This document shows positions 1 to 64,000 of a stretch of DNA of 64,000 nt, in pieces (position 1 is the first letter of the stretch; every line of letters starts with the position of its first letter). The notes below the pieces were generated by a model. It was not told the origin of the DNA. It saw only the letters and a list, made by a program, of their open reading frames with translations, and made no database searches. The position numbers were made by a program, and so were the translations under genes. The DNA comes from Candidatus Gastranaerophilales bacterium (GTDB lineage: Bacteria > Cyanobacteriota > Vampirovibrionia > Gastranaerophilales > Gastranaerophilaceae), in NCBI GenBank assembly GCA_944323985.1, contig CALUUP010000009.1:1-64000 (forward strand). The letters run 5' to 3'.

Positions 1-1269
1 ACTACATTATTCGAACAAATTGAAGCTTTTGCATCATATTGTTTCAACCGTTCGCATTCTGCAGCTTATGCTTTTGTTGCATATCAAACTGCATACTTGA
101 AGTGCCATTATCCTGTTGAATACCTATCTGCATTGTTATCAAGTGTTTCTGATAATAAAGATCAAACTCAGTTATATATTGAAGAGGCTCAAAAATATGG
201 TATAAAAGTTCTTCCGCCTGATATTAATCATTCATTCTTAGAATATGCTCCTGATGGAGAAAATATAAGATTTGGTTTAGCTGCCATAAAACAAGTAGGT
301 GAACCTGTTGTTGAAGCTATTATTAAGGAAAGAGAAGAAAACGGCGAATTTAAGAGTATTTTTGATTTCTGTAAGCGTGTCGATGCTAAGTTTGTTAATA
401 AGAAATCGCTTGAAGGACTTATAAAAGCTGGGGCTTTTTCAAATATTGAAAAAAGTCGAAAACAATTATTTGATAATATTGAACATATTTTAGATGTGAC
501 TTCAAAAGAAGCTAAAGATAGAGCAATGGGGCAAGTAAGTTTGTTCGCATCGTTAGGTGGAGATGATGAATTTGCAAATGTTCAATATCAATTAATTGGA
601 AGTGATGCAGAGTATACTGATAAAGAAATTCAAATGTATGAGAAAGAATTTTTAGGATTTTATGTCACATCACACCCATTGTTTTCTATAAGGGATAAAT
701 TGCAATTCCTTATGACTCATAGGATTTCAGAATTAGCAGAAGTAAAAGAAGAGGAAGAAGTTACTATATGTGGCTTAATAACTGCTACAAGACAAATTCC
801 TACTAAAAAAGATCCTTCAAAGTTTTTAAGATTTGTCACAATTGAGGATTTAACAGGAAAAGTCGATGGAGTGTGCTTCCATAGAAAATTACAAGAATAT
901 GCTGATATTTTAGTCCAAGATAACAAAGTTGTTATTACAGGTAAAGTACAGCATAGAGGCGAAGATCAAATAAGCCTTTTAATCGAAAATGTAAAATCTG
1001 TTGAAAATTCTAACATTGTAACTGTAAGCTTAAAAAAAGAAGTTAAGTATGAAGAATTGTGCGGAATAAAAAATGTTCTTGCAAAACATCATGGTGATGA
1101 TCCAGTAATGTTTAAATTACCACCAGTTGATGGATATTCTACTAAAATACTTACTTCACCTATATTTTGGGTTAATTCTACTAATGATTTAGTAAATCAT
1201 ATGTCACAGTTGTTTAATGATAAGGTTGATATTTCAATCCGTTCGCTCGATCAACCGCTAGAAGTATAG
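1..1269 (+). CDS. dnaE: DNA polymerase III alpha subunit, C-terminal part (5' end outside window)
   Basis: Replicative polymerase catalytic subunit. The frame is open from base 1 and gives the last 422 residues. The first visible motif, FNRSHSAAYAFVAYQTAYLK, is the conserved end of the polymerase fingers region. It is followed by the helix-hairpin-helix region (about residues 60-150 of the fragment) and an OB-fold (about 235-330, with GLITATRQIPTKKD). A TTG at 97 is only an internal codon, because the conserved protein continues upstream of it. The C-terminus is complete. Clear family match; only the N-terminal PHP and palm regions are missing because of the window edge. Confidence 0.95.
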   Translation, partial: TTLFEQIEAFASYCFNRSHSAAYAFVAYQTAYLKCHYPVEYLSALLSSVSDNKDQTQLYIEEAQKYGIKVLPPDINHSFLEYAPDGENIRFGLAAIKQVGEPVVEAIIKEREENGEFKSIFDFCKRVDAKFVNKKSLEGLIKAGAFSNIEKSRKQLFDNIEHILDVTSKEAKDRAMGQVSLFASLGGDDEFANVQYQLIGSDAEYTDKEIQMYEKEFLGFYVTSHPLFSIRDKLQFLMTHRISELAEVKEEEEVTICGLITATRQIPTKKDPSKFLRFVTIEDLTGKVDGVCFHRKLQEYADILVQDNKVVITGKVQHRGEDQISLLIENVKSVENSNIVTVSLKKEVKYEELCGIKNVLAKHHGDDPVMFKLPPVDGYSTKILTSPIFWVNSTNDLVNHMSQLFNDKVDISIRSLDQPLEV

Positions 1270-1292
1270 TTTTGTTTTTATTTTTTGCTTGT

Positions 1293-1327
1293 ACCCCAAC
1301 CCTAGCCCCTTCCTCAATGGGAGGGAA
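1293..1327. repeat. GC-rich imperfect palindrome between dnaE and the next gene
   Basis: The run ACCCCAACCCTAGCCCC followed by TTCCTCAATGGGAGGGAA is far richer in G and C than anything around it. It forms an imperfect short hairpin (TTCC..GGAA arms) and lies just after dnaE. The CCCTAGCCC / GGGAGGG style resembles the small dispersed intergenic repeats of many bacterial chromosomes. Only one copy was noticed in this window, so its repetitive nature is inferred. Confidence 0.4.
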
Positions 1328-1340
1328 TGTAAGTATAAAG

Positions 1341-1366
1341 CAAAAACGCCCACAATAATGTGGGCG
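1341..1366 (-). terminator. Intrinsic terminator of the coiled-coil protein gene
   Basis: Read on the minus strand, an 8-bp perfect stem (CGCCCACA / TGTGGGCG, bases 1347-1366, 4-base loop) is followed at once by TTTTTG. It lies just after the stop codon of the minus-strand gene that ends at 1392. Confidence 0.85.
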
Positions 1367-1391
1367 TCGTCAATTATTATAATAATTATTA

Positions 1392-2189
1392 TTAACCTAG
1401 ACCGAATGTTGGAGCGGATTCTTTTATTCCTTCGCTGCAAGCTTGTTTTAAAGATTCTAGTCTTGCTTTTGCATCTGCCATTTGAGTTTCTAATCCAGCT
1501 TGTTCTAAGTCGATATCTGTTTGTTCTGCTTCTAGTGGTGCTAAAGCTGCGTCTTGTTCTGCTTCTAATTGTGTTTTTTGTGCTTCTAACCAAACTGATA
1601 CGTTTGTTTGATAATTTGATGACATTTGCTGACACATCATTTGTGCTTGAGATTGTTGATATTGTGCAGTTTTCATAGCATTCATAAATGCATCAACATC
1701 AACTTTTTTATATGTTCCATTAGCACCATACTGTCCTGTACCTTTATTATCATCGCCAATTTGTTCTTTCAATGTTCCAGACATATATTCAGTCATCATT
1801 GCTTGATATTTATTTTGATCAAATGTTGTAGAAAGTGTACCACCTTTTCCATCAGGTAATTCTATAGCTTTTCCACCATTTGCAAGCATAGATGCCATTT
1901 GATTAGCAACAAATGATGTAATACCATATCCACCCATGTTCATTGGGTTGAACATTTGGTTTTGAGTACCCAAACCAAACATATTTTGAATACCCATTGT
2001 GAATTGATTTTGAAGCATCTTAGTAGACTGTTCAAGTTGAGTCATTTTATTAGAGTACATTTTCTGTACTTTAGTAATATTATTGGCTATTCTTGACTTG
2101 CGGTTGGCAAGTTGAGAACTACGTAACACCATTTTATTGTAGTTACGTTGAAGCCTCATTTTTTCATGTAATAATAACAAGAAAGCCAT
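1392..2189 (-). CDS. Coiled-coil protein of unknown function
   Basis: 265 residues. I do not recognise a named family. The first 75 residues are basic and Gln/Met-rich (KMVLRSSQLANRKSRIANN), followed by a Gly/Met/Asn-rich hydrophobic stretch (FGLG..FNPMNMGGYGITSFV, about 72-100). The last 90 residues are a predicted long helix with Gln/Glu/Ala heptads (LEAEQDAALAPLEAEQ), likely a coiled coil. There is no signal peptide or clear membrane helix. It has its own terminator. The start ATG at 2189 lacks a well-placed ribosome binding site; ATG 2159 is an alternative. The composition recalls structural or secretion-associated proteins, but no role can be assigned. Confidence 0.75.
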   Translation of the reverse strand: MAFLLLLHEKMRLQRNYNKMVLRSSQLANRKSRIANNITKVQKMYSNKMTQLEQSTKMLQNQFTMGIQNMFGLGTQNQMFNPMNMGGYGITSFVANQMASMLANGGKAIELPDGKGGTLSTTFDQNKYQAMMTEYMSGTLKEQIGDDNKGTGQYGANGTYKKVDVDAFMNAMKTAQYQQSQAQMMCQQMSSNYQTNVSVWLEAQKTQLEAEQDAALAPLEAEQTDIDLEQAGLETQMADAKARLESLKQACSEGIKESAPTFGLG

Positions 2190-2268
2190 TTGTGTCTACT
2201 GCCTCATATTTTTATACTCTTATATATATAAAGTATATTTGTTTTTTACAATTTCCTAAATTTAATAA

Positions 2269-2316
2269 TTTTGTTACAAAACTTTACATTATTTTTTTTT
2301 AAATTTTGTTACAAAT
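2269..2316. promoter_or_regulatory. Twin palindromic operator candidates
   Basis: Two copies of TTTGTTACAAA, a perfect 5+1+5 palindrome, lie at 2270-2280 and 2305-2315. Their centres are 35 bp apart, a little over three helical turns. The first extends to TTTTGTTACAAAA. Both sit inside a longer direct repeat of about 21 bases ending in TTTACA. The second covers the -35 box of the promoter for the TOPRIM gene, the position expected of a repressor site. Which protein binds is unknown. Confidence 0.5.
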
Positions 2317-2337
2317 ATTTACAGCGTATATTATAAT
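2309..2337 (+). promoter_or_regulatory. Sigma-70-type promoter for a leaderless mRNA
   Basis: TTACAA (2309-2314), a 17-bp spacer, then consensus TATAAT (2332-2337). The predicted transcription start falls at about 2344, next to the ATG at 2345. There is no room for a 5' leader and no ribosome binding site. Confidence 0.65.
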
Positions 2338-2344
2338 ATTTTTA

Positions 2345-3334
2345 ATGAAGTACAAAAGATTATCAAAAGAACAAATTATAATTTCATTAGATAGGTTAAC
2401 TAGATTTAAAGAAACTAAAGAGAAATACTTAAGAGTTTTTACTGATATTATTATTTCTAATTTAATTGAACCTAAAATTAAAAAATCCGAAATTTTAATG
2501 ATGGATTTTGAAAAGATAAAAGATATTGCTGTAGAAATTTTTAATTGTTCTTTTGATTATAATTATAAAGATTTTTCAATAAATAAAAAATTAGCTGAGT
2601 ATGAAAATTCTATTTTTAATAATGATTTAGATACACAAAAATTATTAAACAATAATATTGATTATATATCAGCTTTAAAATTAATAGATTCTGATTGTGT
2701 TATTAATTTAAAGTGGTTAAAGAGCTTAGTAGTAGAAAATAATCAAAAATTAATAAGGGAGAAGTATCTACTTAAATTCCCGATAGAAAAAGTGATATTA
2801 GTGGAGGGAATTACTGAAGAAATTTTATTGCCGGCTTTTTCAAGGTATTTAGGATTTGATTTTTATCAAAAAGGAATTCAAATTATTCCTGCAGGAGGTA
2901 AAAATCAGGTTGTTAAGATGTATTATAAGCTTCAAGAAGAATTAAAAATTCCAATATTCTTGTTATTAGATAAAGATGCAGAAGATAATATTAAGCAAAT
3001 TATGCCTAGATTGCGTAATATTGATAAAGTGCATTTAGTTTCTTGTGGTGAATTTGAGGATTTATTACCGAAGTCTTTAATAGTAAAGACTGTTAATTCT
3101 CATTTTGAAAATTTTATGACAATTTCGGATAGTGAATTATTAGAATATAGTTCTACTGTTGAGAATTTAGAAAATATTTTTAAACAAAAAGGTTTGCATG
3201 AATTTAAGAAAGCAGAATTTGCAAAATTGGTAAAAGCTAATATTGATAATGATTTTGATATATCTGATGAAATTAGAGATATAATAAAAGAAATTTTTCA
3301 AAATAAAACTCTTGACAGTAAAATTTGTTCTTGA
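2345..3334 (+). CDS. Stand-alone OLD-family-type TOPRIM protein
   Basis: 329 residues from ATG 2345. The promoter position favours this over a TTG at 2306. The C-terminal half carries an OLD-type TOPRIM domain: VEGITEE (residues 153-159, the catalytic Glu motif), then IIPAGGKNQV, then LLLDKDAED with the metal-binding Asp pair at 209/211. OLD nucleases normally carry an N-terminal ABC-type ATPase; here about 145 helical residues without a Walker A motif take its place. The likely activity is metal-dependent DNA or RNA cleavage or binding. Such proteins often belong to phage-defence or repair functions, but no partner gene is adjacent. Confidence 0.7.
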   Translation: MKYKRLSKEQIIISLDRLTRFKETKEKYLRVFTDIIISNLIEPKIKKSEILMMDFEKIKDIAVEIFNCSFDYNYKDFSINKKLAEYENSIFNNDLDTQKLLNNNIDYISALKLIDSDCVINLKWLKSLVVENNQKLIREKYLLKFPIEKVILVEGITEEILLPAFSRYLGFDFYQKGIQIIPAGGKNQVVKMYYKLQEELKIPIFLLLDKDAEDNIKQIMPRLRNIDKVHLVSCGEFEDLLPKSLIVKTVNSHFENFMTISDSELLEYSSTVENLENIFKQKGLHEFKKAEFAKLVKANIDNDFDISDEIRDIIKEIFQNKTLDSKICS

Positions 3335-3340
3335 TAGTAT
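3312..3340 (+). promoter_or_regulatory. Promoter of tRNA-Lys
   Basis: Consensus TTGACA (3312-3317), 17-bp spacer, TAGTAT (3335-3340). It overlaps the last codons of the TOPRIM gene and predicts a start near 3347, about 70 bases ahead of the mature tRNA. Confidence 0.65.
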
Positions 3341-3417
3341 ATATTTTGTGGTTAGTACACAAGCCGAAGTATGATAGGTTTATTGAAAAGTAAATAGTTT
3401 CAAATTTTTGTAAATTT

Positions 3418-3490
3418 GCGCTTGTAGCTCAGCAGGTAGAGCACTCCCCTTTTAAGGGATAGGTCGCGCGTTCGAATCGCGCCAAGCGCA
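3418..3490 (+). tRNA. tRNA-Lys (anticodon TTT)
   Basis: 73 bases fold as a cloverleaf: acceptor GCGCTTG / CAAGCGC with discriminator A, D-arm GCTC..GAGC, anticodon loop CTTTTAA giving anticodon TTT, and T-arm GCGCG-TTCGAAT-CGCGC. CCA is not encoded. The outermost anticodon-stem pair is a C-T mismatch. T-rich sequence follows directly. Confidence 0.95.
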
Positions 3491-3513
3491 ATTTTTTGTG
3501 CTTTCTTTTCCTC

Positions 3514-3542
3514 TTTACATTAGTTCCTGTTTGTCTTAAACT
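3514..3542 (+). promoter_or_regulatory. Probable gpmI promoter
   Basis: TTTACA (3514-3519), 17 bp, TAAACT (3537-3542), predicting a leader of about 30 bases. The leader includes the strong ribosome binding site GAGGAG ahead of ATG 3580. Confidence 0.5.
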
Positions 3543-3579
3543 TATAAGGTTAAAAGACTTATTTTGAGGAGATTATATT

Positions 3580-5118
3580 ATGAAAAATAGAGTTTTATTA
3601 TGTATTATGGATGGTTGGGGATTTTCTAAAGGTTCTGAACAGTATGACGCTACTAAATTATCTCATCCTGTTCATGTGAATGAGCTTATTAAAGATTATC
3701 CGTCTATAAGAATTCATGCTGATGGTGAATATGTTGGTCTTCCTGAAGGGCAGATGGGAAATAGTGAAGTAGGTCACTTGAATTTAGGTGCCGGAAGAAT
3801 TGTTTATCAAGATTTGTCAAAAATTAACAATGCTATTAAAGATGGGTCTTTCTTTAAGAATGAAAAATTCTTAGAAGCTATCGAACATGCTAAAAAGAAT
3901 GATTCTTCTTTACATATATACGGATTAGTTTCAACCGGTGGTGTACATTCTTCTTTAGATCATTTATTAGCTTTAATACAATTAGCCGCAAAAGAAGGTT
4001 TAACAAAAGTATATGTACATGCCTTTTTAGATGGACGTGACACACCTCCTGCAAGTGCTTGTACTTATTTAGAAATTGTTGAAAATGAACTTAAAAAATA
4101 TAACTTGCCTCCTGTTGCTACTGTAATTGGTCGTTATTATATAATGGATAGAGATAATAGATGGGATAGAGTAGAAAAAGGTTATAATTGCTTATTATTA
4201 GGTGAAGGAGAAAAGGCTTCTTCTGCTATTGAAGCTGTAAAAAAATCTTATGATAAAGGTGAAACTGATGAATTTGTTTTACCGACTGCAATTGGTACGG
4301 TAGAAGAAGTAAATGCATCTAGAATTAAAGATAATGATGCTATTATATTCTTTAATTATCGTCCTGATAGAGCTAGAGAAATTACTAAAGCTATTAATTT
4401 TGTTGATTTTGACGGCTTTGATAGAAAGAAAGTACTTAAAAATATATATTATTGTACTATGACAAGTTATGAAGCTACTTTTACATACCCAGTTGCATTT
4501 CCTAAAACAAAATTAGTAAATATTTTGGGTGATGTATTAGAGGCTAATGGGGTAAATCAGTTCAGAACAGCTGAAACTGAAAAGTATGCTCATGTTACGT
4601 TCTTCTTTAATGGTGGTATTGATGAGCCAAAACCTCATGAAACTAGAAAACTAGTTGCTTCACCTAAAGTTGCAACCTATGATTTACAACCAGAAATGAG
4701 TGCTTATGAAGTTTGTGATAACGTATTAAAAGCAATTGACAATAAAGATTATGGTTTTATTTTGGTAAATTTTGCTAACCCTGATATGGTTGGTCATACT
4801 GGTGTGATTGAAGCTGCTACTAAAGCTTGTAAAGTAGTTGATGAATGTGTTGGTAAAATTGCAGAGAAATGTATAAAAGAAGGTGTTACAATGGTGTTGA
4901 CAGCTGATCATGGTAATGCTGAAGTTATGGTTGATGAAAGTACCGGTAAAACACAAACTGCTCATACTACTAATGAAGTTCCTTTTGTGGTAATTAATAG
5001 TCCAAAAGAGATTACCTTAAAAGATTCTGGAGCTTTATGTAATGTAGCACCAACTGTTTTAGAACTAATGGGTATAGAAAAACCTGCTGAAATGGATTGT
5101 GATAGTTTAATTAAATAA
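3580..5118 (+). CDS. gpmI: 2,3-bisphosphoglycerate-independent phosphoglycerate mutase
   Basis: Interconverts 3- and 2-phosphoglycerate in glycolysis using two Mn2+ ions and a phosphoserine intermediate. 512 residues, full length for the family. Metal-binding motif MDGWG (10-14, Asp11), catalytic Ser62 in GNSEVGHLN, the substrate-binding region DGRDTPP, NYRPDRAREI, and the C-terminal metal motif ADHGNAEVM. Strong GAGGAG ribosome binding site. First gene of a likely gpmI-SNF2-kinase unit, with 29 and 14 bp gaps. Not related to the cofactor-dependent GpmA type. Confidence 0.97.
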   Translation: MKNRVLLCIMDGWGFSKGSEQYDATKLSHPVHVNELIKDYPSIRIHADGEYVGLPEGQMGNSEVGHLNLGAGRIVYQDLSKINNAIKDGSFFKNEKFLEAIEHAKKNDSSLHIYGLVSTGGVHSSLDHLLALIQLAAKEGLTKVYVHAFLDGRDTPPASACTYLEIVENELKKYNLPPVATVIGRYYIMDRDNRWDRVEKGYNCLLLGEGEKASSAIEAVKKSYDKGETDEFVLPTAIGTVEEVNASRIKDNDAIIFFNYRPDRAREITKAINFVDFDGFDRKKVLKNIYYCTMTSYEATFTYPVAFPKTKLVNILGDVLEANGVNQFRTAETEKYAHVTFFFNGGIDEPKPHETRKLVASPKVATYDLQPEMSAYEVCDNVLKAIDNKDYGFILVNFANPDMVGHTGVIEAATKACKVVDECVGKIAEKCIKEGVTMVLTADHGNAEVMVDESTGKTQTAHTTNEVPFVVINSPKEITLKDSGALCNVAPTVLELMGIEKPAEMDCDSLIK

Positions 5119-5147
5119 TTTGTTTTAGCATTAAAGAGAGAGGATAT

Positions 5148-8144
5148 ATGACAGATACAAAAGCTTTGGATATTGATTTATCATTAAAGAAAAATAATGT
5201 TGATGAATTCTTTTATAATCTTAGTGAAAATCCCAATGGTTTTAAAAATAAAGATTTTAGATATACATTAAGTTTAATATATCAGCTTGTTGAGGATGAA
5301 TTTGAGGGGATATTTTTATCTCCTAATTCTCCTGTAAGAAATACTGATTTTTATTTAATTAATGATGGAACAGAATCTAATCCAAAGCTTTCTTTTTTCG
5401 TGACTCCTACCAACAATTTTCAGTTTTATTTAAAATCTAAGGGCTCTATGTTTAGATTTTCTTCTAAAGAAGTAAATGGTCAAATTGGCTATATTATGCC
5501 TTTAGATTTAGTTTTAGATTATTTTGGAGGTTTTGGAGAAATTGTTGATTTTTCTTCTTTGACTGAATCTTTTGCTTATTTTAATAAGTTAACACATTTT
5601 GTGATGAAATTAATAGAAAAATTATATTTTATTCCTACTGTTCATAAAAGAGAAGGTGCTGGTGGAAGTTTTTTTAGAATAGTTTATGAACCGATTATTT
5701 CTAATAAAGAGTCAGCTAGAATTATTAATGAATTAGAAAAAAATTTACCTGAAAATATTTTTATAAAAGGCAATAAGCCAAAGGATTTTGTAGAGAGATT
5801 TGTAAGAGAGTATTTAAATTATTTAATTTACAAATTTTTGGGAATAAAAGCTTATAGATTTAAAGATGTTAAATCCGGACATTATATGTTAAAAGATTTG
5901 GAGCAAAAATCTTGTTTGAAAGGTAAGGATTTAGCTGAGAATTTTGCACAATGGTTTGATGAATTATATCTCGGTAAATATGATTTAATACCATTTTTTA
6001 AGGTTAATAAAATTAGTGATGATGAATTTGAATTAAAAATACATATTAAAAATAGAAATAATAATGAAACTATTTTAATAGATGAACTTTATCAAAAAGA
6101 AGAAATTTGGGGACTTGGTACTGATGATATTGGTAAAATAGTTGAAAAGCAATTAAATTATGCTCTAAGATATATGCCTGAATTAGAGACATTATTCGAA
6201 GATGAAGATAAGCTTGCTTTAAATTTAAATTTGAATGAAGTTTATAAAATAATTGCTCAAACTGCGTATTATTTACAAAAAGCTCAAATTGAAGTTATTT
6301 TACCGGAAGAATTGACTAATATTATTATTCCAAGAGCTTCTATTAATGCAAAAGTTAAGGCTGCAAGATCAGACGATTTAATGAATATCTTTAATACTGT
6401 TTCAAGTAGTGCTATTTCATTAGATGATATTTTAGAATTTTCTTATGAGGTATCTTTGGGAGATGAAAAGATATCATTAGAAGAGTTTAACAAATTAGTT
6501 AGTGAAAGTGATGGTTTAATTCAGTATAACGGAAAATATATATTAGTTGATAAAGCTGAAGGTTTAAAACTAGTCGAGCAGATTAAAAACGCTAATCATA
6601 AGAAAATGACAAGATTAGAGTTGATCCATGCTTCTATGTCTGGTCAACTTCAAAATTATGACTTTAATTATGATGAAGCTTATGCAAATGTGATTAAAGA
6701 TTTTGCAAAACCTGTTGAAGTAACTCAGCCGGAAGGCTTAAAAGGAGAATTGCGTGCATACCAACAGACAGGTTTAAAATGGCTATGGACTAATGTTTCA
6801 AAAGGTTTTGGATGCTGTATGGCAGATGATATGGGACTTGGTAAAACGATTCAAGTTATTAGTTTGATTTTAAAATTAAAAGAAGAAAATAAACTTAAAA
6901 ATCCAGTTCTAGTGATTTGTCCAACTACTTTGATGGGTAATTGGATGAAAGAGTTGCAGTTATTTGCTCCGGATTTAAAAACGGAAACTTATCACGGGTT
7001 AGATAGAAAACTTAATTTGAAATGTGATGTTATTTTAACTACATATGCAATAATGAGAATTGATGTAGAAGAAATGAAAAAGAATTCTTGGGGGATGATT
7101 GTTGTTGATGAAGCTCAAAATATTAAAAATCCTGATACTGCACAGACTCTTGCTATAAAAGCTCTAAAATCTGATGTAAAAATAGCAATGACAGGTACTC
7201 CTGTCGAAAATAGATTAACAGAGTTATGGAGTATTTTTGATTTTATTAATAAAGGTTATTTGGGTTCTTTGAAAGAATTTCAAAAGAGTTACGCTGTACC
7301 TATTGAAAGGTTTAAGGAAAAATCAAGAGCTTCAAAATTAAAATTATCAGTTTCACCTTTTGTTTTGAGAAGATTGAAAACTGATAAACATGTTATTTCT
7401 GATTTACCAGAAAAAATGGTTATGAATGATTATTGTTATCTTGCTAAATCTCAAGCTATTTTGTATGAAAAAACTCTTAATGAGATGATGGAAAAGATTA
7501 GCGGATTTACTGGTGTTAATAGAAGAGGTAATATTTTTAAGCTTATTACTGCACTAAAGCAAATTTGTAATCATCCTTATCAGTTTTTAAAAACTGGTGA
7601 AATGACAAAAGAGCTTTCTGGAAAGGCTGAAAAGTGTGTTTCTTTAGTACAGAGTATTATTGATAACAATGAAAAATCTCTTATTTTTACTCAATACAAA
7701 GAAATGGGAGATTTATTAGTTAAAATTTTAGCTGATGAATGTGGTTCTGAACCTTCATTCTTTCATGGTTCTTTAACCGTACCTCAAAGAGAGAAATTGA
7801 TTGAAGATTTTCAAAATAATGATGATAGAAAAGTTATGATACTTTCTTTAAAAGCTGGAGGAACAGGTTTGAACTTAACAAGTGCGACAAATGTTATTCA
7901 TTATGATTTATGGTGGAATCCAGCAGTAGAAGAACAAGCTACTGATAGAACTTATCGTATAGGTCAAGATAAAAATGTTATGGTGCATAGACTTATTACT
8001 TTAGGTACTTTTGAAGAAAAGATTGATGAGATGTTAAAATCTAAAAAAGAACTTGCTGATTTGGCAGTTTATGAAGGTGAAAAAATCATTACAGAACTCT
8101 CAGATCAAGAAATTTACGATATATTCTCTTTATCAGCAGGTTAG
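5148..8144 (+). CDS. SNF2-family DNA-dependent ATPase
   Basis: 998-residue Swi2/Snf2-type helicase-like motor that would translocate on double-stranded DNA and remodel bound proteins or the transcription complex. Residues 1-530 form an N-terminal region with no motif I can name. The SNF2 core follows: motif I ADDMGLGKT (559-567, Lys566), motif Ia CPTTLMGNW, motif II DEAQ (654-657), motif III MTGTPVENR, then the C-terminal RecA lobe with LIFTQYKEM, LSLKAGGTGLNL and the arginine-finger motif TDRTYRIGQ. Ribosome binding site AGAGAGAGG. No restriction or defence gene is adjacent, so a housekeeping transcription or repair role is more likely, but unproven. Confidence 0.9.
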   Translation: MTDTKALDIDLSLKKNNVDEFFYNLSENPNGFKNKDFRYTLSLIYQLVEDEFEGIFLSPNSPVRNTDFYLINDGTESNPKLSFFVTPTNNFQFYLKSKGSMFRFSSKEVNGQIGYIMPLDLVLDYFGGFGEIVDFSSLTESFAYFNKLTHFVMKLIEKLYFIPTVHKREGAGGSFFRIVYEPIISNKESARIINELEKNLPENIFIKGNKPKDFVERFVREYLNYLIYKFLGIKAYRFKDVKSGHYMLKDLEQKSCLKGKDLAENFAQWFDELYLGKYDLIPFFKVNKISDDEFELKIHIKNRNNNETILIDELYQKEEIWGLGTDDIGKIVEKQLNYALRYMPELETLFEDEDKLALNLNLNEVYKIIAQTAYYLQKAQIEVILPEELTNIIIPRASINAKVKAARSDDLMNIFNTVSSSAISLDDILEFSYEVSLGDEKISLEEFNKLVSESDGLIQYNGKYILVDKAEGLKLVEQIKNANHKKMTRLELIHASMSGQLQNYDFNYDEAYANVIKDFAKPVEVTQPEGLKGELRAYQQTGLKWLWTNVSKGFGCCMADDMGLGKTIQVISLILKLKEENKLKNPVLVICPTTLMGNWMKELQLFAPDLKTETYHGLDRKLNLKCDVILTTYAIMRIDVEEMKKNSWGMIVVDEAQNIKNPDTAQTLAIKALKSDVKIAMTGTPVENRLTELWSIFDFINKGYLGSLKEFQKSYAVPIERFKEKSRASKLKLSVSPFVLRRLKTDKHVISDLPEKMVMNDYCYLAKSQAILYEKTLNEMMEKISGFTGVNRRGNIFKLITALKQICNHPYQFLKTGEMTKELSGKAEKCVSLVQSIIDNNEKSLIFTQYKEMGDLLVKILADECGSEPSFFHGSLTVPQREKLIEDFQNNDDRKVMILSLKAGGTGLNLTSATNVIHYDLWWNPAVEEQATDRTYRIGQDKNVMVHRLITLGTFEEKIDEMLKSKKELADLAVYEGEKIITELSDQEIYDIFSLSAG

Positions 8145-8158
8145 TATGAAAGGGGTTT

Positions 8159-9418
8159 ATGGCTTTATTATCTTCTAATCAAATTCTAAAATTATTGCCT
8201 TCGTTATTTGATTTAAATTTAATATCAAATGATATTGGGGTTAGTATTTTTAGAAAATTAGAAAAAATATTTATTTTTGATCATAGCTTTATATATTTTG
8301 CAAATCCAGATAGTTTGCAACTTAAATATTTATATAAGAATAATTTAGATTTTAAAATAGATGATGTTTTCAATATATCCGGAATGGTAAAAGATTTTGT
8401 TTTTAACAGTAGTGGAACTTGCAAATCTTCAAATGACGATTTGATAAAGTTATTGAAACTAGATAGTATTAATTGTTCTTCTTTTTTGATATCTAAAATA
8501 ATGATAAAATCTACAGTATTTGGAATATTAGTTTTAGCTAAGAGGGAAGAAAATTTTTATACAAAGGATGATTTAGATATTTTAGATGCAGTTTCATCTG
8601 TAATCTCATATGTTATAAAAGATTTAGAGCTATCTAATGTTTTTAAATTACAATTAAAAGCTCTAAAAGATGGAATTATTGAAAAAAATCAAGCATATAA
8701 GACTATTAAAGAACAAAATGAAAAAATATTAGAGGCTGACAAAATTAAAAATGAATTTTTAGCTAATATTTCGCATGAACTCCGTACACCTTTAAATTCT
8801 ATTTTAGGATTTGCTGACATATTGAGTGCAAAATTATATGGTGATTTAAATTATAAACAGGAAGAATATGTTAATGACATAAAAGTTTCAGGTACTCATT
8901 TATTAGGTATGATAAATGAAATTCTTGATATGTCCAAAATAGAAGCTAATGCTATGAAAATAGTAAAAAGTACATTTTGGATATCAAGAGCTATTGATGA
9001 AGCCTGTAATATTCTACAACCTTTAGCTCAAAAGAAAAATATTGTTATAAACAAAGCAATTCAATCTGATTTTGAAGTTTTTGCCGATTATACAAAAATT
9101 CAACAAATAATATACAATTTGATGAGCAATGCAATAAAGTATTCTCCTGAAAATGATGAAGTTGAGATTGCAGTGATTTGCGATGATATAAGTTATAAAA
9201 TAGCAGTTCATGACAATGGGGTTGGGATTGATAAAAAATATCACGGTAAAATTTTTGCTAAATTTGTTCAATTAGATTCTGCTTATACCAAAAAGGAAAG
9301 TTCTACAGGCTTAGGACTTACTATTACTAAAGAATTAGTTGAACTTCATGGTGGAAATATATCTTTGATAAGTGAAGTAAATAATGGTTCTACTTTTATT
9401 GTTGAGATTCCTTTTTAA
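8159..9418 (+). CDS. Soluble GAF-domain sensor histidine kinase
   Basis: 419 residues. An N-terminal GAF-like sensor (about 1-160) is followed by a coiled-coil linker and a HisKA dimerisation domain with the intact H-box SHELRTPLNS (phospho-acceptor His206). The HATPase domain has N-box NLMSNAIKYS, G1 DNGVGID and G2 STGLGLTI. No membrane helix, so the signal is cytoplasmic. Ribosome binding site AAGGGG. It follows the SNF2 gene by 14 bp. No response regulator is adjacent; the orphan NarL-type regulator at 40705 is one possible partner. The last 23 bases overlap the oncoming gene's 3' end. Confidence 0.92.
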   Translation: MALLSSNQILKLLPSLFDLNLISNDIGVSIFRKLEKIFIFDHSFIYFANPDSLQLKYLYKNNLDFKIDDVFNISGMVKDFVFNSSGTCKSSNDDLIKLLKLDSINCSSFLISKIMIKSTVFGILVLAKREENFYTKDDLDILDAVSSVISYVIKDLELSNVFKLQLKALKDGIIEKNQAYKTIKEQNEKILEADKIKNEFLANISHELRTPLNSILGFADILSAKLYGDLNYKQEEYVNDIKVSGTHLLGMINEILDMSKIEANAMKIVKSTFWISRAIDEACNILQPLAQKKNIVINKAIQSDFEVFADYTKIQQIIYNLMSNAIKYSPENDEVEIAVICDDISYKIAVHDNGVGIDKKYHGKIFAKFVQLDSAYTKKESSTGLGLTITKELVELHGGNISLISEVNNGSTFIVEIPF

Positions 9419-10166
9419 CAAGGTCGCTATTAAAGTAGCCAACAATATATTTGAATGTATTAAGAGCAGTGTCAATATTCATAGTTCTCGGAGTGTTGCT
9501 TCTTTTTTCTTTAACTGTAATAGTATTATTTTTTAAATTAACATCTTCAAGAATATATACATGCCAAGTTCTTCCATCAAGCATTTTAGGCCCTGTTCCT
9601 ATTACGAAACTATGTTGTTTTTCTTTATCCATTCTTTCAAAAAGTTCCATAACTTGTTTTTTATAACGAGTTAGATCAAAATTTAAATCTTGTTCTGCAA
9701 TTACAGTAGGTTTTATTCCTGTTAAAACTTCCATAAAATGAGAAGGTGAATTTTTTTCAAATGAATAGTCATTGAAAGTATCTGCAAGTTTACAAAGCCA
9801 CGGTTTTGATTTGTGTTTATTTTCATACATATCAACCGTAATATCCATACTTCTTATAATTTCATTTGGTTGGTTTTTATATAATTTTTCGTAACCATCT
9901 ACAACTGCGTTAGTAGGAATTGTGTATTTTTCTTTTTGACCATTTTTATTATATAAATAACAGTTTAATAATTTTGGATTGTTATCATCATATTGAATAT
10001 GTTCTTTTAAAATATTTCTTCCATTTTTTGTATGAGATAGCGTTTCTAGTGTTGTCATTAAGTAACAATCACTAAAATATTGTTTTGAACGCTTAAAATT
10101 GTCAATATCTTTATCGGATATTGCTGCTCTAAAATTTAAATTGAAATTATTCACACAACTCCACAT
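9396..10166 (-). CDS. Calpain-like (C2/papain-fold) cysteine protease, putative
   Basis: 256 residues from ATG 10166. A GTG at 10154 with GGAG upstream would give 252. The motif SDCYLMTTLETLS (Cys34) matches the calpain active-site helix with its D-C-(W/Y)-L-(L/M) signature. It is followed by a strand pair like calpain (LLNCYLYNKNGQKEKYTIP). A second motif, RTWHVYILED (His202), and Asn224 in KRSNTP complete a plausible Cys-His-Asn triad. No calcium-binding or secretion domain is visible. The N-terminus has a short NFRAA motif resembling leader motifs elsewhere in the window. It converges on the kinase gene. Family call from motifs only; activity not shown. Confidence 0.6.
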   Translation of the reverse strand: MWSCVNNFNLNFRAAISDKDIDNFKRSKQYFSDCYLMTTLETLSHTKNGRNILKEHIQYDDNNPKLLNCYLYNKNGQKEKYTIPTNAVVDGYEKLYKNQPNEIIRSMDITVDMYENKHKSKPWLCKLADTFNDYSFEKNSPSHFMEVLTGIKPTVIAEQDLNFDLTRYKKQVMELFERMDKEKQHSFVIGTGPKMLDGRTWHVYILEDVNLKNNTITVKEKRSNTPRTMNIDTALNTFKYIVGYFNSDLVKKESQQ

Positions 10167-10196
10167 ATATATATTAAATCTAAAACATTTTTTTTA

Positions 10197-10225
10197 TTGA
10201 TAAATTATTTCAAAAATGTTACAAT
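10197..10225 (+). promoter_or_regulatory. Promoter of the rpiB operon
   Basis: TTGATA (10197-10202), 17-bp spacer, TACAAT (10220-10225). The predicted start near 10232 leaves a short leader containing AAAGGAAAG before ATG 10254. Confidence 0.6.
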
Positions 10226-10253
10226 TATTAAGTATTATAAAGGAAAGTTAAAA

Positions 10254-10676
10254 ATGACTAAGATATTGATCGGTTCAGATCACGGTGGTTATAAATTAAA
10301 AAATGAAATAATTAAACATTTGAAATCTATGAATATAGAAGTAGAGGACTTCGGATGTTATTCAGAAGAAAGCTGTGATTATCCAGAAATAGCTAAAAGC
10401 GTTGCAGAAGCTGTTTTAAAGACAAATGATAAGGGGATTTTAGTTTGTGGGACTGGAATTGGAATGTCCCTTGTTGCAAATAGGTACAGGGGAATAAGAG
10501 CTTCTCACTGTACTGATACTTTTACTGCAAGAATGACAAGAATGCACAATGATTCTAATATCTTATGTTTAGGTGAAAGAATTACCGGAGTAGGTTTAGC
10601 TTTAGATATTGTCGATATTTGGCTAAAAACTGATTTTGAAGGCGGAAGACACTTAAGAAGAATTAATATGTATTAA
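10254..10676 (+). CDS. rpiB: Ribose-5-phosphate isomerase B
   Basis: Interconverts ribose 5-phosphate and ribulose 5-phosphate in the pentose phosphate pathway. 140 residues, usual size. IGSDHGGYKLK is the phosphate-binding N-terminus (motif DHGG), CGTGIGMS carries the catalytic Cys, and RASHCTDTFTARMTRMHND is the conserved central motif. ATG 10254 is chosen over an upstream TTG at 10197 because of AAGGAAAG and because the family starts there. Heads a four-gene run with rsfS, a TPR protein and a Tic20-like protein. Confidence 0.96.
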   Translation: MTKILIGSDHGGYKLKNEIIKHLKSMNIEVEDFGCYSEESCDYPEIAKSVAEAVLKTNDKGILVCGTGIGMSLVANRYRGIRASHCTDTFTARMTRMHNDSNILCLGERITGVGLALDIVDIWLKTDFEGGRHLRRINMY

Positions 10677-10688
10677 TTGGAGTTTTAA

Positions 10689-11099
10689 ATGGAAAAAGAA
10701 GGGTTGAGTTCTTATAAATTTGCTTGTGTAGTAGCTAGATTTTTAGATGATAAGATCGCAAAAGATTTGTCAATACTGAATATTAGCAATGTCTCGTCAT
10801 TTGCTGATTATTTCGTAATATGTTCTGCTCAAACGAATACACAAGTTAAGGCTCTGACTGAAAATCTTGCAGATAAGGTTAAGTCTACTTTTTCAAGATT
10901 ACCATTAGGACGCGAAAATGATATAAAAAATCGTTGGAATTTAATAGATTATGGTGATGTTGTAGTGCATATATTACATCAAGATGAAAGAGAAGCTTAT
11001 GCCATAGAAAAATTTTGGAACCATGCTTTTAGTATTCCACGTGAAACTTGGTTAGAAGAGTCAAAAGAGTATTCAGAATATAATAATGTTGAAAGATAA
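10689..11099 (+). CDS. rsfS: Ribosomal silencing factor RsfS
   Basis: Binds L14 on the 50S subunit and blocks subunit joining when nutrients are scarce. 136 residues with the Iojap/RsfS signature: ISNVSSFADYFVICSAQTNTQ, the central region, and WNLIDYGDVVVHILHQDERE. A short extension (about 20 residues) follows the core. Ribosome binding site GGAG lies in the 12-bp gap after rpiB. In many bacteria rsfS sits near nadD; here it sits in a sugar-isomerase operon. Confidence 0.95.
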   Translation: MEKEGLSSYKFACVVARFLDDKIAKDLSILNISNVSSFADYFVICSAQTNTQVKALTENLADKVKSTFSRLPLGRENDIKNRWNLIDYGDVVVHILHQDEREAYAIEKFWNHAFSIPRETWLEESKEYSEYNNVER

Positions 11100-11103
11100 A
11101 ATA

Positions 11104-12174
11104 ATGGATAAAAAAGAATTAAATAAAGCAATTGAAAAAACTGTTTTAAAGATGGCTTTAGAGCCAAAAAATACTGAAAATTATCATGAATTAGCAAAGT
11201 ATTACGCTATGGATAATCAATATGAAAAAGTTATTTCTGTCTATGAAAGCCTTTTAGAAATTGATCCAAAAGATTTACAGACACTTTTAAACTTAGGTAG
11301 CATATGGTTTTATTCTAAAGAATATAAAAAGGCTTTACAATATTTTAATCAAGCAATGATTGTGAATCCAAGTAATTATCTTGTTTATTATAATATGGCA
11401 AATACTTATGCAGAATTAAAAAATTTCTCTAAAGCATTACATTATTATAATAGAACTTTAGATTTTAATTCTCAAGATCCTGAAGTTTACAATGCTATTG
11501 CTCTTCTATATCATGATTTTGAAGATTATGTTGAATCTAGAGCATATTATGAAAAGGCTTTGTCAATTGATCCTGAAAATTTAACTGCATTGGTTGATTT
11601 AGGAAATGTATGTTTTAAATTATTTGATTATGATAAGGCTTTAGAATATTATTATAAAGTTTTTGAATTGGCTCCTGATAATAAAACAGTGGCTTTATGT
11701 ATTGCAAATACATTAGCTATTAATAAAAACAAGGAGAAATGTTATAAATATTTTGAAAAGGCTTTAGAATTACCAGGTGATAACTATAAAGCTTACATTT
11801 GTTATGCTATAGCTAAATCAGACTTTAAAGACTATGAAGATGCTATTGAACTTTATAAAAAAGCAATAGAGATTAATCCAAAAGAGCCTAATGCATATAT
11901 ATTAACAGGTAATTTGTATTCAAATATAAAGAAATATAAAGAAGCAGAAGCTCAATATAAAGAGGCCTTAAAAATAAATAAATTAGATCCTAGCATATAT
12001 GTACTTATTGCTAATGTTTATTATATGAATAATGAAATAGAACGTTCAATATATTCATATAGAGCTGCTGTTAATATGCGACCTGAGAATGATGAATATA
12101 AATTAGTTTTTATTCAAGTTTTAGAAGATTATGTAGAAGAATTTAGAAAAGGAGATGTCATTGCGTCCTTCTAA
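11104..12174 (+). CDS. TPR-repeat protein
   Basis: 356 residues made almost wholly of 34-residue tetratricopeptide repeats, about nine in tandem (for example ALQYFNQAMIVNPSNYLVYY, followed by further A-x-x-x-Y-x-x-A-L-x-x-D/N-P units). TPRs mediate protein-protein contacts. No signal peptide, membrane helix or enzyme domain. ATG 11104, 4 bases after the rsfS stop, is used; an in-frame ATG at 11086 overlaps rsfS. Neither has a good ribosome binding site, so translation is probably coupled. Partner unknown. Confidence 0.9.
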   Translation: MDKKELNKAIEKTVLKMALEPKNTENYHELAKYYAMDNQYEKVISVYESLLEIDPKDLQTLLNLGSIWFYSKEYKKALQYFNQAMIVNPSNYLVYYNMANTYAELKNFSKALHYYNRTLDFNSQDPEVYNAIALLYHDFEDYVESRAYYEKALSIDPENLTALVDLGNVCFKLFDYDKALEYYYKVFELAPDNKTVALCIANTLAINKNKEKCYKYFEKALELPGDNYKAYICYAIAKSDFKDYEDAIELYKKAIEINPKEPNAYILTGNLYSNIKKYKEAEAQYKEALKINKLDPSIYVLIANVYYMNNEIERSIYSYRAAVNMRPENDEYKLVFIQVLEDYVEEFRKGDVIASF

Positions 12175-12568
12175 TGAAATATATCCAATAGAAAGAATTA
12201 TATCTGCTGCATCATATTTAACTGCTGGTGGAGCCGGTTTTGTATGGCTCATTATAGCTGCAGTTTTAAGAAAAAGAGTTACTCCTTTTTTAATGTATCA
12301 TATATTACAATCGATTTTTTTATCAATTCTATACTTTCTTGTAGCAACATTTGCAGAGTTAATATATGTAATTTTATATAGAATACCTCTAATTAATGCA
12401 ATTCCATATATTATAAATATGCCATTGTCTTTTTTATTTAATTTATCTGTTATACAAACTATTACTACAGCAATAATATTATACCTTGCAATAACATCAG
12501 CGATGGGACTTTATAGTTATTTACCTTGGGTGTCTGATATTATTAACATTAATACTGGTAGAAAATAA
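12161..12568 (+). CDS. Tic20-like four-helix membrane protein
   Basis: 135 residues with four predicted membrane helices. Cyanobacterial and plastid Tic20 proteins (plastid import-channel homologues) share the layout: an ERII..YL start, a short F-x-x-(Y/F)-x-x-x-Q-(A/S)-I motif (here FLMYHILQSI), and a conserved end Y-x-x-(I/L)-P-x-(I/V)-SD (here YSYLPWVSDI). DUF4870-type proteins are a similar alternative. Start chosen at TTG 12161: AAAGGAG lies 6 bases upstream, whereas ATG 12155 abuts it. It overlaps the TPR gene by 14 bases. The molecular role of bacterial members is poorly known. Confidence 0.6.
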   Translation: MRPSNEIYPIERIISAASYLTAGGAGFVWLIIAAVLRKRVTPFLMYHILQSIFLSILYFLVATFAELIYVILYRIPLINAIPYIINMPLSFLFNLSVIQTITTAIILYLAITSAMGLYSYLPWVSDIININTGRK

Positions 12569-12571
12569 TAA

Positions 12572-13498
12572 TCATAATACCATTGCTAAAATCATTAATA
12601 ACATAGCTCCGATTTCCATCACAGTAGACATTCTTTGATTAAATTTATTTGAATCATATTTACTTGATGATTTTTGTGCTTGGTTTACACTATTAAGTCT
12701 TTTTATTCTAGTTGTAGTATCATCATTTGAAAATTCAGTCCCAAATGTTTCGTATTCCATTTGCGCTAATTCATCATTTAGATTAGGATTATAATAGTTT
12801 TCATTTAAATCAGACGCTCCTCCTGTAAAATCACCATAATTAGTATATGGACGAGTATAATTTCTTTGACCATAAGGCATAGAAAATCTACTTTGTCCGG
12901 TTCCGGCTAAATCAAGAGAACTAAGAGCATTGTCATCATAATAGTGTCCATTTCCGAAATAACTTCTATCACCTTCAAAACTATCACCTTTAGCAATTGT
13001 TTCAGGCATAACTTTCGCTTTTATTCTATCCATTCTTGTTGAATAATCATCAACATCGTAGATTTTTCCGAATAATTTTTTTTCAATTGTTACAATTCTT
13101 GTATGAAAATCTCTGTTTTTATAAGTTTGATTAAACAGTTTTTGTTCTATTTCATTAACTATAGGATAATTAACACTATTATCTGCAACTATTTCATCTT
13201 CTTCTTTAAAAGTATCTTCAACAGGAGGAATTTCTAAGCCTATTACATCTGCTGATATATCTGCGGAAAGTTTTTTTATTCTAGTATTTATATCTCCACT
13301 AGAAATGTTTCCGTAAATGCTTTTTTCTAATCGTTCAACTCTTTTTTGTGTTGTATCTTTATTATATTCATAACCATATATATCATTTTCAATTTTAGAT
13401 AGATTATTATCTTTTGTTGCCGCATAACTTGGCATATATAAAACAAAAAATGATGAAATATATGTAATTATAAATAAATATGTAAAAAATTTTTTCAT
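12572..13498 (-). CDS. Exported repeat protein with FG-x-x-Y/F motifs
   Basis: 308 residues. ATG 13498 is chosen because AAGGTG sits 8 bases upstream and it opens a good signal peptide (MKKFFTYLFIITYISSFFVL, probable cleavage after PSYA). The mature part contains at least five copies of a short unit of type I/LE-x-x-(I/L/T)-(Y/F)-G-x-x-(Y/F)-x-x-x-D-x-x-T-R-I-x-R-(L/I), around residues 35-80, 110-165 and 245-275. A Tyr/Gly/Asn-rich linker lies between them and a hydrophobic helix sits at the C-terminus (MEIGAMLLMILAMVL). Likely periplasmic and membrane-anchored. Function unknown; such repeats appear in uncharacterised cyanobacterial-lineage proteins. Confidence 0.75.
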   Translation of the reverse strand: MKKFFTYLFIITYISSFFVLYMPSYAATKDNNLSKIENDIYGYEYNKDTTQKRVERLEKSIYGNISSGDINTRIKKLSADISADVIGLEIPPVEDTFKEEDEIVADNSVNYPIVNEIEQKLFNQTYKNRDFHTRIVTIEKKLFGKIYDVDDYSTRMDRIKAKVMPETIAKGDSFEGDRSYFGNGHYYDDNALSSLDLAGTGQSRFSMPYGQRNYTRPYTNYGDFTGGASDLNENYYNPNLNDELAQMEYETFGTEFSNDDTTTRIKRLNSVNQAQKSSSKYDSNKFNQRMSTVMEIGAMLLMILAMVL

Positions 13499-13650
13499 AG
13501 TCATATCACCTTGATACAACTATAAACTTTGTCTAAATTTCTTACTATTCAACTGATTATTTAAAAAAATAATTAGCAATTTTAATAATATGTACTAATA
13601 ATAATATGTAATTTTATTTATTAGTTATTAATTTTTACTAGTATAATTGT

Positions 13651-14307
13651 TTATATATAAAGTTTTGCAAAATCTAAATCACTTTTTATAGTGATTTTAA
13701 TATTTGTATAACTGCCATTAACAATATATACAGGAATATTTAATTCTTCAAGCATAGAACAATCATCAGTATAATTGCCATCAATTAATTTTTCATGAGC
13801 TTCTTTAATAAGTTCTGTTTTAAAAGCCTGTGGAGTTTGTGTATTATATAATTTTGAACGATCAATTGTTCTTATTATTCGGCCATTACTATCAACTTCT
13901 TTTATAGTATCAGTTGTTTTTGTCATTACAGATACAGCATTTTTGTCTAAAACATGTTCCATAACATATAGAATAGTATCTTTTCTAATCAATGGTCTAG
14001 CTCCATCATGAATGATTACATAATCATTTTTAACTTCTTTTAGAGCATTATATACAGATTTTTGACGAGTATTTCCACCTTCTATTATTTTTATTTTAGG
14101 ATTTTTAAACATGTTATTAAACGTATCAATAATTGTTTCATTAGCTGGAATTATTATTTCAGTTATATTTTCAATGTCTGTAAACTTAGAAACAGTTTCT
14201 TCTATAACAGTTTTATCTTTTATATACTCTAATAATTTGTTTTTATTTCCATATCTCGATGAAGTACCACCTGCTGTTATTATTACTGAAAATTTATTAT
14301 TATACAT
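13651..14307 (-). CDS. ispD: 2-C-methyl-D-erythritol 4-phosphate cytidylyltransferase
   Basis: Third step of the MEP isoprenoid pathway: joins CTP and methylerythritol phosphate. 218 residues. Nucleotide-binding N-terminus VIITAGGTSSRYG, with K further on; IIHDGARPLI (Asp for the metal); IDRSKLYNTQTPQAF; and the C-terminal NIKITIKSDLDFA. ATG 14307 has GGAGG in front and lies 4 bases after thiL, so the genes are probably co-transcribed lysS-thiL-ispD, although a hairpin separates lysS from thiL. dxr, the second pathway step, lies at 34911. Confidence 0.95.
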   Translation of the reverse strand: MYNNKFSVIITAGGTSSRYGNKNKLLEYIKDKTVIEETVSKFTDIENITEIIIPANETIIDTFNNMFKNPKIKIIEGGNTRQKSVYNALKEVKNDYVIIHDGARPLIRKDTILYVMEHVLDKNAVSVMTKTTDTIKEVDSNGRIIRTIDRSKLYNTQTPQAFKTELIKEAHEKLIDGNYTDDCSMLEELNIPVYIVNGSYTNIKITIKSDLDFAKLYI

Positions 14308-14311
14308 ATTT

Positions 14312-15181
14312 TTATCCTCCAAAATGGTCAAATGTCTTTAATTCTTCATATCTATAATATTTTTTATCATTTATTTTTATAACAAAATCAGATTTATCTA
14401 TGACTTCTCCTATTATTTCATAATTATTAATTTCTTGTAAAAAATCTTTTGGAACTGCTGCGACTAACCTGTAATCTTCCGAACCAAATATGCCTTCAAT
14501 ATTTTTACAAATAATAGATACATTGCTGCATTCTGCAATTTTAAATAAAGCATCAGCAAGCCCATCTGAGCAATCCATCATTGCATAGTCAGTTTTAATT
14601 TTTCCTGCAATTTCCTCAGAGAATTCTAGATCTAAGTCCGGTTCTATATGGTAACTAGCAAATTTAGGATTTGATATTTTATTTAAAAGTTCATTAAGTC
14701 CCTTTGAACTTAATCCAAATTTATTTATTGAATTTTTAGATACAATAATTACATCCTTCGGTTTTGCATTTTTTCTTGAAGAAATTTTTCTTCCAGAAGT
14801 TTTACCAATAGCTGTAATAGATATAAAAATTTTATCACTCCCTGTAATATCTCCTCCAATAATTTCTACTGTTTTCATGCAATCTTTAGCACCTTTATAG
14901 AAATCTTTTATAAATTCTTCAGTAGTACTATTAGGTAAAGATAATGAAATTGTTAAGAAAGCAGGAATCGCGCCTGAAGCTAGTATATCACTGATATTTA
15001 CAGCAACAGCCTTATAACCTAATTGATAAGGAGTATACCATTCTTTTTTAAAATGAATATCTTCAACTAAACTATCTTGTGTAACAACAATACCCAAATC
15101 TTTTATATAAGCACAATCATCACCAATATATTTAGTTCCAATTTCATTTTTTATAATATTTAAAAAATCCTGTTCTTTCAT
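14312..15181 (-). CDS. thiL: Thiamine-monophosphate kinase
   Basis: Phosphorylates thiamine monophosphate to the active cofactor thiamine diphosphate. 289 residues, slightly short. PurM/AIR-synthase fold motifs: IGDDCAYI, TQDSLVEDIHF, the LGYKAVAVNISDILASGA motif typical of ThiL, GGDITGSDK, and DCSDGLADAL. The ATG lacks a clear ribosome binding site and follows the lysS terminator hairpin closely. No other thiamine gene is in the window. Confidence 0.93.
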   Translation of the reverse strand: MKEQDFLNIIKNEIGTKYIGDDCAYIKDLGIVVTQDSLVEDIHFKKEWYTPYQLGYKAVAVNISDILASGAIPAFLTISLSLPNSTTEEFIKDFYKGAKDCMKTVEIIGGDITGSDKIFISITAIGKTSGRKISSRKNAKPKDVIIVSKNSINKFGLSSKGLNELLNKISNPKFASYHIEPDLDLEFSEEIAGKIKTDYAMMDCSDGLADALFKIAECSNVSIICKNIEGIFGSEDYRLVAAVPKDFLQEINNYEIIGEVIDKSDFVIKINDKKYYRYEELKTFDHFGG

Positions 15182-15195
15182 AGCTGTTATAAATA

Positions 15196-15216
15196 AAGCG
15201 GGTTTAAAACCCGCTT
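15196..15216 (-). terminator. Terminator after lysS
   Basis: 9-bp perfect stem AAGCGGGTT / AACCCGCTT with a 3-base loop between lysS and thiL. On the minus strand it is followed by the T-rich CTTTATTTAT. The T tract is interrupted, so read-through into thiL-ispD is likely. Confidence 0.65.
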
Positions 15217-15224
15217 ATTCGAAT

Positions 15225-16760
15225 TTAGTTTTCCACCTTTTTGAGAGTAGGAAATGCAATAACATCTCTTATAGTAGGCGAGTTTGTCAGCAACATAACA
15301 AGTCTATCTATCCCCATACCCATTCCTCCTGTTGGAGCTAGACCATATTCTAGAGCATTAATATAATCTTCATCAATAGACATAGCTTCTTCATCACCAT
15401 TTGCTTTAGCTAAAGCTTGAGCTTCAAATCTGTGTCTTTGATCAATAGGATCTGTTAACTCTGAAAATGCATTTGCTATTTCCCAACCATTAACTCTTGT
15501 CTCAAAACGTTCAGTAAGTCTATCATTATCTCTATGAACTTTTGCTAATGGAGAAATTTCTCTTGGATAGTCAATAATGTGAATTGGCTGAATTAAAGTA
15601 GGTTCAACTTTATCTTCAAACACAGCCTCAATGATTTGTCCCCAATTCATTTCTTCATCAACTTCTACATGCATAGATTTAGCTTTTTCATAAGCTTCTT
15701 TAGCAGTAAAGAATTCGCCAAAGTCTACCCCTGTATATTCTTTAATAGATCCTATCATGGTTTTTCTATCCCAAGGAGGAGTTAAGTCTATTTCATTTTC
15801 GCCATATTTAATCTTAGTAGTTCCAAGAACTTCTTGAGCAACATAAGCTACTAAATTTTCTGTCAAAGCCATCATTTCATTATAATCAACATATGATTGA
15901 TATAATTCTATCATTGTGAATTCAGGATTGTGTCTTGTATCAATACCTTCGTTTCTAAAACATCTTGAAAGTTCAAAGATTTTTTCACTTAAACCGCCAA
16001 CCATAAGCCTTTTTAAGTGCAACTCAGGTGCAATTCTCAATGTTAAATCCATATCAAGAGCATTATGATGCGTAATAAAAGGTCTAGCATTAGCACCGGA
16101 AGCTTGAGTATGTAACATTGGAGTTTCAACTTCTAAAAAGCCTTGTTTAGTTAAATATTCTCTAACTTTCTGTATGATTAAACTTCTTTTTCTAAATGTA
16201 TCACGAGTTTTTTCGTTAACTATTAAATCTACATATCTTTGACGATATTTAGTTTCCGTATCCGACATTGTATGATAAGATTTAAGTTGTTCTAACTTTT
16301 CTTCACTAATTTGCTTATTTGGAAGTGGTAATAAGGATTTTGAAAGCATTTTGAAATTTTTAGCTTTTATAGAGAGCTCCCCTCTTGGAGTTCTTCTTAT
16401 AGAGCCGTAAAATCCGAGAATATCGCCTATATCAACAAGCTTAAGAGTCTTTACCATTTCAGGATCCATGTTTTCTTTATGAGAAAATATTTGGATTTTT
16501 CCTGAAGCATCCATTAAATCAATAAACATTCCTGAATTTCTAATAGCCATCACACGACCTGCTACAGAATAAAAATCTTCAGTTTCTTCTCCTGCAGGTA
16601 AATCTGCATATTTTTTTTGTAAATCAGCAGCATCTATATCTTTATCAAATGAATATGGATATGGATTAATTCCCTTATCTGCTAATTCTGCTAACTTTTG
16701 GATTCTATTTTGTCTTATAGTTTCTTTAGCCGAAATTGGCTCATGTGTTTGTTGTGTCAT
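15225..16760 (-). CDS. lysS: Lysyl-tRNA synthetase, class II
   Basis: Charges tRNA-Lys. 511 residues: N-terminal OB-fold anticodon-binding domain (about 60-160; VAGRVMAIRNSGMFIDL), then the class II core with motif 1 (FLEVETPMLHTQASGANARP), motif 2 (FRNEGIDTRHNPEFTMIE) and motif 3 (GMGMGIDRLVMLL). Start supported by AGAGGAAA. The cognate tRNA-Lys(TTT) lies at 3418. Its probable promoter faces rimP in the shared upstream region. Confidence 0.98.
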   Translation of the reverse strand: MTQQTHEPISAKETIRQNRIQKLAELADKGINPYPYSFDKDIDAADLQKKYADLPAGEETEDFYSVAGRVMAIRNSGMFIDLMDASGKIQIFSHKENMDPEMVKTLKLVDIGDILGFYGSIRRTPRGELSIKAKNFKMLSKSLLPLPNKQISEEKLEQLKSYHTMSDTETKYRQRYVDLIVNEKTRDTFRKRSLIIQKVREYLTKQGFLEVETPMLHTQASGANARPFITHHNALDMDLTLRIAPELHLKRLMVGGLSEKIFELSRCFRNEGIDTRHNPEFTMIELYQSYVDYNEMMALTENLVAYVAQEVLGTTKIKYGENEIDLTPPWDRKTMIGSIKEYTGVDFGEFFTAKEAYEKAKSMHVEVDEEMNWGQIIEAVFEDKVEPTLIQPIHIIDYPREISPLAKVHRDNDRLTERFETRVNGWEIANAFSELTDPIDQRHRFEAQALAKANGDEEAMSIDEDYINALEYGLAPTGGMGMGIDRLVMLLTNSPTIRDVIAFPTLKKVEN

Positions 16761-16846
16761 TTATATTTCCTCTTCACTTATTTCTTTCTTTATAATATCA
16801 CAAACATATTTCTTAAATTATTACTTCATAAACCTTCATATAATTA

Positions 16847-16875
16847 TTTACAAAAATCAATTAATCTGTTATTAT
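16847..16875 (+). promoter_or_regulatory. Promoter of the rimP-nusA operon
   Basis: TTTACA (16847-16852), 17-bp spacer, TATTAT (16870-16875). Predicted start near 16882, upstream of the leader terminator and about 70 bases before ATG 16952. Confidence 0.65.
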
Positions 16876-16895
16876 TATTTTGTAAATAGTTTCTT

Positions 16896-16927
16896 AAAAA
16901 GAACGGCAAAATTTCCCGTTCTTTTTT
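16896..16927 (+). terminator. Terminator-like hairpin in the rimP-nusA leader
   Basis: Stem AAAAAGAACGG / CCGTTCTTTTT with a loop of about 9 bases and a run of seven Ts. It lies downstream of the predicted promoter and 25 bases before the rimP start, so it can act as an attenuator. It could instead be a terminator for transcripts arriving from upstream, but the neighbour lysS runs the other way. Confidence 0.7.
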
Positions 16928-16951
16928 TATTACTAAAGAAGGAGTGGTGGT

Positions 16952-17434
16952 ATGAAACAAGAAATTAATAGGTTCGAAATATTAAATAAGATTACCCCAT
17001 TAATTGAAAATACTGCTATGAGATATAATCTCATTCCTATAGAAATCGAGTTTATAAAAGAAAATCATAAATGGTTTTTAAGAATATTTTTATATTCGTA
17101 CGAAAAAGATATAACATTGGAAGATTGTGAAAATGTTACAAGAAGTCTTAATGATTTTTTAGATGAATTAATTCCTGTAAAATATTATTTAGAGGTTTCA
17201 TCACCTGGCTTAGAAAGAAAATTTAAATCTGATAAAGAATTTTTGATATTTAAAGGTAGAAGAATAAGTTTAAAACTAAAACAAGCCTTAGATGGAGAAA
17301 CAGAAAAAATTTTCAAAGGAGAGATTCTTGACTGGGACGATAATCTTGGTTTAAGAATTCTACGATTTGATGACGGACAAGAATTACAGATCCCTAAATC
17401 AAATATTCAGTCAGCAAAATTATATATAGATTAA
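16952..17434 (+). CDS. rimP: Ribosome maturation factor RimP
   Basis: Needed for 30S subunit maturation. 160 residues with the two RimP domains: the N-terminal alpha-beta part (ITPLIENTAMRYNLIPIEIE, LEVSSPGLERKF at the end) and the C-terminal SH3-like part (FKGRRISLKLKQ..GEILDWDD..LQIPKSNIQSAKL). AGAAGGAG ribosome binding site. nusA follows after 12 bp, the widely conserved order. Confidence 0.95.
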   Translation: MKQEINRFEILNKITPLIENTAMRYNLIPIEIEFIKENHKWFLRIFLYSYEKDITLEDCENVTRSLNDFLDELIPVKYYLEVSSPGLERKFKSDKEFLIFKGRRISLKLKQALDGETEKIFKGEILDWDDNLGLRILRFDDGQELQIPKSNIQSAKLYID

Positions 17435-17446
17435 GGAGAATAAATT

Positions 17447-18682
17447 ATGATTAAAATTGGAACAGCGTTATTTGAAGCTTGTGAAGAATTAGAAAGAGAA
17501 CGTGGAATCTCTAAAGAAGTTTTAATAGCTTCTTTATGTGATGCAATGGTTGCAGCTTATAAAAAACATATGCATGTGAAAGAAGCCGCTAATATTGAAG
17601 CTATTTTAGACGAACAAACTGGTGAAATAGGTGTATTTAGTACAAAAACTGTTGTAGAAACAGTTGAGGATCCTGATACACAAATTTCTTTAGAAGATGC
17701 TCAAGAAATCGATGAAGATGTCGAAATTGATGATGAAGTTAAAATAGAGGTTACTCCTGAACAATTCGGTAGAATTGCAGCTCAATCTGCTAAACAAGTT
17801 ATTACTCAAAGAATTAGAGATGCTGAAAGAAATAATATATTAAATGAATTTCTTGAAAAGAAAGGGACTTTAACAACAGGTATTATTCAAAGAGTTGAAA
17901 ATAGAAATGTTATTGTAAACATTGGTAAAACTGATGCAATTATGCCTCAAAAAGAACAAATTCCTCGTGAGTATTATAAACCTGGTAACAGAATAAGAGT
18001 TTTTGTTTTAAATGTAAAAGAAACAAATAGATTACCACAAGTAATCGTATCACATGCTCATCCTGAAATTGTAAGAGAGCTATTTGAACTAGAAGTTCCA
18101 GAAATTGAAGATGGAATTGTTGAAATAAAATCAATTTCTCGTGAAGCAGGTTTTAGAACTAAGATTGCAGTTTGGTCTAATGACCCTGAAGTTGATTCAG
18201 TAGGAGCTTGTATCGGACCTAGAGGATCTAGAATTCAAACTATTGTAGGTGAATTAAAGAATGAAAAAATTGATATTGTAAGATGGTCTCCTGACCCTGT
18301 TGAGTATATTGTAAATGCAATATCTCCTGCTAGAGTTGTTTCTGTTGATATTATGACTGATGATGAAGAAACAAAAGATGCTTTAGTAGTTGTTCCTGAT
18401 GATCAATTATCATTAGCAATCGGTAGAGAAGGTCAAAATGTAAGACTTGCTCATAGACTTACTGGTTGGAAAATAGATATCAAGAGTGTTTCTCAAATGG
18501 AAAATGAAGAAGCTTCTAAAGTTTCTAATTATGATTATCAAGATGATATTGATGAAGATGATGAAAGAATTGTTGATTCTGATGAAATTCAAGAAGAAAT
18601 TGAAGAAGAAATGAATCAACAAGAATATGATGATGAAGATATTCAAGAAAGTGAATCTGAAGATATTTCTACAGAAGAATAA
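17447..18682 (+). CDS. nusA: Transcription termination/antitermination factor NusA
   Basis: Binds RNA polymerase and modulates pausing, intrinsic termination and antitermination. 411 residues: N-terminal polymerase-binding domain (1-125), S1 domain (about 135-200; GIIQRVENRNVIVNIGKTDA), two KH domains (CIGPRGSRIQTIVGEL near 257; VPDDQLSLAIGREGQNVRL near 320). The last about 65 residues are an acidic Asp/Glu-rich tail rather than the acidic repeats of gamma-proteobacteria. AAGGAG ribosome binding site. In most genomes ylxR and infB follow; here a strong terminator follows instead. Confidence 0.97.
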   Translation: MIKIGTALFEACEELERERGISKEVLIASLCDAMVAAYKKHMHVKEAANIEAILDEQTGEIGVFSTKTVVETVEDPDTQISLEDAQEIDEDVEIDDEVKIEVTPEQFGRIAAQSAKQVITQRIRDAERNNILNEFLEKKGTLTTGIIQRVENRNVIVNIGKTDAIMPQKEQIPREYYKPGNRIRVFVLNVKETNRLPQVIVSHAHPEIVRELFELEVPEIEDGIVEIKSISREAGFRTKIAVWSNDPEVDSVGACIGPRGSRIQTIVGELKNEKIDIVRWSPDPVEYIVNAISPARVVSVDIMTDDEETKDALVVVPDDQLSLAIGREGQNVRLAHRLTGWKIDIKSVSQMENEEASKVSNYDYQDDIDEDDERIVDSDEIQEEIEEEMNQQEYDDEDIQESESEDISTEE

Positions 18683-18698
18683 ATATAGTCATTTAAAT

Positions 18699-18735
18699 AA
18701 AAAATAGGTGGATATAAATTATCCACCTATTTTTT
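18699..18735. terminator. Bidirectional terminator between nusA and dnaJ
   Basis: 15-bp perfect stem (AAAAAATAGGTGGAT / ATCCACCTATTTTTT, 7-base loop). It provides a T run on either strand. Its right arm encodes the last codons of dnaJ. Confidence 0.9.
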
Positions 18736-19744
18736 CTATTTTTTTATATAAATCAATTATTTCCGCAGACATATTTTTAGGAATAATTATTTTTATTTTT
18801 ACTTTTAAATCTCCAAAACCATTTTTTTGAGGAAGTCCTAATTGTTTTAATCTTAAAGATTGACCACTAGAAACTTCTTTAGGTATTTTTATATTTATTT
18901 TCCCATGTAAAGTTTCTAGTTCTTTAGAGCATCCTAAGACCGCTTCAGGAGGTGTAATCTCGATTTCTTTAATTAAATCATTACCCTCAAAATCATATTC
19001 ACTATCTTTGAAATGAATTATTAGATATAAATCGCCTTTATTACCAAAACTATCAGTTTTACCTTCACCTTTTAATCTTACTTTTTGACCCTCTTCTATT
19101 CCTTTAGGCAATTTAACTTTTACGGTTTTATTATTTGAAACAATCCCTGTTCCTCCACAATTTGAACAGTAACCATTACCATTACATTGAGAACATTTTT
19201 CAATGTTTTTAAAAGTAACATTAATAGGCTTATTTTCAAAAATTTCTTTAGCTGTTACATTTAAATTTTTAATTATATCTAAATCTTCAGGTTTATTACT
19301 ACGTTTTTGATTATTTTGAGAAGCTCTTCTTGTAGATTGATTAAAATCAAAATTGTTAAATTGGGCACCATTGATATTAACTCCTCCGCCCATCATATCG
19401 CCAAATAGAGAACTGAAGAAATCAGAAAAACCATGCCCACCAAAATCAAAACTTTGAGCTCCGCCTTGATTAAAATTAAAACTAAAATTTTCAAAACCAG
19501 GCGGAGGCGTATAATCTGCACCTCCTTGCCAGTTTGCTCCAAGACTATCATATCTTTGTCGTTTTACCTTATCTGAAAGAACTTCGTAAGCTTCATTTAT
19601 ATCTTTAAATTTTTCTTCCGCCTCTTTTGTTTTATTTACATCAGGATGGTATTTCCTAGCTAATTTTCTATATGCGGATTTTATTGTTGAATTATCTGCG
19701 TCTCTTGAGACTCCAAGTATTTCATAATAATCTTTATATTTCAT
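18719..19744 (-). CDS. dnaJ: DnaJ-type co-chaperone with a reduced zinc finger
   Basis: 341 residues from ATG 19744 (GAAGGA upstream). J domain with HPD at 33-35, stimulating Hsp70 ATPase. Then a Gly/Phe-rich linker ([15 protein letters not shown]), and a C-terminal substrate-binding region with two beta-barrel domains ([26 protein letters not shown]). Classic DnaJ has four CxxC motifs binding two zincs. Here only C184/C187 and C193/C196 are present in one compact 17-residue element, so at most one zinc site. Intermediate between DnaJ and CbpA types. No dnaK or grpE nearby. Confidence 0.9.
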
Positions 19745-19862
19745 ATATTTTCCTTCTTTTTTCTTATAATAATACAAAAATTTATAATTCTTAATATTTT
19801 TAATCTTTTTTTAATAGTATTATTTTGTGATAAAATACAAGCTATAGAGGAAGTATAAATTT

Positions 19863-20951
19863 ATGGATATAAAAAAGATTTTATTTAAAACTAATTCAAT
19901 TGATGTTGAAAAGGCTCTACCAGATGCTATTGTAATGTGCAATAAAGAAGGAAAAATATTATGGGTAAATGATGTTGCAGCTGAAATTTTTGAGACTTCA
20001 AAAATGCATTTACTTACATCTAATATTTCAGATTTTTTAGAAAATTCAATGAATTTGATATCAAGTTCTATAATTTTACATAAACCAGTTATTACAAAAT
20101 TACTAAGTAAAGAAGTATATTTTGACATGACTGTTAAAGAAATCGAAGAAGGGTTTGTCTTAGATTTAAGAGATTCTATATTTGAAAACAAACATCTAAG
20201 TAATAACGAAACTGATGATAATGAATCGATTAATAAAAATAAAAACAATTTTTTATTAAAATTATCAAATGATTTAAAAGCTCCTATTCAGTCTATAGTA
20301 GGGTTTTCACAAGCTATGGCAGATGGTTTAGGTGGACAGTTATCTGAACAACAAGAAAAATATATTAAGATAATTAATAAAAATTCTACTGAATTAATGT
20401 ACTTTATTGCAAAATTACTTGAATTATCGCAAACAGAACAAGAAAATAATATACTAGATAAAAAATTATTAGACATAATAAATCTTGTTAACAATACTAT
20501 TCGATTTAATGAACAATTATATAAAGGTAAAGATGTAAAAATATCATTAGTACAAAATGATAATTTACAAAAAATGATTTCAACTGATGAAAATTTGGTA
20601 AAAATGATTATTCAAAATATTTTAGAAGTAATTTTAAAATCTGTAGAAGTTGGAGAAATTATAATAGAAATTTCTACACCGGAACAAGATGAAATTAATT
20701 CTAAAAATCTAATATTAGGAGAATATACCAAAATATCAATATCTAGTTCTTCGTTTTTATTATCAGAAAATGATTTAGAATGTATTTTTGATCCTTATAA
20801 AATTTTAGATTCTTCAAATAGAAAAAATATTTTAAGAGCAATTGTTCTAGCAAGTGTAAAAAATGTTATCCAAAAGTTAAATGGCATTATATGGGTAGAA
20901 TCTCAAATATTAAAAAATACAAGTTTTAACATTATAATTCCTTCAAAATAA
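19863..20951 (+). CDS. PAS-domain pseudo-histidine kinase
   Basis: 362 residues. A PAS-like sensor (about 15-105; ALPDAIVMCNKEGKILWVND) precedes a HisKA-like helix pair, FLLKLSNDLKAPIQSIVGFS. Where real kinases have S-H-E-L-R-T-P this has S-N-D-L-K-A-P: the phosphorylated His is Asn136. The ATPase-like domain keeps an N-box remnant (IIQNILEVILKS) but has no D-x-G-x-G box. Probably a non-catalytic sensor or scaffold that dimerises. First gene of an operon with an ABC ATPase (9-bp gap) and an AsmA-like protein. Ribosome binding site GAGGAAG. Confidence 0.75.
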   Translation: MDIKKILFKTNSIDVEKALPDAIVMCNKEGKILWVNDVAAEIFETSKMHLLTSNISDFLENSMNLISSSIILHKPVITKLLSKEVYFDMTVKEIEEGFVLDLRDSIFENKHLSNNETDDNESINKNKNNFLLKLSNDLKAPIQSIVGFSQAMADGLGGQLSEQQEKYIKIINKNSTELMYFIAKLLELSQTEQENNILDKKLLDIINLVNNTIRFNEQLYKGKDVKISLVQNDNLQKMISTDENLVKMIIQNILEVILKSVEVGEIIIEISTPEQDEINSKNLILGEYTKISISSSSFLLSENDLECIFDPYKILDSSNRKNILRAIVLASVKNVIQKLNGIIWVESQILKNTSFNIIIPSK

Positions 20952-20960
20952 GGAGCAGGA

Positions 20961-21989
20961 ATGAGCAAAGTTATTTTAAAAAATCTTGTAAAATCCTATG
21001 ACGGTAAAAATAACATAATAGACAATATCAATCTTGAAATTAGGGATAAAGAATTTATTATATTGGTCGGTTCATCTGGTTGTGGTAAATCTACAATTTT
21101 AAGATTAATCTCCGGTTTAGAAGATATAACTTCTGGCGACATATTGATTGATGATAAAATTGTAAATAATGTTCACCCAAAAGACCGTGATATCGCTTTT
21201 GTTTTTCAAAGTTATGCTCTATATCCTCATATGAGTGTATATGATAATATTGCATTCGGTTTAAAAATGAGAAAATATGATAAAGAGGTTATTAATACTA
21301 AAGTTATAGAAGTTGCAAAAGCTTTAGGGTTGGAAAATTTATTAGACAGAAAACCTAAACAATTATCTGGCGGACAAAGGCAAAGAGTTGCACTAGGAAG
21401 AGCTATTGTGAGAAATCCTAAAGTATTCTTAATGGATGAACCTTTATCTAATTTAGATGCTAATTTAAGAGTTAAAATGAGATCAGAAATAAAAAAATTA
21501 CACAATAAACTAAAAACTACGTTTATTTATGTAACTCACGATCAAACAGAAGCTTTAACAATGGGAGATAGAATTGTCATTTTAGACAAAGGTCAAATTC
21601 AACAAATTGATACACCTGAGAATATTTATAACAATCCTAAAAATAAATTCGTTGCAGGTTTTATAGGACAAATGAATTTTATAGATATCATTATTAAAGA
21701 TAAAAAGTTTTGTATAGAAAATAAAACAATCGAAATAGATAAAAATTTAACAGGAAATTATATACTTGGAATTAGACAAGAAAAAATGACAGAAGGAGAT
21801 ATCGAAATAAAAGTAACTCCAGAAATAGTTGAAATGACTGGGTCTGATAAGATTGTATATTTTAAATTAAATAATTGTGAATGTTCTGCAAAAATCTCTT
21901 CTAATACAATATTTAATGAAAAAACTTTAAATTTATATCTGTCAAAAAGCAATATGTATTTTTTTGATAATTTTGGAGAGCGAGTTTAA
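20961..21989 (+). CDS. ABC transporter ATPase of the MalK/UgpC sugar type, without permeases
   Basis: 342 residues. Walker A GSSGCGKST (37-45), Q-loop region FVFQSYALYPHMSVYDNIAFG, signature LSGGQRQRVALGRA from 135, Walker B VFLMDEP, switch His in VTHD, then a C-terminal TOBE/MOP-like regulatory domain (about 240-342). The YALYPHMSVYDNIAFGLK signature is typical of ATPases of carbohydrate importers, which often serve several permeases. No permease or binding protein is nearby. AAGGAG ribosome binding site. The next gene starts 2 bp downstream. Confidence 0.88.
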   Translation: MSKVILKNLVKSYDGKNNIIDNINLEIRDKEFIILVGSSGCGKSTILRLISGLEDITSGDILIDDKIVNNVHPKDRDIAFVFQSYALYPHMSVYDNIAFGLKMRKYDKEVINTKVIEVAKALGLENLLDRKPKQLSGGQRQRVALGRAIVRNPKVFLMDEPLSNLDANLRVKMRSEIKKLHNKLKTTFIYVTHDQTEALTMGDRIVILDKGQIQQIDTPENIYNNPKNKFVAGFIGQMNFIDIIIKDKKFCIENKTIEIDKNLTGNYILGIRQEKMTEGDIEIKVTPEIVEMTGSDKIVYFKLNNCECSAKISSNTIFNEKTLNLYLSKSNMYFFDNFGERV

Positions 21990-21991
21990 AA

Positions 21992-24900
21992 ATGAAAAAA
22001 AAGTATAAAAATATTTTTATTATATTTATATCACTAATAATTTTTTGTATCACAATATGTTTTATACCTATAAATGCTACAAAATTAATACCTTTAATTG
22101 AAACACAAGTAACCAACGAATATGGTGTTGATGTTCATATAGAAAAATTAATTTTTCGATTTGGTCCTACTTTAAAATTAAAAGCTCCAATAATGCATGT
22201 TCTTTATAAAGACGGAAATAAATTTTGTCAATTTGATAATGTAAAATTTTATATTTCTTGGAATGAAATACTAAAAGATGAAATTGCTATAAAAAGAGTG
22301 TATGCTGATAAATTTATTGTAAAAGCATCTTCTTCAGATAAATATTTATCTTCATTAATCTCAAAAATTTATAACAAAGATTTTAAAAATTCTCCTGATA
22401 TATATTTTAAATATTATGACATTAGATATAATGATAATACAATAAATAAAAATTTAAAAATTTCCGGTCATGATTTAAATATAACCAAAATAATGGCATA
22501 TAATAATTATAGACTCTCTGCTATAGGGAATTTTTATATAAACAACAATAAATATATTTCGTATGACTTATCAATTAACCCAAATATTAATATTGATAAA
22601 AATAATAATAAAATTTATAAATTTAATTACAAAGATTTTATTAAGCAAGTAGAATTATTAAAATTTCATTCTGATATTATTGCGGATTTAAAAATATATA
22701 AATCATTAGATGGAAATAATCAGATTTCAGGATTAGTAAATATTGACAACATTTCAGTATTGGATCCAAAAAATAGAATTCCAAAAAGTTTTATATATTT
22801 AACTTTTTTAGGAGACAAAATAGGAGTTTTATCTAATATTTATGCTTCTAATGATAAAAAAATATATATTGATGGTGTTATTAATAATTCTAAAAAATTT
22901 AGTATAGATTTAAAAGTTAAATCTGATGAAATAAAATTAAACGATTTATATGAAAAACTTAAATTAATTGCTGATTTTTCATATTTTAAGGAAATAGCAA
23001 GTATCTCCGGAATATTAAAAGCTGATTTCACCTTAAAAGGAGATATAAATAAGATAAAATCGTGTGGTTATTTAAAGATTAGTGATGGAGCGATTTCTTC
23101 TCGAGGTATTAATATACATAAAATTAATTCTGATATTGATTTTTCTAATAATACAATTACTCTTACTAATATGATTGGTTATGTTAATAATGCCCCTATA
23201 TTAGTGAAAGGAAAAATTGATAAGAATATAGATATTGAAATTTTAATGAATAAAGTAGATTTAAAACATTTATGTCCTGAATTTTTTGGAATAAAACAAG
23301 GCGTAATATCTTTAGTTGCAAATATAACAGGAACATTCGATAATATTACACATAAAGAAAATTTACAAATCGAAAATTTAAATATAAAAGATAAAAATTA
23401 TTCTCTAACTCTTTCTACATTAAAAATTGATACAAATAAAAATAATGTAGCTTATATTAATAACATTATAATCAATCCAGTAGCAACAGAATTAATAAAA
23501 ATCCCAACATTAAAAATATATGTTGACAAAGATAGTATAACAATTCCTGATACAAATATTTTTATGCCGAACTCAAAATTTACGGCTAAATCAGATATAT
23601 TGAACTATAATTCAAATGATTTAACTTTTAATTTTAAATTAGATGGTTTTTTAAATTCTAGAGATTTAAAATCTTTAAAAACCAGTTCATATATCTATCC
23701 AATAAAATTAAGAATTAATGGAAATAAAAATATTCAAAATATTACATCTCAATTACTATTTGAAAAATCTTCACTATTTGAAGAACCTTCTTTAGTTAAT
23801 TTTATTGCAAAAATAGAAAATAATATTCTTAAAATTGAAGACTTATCAGTATTGCCATACAATGGTAAATTTTTTGGAGAATTAAAAAATAATGTAAAAG
23901 GGAATAAAAAAATAATTATTACTGGAAACATAGAAAACTTAAATAAGAATCCAATGTTTAAGAATTTAAGAATTTTTATTCCACAACAATTGAATTTAAC
24001 ATACGCTGACACAATAGTACAAACTAAAGGAGATTTATTTGTAAATGGTAAAATTACATCTCCTAATATTGTAGGACAAATTCTTATACAAAATTTAATA
24101 AATCAATTTTTAGAATTGAATGCAAATAATATAATTGTTGATTTTAATAAAAATATAGTTTTAGTAAATGCCCCTTCTGTAAAAATTGCGGATTCATATT
24201 TAAGTTTAAATTCAACTTTATCAACAGATTTTTCAAACTGTTTAACAATTAAAAATGCTAATATTAAATCTAAGTATATTAATACTGATACAATTTTAAT
24301 GTACAAAGATAACCCATTATTAAAAGTATTACCTGTAACAATTCAAAACGGTAAATTTTATTCTGAAAAAGCAACTTTATCCATATATAATAATCCATTG
24401 TATTTATCAGCAGTAAATTCTGATTTTGAATTAAAAAATAATTGTTTAAAATTAAAAAATATTTCTTCAGAGTTATTTAATGGTAAATTAGCAGGAAATA
24501 TAGATTTTAATCTAAAAGATGAAAATTTTAAATCTAATATTCAAGCAAGAAGTATTAGTGCAGCACCGATTTTTGATGTAATATCATTTAAAAAAGGCTC
24601 TATAAGTGGTGTAATGGATTTTGATGCAAATTTATCAGGGAATTTATCTTCTAAAAATTCTTTAGCAGGTAATATAAAATTTGTAGTTCATAACGGACGA
24701 ATGGGAACCTTAGGGAAATTAGAACATCTACTATATGCACAAAATGTTATTGCAGATAATATGTTAAGAACATCTCTAAGTGTTGTAATGAAAGCAATAA
24801 TATTAAAAGATACAGGATTATTTAAGTACTTGCGTGGAGATATAAATTTAAAATCAGGTATTGCAAATATTAACATGTTGCAATCTCAAGGACCTTTAAT

Positions 24901-25270
24901 GAGTTTATTTATAAAAGGAGCATACAACACATTAAATGATAATGGTAAATTAATTGTTTTAGGTCGCTTATCTGATGAAGTTATATCAGGTTTAGGTGCA
25001 TTTGGTGAATTCTCTTGGAATAAACTTTTAGTAATGCTAACAGGAGAAGATGTTAAACATAATATATATCTTGAAGACATCGAAAAATTACCACAATTAC
25101 CAATGAAAAATACAAAAGAGTTTAGAAGTATTATAAATGGTCCAGTAGAAAGTCCAAGTTCTGTAATTTTATTTAATTGGATTTCTTATTCTGAAAAATC
25201 TTTTAGACAAAAAGATGTACCAATGACTAATATTAAAGTACCGGATTTTGTTAATAATCTTCCATATTAA
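21992..25270 (+). CDS. Large AsmA/YhdP-like envelope protein
   Basis: 1092 residues. One N-terminal membrane helix (about 7-28; NIFIIFISLIIFCITICFI) is followed by a very long beta-rich, Asn/Lys/Ile-rich periplasmic region. The C-terminal AsmA-like domain is recognisable by its repeated short strand pattern and the block FVVHNGRMGTLGKLEHLLYA..YLRGDINLKSGIANI. Relatives (AsmA, YhdP, TamB) form long grooves thought to carry phospholipids between inner and outer membrane. It follows the ABC ATPase by 2 bp, so they are co-expressed. Role inferred from family; the middle shows little conserved sequence. Confidence 0.8.
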   Translation: MKKKYKNIFIIFISLIIFCITICFIPINATKLIPLIETQVTNEYGVDVHIEKLIFRFGPTLKLKAPIMHVLYKDGNKFCQFDNVKFYISWNEILKDEIAIKRVYADKFIVKASSSDKYLSSLISKIYNKDFKNSPDIYFKYYDIRYNDNTINKNLKISGHDLNITKIMAYNNYRLSAIGNFYINNNKYISYDLSINPNINIDKNNNKIYKFNYKDFIKQVELLKFHSDIIADLKIYKSLDGNNQISGLVNIDNISVLDPKNRIPKSFIYLTFLGDKIGVLSNIYASNDKKIYIDGVINNSKKFSIDLKVKSDEIKLNDLYEKLKLIADFSYFKEIASISGILKADFTLKGDINKIKSCGYLKISDGAISSRGINIHKINSDIDFSNNTITLTNMIGYVNNAPILVKGKIDKNIDIEILMNKVDLKHLCPEFFGIKQGVISLVANITGTFDNITHKENLQIENLNIKDKNYSLTLSTLKIDTNKNNVAYINNIIINPVATELIKIPTLKIYVDKDSITIPDTNIFMPNSKFTAKSDILNYNSNDLTFNFKLDGFLNSRDLKSLKTSSYIYPIKLRINGNKNIQNITSQLLFEKSSLFEEPSLVNFIAKIENNILKIEDLSVLPYNGKFFGELKNNVKGNKKIIITGNIENLNKNPMFKNLRIFIPQQLNLTYADTIVQTKGDLFVNGKITSPNIVGQILIQNLINQFLELNANNIIVDFNKNIVLVNAPSVKIADSYLSLNSTLSTDFSNCLTIKNANIKSKYINTDTILMYKDNPLLKVLPVTIQNGKFYSEKATLSIYNNPLYLSAVNSDFELKNNCLKLKNISSELFNGKLAGNIDFNLKDENFKSNIQARSISAAPIFDVISFKKGSISGVMDFDANLSGNLSSKNSLAGNIKFVVHNGRMGTLGKLEHLLYAQNVIADNMLRTSLSVVMKAIILKDTGLFKYLRGDINLKSGIANINMLQSQGPLMSLFIKGAYNTLNDNGKLIVLGRLSDEVISGLGAFGEFSWNKLLVMLTGEDVKHNIYLEDIEKLPQLPMKNTKEFRSIINGPVESPSSVILFNWISYSEKSFRQKDVPMTNIKVPDFVNNLPY

Positions 25271-25304
25271 TTCTAATTTAATTTAATTGTATGAATTTAA
25301 ATTC

Positions 25305-25333
25305 TTGTATTTTGAGATTATGTTATTTATAAT
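25305..25333 (+). promoter_or_regulatory. Promoter for a leaderless mRNA (PilZ-like gene)
   Basis: TTGTAT (25305-25310), 17-bp spacer, TATAAT (25328-25333), then 7 bases and ATG 25341. The predicted start coincides with the start codon, and no ribosome binding site is seen. Confidence 0.65.
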
Positions 25334-25340
25334 GAATATT

Positions 25341-25946
25341 ATGGATTTATTAAAATCAGGACAGAGAGCGAGTATTTTTTTTCAAAAAGAAGATAACATA
25401 GTAGAAATATCATGTTATATAGATAAAATCTATGATGACAGGTTAGTATTGGAGCTACCTCAATACTTTATGAGGTACATAGAATTTTTATCTGTAGGCA
25501 AAGCTTTAACTGTAAAAATTTTTTCCAAAATTGGTACAATAGATTTCAATACAGTAATAATTACATCACCATTAGAAGATGAATTCTCTATTGAGTTAGA
25601 TTATAATGCAATAAAACTAACTCCAAATTCAGAAATACCTTCTATCGAAGCACTTGAAACAATTATTATTAAAATTGATGATGAAAATACTTTAAAAGAA
25701 AGAACGTTTCAATTATCAACATCTTTTATAAAATTTTACAGCGACAAGCAGCTTAAAGTTGGATCATCATACCCTTGTGAGCTGATATTTTCTGATAATT
25801 ATGGTAAAATAGAATTTACAGTAACATTGACAGAAGTTGATCCAGTTTATGATAATGAATATACTGCAGTATGTTCAAAAATGACAGAAGAAGATCGACA
25901 AAAATTACTCTATTATATGTATTTATATAGTAATAATATGGATTAG
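25341..25946 (+). CDS. PilZ/YcgR-like protein lacking the c-di-GMP motif
   Basis: 201 residues starting at ATG 25341. The ORF is open upstream to 25287, but the promoter favours this start. N-terminal YcgR-like barrel (DLLKSGQRASIFF, VEISCYIDKIYDDRLVLELP, SVGKALTVKIF) and a C-terminal half laid out like PilZ (FQLSTSFIKFYSDKQLKVG, TEEDRQKLLYYMYLY). The c-di-GMP-binding RxxxR and (D/N)xSxxG are not conserved: the second is QLSTSF. It may be a PilZ-fold protein that no longer binds the nucleotide. Followed after 9 bp by a TPR gene. Confidence 0.65.
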   Translation: MDLLKSGQRASIFFQKEDNIVEISCYIDKIYDDRLVLELPQYFMRYIEFLSVGKALTVKIFSKIGTIDFNTVIITSPLEDEFSIELDYNAIKLTPNSEIPSIEALETIIIKIDDENTLKERTFQLSTSFIKFYSDKQLKVGSSYPCELIFSDNYGKIEFTVTLTEVDPVYDNEYTAVCSKMTEEDRQKLLYYMYLYSNNMD

Positions 25947-25955
25947 GATTTAAAT

Positions 25956-27545
25956 ATGAAAAAGACAATTGATAATAATTTAGAAAAGAAAAATAAGAAA
26001 AACAAAATGTTTGATCAGATAGAACGTTGTCGTTTAGATTTACAGAAAGATCCCACTAATCCTAATTTGCACGTTAGGTTAGGAGATTTATACTTAAAAT
26101 GGCATTTAGATATATTTAATGCTTGTCAATACGTTGACGAAGCTATTACAGAATATCAATTAGCTATGGAATCGTTAATTGATTCTCACGAAATTTTATA
26201 TAAATTAGGAATAGCTTTCTTTCATAAAGGGGATTTAGATAAAGCTATTAACTATTTTACATTAGCACTAGAAAAGAAAAACAATTATTATGAAGCATAT
26301 TATATGCTTGCAGAAACATTTGTTAAAAAAGCTCATTTTACAGATGCAATTGATGCTGCAGAAGCCTCAATTATATGCTCCAAATTAAAAACGTCAAGTG
26401 CTCATTATTTATTATATAAATTATATGATGCATCTTCTTTTAAAAATTCAAAAACAAAAATTAAAGCATTATATGAAAGAATTTTAGCATTACTACTAAT
26501 TCCATTTGATAAAATAGCAAGAGAAAATATTTTAAGAAATCTATTTTATTTAAGATTTTTACCATTGTTTTTAAAAGGATTTTATGCCATTCAAATTAAA
26601 GACTACGGTAAAGCAATAGAATTGTACAAAAATGCAATTGAAGCAGCACCAGGATTTGCACCATTATATTGTGTATTAGGTGATATTTATTTATCAACTG
26701 GTTATTTTGAAGACGCAATTACAGAATATAAAATGGCAATTTGGCTAGATTCTTTTAATATTGCTGCTTATAGACATTTATGCAGAGCTTATGAAGAACA
26801 AGGTGATTATAATCAAGCAATTGAAATTTATAATAAATTAATAGCAATGGCTCCAAATATCCCAGACTTATATTCAAATTTAGCTAATATTTATTATATA
26901 AAAGGTGATTTTGATTCAGCAATATCAAATTATCAAACCGCAATAACATTAAATCCAAATAAAACTTGGACAAGTGTAATAGCTCAAACGATGGGATTTG
27001 TATACCAAGAAAATAAATCAGATCCTGATGCTGCAATTTCAGCATATCAAACAGCGTATGTACTAACTCCAGAAGATATTGATATATATGTTAATTTAGG
27101 TAGTGCTTTTTACGACAAAGAAGACTATGCAAATGCTCTTTCTGTATATAGACAAGCTTTAGAATTACAACCTCATAATCCAAAAATTCATTGTAATTTA
27201 GGATTCTTATATTGGGGCAAAGGAGATACCGAAGAAGCTATAAAATCTTATGAATTAGCAATAAAATATAATACAAAATATGATATTGCTTATAATAATT
27301 TAGGTGTTATTTATCTAGATGATTTGGGAAGAGTTAATAAATCAATTGAACTTTTTAAAAAAGCTGTAGAATCAAATCCTAATTATGCATTAGCTCATTT
27401 TAATTTAGCACGTGCAACTTCAATAGTTGGTGATAAAGTAGAAGCTGCAAAATTATATCAAATGGCTCAAGATATAAATAAAATAACACAAGAAATTGAT
27501 CCTAGAGATATTGCAGATAAAATTAGTGAATTATTTGAATCTTAA
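25956..27545 (+). CDS. Long TPR-repeat protein
   Basis: 529 residues, with about ten tetratricopeptide repeats (for example AIELYKNAIEAAPGFAPLYC, ALSVYRQALELQPHNPKIHC). An Lys-rich N-terminal 25 residues precede them. A hydrophobic break (FLPLFLKGFYA, about 200-215) separates an N-terminal from a C-terminal repeat block. Probably a cytoplasmic scaffold. It follows the PilZ-like gene by 9 bp with a weak GGA ribosome binding site. Partners unknown. Confidence 0.9.
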   Translation: MKKTIDNNLEKKNKKNKMFDQIERCRLDLQKDPTNPNLHVRLGDLYLKWHLDIFNACQYVDEAITEYQLAMESLIDSHEILYKLGIAFFHKGDLDKAINYFTLALEKKNNYYEAYYMLAETFVKKAHFTDAIDAAEASIICSKLKTSSAHYLLYKLYDASSFKNSKTKIKALYERILALLLIPFDKIARENILRNLFYLRFLPLFLKGFYAIQIKDYGKAIELYKNAIEAAPGFAPLYCVLGDIYLSTGYFEDAITEYKMAIWLDSFNIAAYRHLCRAYEEQGDYNQAIEIYNKLIAMAPNIPDLYSNLANIYYIKGDFDSAISNYQTAITLNPNKTWTSVIAQTMGFVYQENKSDPDAAISAYQTAYVLTPEDIDIYVNLGSAFYDKEDYANALSVYRQALELQPHNPKIHCNLGFLYWGKGDTEEAIKSYELAIKYNTKYDIAYNNLGVIYLDDLGRVNKSIELFKKAVESNPNYALAHFNLARATSIVGDKVEAAKLYQMAQDINKITQEIDPRDIADKISELFES

Positions 27546-27563
27546 ATTTTTTCATATTATAAT
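27535..27563 (+). promoter_or_regulatory. Promoter of the uridine-kinase-like gene
   Basis: TTGAAT (27535-27540), 17-bp spacer, TATAAT (27558-27563). The -35 box lies in the last codons of the upstream TPR gene. Predicted leader about 16 bases. Confidence 0.6.
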
Positions 27564-27585
27564 GTATAGATATCGGAATTAAATT

Positions 27586-28470
27586 ATGTTAGAAGATGAT
27601 ACAACAGGGTTTTCCCATTTAATAGAAAAGGAACTCAGTTCCTCTGATAAAATATTAAAACCTGATTTCAACCAAAAAACAGGCAGAGAATTACTTGCAT
27701 TTTATTTGCAATCAAAGTTTAAACAAGTTTTAGCTTATGATGCAAAAGCTGCTGAACCAATTTTTATAGATGTAAGGTATGATTTTATTCAAAAATTTTC
27801 AAGAAGACTTATACAAAACCCTTCTAAACGTATAATGATAGGTATCACAGGGGAATCAGCTTCAGGAAAATCTACCATATGCAAAGAAATTCAAAATGTT
27901 ATATCAAAATTTAATATGCCAGTTACAATATTAACCACTGATAATTATTTTAATGATATTTCAGGTTTAATTAAAGAATATGGAACATTCGATAATTTGA
28001 GAGATAATGGATATGACGTAGATTCTCCAAATAGTTTTCAATTAGATGTTTTAAAAGAAGATCTAGATAAAATTTCACATGGTGAAGATATATATTCTCC
28101 GGAATATCTTTTAAATGGTACCGGTGTTTCTATTCCAAAAGCTAAATTTGTTCCTTCAAATAAAATTATCGTTGTAGAAGGTATGGCTTCTATGTTTGGT
28201 GAAAATAAAGAGATATTTGATATAAAAGTTTATGTTGAAACAGATTTAGAGCTTAGAAAACAAAGATTTTTAACCAGAGCATATACTGAAAGAAATCAAG
28301 ATTTAGAAAATGCAAAAAAACATTGGGAATACATTTTAGGCGCCGGAGAAAAATATGTTAAACCTTATAGAAATGATGCAGATATAATTATAAATGGCGA
28401 TACAAATTTAGCATATTTCTCTCAAATTTTAGAATATATACATACTATCACTAATAATTTTCAAGGCTAA
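27586..28470 (+). CDS. Uridine kinase/phosphoribulokinase-type P-loop kinase
   Basis: 294 residues. P-loop GITGESASGKST at 86-97, then LTTDNYF as expected for the Udk/PRK family (substrate Asp), FDNLRDNGYDVDSPNSFQLD, the Walker B-like IIVVEGM, and the lid motif RKQRFLTRAYTERN. An 85-residue N-terminal extension of unknown role is unusual: typical uridine kinases are about 210 residues and start near the P-loop. The substrate is likely a nucleoside or phosphosugar; uridine is not certain. Monocistronic with its own promoter. Confidence 0.8.
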   Translation: MLEDDTTGFSHLIEKELSSSDKILKPDFNQKTGRELLAFYLQSKFKQVLAYDAKAAEPIFIDVRYDFIQKFSRRLIQNPSKRIMIGITGESASGKSTICKEIQNVISKFNMPVTILTTDNYFNDISGLIKEYGTFDNLRDNGYDVDSPNSFQLDVLKEDLDKISHGEDIYSPEYLLNGTGVSIPKAKFVPSNKIIVVEGMASMFGENKEIFDIKVYVETDLELRKQRFLTRAYTERNQDLENAKKHWEYILGAGEKYVKPYRNDADIIINGDTNLAYFSQILEYIHTITNNFQG

Positions 28471-28512
28471 ATATTAATATTTCTTTACAAATAAACAAAT
28501 TTTAAACATGAT

Positions 28513-28541
28513 TTGTTTTAAAATACGTGTGTAAATATAAA
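28513..28541 (+). promoter_or_regulatory. Possible promoter of the SFKG-motif gene
   Basis: TTGTTT (28513-28518), 17-bp spacer, TATAAA (28536-28541). The predicted start lies about 5 bases before ATG 28553, which would cut off the AAAAAGG ribosome binding site. A different start is therefore possible. Confidence 0.35.
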
Positions 28542-28552
28542 AAGGTTAGAAT

Positions 28553-29107
28553 ATGAACATAAACTCAATTAATAGCGTTAAAAATGTTAATGTATCTAAA
28601 AAAACAATAAATACAAAGCAATTATCACAAAAAATGTCGTTTAAAGGAAAACTTAACCTCTCTGACAATACAATTTCAAGTTTTAAAGATTCATTAAATA
28701 AATTAATTTTTGACACAACTTTGTCATATGACAATAATAAATACAACTCTATAACAGAATATGTAAAATCTGTTAATGTAAATATGAAAAATGGTAATAA
28801 AATAAACTTCAAATTATGGCAATTTCCTCGATATTCTTATAATGATAAAACTTTAGTCGAAATAAATAAAAAAACTAGTGTCATTATAGATAATACAACC
28901 GGAACTATTGATAAAATAGATAAGCCATGGTGGATGCCTAAATCGAAGATATATAAAAAATTAGAATTAGCAATAAAAACATTAAGTGAAAACTTAAATA
29001 ATCCATCAATAGTAAATAAACAAAGGAAGGTTGTAATAAAAGAAACGCAAGCTGGTAAAGATGATCGTGCTGAGCGTGATTTTTATGCGTTTATGCACCA
29101 TGGTTAA
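28553..29107 (+). CDS. Small lineage-specific protein with N-terminal SFKG motif
   Basis: 184 residues, not recognised as a named family. The first 25 residues are polar, rich in Asn/Lys/Ser (NINSINSVKNVNVSKK), then QKMSFKGKLN. The N-terminal x-S-F-K-G is a motif I associate with many short Gastranaerophilales proteins. The middle looks like a small alpha-beta fold (SVNVNMKNGNKINFKLWQF), and the end is basic (KQRKVVIKETQAGKDDR). No signal peptide or membrane helix. The 3' end overlaps the converging flavoprotein gene by 17 bases. Its leader shares a 12-base string with the gene at 46829. Confidence 0.7.
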   Translation: MNINSINSVKNVNVSKKTINTKQLSQKMSFKGKLNLSDNTISSFKDSLNKLIFDTTLSYDNNKYNSITEYVKSVNVNMKNGNKINFKLWQFPRYSYNDKTLVEINKKTSVIIDNTTGTIDKIDKPWWMPKSKIYKKLELAIKTLSENLNNPSIVNKQRKVVIKETQAGKDDRAERDFYAFMHHG

Positions 29108-30338
29108 GATATAAAAACTTTGCAAGTCCTTCCCCCATAGAAAAACAAGATGGAATTATTCTTAAAGCTGCTTGAGCTTCAAAGTCAGCAGAAATACACC
29201 TACCTATTACAAATAAATTATCTTTAACCATCAAAGATTCTATTGGTAGCTGGTATTCTTGGTAAACTTTTTCAAGCGTAGATTGATCCTTTTTATTTGA
29301 ATGAACATCTATCGGATAATTAGAAATTACTACTGGATGTTCAAATTTTTTACCAGTCCTTAAATCTTCAGCTGTATACAAATATTTTCCCTTAACCCTA
29401 TTCGAAACTCTTATGCCTAAAGAGTTTGCGATAGATGAAATATAAGAGTTTTCAAACCCTTTTAAGTATTTTTTACAGAAATTCGAAAGTCTTAGAATAC
29501 TCGCACGACCTTCAATATAAGGATTTAGAGAATTATCAAGAAGTCTTGGGCAGTTAAATGCAATAGAATCAGGAGTTCCAGCGACTGAAAATATTTGAAA
29601 ATAGTTAGAATCCTCTTCTGTAATAACGCCATCGTCTATAGCTCGCTTAAATAAAGGCTTTAAAGCCCAATTAACATTATTATCCCAAGTATAAGCAGTA
29701 GATAAGTAGATATTTCCGTTAAATTCACAACAGGTAGAAACATTTCTATCTTTATCAAACTCCATTATCCATTGAGAAAATTCTTTTGTATTTACCCCAG
29801 ACATTATAAATCTTAAATTAGTAGGTTGTAATTTTTTTTCTAAAAATTCACAATTTAAAAATTCACAAATTTTTGCATCACCGGTTGCATCTATAAGATA
29901 TTTCGTTTCGATAGGTTCTAATAAATTTTTAAACGACGATAAAATATTATCACCACATATCGTTACGATATATGATAATAAATTTTCTTCTATTTTTTCT
30001 ATTCTTGATTCGAATAAAATTTCTACATTAACCTCACATAACATTTTATCTAAAACTATTTTAGTTAATTCAGGGTTAAACCAACCTTTATTTCCATCAA
30101 TGTAAGTAATGGCACCTTTTATATTATCTAATTCTTCGTATAACTTGTTAAAAAAATCATTATTAATTGAATTATCAGAAGTTTTCATTGCGGGAATAAC
30201 AAGAGATGCAGTAATAGAACCACCTAGAAAAGAATTTTTTTCAACTAACAAAACTTTTAAGCCTAATTTAGCAGCAATATAAGCACAAGCACAGCCAGAA
30301 GTCCCACCACCAACTATAACTAAATCATATCTTTTCAT
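29091..30338 (-). CDS. FAD-dependent oxidoreductase (FAD_oxidored family)
   Basis: 415 residues. Dinucleotide-binding GGGTSG (10-15) in YDLVIVGGGTSGCACAY, then the Glu of VEKNSFLGG, a conserved YLIDATGDAKI, and the C-terminal FAD motif LFVIGRCISADFEAQAALR. The family (PF12831-like) holds flavin oxidoreductases with poorly known substrates. It lies 47 bp downstream of an MnmC-like methyltransferase, separated by 12-base tandem repeats that carry its ribosome binding sites. Co-transcribed with that methyltransferase, it could be part of tRNA wobble-uridine modification, but it is not of the usual MnmC oxidase type. Confidence 0.85.
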   Translation of the reverse strand: MKRYDLVIVGGGTSGCACAYIAAKLGLKVLLVEKNSFLGGSITASLVIPAMKTSDNSINNDFFNKLYEELDNIKGAITYIDGNKGWFNPELTKIVLDKMLCEVNVEILFESRIEKIEENLLSYIVTICGDNILSSFKNLLEPIETKYLIDATGDAKICEFLNCEFLEKKLQPTNLRFIMSGVNTKEFSQWIMEFDKDRNVSTCCEFNGNIYLSTAYTWDNNVNWALKPLFKRAIDDGVITEEDSNYFQIFSVAGTPDSIAFNCPRLLDNSLNPYIEGRASILRLSNFCKKYLKGFENSYISSIANSLGIRVSNRVKGKYLYTAEDLRTGKKFEHPVVISNYPIDVHSNKKDQSTLEKVYQEYQLPIESLMVKDNLFVIGRCISADFEAQAALRIIPSCFSMGEGLAKFLYLNHGA

Positions 30339-30343
30339 CTTTT

Positions 30344-30403
30344 ACCTCTTTATTTACCTCTTTATTTACCCCTTTATTTACCCTTTTATTTGCCCCTTGT
30401 TTT
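30344..30403 (-). repeat. Five 12-base tandem repeats, each resembling a ribosome binding site
   Basis: On the minus strand the unit is AAATAAAGAGGT, with variants AAATAAAGGGGT, AAATAAAAGGGT and, in the outermost copy, AAAACAAGGGGC. Four of the five copies hold a clear purine-rich Shine-Dalgarno-like core. The copy nearest the flavoprotein start (ATG 30338) is correctly spaced, and the stop codon of the methyltransferase gene lies in the outer copies. Copy-number change would leave both proteins intact but alter the translation signal. Confidence 0.85.
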
Positions 30404-31744
30404 TATGTACTTTGATGAACTCATTAAATTACTATGTTTATATTCATATTCTCTCAATTCTAAAATATCTTTATTACTAAAAGATAAATTTGGATCATGA
30501 TAAGGTATTCCAGCTTTAGTATTACATAAACCTATTTCGTATGAATTAAGCGGATATTTAATTTTTGATTTATCTTTTGAGGCTATCGTCCCCACAAATT
30601 TATTTAGTTTTTCATTATAAATTTTTCCTACATAAAATTTATTTTCTAGTAAAGTATTCCTAACCTGTACAGAATTAGAATAAGTTAAAAGCACCCCAGT
30701 AGGAGCAAGCCTTTTATACAATTCTGCTATAAACTCCATTGACCAAAGTTGAGGGGCTTTTGTATAAGTAAAAGCGTCTAAAAATATGCAGTCATATTGT
30801 TCATTTAAATCAAGAATGGTCTTTCGAGCATCATTTACATAAAAATTCACGTTAAACAGGCTCTGAGCGGTCTTAAAATTGATATTTTTATCACGAAACG
30901 ATAAATAGCAATAATATATATTATGTAAAAAGGTGGATAAATTTAACTTAGATGAAGAATTATATCCCCAAAAATTATTAAACTTTGCATATTTTATAAG
31001 AGAATTATCAAAAAAAGATCTATTTTCTTTTTTATAGACTATTTTATTTAAATCTTCTTTTATAAATTCCTCTTCTAACAAATCAAATAAGATATTAATA
31101 AGTATATAGTTGACATATGGATGAATTTTATACTCTTTATCAAGAGTCATCTCTTTAAATTTAATTTCTAATAATTCGTTAATTTCTTTTCTATTTTTAG
31201 GTTGAAAATATTTATAAATTTTAGAGAAAGCTTTTTTTAATTTATAATAAGATTCGAAACAATTAAAAATTCCTGGAACAAATAAATCAAAAACTTCATC
31301 AAAGGTTTTTATAGTTTTAAAAAAAGGTGATAATTTTACCAGCTCAGGATTAATTTCTAAACAATCAATAATAATTTTTTTATTATCATCTATCGTATCG
31401 TTATATAGTAATAATTTTCTTGCTTTTTTCCTCAAAATTTTATTAACACCTATCGAAACGATATTTAATAATTTTATAAAATATATTTTTATAAAATTAT
31501 TTTTGACTTTTTTATAATTTTGAATATAAAAACTCATTAAAGCTTTTGTATTATATCCAATTCCATAACAAATATCTAAAACTTTAATATTATTTTTATT
31601 AATATCATTTAATCCTGAAGGAATAACGAATTTTTCCCAAGCTTCAGTTAAAGCCCCGAATTTTGAATGAAAAACATCCTTATCAGCGTAAGAATAGAGC
31701 CCAATAGAGCCATCTTGAGTATAATATGGTTCATAATCCCTCAT
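30386..31744 (-). CDS. MnmC-like tRNA-modifying methyltransferase domain protein
   Basis: 452 residues from ATG 31744. The ORF is open upstream, but a strong leaderless-type promoter points to this start. N-terminal DYEPYYTQDGSIGLYS and the SAM-binding VLDICYGIGYNTKA, then IDCLEINPELV, and a C-terminal block (VNFYVNDARKTI, YDCIFLDAFTYTKAPQLWS, GVLLTYSNSVQVRNTL) match the MnmC methyltransferase (DUF752) domain, which finishes mnm5-uridine in tRNA. About 200 Lys/Ile-rich residues are inserted between the SAM motifs, much longer than usual. The flavoprotein gene follows, as in a split MnmC. Confidence 0.7.
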   Translation of the reverse strand: MRDYEPYYTQDGSIGLYSYADKDVFHSKFGALTEAWEKFVIPSGLNDINKNNIKVLDICYGIGYNTKALMSFYIQNYKKVKNNFIKIYFIKLLNIVSIGVNKILRKKARKLLLYNDTIDDNKKIIIDCLEINPELVKLSPFFKTIKTFDEVFDLFVPGIFNCFESYYKLKKAFSKIYKYFQPKNRKEINELLEIKFKEMTLDKEYKIHPYVNYILINILFDLLEEEFIKEDLNKIVYKKENRSFFDNSLIKYAKFNNFWGYNSSSKLNLSTFLHNIYYCYLSFRDKNINFKTAQSLFNVNFYVNDARKTILDLNEQYDCIFLDAFTYTKAPQLWSMEFIAELYKRLAPTGVLLTYSNSVQVRNTLLENKFYVGKIYNEKLNKFVGTIASKDKSKIKYPLNSYEIGLCNTKAGIPYHDPNLSFSNKDILELREYEYKHSNLMSSSKYIKTRGK

Positions 31745-31751
31745 AATGCAC

Positions 31752-31780
31752 ATTATAACAGGATTTAAGCCATATTGCAA
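31752..31780 (-). promoter_or_regulatory. Promoter for a leaderless mRNA (methyltransferase gene)
   Basis: Minus strand: TTGCAA (31775-31780), 17-bp spacer, TATAAT (31752-31757), then 7 bases to ATG 31744. No ribosome binding site. Confidence 0.7.
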
Positions 31781-31787
31781 GGAGTTT

Positions 31788-31817
31788 TTGACTTTTAACT
31801 TATAAAAAGTATATAAT
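31788..31817 (+). promoter_or_regulatory. Promoter of the secreted HExxH protein
   Basis: TTGACT (31788-31793), 18-bp spacer, TATAAT (31812-31817). Start near 31824, and AGAGG before ATG 31840. Divergent from the methyltransferase promoter, with which it shares the control region. Confidence 0.6.
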
Positions 31818-31839
31818 ACTATAATAAGAGGATAGAGGT

Positions 31840-32508
31840 ATGAAAAAAATATTATTATTAGGTTTAATAACACTTATTGCTTGGGGTTCAGCCAATGCTA
31901 AGAACTATATAGAAGTCCCATCTAATGTTGAATTACCTAAAAAATACACACAAGAATATATTGATAGTATTTCTGATGAATACAAGGAGATTTCTGACGA
32001 ACAAATTTTTCATGTTGCATTAGACATGTTAAAAGATACTTCAGGAGAATTTTCCAGAAAAGCTTTATTAGGTTACAATGTCACACAAAAACCTGTAAAA
32101 GTTATGTTTAAAGATTTATCAGAAATAAACGAAGCTTATTCAACCTTTGATGCTGTTGGTTGGAAAAAAAGAGGAAGGCTATATGTTTATATAAACCCTA
32201 AACATGAATATGCACCACCAGGAGCTTTAGCAGCTTTACTGGCTCATGAAGCTTTACATCAAGACGAATACAATTCTTTAAGTGAAGAAACTTATGCCTG
32301 GACAATGGAAGCTATCGTTTGGACAGAAATTTTAAAACAATATCCTGAATCTAACAATTTAGAATCAGCTCTAGTAACAAGAGAAAACATACTTAAACAA
32401 TTACTAGAAAAAGGTAATCACACTAATAAATACATAAAAAAGACAGTATATGCCAATGAAGGATATAAAAACTTACCATTAACATCACCCGGATTTAGTA
32501 ATCAATAA
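31840..32508 (+). CDS. Secreted putative zinc metallopeptidase (HExxH)
   Basis: 222 residues with a signal peptide (MKKILLLGLITLIAWGSANA, cleavage after residue 20). The motif LLAHEALHQDEY gives HExxH at 136-140, the zinc-binding and catalytic core of many metallopeptidases. Glu149/Glu150 in SEETYAW may supply the third ligand. I cannot place it in a named peptidase family. Ribosome binding site AGAGG. The protein ends with a loosely conserved tail (NLPLTSPGF). It would act in the periplasm or outside the cell. Confidence 0.65.
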   Translation: MKKILLLGLITLIAWGSANAKNYIEVPSNVELPKKYTQEYIDSISDEYKEISDEQIFHVALDMLKDTSGEFSRKALLGYNVTQKPVKVMFKDLSEINEAYSTFDAVGWKKRGRLYVYINPKHEYAPPGALAALLAHEALHQDEYNSLSEETYAWTMEAIVWTEILKQYPESNNLESALVTRENILKQLLEKGNHTNKYIKKTVYANEGYKNLPLTSPGFSNQ

Positions 32509-32550
32509 CAAATTATAATAACCTAATTGATAAATAAAAGGATATTGATA

Positions 32551-32565
32551 ATGCAATATTCTTGA
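32551..32565 (+). other. Possible four-codon upstream ORF coupled to the S41 protease gene
   Basis: ATG CAA TAT TCT TGA, with AAAAGGA placed 8 bases before its ATG. Its TGA overlaps the next ATG (TGATG) of the protease ORF, which itself has no ribosome binding site. This geometry suggests translation by termination-reinitiation. Confidence 0.4.
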
Positions 32566-33830
32566 TGTTAAATATTTGTATGAAGAAGAAGTCTTTATTA
32601 ATATTTATACTTTCAATTTTAATTTTAGTAATCTTTAATAAAATATTTTTATCAACATTTACTAAAACTAATGCCTTTTTTGCAAATCAAGCATTAAAAA
32701 ATAGTGAAGAAGTTTCATCTCAAAAACTTTTTGATAAAACCTGGAAAATTATTAGTAAAGAATATTATGAGCCTTCTTTAAACCATCAAGACTGGATTAG
32801 GTGGAAAAATCGTTATCAAGGAAAAATTAAAACAGATGAAGATGCTAAAGTTGCTATCGATACAATGATTGCCAGTTTAGATGAACCATATACACGATTT
32901 ATGAGTAAAAAAGAATTTGAAGATTTAACTTCTTCAATAACATCTAAAATTTATGGAATAGGAGTAAATATTTATTCAAATGCAGGGAAAATAGAGGTTT
33001 TCAATGTAATACCAGCAACTCCAGCAGATTTAGCACAATTAAAACAAGGTGATATAATTACAGCGGTAAATGGTAAAGATATTAATGGAATGAATGTTTC
33101 AGAAGTTGCTGCACTTGTAAGAGGTCCTGAAAATAGTATTGTTGAATTAACTATACTAAGAAAGGATAAAAAATTAACAAAAAAAATCAAAAGAAAAGAA
33201 ATTAAAATAAAAACAGTAAAAAGTTCAATATTAGATAATCACATAGGCTATATACAGATTTTAAGTTTCATGAGCGGTACGACTCCTAATGAATTTGTTG
33301 AAGCGCTAGAAAATACTCAAAAAACAGATTCACTTATATTAGATTTAAGAGGTAATACCGGAGGTTTACTTGATAATGCTGTTTTTATAGCTGACATGTT
33401 TATAAATGAAGGGACAATTGTTGATATAATTTATAGAAATGGCTACAGAAGATCAATCAAAGCTCAAGATGAACACTTATTAATGAATAAGCCTATTGTC
33501 GTCTTAGTTAATGGTGCAAGTGCAAGTGCAAGTGAAATCTTATCAGGAGCCTTAAAAGATTATCACAAAGCGACTTTAGTAGGTAGAAAAACTTTTGGAA
33601 AAGGTTTAGTTCAAAAAGTTGTTCCTTTACCTAATCAGACAGGTGTTAACATAACTATAGCAAGATATTTAACACCAAATGGTACTGATATTAATAAATT
33701 AGGTATAAAACCGGATATTGAAATAGGCAATGAATTCGATTTCTTCATTGATAATAAAAAAGATGTACAGTTGGAAAAGGCAAAAGATATTTTAAATAAT
33801 GAAACAAGAATTAAAAAAGCTGAAAGATAA
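32565..33830 (+). CDS. ctpA: C-terminal processing protease, S41 family (CtpA type)
   Basis: 421 residues from ATG 32565; ATG 32580 (MKKKSLLIF) is an alternative. An N-terminal membrane anchor is followed by a helical region (FDKTWKIISKEYYEPSLN), a PDZ domain (GIGVNIYSNAGKIEVFNVIP..LKQGDIITAVNG), and the S41 catalytic core with DSLILDLRGNTGGLL, the Ser in GASASASEIL and the Lys in GRKTFGKGLVQ. A periplasmic protease trimming C-termini of envelope proteins; in cyanobacteria the homologue processes D1, which is absent here. The 3' end overlaps the next gene by 32 bases. Confidence 0.93.
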   Translation: MLNICMKKKSLLIFILSILILVIFNKIFLSTFTKTNAFFANQALKNSEEVSSQKLFDKTWKIISKEYYEPSLNHQDWIRWKNRYQGKIKTDEDAKVAIDTMIASLDEPYTRFMSKKEFEDLTSSITSKIYGIGVNIYSNAGKIEVFNVIPATPADLAQLKQGDIITAVNGKDINGMNVSEVAALVRGPENSIVELTILRKDKKLTKKIKRKEIKIKTVKSSILDNHIGYIQILSFMSGTTPNEFVEALENTQKTDSLILDLRGNTGGLLDNAVFIADMFINEGTIVDIIYRNGYRRSIKAQDEHLLMNKPIVVLVNGASASASEILSGALKDYHKATLVGRKTFGKGLVQKVVPLPNQTGVNITIARYLTPNGTDINKLGIKPDIEIGNEFDFFIDNKKDVQLEKAKDILNNETRIKKAER

Positions 33831-34914
33831 AGGACAATTTAGAATAATTCCAAATATAGAAGCAAAATCTGATGGTAAAATTGTAATTGACGGAAAAGAA
33901 TATATAAATTTTGCTTCTAACGATTATCTTGGAATAAGTACTAAATATCATTTGGAAAGAGAATTTTTAAGTAAAACAACATCAGCTTTGTCAACAGCTT
34001 CCGCTAGACTTTTAACAGGTTCTTCTCCTGAATATAAAAATTTGGAAAATACAGTTGCAAATCTTTTTAATAAAGAATCTGCATTAATATTTAATACAGG
34101 ATATCAGTGCAATTTAGGAGTAATTTCAGCAATTATAAACAAAGGAGATGTTGTTTTTTCTGATAAATTAAATCATGCAAGTATCATCGATGGCATGCAA
34201 CTTGCAAAAGGTGATTTTTACAGATACAAGCATTTTGATTATGAAAATTTAGAAAAATTACTAAAAGAGAAAAGAGAAAATTATAATAGAGCTTTAATTG
34301 TTTCAGAATCAATATTTAGTATGGATGGAGATATTGCTAATATTGATAAATTAATAGAACTAAAGAAAAAATATAATTGTTTATTAATGGTAGATGAAGC
34401 TCACGCATTTGCTTGTATGGGAGAAACTTTAGCTGGCATTTCTTATAACAAAGACGTTGATATTATAACAGCGACTTTTGGAAAAGCAATAGGTTCTTTT
34501 GGGGCATTTTGTGTTTCTTCTAAAGATATAATTGATTATCTTATTAATAAAGCTCGTTCATTTATTTTTTCTACCTCAATTCCTCCATTAAATATTGCTT
34601 GGTCAAATTGGCTTTTAACTGAAAAACGAGAATTTTTAATTTCACAAAAAAACAAGTTAAATAATTTAGTAAAAGATGTACATACTCTTTTAAATAATAA
34701 AGGTATTTACACAGTATCAAACTCACAAATAATTCCAATAATAATTGGATCTAATGAAGATACTATAAAAATTTCAGAAAAATTAAAATCCAAAGGGTAC
34801 TATATACCTGCAATACGTCCACCGACAGTACCAGAAGGTTCTTCTAGACTAAGAATTTCTCTAACTGCTGACTGTAAAATTGAAGATTTTGAAAAAATTT
34901 TAGATATTATCTAA
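33799..34914 (+). CDS. bioF: Alpha-oxoamine synthase (BioF / glycine C-acetyltransferase type)
   Basis: 371 residues, PLP-dependent, condensing an acyl-CoA with an amino acid. N-terminal MKQELKKLKDKGQFRIIP, then the family's INFASNDYLGIS, RLLTGSSPEYKNLE, VDEAHAFACMG, and the PLP-binding Lys in TATFGKAIGSFGAF. The sequence alone does not separate 8-amino-7-oxononanoate synthase (biotin) from 2-amino-3-ketobutyrate ligase, and no other biotin or threonine-degradation gene is nearby. It overlaps ctpA by 32 bases and the converging dxr by 4. Confidence 0.85.
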   Translation: MKQELKKLKDKGQFRIIPNIEAKSDGKIVIDGKEYINFASNDYLGISTKYHLEREFLSKTTSALSTASARLLTGSSPEYKNLENTVANLFNKESALIFNTGYQCNLGVISAIINKGDVVFSDKLNHASIIDGMQLAKGDFYRYKHFDYENLEKLLKEKRENYNRALIVSESIFSMDGDIANIDKLIELKKKYNCLLMVDEAHAFACMGETLAGISYNKDVDIITATFGKAIGSFGAFCVSSKDIIDYLINKARSFIFSTSIPPLNIAWSNWLLTEKREFLISQKNKLNNLVKDVHTLLNNKGIYTVSNSQIIPIIIGSNEDTIKISEKLKSKGYYIPAIRPPTVPEGSSRLRISLTADCKIEDFEKILDII

Positions 34915-36017
34915 AACAATTCTCTTATTTTTATTCTAATTTCATTATCAATTTCAAAAATTTCATCTAATGTCGGATTTTTAACAACATTATGAATATT
35001 CATCATTTTTTCAACGGTATCAATAATATCAAATAATTTAATTTTCCCATTTAAAAAGGCAAATACAGATTCTTCATTAGCTGCATTTAGACAAATAGTA
35101 GCAGAACCACCAATTCTTCCAGCTTCATAAGCCATCGATAAAGCTTTAAACTTATTCCAATCAGGCTCTAGAAAATCCAAATGAGCAATTTGTGAAAAAC
35201 TAAAGCTATTAGACTTAATACCTTCTATTCTATTAGGATAAGTAATTGCATATTGAATAGGAATATGCATACTAGGTAAACCCAATTGAGCAATAACACT
35301 TCCATCTTTATATTCAACTGCAGAATGCACAATACTTTGAGGATGAACAACCACTTCTATATTATCATAACTCATATTAAATAGATGATGCGCTTCAATA
35401 ACTTCTAAACCTTTATTCATAAGCGTTGCACTATCAACGGTAATTTTCTTCCCCATATTCCAACGAGGATGAGCTAATGCTTGTTCTACCGTCGCATTTT
35501 TCATATCTTCTATTGATTTATTTAAAAATGGCCCACCAGAAGCTGTAATAATAAGTTTATTAACCATAGATAAATCTTTTATACATTGATGAATTGCCGA
35601 GTGCTCACTATCAACAGGTAAAATATTTACTCCCTTAGTCTTTGCTAAATTCATAACAATATCACCAGCCATAACGAGAGTTTCTTTATTTGCTAAAGCA
35701 ATATCAATTCCGTTATTAATTGCAGTAATGGTAGGCTTTAATCCTATTCTTCCTGATACCGCTACTAAAATTATATCATTTTCTTTATTAGAACAAATTT
35801 CCTCCATAGTTGCAAAATTTGCTCCAATTATCTCGTTTTTATCAGAAGCATAAGCATATTTAGGTTTAAACTTTTTTATCTGTTCATTTAAAAGTTCTAC
35901 ATTTGTTCCTGCTGCTAATGACAAAATTTCAAATTTATCTTGTATTTTTTCAATTACTTCTAACGCTTGTCTTCCAATTGAACCAGTTGACCCTAATATA
36001 CTTATCTTTTTTCTCAT
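34911..36017 (-). CDS. dxr: 1-deoxy-D-xylulose 5-phosphate reductoisomerase
   Basis: Second step of the MEP isoprenoid pathway, NADPH- and metal-dependent. 368 residues, slightly short of the usual 380-400. NADPH-binding ISILGSTGSIGRQALEV, ANKETLVMAG, ILPVDSEHSAIHQC with metal ligands, ITASGGPFL, and HPRWNMGKKITVDSATLMNK are all diagnostic. CGGAGA precedes the start. Likely co-transcribed with rfbD just upstream (16-bp gap). ispD lies at 13651. Confidence 0.97.
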   Translation of the reverse strand: MRKKISILGSTGSIGRQALEVIEKIQDKFEILSLAAGTNVELLNEQIKKFKPKYAYASDKNEIIGANFATMEEICSNKENDIILVAVSGRIGLKPTITAINNGIDIALANKETLVMAGDIVMNLAKTKGVNILPVDSEHSAIHQCIKDLSMVNKLIITASGGPFLNKSIEDMKNATVEQALAHPRWNMGKKITVDSATLMNKGLEVIEAHHLFNMSYDNIEVVVHPQSIVHSAVEYKDGSVIAQLGLPSMHIPIQYAITYPNRIEGIKSNSFSFSQIAHLDFLEPDWNKFKALSMAYEAGRIGGSATICLNAANEESVFAFLNGKIKLFDIIDTVEKMMNIHNVVKNPTLDEIFEIDNEIRIKIRELF

Positions 36018-36033
36018 TATTACTATTTCTCCG

Positions 36034-36858
36034 TTATTTCATTCTTAAATCCAAATAATCTTTTAAAGCGTCTTCCCATTTTCTACAACAATTATTATTA
36101 TCTAAAACACTATAAGCCGGTCGCTTTGCTTTTTGAGGAAAATCTTTAGATTTACAAGGAACAATATTTACATCAATATTTAAGAATTGAAATATTTTTT
36201 TTGCAAAACCATACCAACTTGTAAAACCACTTCCGCAGACATGATATGTACCAAAAATATTATTTTCAATAATTTGAATAATATTATTTGACAGTTCAAC
36301 AGTCCAAGTTGGAGATCCAATTTGATCATCTACAACTTTAATAACATCTTTATCTTTTAAAGATATCATTTTTTCAACAAAATTATTTCCATGATGACCA
36401 TACAACCAACTTGTCCTTATAATAAAATACTTAGAACAAATACTTTTAACAACTTCTTCTCCCTTTAATTTTGTCAAACCATAATTATTCATAGGATTAG
36501 TAATATCCGTTATTTCATAAGGAACACCTTTATTACCATCAAAAACATAATCCGTTGAAATATAAATAAAAGGAATACTATATTTACTTGCTATATTTGC
36601 AACATTTTTAGTTCCTAAAACATTAATATTATAAGCTTTATCAAAATCGTCTTCAGCTTTTTCAACGTCTGTATAAGCAGCACAATGTATTATAAAATCA
36701 AAAGGTAATGCTCCATCTATAAATTTTTTTATTTCATATGAATTAGTTATATCAAAATCATCTAAATCAGCTTCTATAACATCATATCCATAATCTTCAA
36801 GCAAAGGACATAAATCCTGTCCCAACATTCCTTTTGCACCAGTTACAAGCACTTTCAA
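36034..36858 (-). CDS. rfbD: dTDP-4-dehydrorhamnose reductase
   Basis: Last step of dTDP-L-rhamnose synthesis for surface polysaccharides. 274 residues, a short-chain dehydrogenase fold: MKVLVTGAKGMLG (NADPH-binding), HCAAYTDVEKAEDD, STDYVFDG, the catalytic YGLTKLKGE (Tyr-x-x-x-Lys), IIRTSWLYG. TTG 36858 is chosen because GAGG lies about 9 bases upstream and the family starts there; ATG 36867 overlaps the ribosome binding site. rfbA, B and C are not in the window. Confidence 0.92.
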   Translation of the reverse strand: MKVLVTGAKGMLGQDLCPLLEDYGYDVIEADLDDFDITNSYEIKKFIDGALPFDFIIHCAAYTDVEKAEDDFDKAYNINVLGTKNVANIASKYSIPFIYISTDYVFDGNKGVPYEITDITNPMNNYGLTKLKGEEVVKSICSKYFIIRTSWLYGHHGNNFVEKMISLKDKDVIKVVDDQIGSPTWTVELSNNIIQIIENNIFGTYHVCGSGFTSWYGFAKKIFQFLNIDVNIVPCKSKDFPQKAKRPAYSVLDNNNCCRKWEDALKDYLDLRMK

Positions 36859-36881
36859 TTTTATCATCCTCTTCTAAGAAA

Positions 36882-36936
36882 ATTATACATTAAAAATAAT
36901 TTACCTGTTTAAAACTTTTTCTGTATATGTTATACT
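36882..36936. promoter_or_regulatory. Divergent promoters of rfbD and the GGDEF gene
   Basis: Plus strand: TTTAAA (36908-36913), 17 bp, TATACT (36931-36936). Minus strand: TAAACA (36906-36911), 18 bp, TATAAT (36882-36887). The two -35 boxes overlap by four bases, so both cannot be occupied at once. The -35 matches are weak. Confidence 0.45.
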
Positions 36937-36967
36937 TATAAGGTACTAAGCTTTAGAGGATGATAGT

Positions 36968-38857
36968 TTGGGCTTTTTCGACAATTTAAAAAATTTCAAA
37001 AACAAATTAGATCAAGTAGAATCTACCGTATACGGAAAGCAATCTTTGTTAGAAGTATACGAAAGAAATGCTAAACTGGAAGCTGAAATTGTTAAAAGAA
37101 CAAATGAACTTGATAGAGCCAATAAGCAAATGCTTACATTACAACATATTTGGGATATGATGAATTCTTCAAAGCCTCTTTCAAGCGTACTAAATGCAAT
37201 AGTAAACAGTATTCAAGGAGAACTTGGATATTTATATAGTTTTATTGTTAAACAAAATCACGACGAAAATGGAAAATTTTTACAAGTAGTAGCATCTTCC
37301 AGAGAAGATTTAAGTACAAAATTTTCAGATTACTTTAATTGTGATGTATCAGACTATAAAATGTCATTTCCAGAGTTTGATGAAATAAAAAATTCTGTAA
37401 AATATAATCAAATATATCAATCCAACGACTTATTAAAATTAATAATGGGCTTAATTCCAACTTTAAAAGAAGAAAATTTAAAGAAATTCTTATTGGAAAC
37501 AAAAATGAAATCTTATATTTTAGTTCCATTGAAATCAAATCAAATCCACTTCGGTTCATTAATAGTCTTTTCTTCAAGAGAAAATATAAGTAAAAGTGAA
37601 TTAAATTTTCTTAATTTGTTTGCCAAACAAATTGAATTGGCCATAACTATAGCAGACTTATTTCAAGCAGTAAAAGAACAAGCTATAACAGATTCAATGA
37701 CTGGTTTATATAATAGAAGATATTTTGAAGAATTCATAAAAAAAGAAGCGATTCGTGCAAATAGACAAAATCAAAAATTTACAGTTATAAGTTTAGATTT
37801 AGACCACTTAAAACAAATTAATGATGTGTATGGTCATAATTATGGAGATATTGCAATAAAAGCAATAGCAGATGTGTTAAAAAACAATGCTCGTTCAATT
37901 GATATTGCAGCAAGAATGGGAGGCGAAGAATTTAATCTTATTTTACCAGGAGTTGATTCTCAGGGGGGACTAATAGCAGCAGAACGTATAAGAAAAGCAA
38001 TTGAATCAGTCGAATTAGAAAAAATTGAACATATTACTGCTAGTATTGGTGTTGCAACATATTTAGAGCACTCTGATGATATAGATGAACTATTAGAATT
38101 AGCTGACCAAGCAATGTATGAATCTAAAAGAAATGGTAGAAATAGAGTAACACTAGCCAAAATATCAAATATTGCTTCTTGGCAGGAGGTTGCAGTAAAT
38201 ACATTTATAGATATATTATCTAAACATAGAATTCCATTAGACAATCAAACTTCAGAATTATTGAATAATAAGTTAAATCAAATAAACAAAAGTAATGACA
38301 AATTATACCAAGTAGCAGATAACTTAGTGGAAATTTACAATCCCGAACATAAAGATGGTATTATGAAAGCAAAAGTAGAATTTGCATCTCTACTTGCTAA
38401 GCGATTTGATTTACCTAAAGAAGCGATTGATAAATTAAAAATAGCAATACTTCTTTATGATATTGGAAATACAATGTTACCTAAAGATTTATTACAAAAA
38501 AAAGAACCTCTTAATCAAGAAGATAAAGATTACATAAAAAAACATCCAATAATAGCAGCTAGAGAAATATTAGAACCTATTTCAAATATAGTAGATATTG
38601 TACCTATTATAGAAAAACATCATGAAAATTGGGATGGATCCGGATATCCAAATAAATTATCGGGAGATCAAATTCCTATTGAATCACAAATAATACTAAT
38701 TATTGATTCTTACTTTGCTTTATTAGAAAGAAGACCATATCGAGAAGCTTTATCCCAAGATGATGCAATTAAACTTATAGAAGAAGATATAAATGTAAAA
38801 TGGAATGAGAGACTAGCAAAAGAATTTATTTCAATTGTTCGTGATAGTATAGTTTAA
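36968..38857 (+). CDS. GAF-GGDEF diguanylate cyclase with degenerate HD-GYP domain
   Basis: 629 residues from TTG 36968 (GAGG 7 bases upstream). An N-terminal coiled coil (20-60) precedes a GAF domain (about 70-235). The GGDEF domain has active site GGEEF (318-322) and an intact feedback I-site RSID (309-312), so c-di-GMP synthesis is expected. The C-terminal HD-GYP-like domain keeps HHENWDGSGYP, but the key HD reads Y497-D498 (LLYDIGN), so the phosphodiesterase is probably dead. Soluble. Two bases upstream of a PadR gene. Confidence 0.88.
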   Translation: MGFFDNLKNFKNKLDQVESTVYGKQSLLEVYERNAKLEAEIVKRTNELDRANKQMLTLQHIWDMMNSSKPLSSVLNAIVNSIQGELGYLYSFIVKQNHDENGKFLQVVASSREDLSTKFSDYFNCDVSDYKMSFPEFDEIKNSVKYNQIYQSNDLLKLIMGLIPTLKEENLKKFLLETKMKSYILVPLKSNQIHFGSLIVFSSRENISKSELNFLNLFAKQIELAITIADLFQAVKEQAITDSMTGLYNRRYFEEFIKKEAIRANRQNQKFTVISLDLDHLKQINDVYGHNYGDIAIKAIADVLKNNARSIDIAARMGGEEFNLILPGVDSQGGLIAAERIRKAIESVELEKIEHITASIGVATYLEHSDDIDELLELADQAMYESKRNGRNRVTLAKISNIASWQEVAVNTFIDILSKHRIPLDNQTSELLNNKLNQINKSNDKLYQVADNLVEIYNPEHKDGIMKAKVEFASLLAKRFDLPKEAIDKLKIAILLYDIGNTMLPKDLLQKKEPLNQEDKDYIKKHPIIAAREILEPISNIVDIVPIIEKHHENWDGSGYPNKLSGDQIPIESQIILIIDSYFALLERRPYREALSQDDAIKLIEEDINVKWNERLAKEFISIVRDSIV

Positions 38858-38859
38858 GT

Positions 38860-39372
38860 ATGATAGAATTATTAATTTTGTTTGAATTAGAAAATAAAGT
38901 ATTAACAATGTACGGAATTTCAAAAGAAATTCGCTCAACATTTTCAGTCTTAACAACTCCAAGTTACGGAACAATAAAGCCCGCTCTAAATCGCTTAGAA
39001 AAATCTGGTTTTGTTAAAACTCAGAAAAATATGTCATCAGGAGGTAGACCTTCTATATACTATTCTATAACACCAGAAGGGAAAAAAGAATTAGTAAAGC
39101 TTATTATTACCCCCCCTCAAGAAAATCCTATACAATTTTTAACTACAGCAAGAATTAAATTAGCTTGTGCAGATTTGCTAAATGAAACTGAATTAAAAAT
39201 AATGTTAAATCAACTTAAACTAAAAGCAGAAAGTATTTTATCAGATATAAATGTTTTGCAAAAAAATAAAGATTTATCTTTTTATCCCAGAATGGTATTT
39301 GATAATTTATTATGTGAATATAAAAATTTTATATCTTTAATAGAAGGTTTTAAGTATGCCGGCAATAATTAG
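38860..39372 (+). CDS. PadR-family transcriptional regulator
   Basis: 170 residues. A winged-helix N-terminal domain (about 1-85; ILFELENKVLTMYGISKEI, TIKPALNRLEKSGFVKTQ, GRPSIYYSITPEGKKEL) is followed by the C-terminal helices that dimerise PadR proteins (Vir_act_alpha_C type). Typical ligands are phenolics or drugs; here none is implied. It starts 2 bases after the GGDEF gene with no ribosome binding site (coupled) and overlaps the DUF512 gene by 17 bases. Confidence 0.9.
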   Translation: MIELLILFELENKVLTMYGISKEIRSTFSVLTTPSYGTIKPALNRLEKSGFVKTQKNMSSGGRPSIYYSITPEGKKELVKLIITPPQENPIQFLTTARIKLACADLLNETELKIMLNQLKLKAESILSDINVLQKNKDLSFYPRMVFDNLLCEYKNFISLIEGFKYAGNN

Positions 39373-40624
39373 TGGAGTAGAAACAAATTCAATAGCTGAA
39401 GAATTAGATATTCAAACAGGAGATATTTTATTGACTATAGATGGTAATCAATTAGAAGACATGATTGACTATCAATACTATATGAAATCCGAAATATTAA
39501 CTATAGAAATTCAGAAAAAAAATGGCGAAATAGAGGAAATTGAATTAGAAAAAGATTATGAAGAAGATTTAGGAATTATATTCGAAAGTGCAGTTTTTGA
39601 TAAAATAAAACCGTGTTTAAATAATTGTATATTTTGCTTTGTGGCACAACAACCAAAAGGTTTACGGAATACCTTATACATAAAAGATGATGATTATAGA
39701 TTATCATATTTACAAGGAACTTATATTACAACTACTAATTTAACAGAACAAGATAAAGAAAGAATTGCAAGATTAAAACTAGGTCCATTTTATATATCAA
39801 TTCATACGACAAATCCAAAATTAAGAACTGAAATGTTAAGAAATCCGAATGCTTCAAAAATAATGGAAAATTTAAAATGGTTTGAAGATAATGAAATACC
39901 ATTTCATACTCAAATTGTTTTATGTCCAGGATATAATGACGGAAATGAATTGGAAAGAACCTTAAAAGACTTATCTCAATTCAAAAATTCTCTTTTATCT
40001 GTTGCAATAGTTCCTGTTGGAATAACTCAATACAGAAATTCTCCACTAAAAACAGTTAATAAAGAAATTGCAAAACAAACAATTGAAATTGCTTCTAAAT
40101 ACAACAAAGTTTGTTGTTCAGATGAATTTTTCTTGTTAGCAGAAGAAAGTCTTCCTAAATCTGAATATTATGGAAATTTTTCTCAACTTGATGATGGAGT
40201 AGGCTCTTTAAGAATACTTATTGATGATTTTGATGAATTTGAATTACCTAAACAACTATCTAAAAAACTTAAAATAGCATTTGCATGCTCAACAGCTGCA
40301 AAACTTGCATTTGAATATATCTCAAACAAATTAAATAAAATAAAAAACTTAGAAACTTCTTTTTATCCTGTAAAATCAACATACTGGGGTGATAAAATAA
40401 CGGTTGCAGGTTTAATTACTTCAGAAGATTTGATAAATACTATTAAAAATATAGAGGCAGACTATATTTTTATACCTTCAATAATGTTGAAACCATATAC
40501 GGACTTATTTCTTGACGGAGTTTCATTAAAAGAAGTAATAAATAAAACTAAAAAAAATCTATGCATTGTTGAGAATAACTATTCTTTAGCTGAAGTTATC
40601 GACCTTATTAATGACTATACCTAA
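39356..40624 (+). CDS. PDZ-containing radical SAM protein, DUF512 family
   Basis: 422 residues. PDZ-like domain (1-70; GVETNSIAEELDIQTGDIL), radical SAM region with the classical CxxxCxxC at Cys87, Cys91 and Cys94 (CLNNCIFCF), then the DUF512 domain (about 225-420) including IAFACSTAAKLAFE and the end IPSIMLKPYTDLFLDG. Family members are near-universal in cyanobacteria and common in clostridia. They are predicted Fe-S oxidoreductases of unknown substrate. GAAGG ribosome binding site lies 8 bases before the start. Confidence 0.9.
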   Translation: MPAIISGVETNSIAEELDIQTGDILLTIDGNQLEDMIDYQYYMKSEILTIEIQKKNGEIEEIELEKDYEEDLGIIFESAVFDKIKPCLNNCIFCFVAQQPKGLRNTLYIKDDDYRLSYLQGTYITTTNLTEQDKERIARLKLGPFYISIHTTNPKLRTEMLRNPNASKIMENLKWFEDNEIPFHTQIVLCPGYNDGNELERTLKDLSQFKNSLLSVAIVPVGITQYRNSPLKTVNKEIAKQTIEIASKYNKVCCSDEFFLLAEESLPKSEYYGNFSQLDDGVGSLRILIDDFDEFELPKQLSKKLKIAFACSTAAKLAFEYISNKLNKIKNLETSFYPVKSTYWGDKITVAGLITSEDLINTIKNIEADYIFIPSIMLKPYTDLFLDGVSLKEVINKTKKNLCIVENNYSLAEVIDLINDYT

Positions 40625-40704
40625 AATATTAGATGGTTGGGTAATGTACTACGCACTATGACTATTATTTAATAGAGTGGTAATAATCATTAGGAGGATT
40701 TGAA

Positions 40705-41391
40705 ATGACCACAGCAGTTAGTACAGAAAAGAAAACTATTAGCGTAATTATAATAGAAGACTTTAAACTAACAAGAGTCGGATTAAGATGTGCACTTAAT
40801 TCAAATGAAGATATTAATGTCGTTGCAGAAAGCGACAACGCAATAGATGGTTTACGCTTAATAGAAAGTAAATCCCCAAATATTGTACTAATGGATTTAG
40901 GGCTAGCAGGCATGAATGGGATAGAGGCAACAATAAAAGTAAAAGAAATGAATAAAGATATTAAGGTTATCGCTTTAACATCACATGATAGAGAAGAAGA
41001 AGTTATCGCAGCATTATCTTCAGGAGCAATGGCATATTGTCTAAAAGATATCGATCCAAATAAACTTGCAGACGTAATAAGAGATGTAAATAACGGAGTA
41101 TGTTGGTTAGATCCCGTAATAGCAAGAAAAGTATTAGATTCATTTCCTAAACAAGAAACTTTAGGAATCCTAAAAGACAAGTATTCAGATGAAGGCAGAG
41201 TACCGTTAACAGAAAGAGAGTTTGAAGTTTTAAAACACTTAGTAGAAGGAAAAAGTAATACAGAAATTGCTAAAGAATTAATAGTAAGTGTGCACACAGC
41301 AAAAGCACACGTATGTTCAATCTTACAAAAAATGTGTGTAAATGATAGAGTACAAGCAGCAGTAAAAGCTGTAAAAGAAGGTCTTGTTTAA
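40705..41391 (+). CDS. NarL/FixJ-type response regulator, orphan
   Basis: 228 residues. Receiver domain (12-130) with acidic pair E18/D19, phosphorylated Asp64 (VLMDLGLAGMNG), Thr in IALTSHD and Lys in CLKD; then a LuxR-type helix-turn-helix (PLTEREFEVLKHLVEGKSNT) with SVHTAKAHV as recognition helix. The whole C-terminal block closely resembles a NarL-type regulator conserved in cyanobacteria. Strong AGGAGG ribosome binding site, own strong terminator, no adjacent kinase. Confidence 0.93.
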   Translation: MTTAVSTEKKTISVIIIEDFKLTRVGLRCALNSNEDINVVAESDNAIDGLRLIESKSPNIVLMDLGLAGMNGIEATIKVKEMNKDIKVIALTSHDREEEVIAALSSGAMAYCLKDIDPNKLADVIRDVNNGVCWLDPVIARKVLDSFPKQETLGILKDKYSDEGRVPLTEREFEVLKHLVEGKSNTEIAKELIVSVHTAKAHVCSILQKMCVNDRVQAAVKAVKEGLV

Positions 41392-41408
41392 ATAGTGTTT
41401 TTATCCGT

Positions 41409-41440
41409 AAAAAGTCCCTTTTATAGGGACTTTTTGTTTT
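41409..41440 (+). terminator. Intrinsic terminator of the response regulator
   Basis: 11-bp perfect stem AAAAAGTCCCT / AGGGACTTTTT, 5-base loop, T-rich tail TTTTTGTTTT. Confidence 0.92.
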
Positions 41441-41518
41441 AATGCTTCGAGACTTGTGTTTAAGCTCTGTTTATAGTATTTTTAAAATTAGTTGGTTAGT
41501 ATAAAAGAGGATAAATAA

Positions 41519-42811
41519 ATGAACACAACTATTGAAAAACAACCAGAAAATATCGTAAAAGTCGATATCGAAATCCCCGCAAAGGAAGCTGTTGAATATT
41601 ATAATAATGCAGCAAAAAAACTTGCACAATATGTAAATATTCCAGGTTTTAGAAAAGGAAAAGCTCCTAGAAATATTGTGGAACAAAATATTGGAGAAGA
41701 AAGAATTAAGCACGAAGCTTTAGAAAATGCTTTACCAAAAATATTCTCTCAAGTTATAAGAGAAAACGAATTTGATGTAGTTGCTCAACCATATGTTGAA
41801 TCTTATGATTATAAAATCGGCGAAGATTTAAAAATAACTGCAAAAATAGAACTAAGACCAGAAGTTACTTTAGGAGAGTATAAAGGTTTAAAAATAGAAG
41901 TAGAATCTTATAAAACTCCAGAAGATGCAATGCAAAAATCTATAGATGGTTTATTGCAACAACACGCTTCAACAATCGTTGTTACAGATAGAAAAACCAT
42001 TGCAACTGATACAGTAGTTTTTGATTTTGACGGATATTCAAATGGTGAAAAAATTGAACACGGAGATGCTAAAAATTATTCATTAGATTTAGCACATTCA
42101 AGCTTTATTCCTGGATTTGCTGAACAATTAGTTGACAGACCTCTTGGAGAAGAGTTTGAAATTAATGTTACATTCCCAGAAGAATATCATGAGAAAAAAT
42201 TAGCAGGTCAACCTGCAACTTTTAAATGCAAGATAAACGAAATTAAAGCAAAAGTATTACCTGAATTAACAGATGAATTTGTTCAAAAAGTTGGTCCTTT
42301 TAAAACGGTTGATGAATTAAAAGCAGATATTCAAAAATACTTAGATACTCAAAAAGAAGACATTGATAGGACAAATTCTGAAAAAGCTATATTCGAAAAA
42401 GTTACTAATGACGCAAAAGTTGATATTCAACAATCAATGATTGATAGAGAAGCAGATCAATTAGTAGAAGATTACAAACAAAAACTTGCAATGCAAGGCT
42501 TCACTTGGGAACAAGCAGTAGAAGCTCAAGGTTATGATTCTATAATGAATAGCTTAAAAGAAGATGCTGCTATAAGAGTTAAAAATTCTTTAGTTATCGA
42601 TAAAATAGCAAAAGAAGAAAATATTACAGTTTCTCAAGAAGATTTTACTGAAAAACTAACAGAATTAAGTAAAATGTACCAAATGGATACTGCTACAATG
42701 GTTAGACAGTTATCACAAACTCCAGGAGTATTTAATGCTTTATCTCAACAAGCACTAAATGAAAAAGTTACTAAATTCTTAGTTGAAAACAATAAAGTCA
42801 ATCTTAAATAA
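41519..42811 (+). CDS. tig: Trigger factor (ribosome-bound chaperone and prolyl isomerase)
   Basis: 430 residues. Ribosome-binding domain with GFRKGKAP at 43-50, FKBP-type prolyl isomerase domain (about 150-240; VVFDFDGYSNGE, FIPGFAEQLVDRPLGEE, FPEEYHEKKLAGQ) and the helical C-terminal chaperone domain. AGAGGA ribosome binding site, strong terminator. In many bacteria clpP and clpX follow; here it stands alone. Confidence 0.97.
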   Translation: MNTTIEKQPENIVKVDIEIPAKEAVEYYNNAAKKLAQYVNIPGFRKGKAPRNIVEQNIGEERIKHEALENALPKIFSQVIRENEFDVVAQPYVESYDYKIGEDLKITAKIELRPEVTLGEYKGLKIEVESYKTPEDAMQKSIDGLLQQHASTIVVTDRKTIATDTVVFDFDGYSNGEKIEHGDAKNYSLDLAHSSFIPGFAEQLVDRPLGEEFEINVTFPEEYHEKKLAGQPATFKCKINEIKAKVLPELTDEFVQKVGPFKTVDELKADIQKYLDTQKEDIDRTNSEKAIFEKVTNDAKVDIQQSMIDREADQLVEDYKQKLAMQGFTWEQAVEAQGYDSIMNSLKEDAAIRVKNSLVIDKIAKEENITVSQEDFTEKLTELSKMYQMDTATMVRQLSQTPGVFNALSQQALNEKVTKFLVENNKVNLK

Positions 42812-42828
42812 TTAAATATCTTATAAAC

Positions 42829-42861
42829 AAAAAGTGTGAATTATAAATTCACACTTTTTTG
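42829..42861. terminator. Bidirectional terminator between tig and the prepilin gene
   Basis: 14-bp perfect stem AAAAAGTGTGAATT / AATTCACACTTTTT with a 3-base loop and T runs on both strands, between converging genes. Confidence 0.93.
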
Positions 42862-42880
42862 TTTTAATATTACATATAAA

Positions 42881-44242
42881 TCATAATTTTTTTGGATTTT
42901 TAATTTTTAAAACACCATTCACATTTTGCGGCTTTCCAGTAACGCCAGAACAAGATATCACTGAATCTATATTATTATCTGAAGTCAATGCACAATATAC
43001 TTGCTTATAAGTATAGCTTGGGATTGGAGTATATTTGCCACCACCTGTAGCTCTTCCAACAAGACCATTATCAATATATGTTGGAAGTAAATCCTGACGT
43101 TCTTGTAATTTCACATCACTTATTGAATCAACAGGTATTAAATAACTTATATTATTAACTTTTGTATATATTAAAACAACACTTGCTTTACCATCATTTG
43201 TTCGAGTTTTTCGTTGTGGGACTTCCATTGTAAAACAAATATACGTTTTATAATTCACATTCTCTGAATTATAATAATATTTAATACCATTTGAAGCTTC
43301 AATATATTTATCACCACCTTTTACTGGTTTTGGTACATCATCAAATACTGGAGGTTCGGTTCCGCCAGAGCCACCATCAGATCCGCCAGAGCCGCCATCA
43401 GATCCGCCAGAGCCGCCATCAGATCCACCAGAACCACCGTCAGATCCGCCAGAACCACCAGATCCGCCAGAACCACCGCCAGGTCCAGCGAATGGAGGAT
43501 AAGAACCGCCACCACCTGGCAACAATCCACTATTACCATCACCTTTTTCTGGAATACCTATTGGAGGTTTATTACCACCAGTCCAATCAATATTACCAGA
43601 ACCACCTGAATTACCAGTATTATTTGAAGGTGGAATTATAATAGTATCTTTTATTTCGTCTCTATTATTTCCACCATTATTTGATGGAGGATTCAAAGGT
43701 CTTGTAGGATCTCCATACTCAAAACCTGGAGGAGGTGGAGTATTACCTATACCTCCAGTCGTAGAACCTGGCCCATAAGAACCACCTGAACTTGAACCTG
43801 GTCTGCTAGGAGAACTACCACCAAAGGAACCACCAGAGCTTGAACCAGGCCTGCTACTAGAACTACCGCCAAAAGAACCACCAGAGCTTGATCCTGGTCT
43901 ACTACCACCAAAAGAGCTACCTGAACCAGGACGGGATATTGTTAATGCTAAATAATTTTGCATAGGAGGTATACCGTCTAAATTTAAATGAGCCGTTTTT
44001 ATTTCTGAACCAAACAATTTAGCAACACCATCTAACAATTCTTGATTTGTCTGATTTTCTTTTCGTGATTCTGTTTCTAGTAATGCATTATATAAATTCA
44101 TATAACCATTATAATAATATAATCCATATGCCCTATCTGTTGAATATTTCGATAATATTAACCCCATAGCAGAAACGATACCTATTATACCAACACATAA
44201 TAGAATCTCAGCTAAAGTAAATGCTTTTTTCTTTTTTTTCAT
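42881..44242 (-). CDS. Type IV prepilin-like protein with a Gly/Ser/Pro-rich insert
   Basis: 453 residues. N-terminal prepilin signal KKKKKAFTLAEILL: a basic leader, Ala at -1 instead of Gly, then FTLAE with Glu at +5 and a 20-residue hydrophobic helix. Normal pilins are 130-200 residues. Here about 215 residues (about 105-320) of low complexity, including SRPGSSSGGSFGGSS-like units and GGSGGSD heptads, split the head domain (LNLDGIPPMQNYLALTIS..) from the C-terminal part (VNYKTYICFTMEVPQRK..). The end has conserved Cys residues. AGGAGA ribosome binding site. Long, flexible surface protein or pseudopilin. Confidence 0.85.
   Translation of the reverse strand: MKKKKKAFTLAEILLCVGIIGIVSAMGLILSKYSTDRAYGLYYYNGYMNLYNALLETESRKENQTNQELLDGVAKLFGSEIKTAHLNLDGIPPMQNYLALTISRPGSGSSFGGSRPGSSSGGSFGGSSSSRPGSSSGGSFGGSSPSRPGSSSGGSYGPGSTTGGIGNTPPPPGFEYGDPTRPLNPPSNNGGNNRDEIKDTIIIPPSNNTGNSGGSGNIDWTGGNKPPIGIPEKGDGNSGLLPGGGGSYPPFAGPGGGSGGSGGSGGSDGGSGGSDGGSGGSDGGSGGSDGGSGGTEPPVFDDVPKPVKGGDKYIEASNGIKYYYNSENVNYKTYICFTMEVPQRKTRTNDGKASVVLIYTKVNNISYLIPVDSISDVKLQERQDLLPTYIDNGLVGRATGGGKYTPIPSYTYKQVYCALTSDNNIDSVISCSGVTGKPQNVNGVLKIKNPKKL
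43362..43445 (-). repeat. Four 21-base tandem repeats encoding GGSGGSD
   Basis: Units at 43362, 43383, 43404 and 43425, each of 21 bases, two of them identical. A shorter remnant continues to 43480. In frame within the prepilin gene, so copy-number change alters linker length without a frameshift. Locally GC-rich. Confidence 0.9.
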
Positions 44243-44310
44243 ACTTTAAATCTCCTAAAATCAATATACATAAATATTATATCATACATATATATAAATG
44301 TGAACTCTTT

Positions 44311-45267
44311 TTATAATAAACTTAATAACTCTTCATAAGTAGATAAATTTATTAAATTAGAATTATCAATAAAATTAGAAGATTCTACATTTAAAACCGT
44401 AGAATTTTCCTTAATTGTATAAATTTTTTTATCTCTTTTAACCATTTCTAAAACAGGAATTGAACCTAAAGCATTATAAGGAACAGTAATAAAATCTAGA
44501 TCATTAATAGAAAGATAATTACACAGATCAGATGATAACTTAGGAGCATTTGCTAAGCCAATCAAAACGCATGGTAAAAAAGTAGGTGTTATATACTCTG
44601 CTGCACATTTAGGATTAACTAAATGTGTTGAAATAGAAATATCATCAAAAGCTGGAGCATGAGCTACCGGTAATTTAAATTCTTTAGAAATATAATGCGA
44701 AATTATAGCCTCAACACCACCAACAGGATCAACACCAGCCCCATTTTGATAATCTAAAGAATCATCTTCAGGGAAATGACAAACAATTGCAATGGCCTCA
44801 GCCCCTTTATTAATTAAATTACTCACTGCAAAATTTAATGTTAATAAATTATCAACATTACCAGTTGAAATACCTGAAGACTCTACGTAAAAATTAACTC
44901 CAACAGACTCTTCTGTAACTTCATAACCTATTATATTAATTCCATAAACAGTTTTAACCGCATTAATAGTATTGATATGTACATTCAAAACATCTGTGGG
45001 TATAGACTTGTCAAAAACGACTCCAATTTTATTATTACTAGACTCGATTAAACTAAGATTACCCTTAAAAAAATCATCTAAAGAATACCCTTCAACATAG
45101 AGCATATTATTAGTAATCCCAGAAAAACATGCAGCATTAACAACATTTGGATTGACTATTAACTTACATTTTTCACTAATTTTTCTTGCCCAAAAACTAG
45201 CATCTCCGGCATAACCTCCAATACTAGCTCCGATCCCCGTCGGGACAATAAATGCTCCTAATCTCAT
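44311..45267 (-). CDS. DUF3326 family protein
   Basis: 318 residues, matching the DUF3326 family known from cyanobacteria and plants: PTGIGASIGGYAGDASFWA, VNPNVVNAACFSGITNNMLYVEGY, GAGVDPVGGVEAIISHYIS, LPVAHAPAF, and FLPCVLIGLANAPKL. Function unknown. ATG 45267 has no ribosome binding site and sits 6 bases after a TATAAT box (leaderless). Divergent from a CorC/HlyC gene with which it shares a -35 element. Confidence 0.85.
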   Translation of the reverse strand: MRLGAFIVPTGIGASIGGYAGDASFWARKISEKCKLIVNPNVVNAACFSGITNNMLYVEGYSLDDFFKGNLSLIESSNNKIGVVFDKSIPTDVLNVHINTINAVKTVYGINIIGYEVTEESVGVNFYVESSGISTGNVDNLLTLNFAVSNLINKGAEAIAIVCHFPEDDSLDYQNGAGVDPVGGVEAIISHYISKEFKLPVAHAPAFDDISISTHLVNPKCAAEYITPTFLPCVLIGLANAPKLSSDLCNYLSINDLDFITVPYNALGSIPVLEMVKRDKKIYTIKENSTVLNVESSNFIDNSNLINLSTYEELLSLL

Positions 45268-45273
45268 TTAATA

Positions 45274-45325
45274 ATTATATTACAATTTTCAAATTATTGC
45301 AAAAATCAATCGAATATTGTAAAAT
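45274..45325. promoter_or_regulatory. Divergent promoters sharing one palindromic -35 box
   Basis: TTGCAA at 45297-45302 is its own reverse complement. Leftward, 17 bp separate it from TATAAT (45274-45279) for the DUF3326 gene. Rightward, 17 bp separate it from TAAAAT (45320-45325) for the CorC/HlyC gene. Both spacers are ideal, so one hexamer could serve both strands, making transcription mutually exclusive at initiation. Confidence 0.65.
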
Positions 45326-45354
45326 TACAAATATTATGAGGATAATAAGATTAA

Positions 45355-46698
45355 ATGAGTCTCACAGACATATTTATTAATATATTTATTATAATATTTT
45401 TATTATTTGTTAACGCATTTTTTGTAGCAGCCGAGTTTTCATTAGTGAAAGTTAGAAAAACAAGACTTGAACAATTATGCAATGAAGGAAATTCAAACGC
45501 TAAAAAAGCTTTGAAATTAGTTAATGACGTAAATAGAATGCTTGCAGCCGCTCAATTAGGCGTTACAATTGCTAGTATAGCTTTAGGTTGGGTAGCAGAA
45601 GCTACTATTGTACAATTGATTGAACCTTTAATCAATTTAATACCTATAATAAATAAAACAATAACTTCACATGTAATTGCAGTTCCTTTATCATTTATAA
45701 TCGTCACATATTTTCATGTTTTATTAGGAGAACAATTACCAAAATGTATTTCGCTTAAACATCCAGAGACTTTATCACTATTAATATCTCATCCAATGGA
45801 TATTTTTATTACACTATTTAAACCTTTTGTGTTATTGCTAGAAATTTCTGGAAATAAACTTTTAAAATTATGCCACGCTGATACAGAAGACTCGTCATTA
45901 GTTCATTCAACAGAAGAATTAGATATGCTAGTTGATGCAAGCTACAATGAAGGTGTTTTAAATAAAACTGAAGCAGAAATGTTACATAACATGTTTAAAT
46001 TTTCTGATTTAATGGCTAAACAAGTAATGATTCCTCGAACAGATATGATATGCATATCTAAAGATATTAATTTTGAAGAATTAAATAATGTTGCTCTACA
46101 AAATCAATATACCAGATATCCTGTTTATGATGAAAATATCGATAAAATTCTAGGTTTTATTCATGTTAAAGACCTATATTTACTATCCAGAAATAATACA
46201 AATTATGATATTAATAAATTGATTAGACCACTTATGTTAGTACCTGAAACAATGACCTTAGATAATATACTAATCGACTTCAAAAAGAAACATTGTCAAA
46301 TGGCAGTAGTAATAGATGAATTTGGAGGAACTGCAGGTCTAATAACATTAGAAGACGTCTTAGAAGAAATAATTGGAGATGTTCAAGACGAATTTGATGA
46401 AGAAACAGAAGCTGACATAAAGCAAATTGGAGAAAACTTATATATTGCGAATGCAATGATGAGAATAGACGAATTAGTAGAATATTTCGATTTAAAAGAA
46501 GCGTTATTTGAAGAAGATGACGTAGACACTATTGCAGGTTTAGTTGTAAAATTATTAGGCAGAATTGCTAATGTCGAAGATTCTGTATCCTTTAATGGAT
46601 TAACTTTTACTGTAAAAGAAGTTGATGGTGCTAGAATAACAAAATTAAAAATATACAAAGAGCCTTCACAAGAAAATGATATTATAGAAGAAGCCTAA
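45355..46698 (+). CDS. CorC/HlyC (CNNM-like) membrane protein
   Basis: 447 residues. DUF21 membrane domain (about 1-190; NAFFVAAEFSLVKVRKTRLE, ARQLGVTIASIALGW-like motif), a pair of CBS domains (about 205-330; VMIPRTDMICIS, HVKDLYL) and the CorC_HlyC C-terminal domain (about 350-430). The family exports or handles Mg2+ and other divalent cations. GAGGAT ribosome binding site. Located opposite the DUF3326 gene. Confidence 0.93.
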   Translation: MSLTDIFINIFIIIFLLFVNAFFVAAEFSLVKVRKTRLEQLCNEGNSNAKKALKLVNDVNRMLAAAQLGVTIASIALGWVAEATIVQLIEPLINLIPIINKTITSHVIAVPLSFIIVTYFHVLLGEQLPKCISLKHPETLSLLISHPMDIFITLFKPFVLLLEISGNKLLKLCHADTEDSSLVHSTEELDMLVDASYNEGVLNKTEAEMLHNMFKFSDLMAKQVMIPRTDMICISKDINFEELNNVALQNQYTRYPVYDENIDKILGFIHVKDLYLLSRNNTNYDINKLIRPLMLVPETMTLDNILIDFKKKHCQMAVVIDEFGGTAGLITLEDVLEEIIGDVQDEFDEETEADIKQIGENLYIANAMMRIDELVEYFDLKEALFEEDDVDTIAGLVVKLLGRIANVEDSVSFNGLTFTVKEVDGARITKLKIYKEPSQENDIIEEA

Positions 46699-46828
46699 CC
46701 ATAAATTTAATAAAACTTCTAGTACATTTTATTAAGATTTGTAAATATATTTATGTAAATTGCAATTTATAAAAAAAACTTTACTTTATATTAATATAAT
46801 GTGTTCATAGGTGTAAAAAGGTTAGATA

Positions 46829-47611
46829 ATGTCATCAGGTTTTGCAATTGCAGCATATACTCCATCAATAATATCAAGTGGAATTTTTAGTACTCGAAGA
46901 GCAAATTCAAGTATAGATGCAATAAGTTCCAACAATCCAATTGTAGGCGCAATGAATATGGATATCGCAGCAGGACAAATAACTAATGCTGCCAAAGGAA
47001 TTGCAGATATAGCAAAAGAACAAAAAAATTTAATATATAATGAAGTTTTAAGTGCTGAAAAAATGATAAAAAACGCTCAGTCATCAAATAAAATAATAAA
47101 TGGAATCGGTAAAGTCGTTAACTATACAGCAGACCACATAAACCCAATAATAGTTGCGACAGGAGCTTTAAAAGTAGCAACAGCAGAAGACAAAGAAAAT
47201 GCAATTATACAAGAAGGAATTGCTCTTCCTACAATGTTTTTATTTGAGGCTGGTGCTAAAAAATTCATAGGTATGCCAATAAACAAAAAATTTGACCCTA
47301 AGACAATGGAAATAACTCCTGAAGGAATATATCAAATTATTGATGGTAAGAAAGAATTAATTGCAGAAAATGGAAATTATAAAATAATTAACAATAAAAA
47401 AATATCAATCAGTCGTAAAGGCTTATATAAAAATAATCCATTTCTAGAAAAACAAGCTCAAACAATAAAAGATATATGTAATTCTAAAAAAATACTAAAT
47501 AAATCTTTAAAATTCTTACCTGGAGTTTTAAAAGGTTCATTCTTTGTAAGTGCATCAATTGCAGGGTACAAAATCGGTTCAACTATTGCAGAAAATTTTA
47601 CTGAGAAATAA
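46829..47611 (+). CDS. Lineage-specific protein, unknown function
   Basis: 260 residues, not recognised. Ala/Ile/Ser-rich N-terminus (SSGFAIAAYTPSIISSGIF), amphipathic helix segment (MNMDIAAGQITNAAKG), then two hydrophobic segments (PIIVATGALKVATA about 112-125; FLPGVLKGSFFVSASIAGYKI at the end). A lysine-rich repeated short strand pattern (GIYQIIDGKKELIAENGNYK) lies between. Leader AAAAAGGTTAGA matches that of the 28553 gene at the same distance from ATG. No signal peptide. Confidence 0.65.
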   Translation: MSSGFAIAAYTPSIISSGIFSTRRANSSIDAISSNNPIVGAMNMDIAAGQITNAAKGIADIAKEQKNLIYNEVLSAEKMIKNAQSSNKIINGIGKVVNYTADHINPIIVATGALKVATAEDKENAIIQEGIALPTMFLFEAGAKKFIGMPINKKFDPKTMEITPEGIYQIIDGKKELIAENGNYKIINNKKISISRKGLYKNNPFLEKQAQTIKDICNSKKILNKSLKFLPGVLKGSFFVSASIAGYKIGSTIAENFTEK

Positions 47612-47627
47612 ACAAAATACTGAAACA

Positions 47628-48494
47628 TTATCTATATCTGGAAATTTTACCATTCTCCCTATACAAAGTTTGAAAAAAAGATTGAGAACGCCTATAATTA
47701 TTTATAGTAGCTTCCAGTGAAGCATTTATAGTAATGTAAACCACTGGTATTGATATTGCAACAGTTAAAACAGCAACAATAGCGTGTCGTATTATTGTTT
47801 GAATTATCCGAAATCTTTGTTTTGTAATCGCAATATCATCTTGTTCTCTTAAAATTTTATTTATTAAATTTTTTCTTTCCTTCACTGTTAAATGTTCAAT
47901 AAAATCAACATTTTGCGGATCAATATAAATAACATACTTTGAATATTTTACATTCCCATCAAGAAAATCCAAACTATCATTATAATTCTTTTGTTCAGTA
48001 GAAAAAGCTCTTTCAGTTATGTTTCCATTAGAAATCTTCTCTATATCAGAATTTTCATCTAATTCTACATTATTAGTATCCTGAAATGCAGCATTTGAAA
48101 TTGTTGGTTTTTCAACATTCTCATTATTTTTACTTTCTTGTTGTTTTGATAGCTTTGCTTTATATTTCTTTAAAAAATTATCATCAAAATTCTCATTTAA
48201 TCTAGCATGATGGATTTTAGTATCTTCTTTAATTTTAGTATCTTCTTTAATTTCATTAGATTCTACAACATTCTCTGTATTTTGTTCTTTATCAGTTTCT
48301 TCAAAAAGATTTTCGTCATCTAATTTAGAAACTTCAGTATTATTTTGTAATTTATTATCAGAAAACTCACTTGCATCTTTCTGAATTTTTTGTTGCAATT
48401 GTTCAATTAATTCAGGAGAAATATCATCATTCAAAGAGGCTAATTCAGCAATATCCATTGAATCTTTATTATTAAAAATTTTATTATCCGCCAT
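47628..48494 (-). CDS. Acidic protein with one C-terminal membrane helix
   Basis: 288 residues, no family recognised. The first 200 residues are Asn/Asp/Glu/Lys-rich and probably disordered, including a tandem duplication (two copies of 18 bases at 48214-48249, giving IKEDTKIKEDTKI). A short folded piece (YVIYIDPQNVDFIEHLTVKE), a basic amphipathic stretch (KNLINKILREQDDIAITKQR), and one membrane helix (IIRHAIVAVLTVAISIPVVYI) with a short basic tail follow. AGAGAGA ribosome binding site. Likely cytoplasmic face of the inner membrane. Confidence 0.7.
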   Translation of the reverse strand: MADNKIFNNKDSMDIAELASLNDDISPELIEQLQQKIQKDASEFSDNKLQNNTEVSKLDDENLFEETDKEQNTENVVESNEIKEDTKIKEDTKIHHARLNENFDDNFLKKYKAKLSKQQESKNNENVEKPTISNAAFQDTNNVELDENSDIEKISNGNITERAFSTEQKNYNDSLDFLDGNVKYSKYVIYIDPQNVDFIEHLTVKERKNLINKILREQDDIAITKQRFRIIQTIIRHAIVAVLTVAISIPVVYITINASLEATINNYRRSQSFFQTLYRENGKISRYR

Positions 48495-48577
48495 GTATCT
48501 CTCTCATAAATTTTGTAGTATGATAAACATATTATATATGATATTAAGTAATTAGGCAACGATAAGAGAGATCTCAA

Positions 48578-49594
48578 ATGATAAAAAATAATATAGAAAA
48601 AATTATAAACAAATTAAAAGAAATAAAAATCCTAGTTATAGGAGATTTAGCTCTTGACGAAATGATATATGGCTCTACAGAAAGAATTTCAAGAGAAGCT
48701 CCTGTTTTAATTTTACAGCATACACATACAAAATTTATACTAGGTGGAGCCTCAAATGCGGCTCACAATGTATCCAAAATTAACAACGGTAAAGTTAGTG
48801 TTATAGGAGTAATTGGGAATGATTATCAGGGGAAAGATTTAATAAATGCGTTCAAAAATGCTGATGTTAATTGTGAATCTTTAATTGTTGACAATAATCG
48901 AAAGACAATTACAAAAACTAGAATATCAGGTTCTTGCTCACAATCAATAACACAACAAATTGTTAGAATAGATCGGCAAACAAATGAACCTTTATCAGAT
49001 GAAACAGAACAAAAAATAATAAGCGCTATTGAAAATTTAATACCAAATCATGATGCAATAATTCTATCTGATTATCATATTGGAACTTTAACTAACAACA
49101 TAATAAATAGAGTTATTAATCTAAGCAAAAAATTAAACAAAATAGTAATAGTAGATGCACAAAAAGACTTAGATAGGTACAAAAATGTAACTTCTATGAC
49201 TCCAAATTTACCGGACACTCAAAAACATGTTGGCTTTTATTTGAAAAATAAAGAAGATTTTAAAAAAGCAGGTAAAATATTATTTGACCAAACAAACGCG
49301 AACTCTATATTAATAACATGCGGTTCAGAAGGAATGGTTGTATTAGAAAATAATGGCGATAAATATACACATATACCTGTTTTTAATAAAGCTGAAGTTT
49401 TTGACGTTACAGGCGCAGGTGATACTGTTACGGCACTTTATACATTAGCTTTAACGGCTGGAGCAACTCCTGTTGAAGCTGCAATAATTGGAAATATTGC
49501 AGCAGGAATTGTCATCAAACAATTTGGTTGTGCAACAACTACGATTCAAGAAATTTTAAAATTTATTCCAAATACAATAGAATTAGAATACTAA
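48578..49594 (+). CDS. rfaE1: D-glycero-beta-D-manno-heptose-7-phosphate kinase (RfaE domain I, PfkB family)
   Basis: 338 residues, PfkB-type sugar kinase. ILVIGDLALDEMIYGSTERISREAP is diagnostic for the heptose kinase half of RfaE/HldE, followed by LGGASNAAHNV, TKTRISG, the catalytic DVTGAGDTV near residue 276, and NIAAGIVIKQFG. It makes ADP-heptose precursors for LPS core. The adenylyltransferase domain is absent, so a separate hldC-like gene would be needed elsewhere. AGAGAGAT ribosome binding site; first gene of the run with DUF4330, IctB-like and ligA. Confidence 0.88.
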   Translation: MIKNNIEKIINKLKEIKILVIGDLALDEMIYGSTERISREAPVLILQHTHTKFILGGASNAAHNVSKINNGKVSVIGVIGNDYQGKDLINAFKNADVNCESLIVDNNRKTITKTRISGSCSQSITQQIVRIDRQTNEPLSDETEQKIISAIENLIPNHDAIILSDYHIGTLTNNIINRVINLSKKLNKIVIVDAQKDLDRYKNVTSMTPNLPDTQKHVGFYLKNKEDFKKAGKILFDQTNANSILITCGSEGMVVLENNGDKYTHIPVFNKAEVFDVTGAGDTVTALYTLALTAGATPVEAAIIGNIAAGIVIKQFGCATTTIQEILKFIPNTIELEY

Positions 49595-49606
49595 TAAGGA
49601 GTTCAT

Positions 49607-50143
49607 ATGAAAAAAATAAACATAGTTGATTTAATTATTCTATTAGGAGTTATTACAGCACTATTTGTGGGAATTTTAACAACAAAACATTTTAGACAAA
49701 CAGCTGATAAACAAATAGAAGCAACATCTAATATAACCTTTCAAGTATTTTTAAGAGGAGTTACTGTTACAGGACAAGAATTCCCAATCAAAAATAATGA
49801 CAAAACATTTATTACAATTAGAAATGTTCCATATACAGAATTAAATGTTATCTCTGTAAAATCAGAAGCAAGAATGACAGCTTTACCAACTTCAAAAGCA
49901 AAAGATCAATATATTTTAATAAAAGATCCTACACAACCTGCAATTTACGACGCTATAGTTACAATAACTGATATTGCCAAAATAACCAAAGATGGAGCTG
50001 TTGTTGGAGGTAATAAAATCAAAATGGGATTACCAGTAACTCTCGAAGGTGAAAATTACAAATTTAATGGAACGATTTCAGATGTTAAAGTCATATCTAA
50101 CGTAAAAATTGAAGATGCAGGTGAAAATAATCAAGTAGGTTAA
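49607..50143 (+). CDS. DUF4330 family membrane-anchored protein
   Basis: 178 residues. One N-terminal membrane helix (about 7-25; LIILLGVITALFVGIL) then a beta-rich domain with the DUF4330 pattern (QVFLRGVTVTGQEF, DAIVTITDIAKITKDGAVVGGNKIKMG, start of each conserved block). Function unknown. AAGGAG ribosome binding site; the IctB-like gene follows after 5 bp. The same families are neighbours in cyanobacteria as far as I recall. Confidence 0.75.
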   Translation: MKKINIVDLIILLGVITALFVGILTTKHFRQTADKQIEATSNITFQVFLRGVTVTGQEFPIKNNDKTFITIRNVPYTELNVISVKSEARMTALPTSKAKDQYILIKDPTQPAIYDAIVTITDIAKITKDGAVVGGNKIKMGLPVTLEGENYKFNGTISDVKVISNVKIEDAGENNQVG

Positions 50144-50148
50144 TTTTA

Positions 50149-53776
<3,628 letters not shown>

Positions 53777-53778
<2 letters not shown>

Positions 53779-53803
53779 AAGCTCCTTTAAAAGGAGCTTT
53801 TTA
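53777..53803. terminator. Bidirectional terminator
   Basis: Inverted repeat AAAAGCTCCTTT / AAAGGAGCTTTT (12-base arms, minimal loop) with T runs on both strands, between the small membrane protein and the sugar porter. Confidence 0.9.
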
Positions 53804-53809
53804 ATATAT

Positions 53810-55165
53810 TTAAAAATTTCTAGGCAAAATACCTCTGCGCCAATTTGATTCAATTTGTTCTAAAGAAATACCTTTAGTTTCAGGCACAAAGAAATAAACA
53901 AAAATAATACACAAAATAGAAACAATACCAAAAATAGCAAAAGTCAAAGCCCCGCCTATTCTATGTAATAAAATTGGAAAACTAGCCACCACGAAGAAAT
54001 TAAAAGCAAAATTTGAAACTGTACAAATACTCATAGCAATACCGCGTATTTTCAAAGGAAAGACCTCTGAAACCAAAATCCAACCAATAGGCCCAAGACT
54101 CATTGCAAAACAGATTATATAAGTAACTAAACTCCCAACCGCAAGCCATTTCAAATTATCACCCAACACGTCAGCAAAAGCAAAAGATGCACTCAACGCA
54201 AACAAACTTAACATAACTCCAGTGAGTCCAAAATATAACAAAGGTTTTCTACCTATTTTATCTGTAAAAAATACCGCAACGATTGTCATTACAAAATTAA
54301 CAACTCCAATACCTGTTGTAGCATAAATAGCAGTTAAATTACTATCAAACCCTGCAGTTTTAAAAATCGTTGGAGCGTAATAAATAATCGTATTAATACC
54401 TGTACAAATTTGGGCAAACATAATACCAATACCAACCACAAATGGCATTATCATCCATTTTTTTAATCTAAAATGAACATCTTTTTGCTCAGCTTTCAAC
54501 GTAGATTTTATTTCATTAATTTCAATTTGAGCATCCGCATCAGGTTCAATTTTATTAAAAACAATTCCAGCCTCATCTTCTCTATTTTTCGAAACTAACC
54601 ATCTTGGAGTATCCTTCATAAAACACATACCAATAAATAAAATCAAGCCAGGAAGCACGCCAGCAAAAAGCATCCACCTCCAACTATAAACAGCTTGAGC
54701 AAAAATAGCATTTATAAAATATGAAAATAAAATCCCTGCAGTAATCGCCCATTGATACAAAGAAACCAAAGTTCCTCTTAAAGCTTTAGGTGATATTTCC
54801 GATAAATAAAGTGGGACTACAAAATTTACGATTCCAACAGCAAATCCAACAAAAATTCTTGAAAGAATAAGTATGTAAATATTAGGAGCAAATGCACACA
54901 TTACAGAGCCTAAAATAAAAATAACAGCCGTTGCCATTATAATTTTTTTTCTACCGAAAATATCTGCTAAAATACCATTTGTTGCAGCTCCAATTACAGC
55001 ACCTATTAAAACAGAACTAACAAGGAATCCTTGCAAAGTATCAGGTAAAACCCAAGTTTCATTAATAAATAACAAAGCACCTGATATTACACCTGTATCA
55101 TAACCAGATAATAAGCCTCCTAAAGAAGCTATTATCGCAACAACATAAAGCCACAAATATTTCAT
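53810..55165 (-). CDS. MFS sugar porter (GalP/XylE type)
   Basis: 451 residues, 12 predicted membrane helices. Start at ATG 55165, GAGGTG upstream. Signatures of the sugar porter family: FGYD-like SGYDTGVISGALLFI, D-x-x-GRKK (DIFGRKK), R-x-x-x-G-x-x-(G) in RIFVGFAVG, PLYLSEISP, PRWLVSKNR, the helix 7 QICTGINTIIYYAP, DKIGRKPLL, and the C-terminal PETKGISLEQIE. Predicted sugar/H+ symport across the inner membrane. pgi, the next glycolytic step, lies 0.7 kb upstream. Confidence 0.93.
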   Translation of the reverse strand: MKYLWLYVVAIIASLGGLLSGYDTGVISGALLFINETWVLPDTLQGFLVSSVLIGAVIGAATNGILADIFGRKKIIMATAVIFILGSVMCAFAPNIYILILSRIFVGFAVGIVNFVVPLYLSEISPKALRGTLVSLYQWAITAGILFSYFINAIFAQAVYSWRWMLFAGVLPGLILFIGMCFMKDTPRWLVSKNREDEAGIVFNKIEPDADAQIEINEIKSTLKAEQKDVHFRLKKWMIMPFVVGIGIMFAQICTGINTIIYYAPTIFKTAGFDSNLTAIYATTGIGVVNFVMTIVAVFFTDKIGRKPLLYFGLTGVMLSLFALSASFAFADVLGDNLKWLAVGSLVTYIICFAMSLGPIGWILVSEVFPLKIRGIAMSICTVSNFAFNFFVVASFPILLHRIGGALTFAIFGIVSILCIIFVYFFVPETKGISLEQIESNWRRGILPRNF

Positions 55166-55209
55166 ATAAACACCTCTATAAAATATTAATACCACACTTT
55201 ATTAATATT

Positions 55210-55773
55210 TTAACCAAAAATTTTATCAAAAACTTCCTCTTTATGTTCTATATCAAAATGTACTTTATTAAATAAATTATTAACAAAAGCTTTTATTTTT
55301 GATAATTGCGGTAATTGTTCATTATACGGAATATAATATAAATCCATTGGCAAATAACCATCTCTATTAGGATAAAGATAATTAATATTTAAACAAACTG
55401 CTCCATTCTTTTTATAAAAATTTACTCGTTTAATAGTGTTTGGGGAACTTTCAACCTCTTTTTCAACCTCAAAAAAACACCCTTTTTTTTGAAACTCAAA
55501 CATATCTTTAAGAGTTTTTAAAATTTTTGTCCCATAACCTTTAGAATGAAATTCTTTAAATATAGCAATATAATCAATAAAAAGATACTCAGAATCTATG
55601 AATAATACAACATAACCTACTAAAAGTTCATTATCATAAAATTCATATAAACAATAATCTTTCGAAAACTTATCTACAAAATCCTGATAAGACTTTAGCT
55701 CATCCACAGGAAATTGTTTAACCATATCACTATAAACAAATTTATAATTTTCTGAATATACTAATTTAAACAC
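55210..55773 (-). CDS. GNAT-family N-acetyltransferase
   Basis: 187 residues from GTG 55773. The open frame continues to 55830, but that would include the pgi terminator hairpin, and a TATAAT box ends 6 bases before this GTG. GNAT motif A is seen as FIDYIAIFKEFHSKGYGTKIL (acetyl-CoA-binding Q/R-x-x-G-x-G/A variant KGYGTK), then VNFYKKNGAVCLNINYLYP. Substrate unknown. Ends 45 bp before the sugar porter. Confidence 0.75.
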   Translation of the reverse strand: MFKLVYSENYKFVYSDMVKQFPVDELKSYQDFVDKFSKDYCLYEFYDNELLVGYVVLFIDSEYLFIDYIAIFKEFHSKGYGTKILKTLKDMFEFQKKGCFFEVEKEVESSPNTIKRVNFYKKNGAVCLNINYLYPNRDGYLPMDLYYIPYNEQLPQLSKIKAFVNNLFNKVHFDIEHKEEVFDKIFG

Positions 55774-55779
55774 AATAAC

Positions 55780-55785
55780 ATTATA
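55780..55785 (-). promoter_or_regulatory. -10 box for a leaderless mRNA (GNAT gene)
   Basis: Minus-strand TATAAT, 6 bases before GTG 55773. A -35 match 17 bp further upstream is poor (TTATAG). Confidence 0.5.
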
Positions 55786-55792
55786 ACAAAAG

Positions 55793-55821
55793 AAAAGAGT
55801 TGCTATAAAAGCAACTCTTTT
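55793..55821 (-). terminator. Terminator of pgi
   Basis: 11-bp perfect stem AAAAGAGTTGC / GCAACTCTTTT followed on the minus strand by CTTTTG. Confidence 0.9.
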
Positions 55822-55842
55822 CAAATTCAAAAATCTAGAAAA

Positions 55843-57141
55843 CTACCCAATTCTACCAGGAACAACAACTCCACCTTTCAAATTCTTTTTATAGAATTCC
55901 ACGTGAGGTTGTAACACACTATCTAAAACTTCAGGTAATTCTTTATTTTGCATAATAGCTTCAACAATTTCTTGATATACAGTAGCATAAGCTCTCAATT
56001 GAGTAACCGCGCCAGCAGCCTCAGGAGTTAACCCTAAAGAATTTGTTTCAACGTTTTCAATAAAGAAAGCACCAGATGCTACATAAGATTTTGTTAAAGC
56101 TTCAATATAAGCTTTTGCGTTAGAAGCACAAACACCATTGTCAACAGGAACTGTTAAAGCAAAAACCAATTTATTAGCAGGATTAAAATGAGCTTCCGCA
56201 CTATGGTGCATAGCATCAGGAACTTTAGCAACTTGTTTTAAAGTATCTTTTACAGATTCATTTTGCATTTGCGCATGCCAATAAACCGTATTTTCAAACA
56301 TAGCACCCATATACTGATGAACAGAAGCTTCAATACCGTTTAATTTAGCATCAGCCCAGAAAATACCTTCTTTTAAAGCATCATTTATCTCTAAATCATC
56401 AGATAAAGATAATTCAGAAATTTCTTGAGCAGATTTAAGCATTGCTGCCATATCATCTTTTTTCATACCTGCATATGCTAATGTAAATAATGCGTGATCA
56501 TCAAATGCAGAAAAACGACCACCTACATCATCATGAATAAATAAATCACCTAACCAATTATCTTCAATAGAAGTTCTTCTTAATTCACTTTTTTCAGCGT
56601 TTTTATCTGTTACTGCAATAAAGTGTTTTGCAGCTGATTTTTTTGCCTCAACTTCTGATTGACCTTTTGCAATATATGCATCTTCAAGCATTTTTTTAAT
56701 TCTTAAGAAACCATCTTTAGTTTCAAATGTAGAACCTGACTTTGATGCAACCATATAATTTGATGATAAAACATCATTTCCCAACTTAGTTAAAAATCTA
56801 TTAAAACTGATTGAATCTACATCAGAATAAAAATAAATTAAATCAGAATTTATATTAAGCCCATTAATTCCTAACATATGTTCAACAGTATGTTTAGAAC
56901 CACCAATCCCTAACACACTTAATTTATCTACACCAGTTTGAGCTTTTAACTTTTCAGCTAAAGCATAAATATCATCTAATCTCTTTAATTGTTCTTGTGG
57001 TAAATTAACCCAATTTAAGAATTTACCTTCTTTATTTGCTCTAGAAGAAAACTCCCTCACAAAATCTGAAGTTTTTGATAAATACTTTGAAAAATCAACT
57101 CCCGTAAAAGAAGTTTTCACTGCTGAAGTTTTTGTTAACAT
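55843..57141 (-). CDS. pgi: Glucose-6-phosphate isomerase
   Basis: Interconverts glucose- and fructose-6-phosphate. 432 residues, short as in clostridial and archaeal-like forms. Phosphosugar-binding LSVLGIGGSKHTVEHML, SKSGSTFETK, VTDKNAE, and DDVGGRFSAFDDHALF, and the catalytic His in the HHSAEAHFNP region. An N-terminal extension, LTKTSAVKTSFTGVDF, precedes the usual start and carries a SFTG motif. AAAGGAG ribosome binding site, strong terminator. Confidence 0.93.
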   Translation of the reverse strand: MLTKTSAVKTSFTGVDFSKYLSKTSDFVREFSSRANKEGKFLNWVNLPQEQLKRLDDIYALAEKLKAQTGVDKLSVLGIGGSKHTVEHMLGINGLNINSDLIYFYSDVDSISFNRFLTKLGNDVLSSNYMVASKSGSTFETKDGFLRIKKMLEDAYIAKGQSEVEAKKSAAKHFIAVTDKNAEKSELRRTSIEDNWLGDLFIHDDVGGRFSAFDDHALFTLAYAGMKKDDMAAMLKSAQEISELSLSDDLEINDALKEGIFWADAKLNGIEASVHQYMGAMFENTVYWHAQMQNESVKDTLKQVAKVPDAMHHSAEAHFNPANKLVFALTVPVDNGVCASNAKAYIEALTKSYVASGAFFIENVETNSLGLTPEAAGAVTQLRAYATVYQEIVEAIMQNKELPEVLDSVLQPHVEFYKKNLKGGVVVPGRIG

Positions 57142-57265
57142 AAATTATATCTCCTTTTCTTCTCTACTTTAATAATAACATAGAATAGTTAAATTAGGTT
57201 AAATTTTTATTTATCATCATATTTGTAATAAAATGTTATTATAATCAATATTGAATAGAGGTAAT

Positions 57266-58624
57266 ATGAAAAAAGTTTATATAGAAACAATGGGTTGTCA
57301 AATGAATAAATCTGATGCCGAAAGAATGTTTGGCATGTTAGAACATTTTGGTTATGAACAAACTGAAAACCCAAAAGAGGCAGATTTATTAATCATAAAT
57401 ACATGTTCAGTAAGACAACTATCAGAAGATAAAGCATACAGTGCAATAGGAGTTTGGGGAAAATGGAAAAAAAGTAAGCCTAACTTAAAAATAATATTTT
57501 CAGGTTGTGTTGCTCAGCAAAAAGGAAAAGAATTATTCAGAAGAGCTCCTTATGTGGATTTAGTGCTTGGTACACAAAGACTTTATGAGCTACCGGAACT
57601 TATCAAAAAAATTGAAGAGGGTGAAAGAATAGTATCAGTAGATGAAGTTCCTTATGAAGAATGTGATATAAAAATAAACAGAGTTAAATCAGTAAATGCC
57701 TGGGTACCAATAATGGAAGGCTGCAATAATTTTTGTTCATATTGTATAGTTCCATATACAAGAGGAAGAGAACGTTCAAGAAAACCCGAACTTATTCTAA
57801 ATGAAGTAAAAAAAGCTTTAAAAGAAGGATTTAAAGAAATAACATTGTTAGGACAAAATGTTGATAGTTATGGTAAATGGCTTTGTGAAAAAACAGAAGA
57901 AAACCCTTATGGATACACTAAGGACGAAAGTGGAAATATTATTAACTTAGCGTGGTTATTAAGAAAAATAAATTCAATAGAAGGCAAGTTTAGAATAAGG
58001 TTTGTAACATCTTATCCTACAGATATAACAGATGAATTGATTGATACTGTAATAGAATTGGATAAAGTTTGCGAATATTTCCATATTCCAATGCAACATG
58101 GAGATGATTACGTATTAAAAAGAATGAATAGAAAATATGATTATGCAACATATAAAAAGATTTGTGATCATATTAGAAGCAGAATTCCAGATGTAACAAT
58201 AACCAGTGATTTTATAGCAGGATTTCCAGGAGAGACAGAAGAACAATTCCAAAATATGCTTAACGCTATGAGTGAATTAGAGCTTGATTATTCAAATACA
58301 GCTGCATATTCTCCAAGAGAAAAAACTGTCGCTGCAAAATGGGTTGATGATTATGTAGATGAAGATATTAAAACTGAACGCTTAGCAAGATTAAATGAAC
58401 ATAACAGAGAATGTTGCTTAAAATCAAACCAAAAATTTGTAGGAAAAGAAATGGAAGTTCTGGTAGAAAAACACGAAATCCATAACGGTAAAAGCATTAT
58501 TTCAGGTAGAACAAGAAATAATAAAATAGTTCATATTCCATATGATAAAGACATTACCGGAGAATTTGTAAATGTAAAAATTACAAAAGCCAGAACTTGG
58601 TATTTGAATGGTGAGCTAATATAA
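57266..58624 (+). CDS. miaB: tRNA-2-methylthio-N6-dimethylallyladenosine synthase MiaB
   Basis: Radical SAM enzyme adding methylthio to position 37 of tRNAs. 452 residues from ATG 57266 with AGAGG upstream. UPF0004 domain with Cys in TMGCQMNKSDAE, NTCSVRQ and SGCVAQQK, radical SAM cluster CNNFCSYC followed by IVPYTRGRERSRKP, and TRAM domain at the end. alr follows after one base. Confidence 0.98.
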   Translation: MKKVYIETMGCQMNKSDAERMFGMLEHFGYEQTENPKEADLLIINTCSVRQLSEDKAYSAIGVWGKWKKSKPNLKIIFSGCVAQQKGKELFRRAPYVDLVLGTQRLYELPELIKKIEEGERIVSVDEVPYEECDIKINRVKSVNAWVPIMEGCNNFCSYCIVPYTRGRERSRKPELILNEVKKALKEGFKEITLLGQNVDSYGKWLCEKTEENPYGYTKDESGNIINLAWLLRKINSIEGKFRIRFVTSYPTDITDELIDTVIELDKVCEYFHIPMQHGDDYVLKRMNRKYDYATYKKICDHIRSRIPDVTITSDFIAGFPGETEEQFQNMLNAMSELELDYSNTAAYSPREKTVAAKWVDDYVDEDIKTERLARLNEHNRECCLKSNQKFVGKEMEVLVEKHEIHNGKSIISGRTRNNKIVHIPYDKDITGEFVNVKITKARTWYLNGELI

Positions 58625-58625
58625 A

Positions 58626-59750
58626 ATGAAAAATATAAGACAATCAAATATAAATATACACAAAGATGCATGGGTCGAAATTAATTTAGATTCTTTAGCA
58701 CAAAATATCACTGAAATAAAAAAATTTATACCCGAAGATAAAAAATTTATGGCAATAGTAAAAGCTGATGCATACGGGCATGGAGCCTGCATGCTAGCGA
58801 AAACGATGTTAGCTTCAGGAGTTGATGCTTTTGGAGTTTCTTCTGTTGACGAAGGACTTGATTTAAGAAATGCCAAAATAAAAGCACCAATATTAGTTGT
58901 GGGAGCAATTCCTCTCTGGGCAATAGAATCTGCAACCCAAAACAATATTGCTTTTTCTATATTTAATGATGAACATTTAGAAGCTTGTAAACAAGTTTAT
59001 GAAAGAACTGGAATTCGTCCTAAAGTTCACATAAAAATTGATACAGGCATGAATAGAATAGGAGTTCGTTCTGAAAACGCAATTGAATACATACAAAAAG
59101 TCAGGTCATTAAATAAATATATAGACTTACGAGGTATTTTTACGCACTTAGCTTCTGCAGAAGAACAAACCGAGACACAAAAACAAATTGAACGTTGGAA
59201 TAATGTAATTTTAAATATTGATACCAAAGGCTTACTCTTACATATTCAAAATACTGCAGCGACATTTGCTTATGATATAAAATCAAATATGGTAAGAGTA
59301 GGAATTTCATTATATGGTTTATATCCTGATTTACCAGCTAATACAGAAAATAGACCAGAACTTAAACAAATAATGGGGCTTAAAGGACGAATAACCAATA
59401 TTCATGAAGTAAAAGTCGGAGAAGGTGTTAGTTATTGTCACAAATTTATTGCCCAAAGACCAACAAAAGTAGCAACCATACCGATAGGATATGCCGATGG
59501 AGTTTCTCGTGGGCTATCTAATAAAATTTATGGCTATCTAAATAACAAAAAAATAAAGCAAATTGGAAATATCACAATGGATCAAATGATGTTCGATATA
59601 ACAGATATTGATGCTAATATTGGCGATGTAATAACACTATTAGACAACAAAAATTTATCCCTTGATTTTTGGGCAAATATATTAAATACTATTAACTATG
59701 AACTTACTTGCAGATTAAAAGTTCGTTTACCAAGAATATACATAAGATGA
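58626..59750 (+). CDS. alr: Alanine racemase
   Basis: Makes D-alanine for peptidoglycan. 374 residues, PLP enzyme: PLP-Lys46 in VKADAYGHG, the phosphate-binding HIQNTAATF, RVGISLYGL, catalytic Tyr in GEGVSYCHKF, and TIPIGYADGVSRG. It follows miaB by one base and has no ribosome binding site of its own, so translation is coupled. A TonB-like gene follows after 10 bp. Confidence 0.97.
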   Translation: MKNIRQSNINIHKDAWVEINLDSLAQNITEIKKFIPEDKKFMAIVKADAYGHGACMLAKTMLASGVDAFGVSSVDEGLDLRNAKIKAPILVVGAIPLWAIESATQNNIAFSIFNDEHLEACKQVYERTGIRPKVHIKIDTGMNRIGVRSENAIEYIQKVRSLNKYIDLRGIFTHLASAEEQTETQKQIERWNNVILNIDTKGLLLHIQNTAATFAYDIKSNMVRVGISLYGLYPDLPANTENRPELKQIMGLKGRITNIHEVKVGEGVSYCHKFIAQRPTKVATIPIGYADGVSRGLSNKIYGYLNNKKIKQIGNITMDQMMFDITDIDANIGDVITLLDNKNLSLDFWANILNTINYELTCRLKVRLPRIYIR

Positions 59751-59760
59751 GGCGTCTAAG

Positions 59761-60102
59761 ATGAAAAAATTATTTACAATATTATGTTTAAGTATAGTAT
59801 TACCCATAATGGCTGAAGAAAGTCCGTTTGAGAATTTAAATCAATATTTTAACTATTTACCGAATGCTGTTCATAAAAATTGGATACCTTATCAAGCAGA
59901 AAGTAATTATGAAGTTACTGTTCAATTCAGAGTCAAAAAAAATGGAGAAATAACAGAACCAACAATTGTAAATTCAACAAACGAAAAAGCTAACGCATCT
60001 GTTATTGAAGCTGTAAAAAAAGGAAGTCCATATAAACCTCTCCCAGACAAATATCCTAGTGAAAGTGTTAATACACAAGTAGAATTAAAATATATAAAAT
60101 AA
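59761..60102 (+). CDS. Small exported TonB C-terminal-domain protein
   Basis: 113 residues. Signal peptide (MKKLFTILCLSIVLPIMA, then EESP), followed by a TonB-type C-terminal domain (VTVQFRVKKNGEITEPTIVNS, VIEAVKKGSPYKPLP, a G-x-x-x-x-P-x-(V/I) strand pattern). It lacks the membrane anchor and proline-rich spacer of true TonB, so it is likely a free periplasmic domain. Ribosome binding site GAGG. Ends 2 bases from a converging TPR gene. Confidence 0.8.
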   Translation: MKKLFTILCLSIVLPIMAEESPFENLNQYFNYLPNAVHKNWIPYQAESNYEVTVQFRVKKNGEITEPTIVNSTNEKANASVIEAVKKGSPYKPLPDKYPSESVNTQVELKYIK

Positions 60103-60103
60103 A

Positions 60104-61429
60104 TTAATCATACTTAATATTATTTTTAATACTTTTTACCGGAACTTTCATAGAACAAACAAAAGTTTTATATTTATCATCCTTGTATAAATAAATATCA
60201 ATCACATATTGTTCCAATTCTTTTCTTGTAAAAATATTTTTTCCAAAAACAACTTGAATAACATCAGAATATCCTCCTCCAGAAAAGAGAGGTCTTGCTT
60301 TTGTAGCACAAGTCTTAGTTACGGTTTCTAAAATCTTATCATTTTGTCTTAATACAAATTCTGCATTAAGTTTTTTAATGTCATTTGTTGAAATATTTTT
60401 AAATCTGTAATTTGCTTTTAATTTATACTTAAACCACATTTTTCTTACTATAAAATCAACGACATAAACCTGAATATCATTTTTATAAATAACTTTATTA
60501 TTAATAAAAATGTCATTTGAATGAATTTTATATCTATATAATTTAGCTAATGCAACTTTTCCTTCTAAATCAGCAATATTAGCAGCTCTCATTAATGCCT
60601 TATTATAAACACTATAGTCAATTCTTTGAGGTTGCTTTTTTAATAAATATTCTAAATATTTTAAAGCTAGTTGAGGATCTAAATCAGTATATAATATTGC
60701 TAATTTATATTTTATTTCAAAATTATCTGGAGAAAAACTTTCTGCTTTCTTTAAAAATCTTACGGCATCTTTACTTAAATTATTTTTAACCATTATATCA
60801 GCAGCATTAATATAAGAATTTACAATTCTTGATTTTATTGAATTTTCAACAACAACGTCTTTTTTTTCAAAACGGTTATAATAATAAAAAGCTTTTTCAT
60901 AAGCATTAGCAGCGCTTAAAAATTTACTAATAGAATAATATTTATCCCCAATTGTTATATAAGATTTTGTTTTAAATTTTATAAGCTTAACCGATTTTAA
61001 ATCTTTTATCGAATTTAATAAAATTTGAGCCTCATTAAATTTTTCCTGATTAATCAATACTCTTACCAAAGAGAAATACGGAGTATAATTTAGGTTTGAA
61101 GTTTTTTCAATTGCTAATTTATATGCAAATTCAGCTTTTTGATTATTTCCAGCCATTTCATAAATATTGCCCACCTGCATACATATAGTATATTTTTTAC
61201 TTTTTAAATCTTTTGTAAAATCAGCTTCTCTCACTAATTTCAGAGCAATTTGACGATCTAATTTATTTTGTTCATCAGCACTCAAATATAAATTTTTAAT
61301 CATTTCACTTCTTGCATGAAAAGCTAACAAAATGGTAAAAAAAGTTGCAACCAAAAAAGAAACAAAAACTGTCCTAAAATACTCCAAAAATATTTTTGAT
61401 TTAGACTTATCTACAACTATTTTACTCAT
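60104..61429 (-). CDS. Membrane-anchored TPR protein
   Basis: 441 residues. N-terminal membrane helix (about 15-40; FRTVFVSFLVATFFTILLAF), then helical repeats of tetratricopeptide type (for example QKAEFAYKLAIEKTSNLNYT, LKYLEYLLKKQPQRIDYSVY), and a beta-rich C-terminal 110 residues (YKNDIQVYVVDFIVRKMWFK) with no recognised family. The bulk is predicted outside the cytoplasm. It overlaps the MgtC-like gene by 8 bases, implying coupling. Confidence 0.8.
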   Translation of the reverse strand: MSKIVVDKSKSKIFLEYFRTVFVSFLVATFFTILLAFHARSEMIKNLYLSADEQNKLDRQIALKLVREADFTKDLKSKKYTICMQVGNIYEMAGNNQKAEFAYKLAIEKTSNLNYTPYFSLVRVLINQEKFNEAQILLNSIKDLKSVKLIKFKTKSYITIGDKYYSISKFLSAANAYEKAFYYYNRFEKKDVVVENSIKSRIVNSYINAADIMVKNNLSKDAVRFLKKAESFSPDNFEIKYKLAILYTDLDPQLALKYLEYLLKKQPQRIDYSVYNKALMRAANIADLEGKVALAKLYRYKIHSNDIFINNKVIYKNDIQVYVVDFIVRKMWFKYKLKANYRFKNISTNDIKKLNAEFVLRQNDKILETVTKTCATKARPLFSGGGYSDVIQVVFGKNIFTRKELEQYVIDIYLYKDDKYKTFVCSMKVPVKSIKNNIKYD

Positions 61430-62141
61430 TAATTTCCTGTAATGTTATTGAATCTAATTTTGCTAAATTATTAAGCTTATTATACAAATCCTTAACAGCT
61501 TTTTTATTATTCAAATTAAAAATTGACGAAATTTTAGATTTTTCATTATTTTCAATAAGTTTTTTAGTAGAAAAATCAAGCATTGTATCGACTTTAGAAG
61601 TCAAGTAGTCATAAATTTTTTTAACATCATCATTATCACAATAAATAACAACTTTAAAACGTCTAATTTGCTTTCCACTTGAAGGCAAAAATTGCCTTTC
61701 AAAAATCCTTATAAGAGTGAGGACAGCAACACTTAATACAGTTGCTATAACAGCAATACCGAACATGCCCGCGCCACAAGCCATCCCAATACTCGCAGCA
61801 ATCCACAAAGTAGCAGCAGTAGTTAAACCGAAAACCATTGGTCCATTTCTTAAAACAGTTCCTGCACCAATAAAACCAATCCCAGTAACAATTTGAGCAG
61901 CAACACGAGAAGTATCTCTTATACCTGTAGCATTATCAACAATTATATTGTCCCCTTGAGCGAAAGTTGGAAAACCATAGATTGAAAGCAAAGTAAATAT
62001 ACAAGCCCCCAAACAAACCAAAATATGAGTTCTCAATCCAGCATATTTATTAGTTAATTCTCTTTCTAACCCGAGTAAAAACCCCATAGCAACCGCCATA
62101 AAAAGCCTTATTATAAACTCTGCATTAAAAAAAGTTTCCAT
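61422..62141 (-). CDS. MgtC/SapB-family membrane protein
   Basis: 239 residues. Four or five membrane helices: IRLFMAVAMGFLLGLERELTNKYAGLRTHILVCLGAC holds the conserved LGLERE and GLRTH signatures (positions about 10-45), then RVAAQIVTGIGFIGAGTVLR and TTAATLWIAASIGMACG. The C-terminal cytoplasmic domain (about 155-239) is ACT-like in other members. MgtC proteins affect Mg2+ homeostasis or ATP synthase. AGAGGAG ribosome binding site. Overlaps the TPR gene downstream. Confidence 0.92.
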   Translation of the reverse strand: METFFNAEFIIRLFMAVAMGFLLGLERELTNKYAGLRTHILVCLGACIFTLLSIYGFPTFAQGDNIIVDNATGIRDTSRVAAQIVTGIGFIGAGTVLRNGPMVFGLTTAATLWIAASIGMACGAGMFGIAVIATVLSVAVLTLIRIFERQFLPSSGKQIRRFKVVIYCDNDDVKKIYDYLTSKVDTMLDFSTKKLIENNEKSKISSIFNLNNKKAVKDLYNKLNNLAKLDSITLQEINE

Positions 62142-62229
62142 CTACTCCAACTCCTCTTACTATTATTTTATAATACCCTATTTATAATAAAAAAACAATC
62201 CAAAACTATTCAAAAACGAATATTTTATG

Positions 62230-62235
62230 TATAAT
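62230..62235 (+). promoter_or_regulatory. -10 box for a leaderless mRNA (dGTPase-like gene)
   Basis: TATAAT 6 bases before ATG 62242. The -35 region is poor (TATTCA at 17 bp). No ribosome binding site. Confidence 0.5.
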
Positions 62236-62241
62236 TTTGGT

Positions 62242-63273
62242 ATGAAAACTAAATTTAATACGATAAAAGAAGAATTAGAACAAAAAGAACTTGAAATATT
62301 AAGTCCATATGCAACTAAATGTCTATATTCAAAAGGTAGAAAAAGAAAACGTAATGAAGAATTTGAAATAAGAACAGAATTTCAAAGAGATAGAGATAAA
62401 ATTCTTCATTCAAAATCATTTAGGAGATTAAAACATAAAACACAGGTTTTTTTATCACCATACAATGACCATTTTAGAACAAGATTGACACACACACTAG
62501 AAGTTTCTCAAATCGCAAGAACTATGGCAAGGGCCTTAAAATTAAATGAAGACCTTGTTGAAGCAATTTCATTAGGACACGACTTAGGGCACACTCCATT
62601 TGGTCATTGTGGAGAAGGAATATTAGATGAACTTTTACCAAATGGATTCCATCATAATTTACAAAGCGTAAGAGTTGTAGAAGTTTTAGAAGATATGAAT
62701 TTGTGTAGAGAAACTATAGAAGGTATTCTTACACATACTTGGGGCTATAAACCTAAAACCCCGGAAGGTCAAGTCGTCCAATACGCTGATAAAATAGCCT
62801 ATATCAATCACGACATTGAAGATTCAATACGAGCAGGTATTATCAGTGAAAAAGATCTTCCATCTGATTGTATGAATTATTTTACATCTAACCAATCCAC
62901 AAGGTTAGGCAAAATGATTTCAGATGTAATACAAAATTCAAAAGACAAACCAAAAGTTTCTATGTCAGAGGAAGGTTGGTTTTATGTAACAAAATTAAGA
63001 ACTTGGATGTTTGATAATGTTTATCTTGACCCAATTGCAAAAGCTGAAGAAAAAAAATCAAGAAATATAATTAAATCATTGTATGAATATTATACGGAAA
63101 TGCTGGAAAACTACTATCCCAAAGAAGATATTCCACAAATTGTTACAGATTATATTTCCGGAATGACTGACCAGTATGCGATAAGACGATACAAAGATTT
63201 ATTTATTCCAATGCCATTAGCAGATAGAACAAGTGATGATGCTTTATTAAAGAAAGCTCGTGAAAGAGAATGA
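62242..63273 (+). CDS. dgt: dGTPase-like HD-domain deoxynucleotide triphosphohydrolase
   Basis: 343 residues. HD-domain motifs: FQRDRDKILHSKSFRRLKHK, THTLEVSQIARTMAR (first His), LGHDLGHTPFGHCGE (HD pair and following residues), and AYINHDIEDSIRAG. The family removes triphosphate from dNTPs, controlling dNTP pools; some relatives act in phage defence. ATG 62242 is chosen by the family start and a nearby TATAAT. The next gene overlaps by 4 bases (ATGA). Confidence 0.93.
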   Translation: MKTKFNTIKEELEQKELEILSPYATKCLYSKGRKRKRNEEFEIRTEFQRDRDKILHSKSFRRLKHKTQVFLSPYNDHFRTRLTHTLEVSQIARTMARALKLNEDLVEAISLGHDLGHTPFGHCGEGILDELLPNGFHHNLQSVRVVEVLEDMNLCRETIEGILTHTWGYKPKTPEGQVVQYADKIAYINHDIEDSIRAGIISEKDLPSDCMNYFTSNQSTRLGKMISDVIQNSKDKPKVSMSEEGWFYVTKLRTWMFDNVYLDPIAKAEEKKSRNIIKSLYEYYTEMLENYYPKEDIPQIVTDYISGMTDQYAIRRYKDLFIPMPLADRTSDDALLKKARERE

Positions 63274-63920
63274 AATATTTAGGATATAGTGTGAATACAG
63301 GATTCGAGAATATGAAAATAGACTCTGATATTCTTGAAAACTCAATAAAAATTAATTCTAAAGAAATTTTAATCCGTTTATATGGCTGGAAACCAAAGTG
63401 TATTTCTCTTGGTAGAAATCAAAAAAAATTTTCTCTTCCTGAAAATATTAACGTGGTAAGAAGATTAACAGGAGGAAGAGCATTATTACATGATAATGAA
63501 ATAACATATTGTATAGTCGCTCCAATAGAGCTTGTTCCAAATGGAGAAAGCGTTGTAGAATCCTATAAATATCTTTCAAAAATCTTTATAGATTTTTTTA
63601 AAGAATTAGGAATTGATTTGAATTTTGGGGAGAATAAAAAAATCTCCACTAAATTTGATTATTGTATGTTGATTTCAACAGGTGCAGACGTATGCTATAA
63701 AGGGAAAAAACTAATAGGCTCAGCACAATGTCGAAAGAATGGATATATTTTACAACACGGCTCAATTTTATACGATTATAATAAAGAGCTTTTAGAAAGT
63801 TTATTCAACGAAAAAATAGAAGGAATTACTTGTATAAAAGAAATTCTACCAAACATTACTAAAAATGTTTTAGTAAATTTATTAGAGCAACATTTTCAAA
63901 CTAATAAATGTACGAAATAA
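63270..63920 (+). CDS. Lipoyl/octanoyl transferase of the LipM/LplA type
   Basis: 216 residues, biotin/lipoate ligase fold: VVRRLTGGRALLHDNEITY (substrate loop), STGADVCYKGKKLIGSAQ with the conserved Lys, and YILQHGSILYD. The Cys in FDYCML, a few residues before the Lys motif, sits where LipM octanoyltransferase has its catalytic Cys. It is shorter than LipM (about 280) and lacks the ligase C-terminal domain. Attaches octanoate or lipoate to carrier proteins. Coupled to dgt by ATGA. Confidence 0.8.
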   Translation: MKYLGYSVNTGFENMKIDSDILENSIKINSKEILIRLYGWKPKCISLGRNQKKFSLPENINVVRRLTGGRALLHDNEITYCIVAPIELVPNGESVVESYKYLSKIFIDFFKELGIDLNFGENKKISTKFDYCMLISTGADVCYKGKKLIGSAQCRKNGYILQHGSILYDYNKELLESLFNEKIEGITCIKEILPNITKNVLVNLLEQHFQTNKCTK

Positions 63921-64000
63921 TAGAGTGTAATTAAAAGAGAATAAGTTTATAAGTTTATCAGTTGAGAAAAGATTTAACAAAATAATTCTATTCACTATTC

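Follow-up and report, generated by a model that had tools for sequence, protein, structure and literature searches.

A 12-base tandem array between a methyltransferase and a flavoprotein gene of a Gastranaerophilales bacterium: a probable local expansion of a word repeated across the lineage

The gap between a methyltransferase gene and a flavoprotein gene of a Candidatus Gastranaerophilales bacterium (contig CALUUP010000009.1) consists of short tandem repeats that resemble Shine-Dalgarno (SD) sequences. The question thus raised is whether the repeats regulate translation of the downstream gene, or whether their position at an SD site is one instance of a process acting on the DNA of the lineage more generally. 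We addressed it using the window (the whole stretch of 64,000 nucleotides analysed), searches and sampled stretches of the remaining genome, and genomes of the same genus and order.

Results

Tandem Repeats Finder (TRF) confirms a 12-bp tandem array at 30341-30398 (period 12, 4.8 copies, 91% matches, score 88). The five 12-base repeats reported before the flavoprotein gene by a first-pass annotation are therefore real, its coordinates (30344-30403) being off by a few bases relative to the array at 30340-30396. Nine-base cores are separated by AAA spacers, and the features concerned are as follows.

30386..31873, minus strand: upstream ORF of 495 amino acids with a PF05430 (Methyltransf_30) domain and the C terminus ...KTRGK (ORF and domain)
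30386..30388, minus strand: methyltransferase stop codon TAA, within unit 1 (sequence and ORF)
30340..30396, minus strand: the array, five 12-bp units in tandem with core GGGGTAAAT or a variant of it and AAA as spacer (sequence and TRF)
30396-30388, minus strand: core of unit 1, GGGGCAAAT (sequence)
30384-30376, minus strand: core of unit 2, AGGGTAAAT (sequence)
30372-30364, minus strand: core of unit 3, GGGGTAAAT (sequence)
30360-30352, minus strand: core of unit 4, GAGGTAAAT (sequence)
30348-30340, minus strand: core of unit 5, GAGGTAAAA (sequence)
30340..30350, minus strand: last unit, AAGAGGTAAAA, the sole copy at SD distance from ATG 30338 (sequence; pairing with an assumed anti-SD)
29091..30338, minus strand: downstream ORF of 415 amino acids, an FAD-dependent oxidoreductase (PF12831; the flavoprotein), present in relatives, those with names at this locus being Candidatus Gastranaerophilales (ORF and domain)
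29790..29798, minus strand: single GGGGTAAAT within the flavoprotein gene, codons of SGVN (sequence)
4549..4557, plus strand: single GGGGTAAAT within an ORF, frame GVN (sequence)

The two genes are codirectional on the minus strand and constitute a two-gene operon, the flavoprotein ATG lying at 30338-30336. All 47 nucleotides from the methyltransferase stop to the flavoprotein start are array, which ends 1 nucleotide ahead of the ATG and so has the location expected of a phase-variable repeat at a ribosome binding site, with signals upstream of it and the start codon downstream. The stop in unit 1 and the SD in the last unit bear out the suggestion of a slippage-type array spanning both signals; the methyltransferase frame runs into further TAA codons in later units. 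Elsewhere in the window, an Rfam scan returned a tRNA as its only match, and an ORF on the minus strand (42881-44242) has a pilin-like N terminus and long Gly/Ser repeats (TRF rows 43361-43905).

If the array were a chance microsatellite at an SD site, without wider meaning, a TRF score of 88 should be attainable at random, and it was reached somewhere in 2 of 60 order-2 surrogates of the window; the score alone is thus less decisive as evidence against chance. However, only two period-12 arrays with a TRF score of at least 60 occur in 224 kb of the genome (the window plus 160 kb of contig C1), and since both have the consensus TTTACCCCTTTA, the array is more than chance. Searching the genome with the array located the unit also at C1:116483-116531, C34:7280, C40:10615 and C8:61013; on the basis of ORF reading, the C1 array forms the end of a membrane protein gene and the SD of a yjbQ-like gene, and that on C34 lies at a flgC-fliE-like junction. 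Of the 65 genomes examined from the genus, 63 have the two-unit tandem pattern, with the reversed-pattern control near zero. A chance origin is rendered very improbable by this recurrence of one consensus at several loci and genus-wide, with clean reversed controls. Across the order the pattern is restricted to 57 of 286 genomes, mainly those of this genus, of genera g31, g37 and g44, and of one word-rich member of g23.

The core is itself in excess. Among all 9-mers, GGGGTAAAT is the most strongly over-represented in the contigs sampled from three word-rich genomes, i.e. this genome (15 copies versus 1.5-1.8 expected), G020 (28 versus 1.4-1.9) and G077 (21 versus 1.4), and is not the top 9-mer in those of G064, G167 and G039. 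The whole genome studied here has 71 copies, compared with 14 of the reversed word. Counts within the genus extend from 17 (G006) to 391 (G014); they are about 7-31 in most other genera, such that most sister genera and two genomes of the same genus (17 and 28 copies) are at background. The excess is present on both strands and in coding sequence, where it goes beyond what protein sequence and codon usage account for: the three word-rich genomes have 35 coding copies versus about 5.3 after synonymous-codon shuffling (about 6.6-fold), and two word-poor genomes have 2 each. Word load and array load are correlated (rho 0.84). The junction array is probably one local expansion of GGGGTAAAT, a word that is carried in excess and tandemly repeated across the lineage.

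We collected 74 distinct arrays via the core, a procedure biased towards intact cores and partly corrected for this. Gaps of 3 nucleotides between cores, corresponding to the 12-bp period, account for 133 of 175; around exact cores, another core occurs 11 times at +12 and 8 times at -12, where 0.12 are expected, and further cores at +/-24 are also far above expectation. Conservation is higher in the core than in the spacer, including after correction for the search threshold. Inside ORFs lie 45 of the 74 arrays, mostly in the frame GGG-GTA-AAT and encoding Gly-Val-Asn-x (GVNx) repeats, in proteins as unrelated as TrmD, MiaB, IlvD, AroA, CoaBC, HydF, LpxK, TatD, an alcohol dehydrogenase, phage portal proteins and others. 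Spacing is looser in the non-coding arrays, many of which begin at a stop codon, often one supplied by the array itself; about six of the 74, judging from the listings, touch a start codon.

The strong orientation bias of the in-gene arrays (43 sense, 2 antisense) led us to consider, and reject, a transcription-coupled orientation. A simpler explanation is selection for the peptide that the arrays encode, because codirectional intergenic arrays divide just 12 to 4 and the majority of these are in contact with a stop codon.

Further forms of the repeat were noted. In six genomes, phage portal-type proteins (SU10_portal/head-tail adaptor) have GVNx arrays that share one position near the C terminus and vary in number and spacer (L199, L204, L209, L213, L070 and L052). 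Tandem repeats with a longer unit, about 50-94 bp and in each case starting with GGGGTAAAT, occur in G032 (L291 8400-9000, L292 2100-2450, L294 450-800 and L296 620-860) and adjoin hairpin-like dispersed repeats (GTCATCCTCA...GATCCAGC). G014 has a longer dispersed repeat, GTGCGGAAAAAGTCGAAAAGGGGTAAATATGGGGGTAAATATAACTCCACGAAGC, which holds two units and is often near contig ends (L152, L160, L161 and L169); its left end is common to L065 and L071. Downstream of the flavoprotein gene, L094 has a MITE-like inverted repeat (6243-6347; AGTGTAAAAGGGGT ... ACCCCTTTTACACT, about 90 bp apart) with GGGGTAAAT nearby.

Comparison with relatives, at one genome per species, reveals copy-number change between near species at the junction and at other sites. 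The junction has five units here, three irregular units held in common by two relatives (L074 and L113; AAGGGGTAAATAGGGGTAAACAAGGGGTGATAGATG), one in another (L124; AGGGGTAAT) and none elsewhere. In most relatives, the methyltransferase and flavoprotein genes overlap or nearly do so, with one SD in the methyltransferase tail, e.g. AAGAGGTGATAATG. In all three array carriers the methyltransferase ends in unit 1 with KTRGK. Because copy number differs between near species, we infer that an SD-like seed gave rise to the array in a common ancestor of the carrier species and that its length changed later. The first-pass annotation had proposed that such changes disrupt neither protein; this holds to the extent that, between near species, both ORFs are intact.

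Insertion relative to orthologues is directly apparent at three sites only, i.e. this junction, TrmD and the yjbQ junction. TrmD of relatives has a single native YEGVNK-like stretch, once spelled GAAGGGGTAAATAAA, where that of G057 has five GVN-like units (GVNKGVNKGVNKGGKGVN). The yjbQ SD junction has four units here, is decayed in G081, whose protein is 93% identical, and has none in G086 and G082. Such differences between species suggest that the arrays may be unstable at present. At the single GGGGTAAAT inside the flavoprotein gene, relatives have substitutions and no insertion; an apparent insertion in the G023 flavoprotein orthologue proved to be a run of N only.

With respect to ribosome binding, pairing with the anti-SD is possible for most units, with energies of about -6.6 to -7.8 kcal/mol. 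These values assume the canonical 16S tail, for which the pattern used gave no match. The proposal that the units are ribosome binding sites is consistent with the pairing, but only the last unit lies at SD distance, and no separate start codon accompanies the outer units. Since GGGGTAAAT itself resembles an SD, any array of it will do so; the likeness of this one to a series of ribosome landing sites is due to where the copy sits.

The further proposal was of a translational rheostat, in which the repeats act as extra ribosome standby or SD sites and the amount of flavoprotein made per methyltransferase is adjusted by slippage. The possible pairing of most units, the location of three of the five arrays of this genome at gene junctions adjoining a start codon, and the variation in copy number between species are in keeping with this idea, for which SD-likeness is the sole positive evidence. 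However, one unit alone is suitably placed, and its pairing (-7.1 kcal/mol) is not stronger than that of the single SD in array-less relatives (-6.5 to -7.7 kcal/mol); moreover, the 74 arrays are predominantly within genes or at gene ends, with few at start codons. We therefore do not retain the rheostat, which we judge to be decidedly unlikely.

Discussion

The reading that we prefer, and consider likely, is that the array arose locally from a GGGGTAAAT-like seed, through tandem expansion by 12 bp at a time, and is part of a lineage-wide family. The 9-mer is kept in excess at the DNA level in this genus and in a small number of related genera from the same taxonomic family; wherever it arises, whether at SD sites, Gly-Val-Asn codons, gene ends or in intergenic DNA, it tends to be repeated in tandem with a 9+3 base period, probably by slippage or by short tandem duplication. 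The seed at this locus would have been the stop codon/SD junction of the operon. Within genes, arrays may survive because 12 bp preserves the frame and GVNx is tolerated, such that selection on frame and peptide would filter expansions of a driven word. At the junction, extra units would merely lengthen the gap to the start codon, with the last unit retaining the SD function; for this reason flavoprotein output is probably little changed.

Two observations sit less easily with expansion from a seed. Slippage alone fails to explain why GGGGTAAAT is enriched in single copies and not just in tandem, and the large units starting with the word in some genomes imply that expansion by 12 bp is only part of the process. 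The excess could be maintained by a motif-specific enzyme or by a bias in repair, or because the word serves for binding or uptake.

GGGGTAAAT could be a DNA uptake sequence, or a comparable recognition word of USS/DUS or HIP1 type, propagated by molecular drive and with the arrays as a by-product or a stronger signal. This would, if right, account for the excess that seed expansion leaves unexplained. As expected of an uptake sequence, which should be the most over-represented 9-12-mer on both strands with coding sequence included, GGGGTAAAT heads the 9-mers of the word-rich genomes sampled; its coding excess over synonymous expectation, its hundreds of copies in some genomes and the presence of the ComEC family in this genome also accord with such a role. 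However, ComEC is present in 32 of 32 genomes, word-rich or word-poor, and was thus discarded as a discriminator, and many genomes, including this one, fall below the copy numbers of known uptake sequences. Nor are 12-bp tandem arrays known as a feature of uptake sequences. We regard a recognition word as possible, though doubtful.

Alternatively, a mobile element or its enzyme, e.g. an IS200-like/RAYT Y1 transposase, could scatter GGGGTAAAT. One Y1 (RAYT-like) transposase gene of G020 (L178 5700-6750; G020:C2:105.7-106.75 kb) is flanked on both sides by the word, which also lies within the longer dispersed repeats of G032 and G014. On the other hand, word-rich G014, G005 and G076 gave no Y1_Tnp match, on which account a REP/RAYT system, i.e. 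a Y1 transposase with its repeats, was rejected, and Y1 copy number is uncorrelated with the word (rho 0.28, p 0.13). The two-unit pattern occurs in only 14 viral contigs, none of them enriched; a phage origin was likewise rejected, although phage portal genes do carry arrays. An element-borne spread appears unlikely.

Beyond these possibilities, we tentatively propose, with no more confidence than in a recognition word, that a dedicated process (an enzyme, an RNA template or a repair bias) recognises GGGGTAAAT and adds or duplicates adjacent 9+3 base units. If so, one DNA word would be written repeatedly into housekeeping genes, as well as into the present junction.

A literature search for GGGGTAAAT found no paper on this repeat among the matches listed; several known systems share some of its properties. 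In marine Beggiatoaceae, and in some Cyanobacteria and Bacteroidetes, direct repeats of the heptamer TAACTGA likewise involve a short word placed head to tail at many sites and patchy across lineages, often near start codons, with a translational role proposed and the cause unknown (PMC4679880). Their unit has 7 bases and, in the best studied genome, is mostly intergenic beside start codons (PMC4679880), whereas here a 9+3 unit of 12-base period is mostly in frame inside genes and single copies are also in excess. HIP1 of cyanobacteria is similarly the most over-represented genome word, with low frequency in some relatives, but HIP1 (GCGATCGC) is a palindrome linked to methyltransferases (PMC4390886), whereas GGGGTAAAT is not self-complementary and forms tandem arrays. 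The uptake sequences of Pasteurellaceae and Neisseriaceae are, like GGGGTAAAT, non-palindromic words in excess on both strands, with an in-gene reading-frame preference (PMC2346458). The TAACTGA repeats are thus nearest in style, and HIP1 and uptake sequences nearest in word excess; as far as the papers show, none of the three combines word excess, tandem repetition and in-frame repeats in conserved genes.

The STRR sequences of filamentous cyanobacteria, in the sister group, are also dispersed short tandem repeat families, comprising largely intergenic heptamers of different sequence. Rickettsia palindromic elements are in frame in unrelated protein genes, as are the arrays described here, but are longer and palindromic, whereas the present unit is a non-palindromic one of four codons. 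PARCEL repeats likewise occur in frame within genes for unrelated proteins, with longer palindromic units (PMC2996958).

In an uncultured bacterium related to cyanobacteria, a single nine-base word combines a DNA-level excess with tandem expansion inside conserved enzymes. It thereby joins two puzzles, that of driven words (HIP1 and uptake sequences) and that of short tandem repeat families (TAACTGA). It also counsels caution against assuming a regulatory role whenever an array in these genomes resembles SDs. The occurrence of word-rich and word-poor genomes within one genus allows their comparison. Other over-represented words, GACGGAACAGACGGTACAG-like, occur in G167 (L307-L311), which belongs to a genus without GGGGTAAAT excess.
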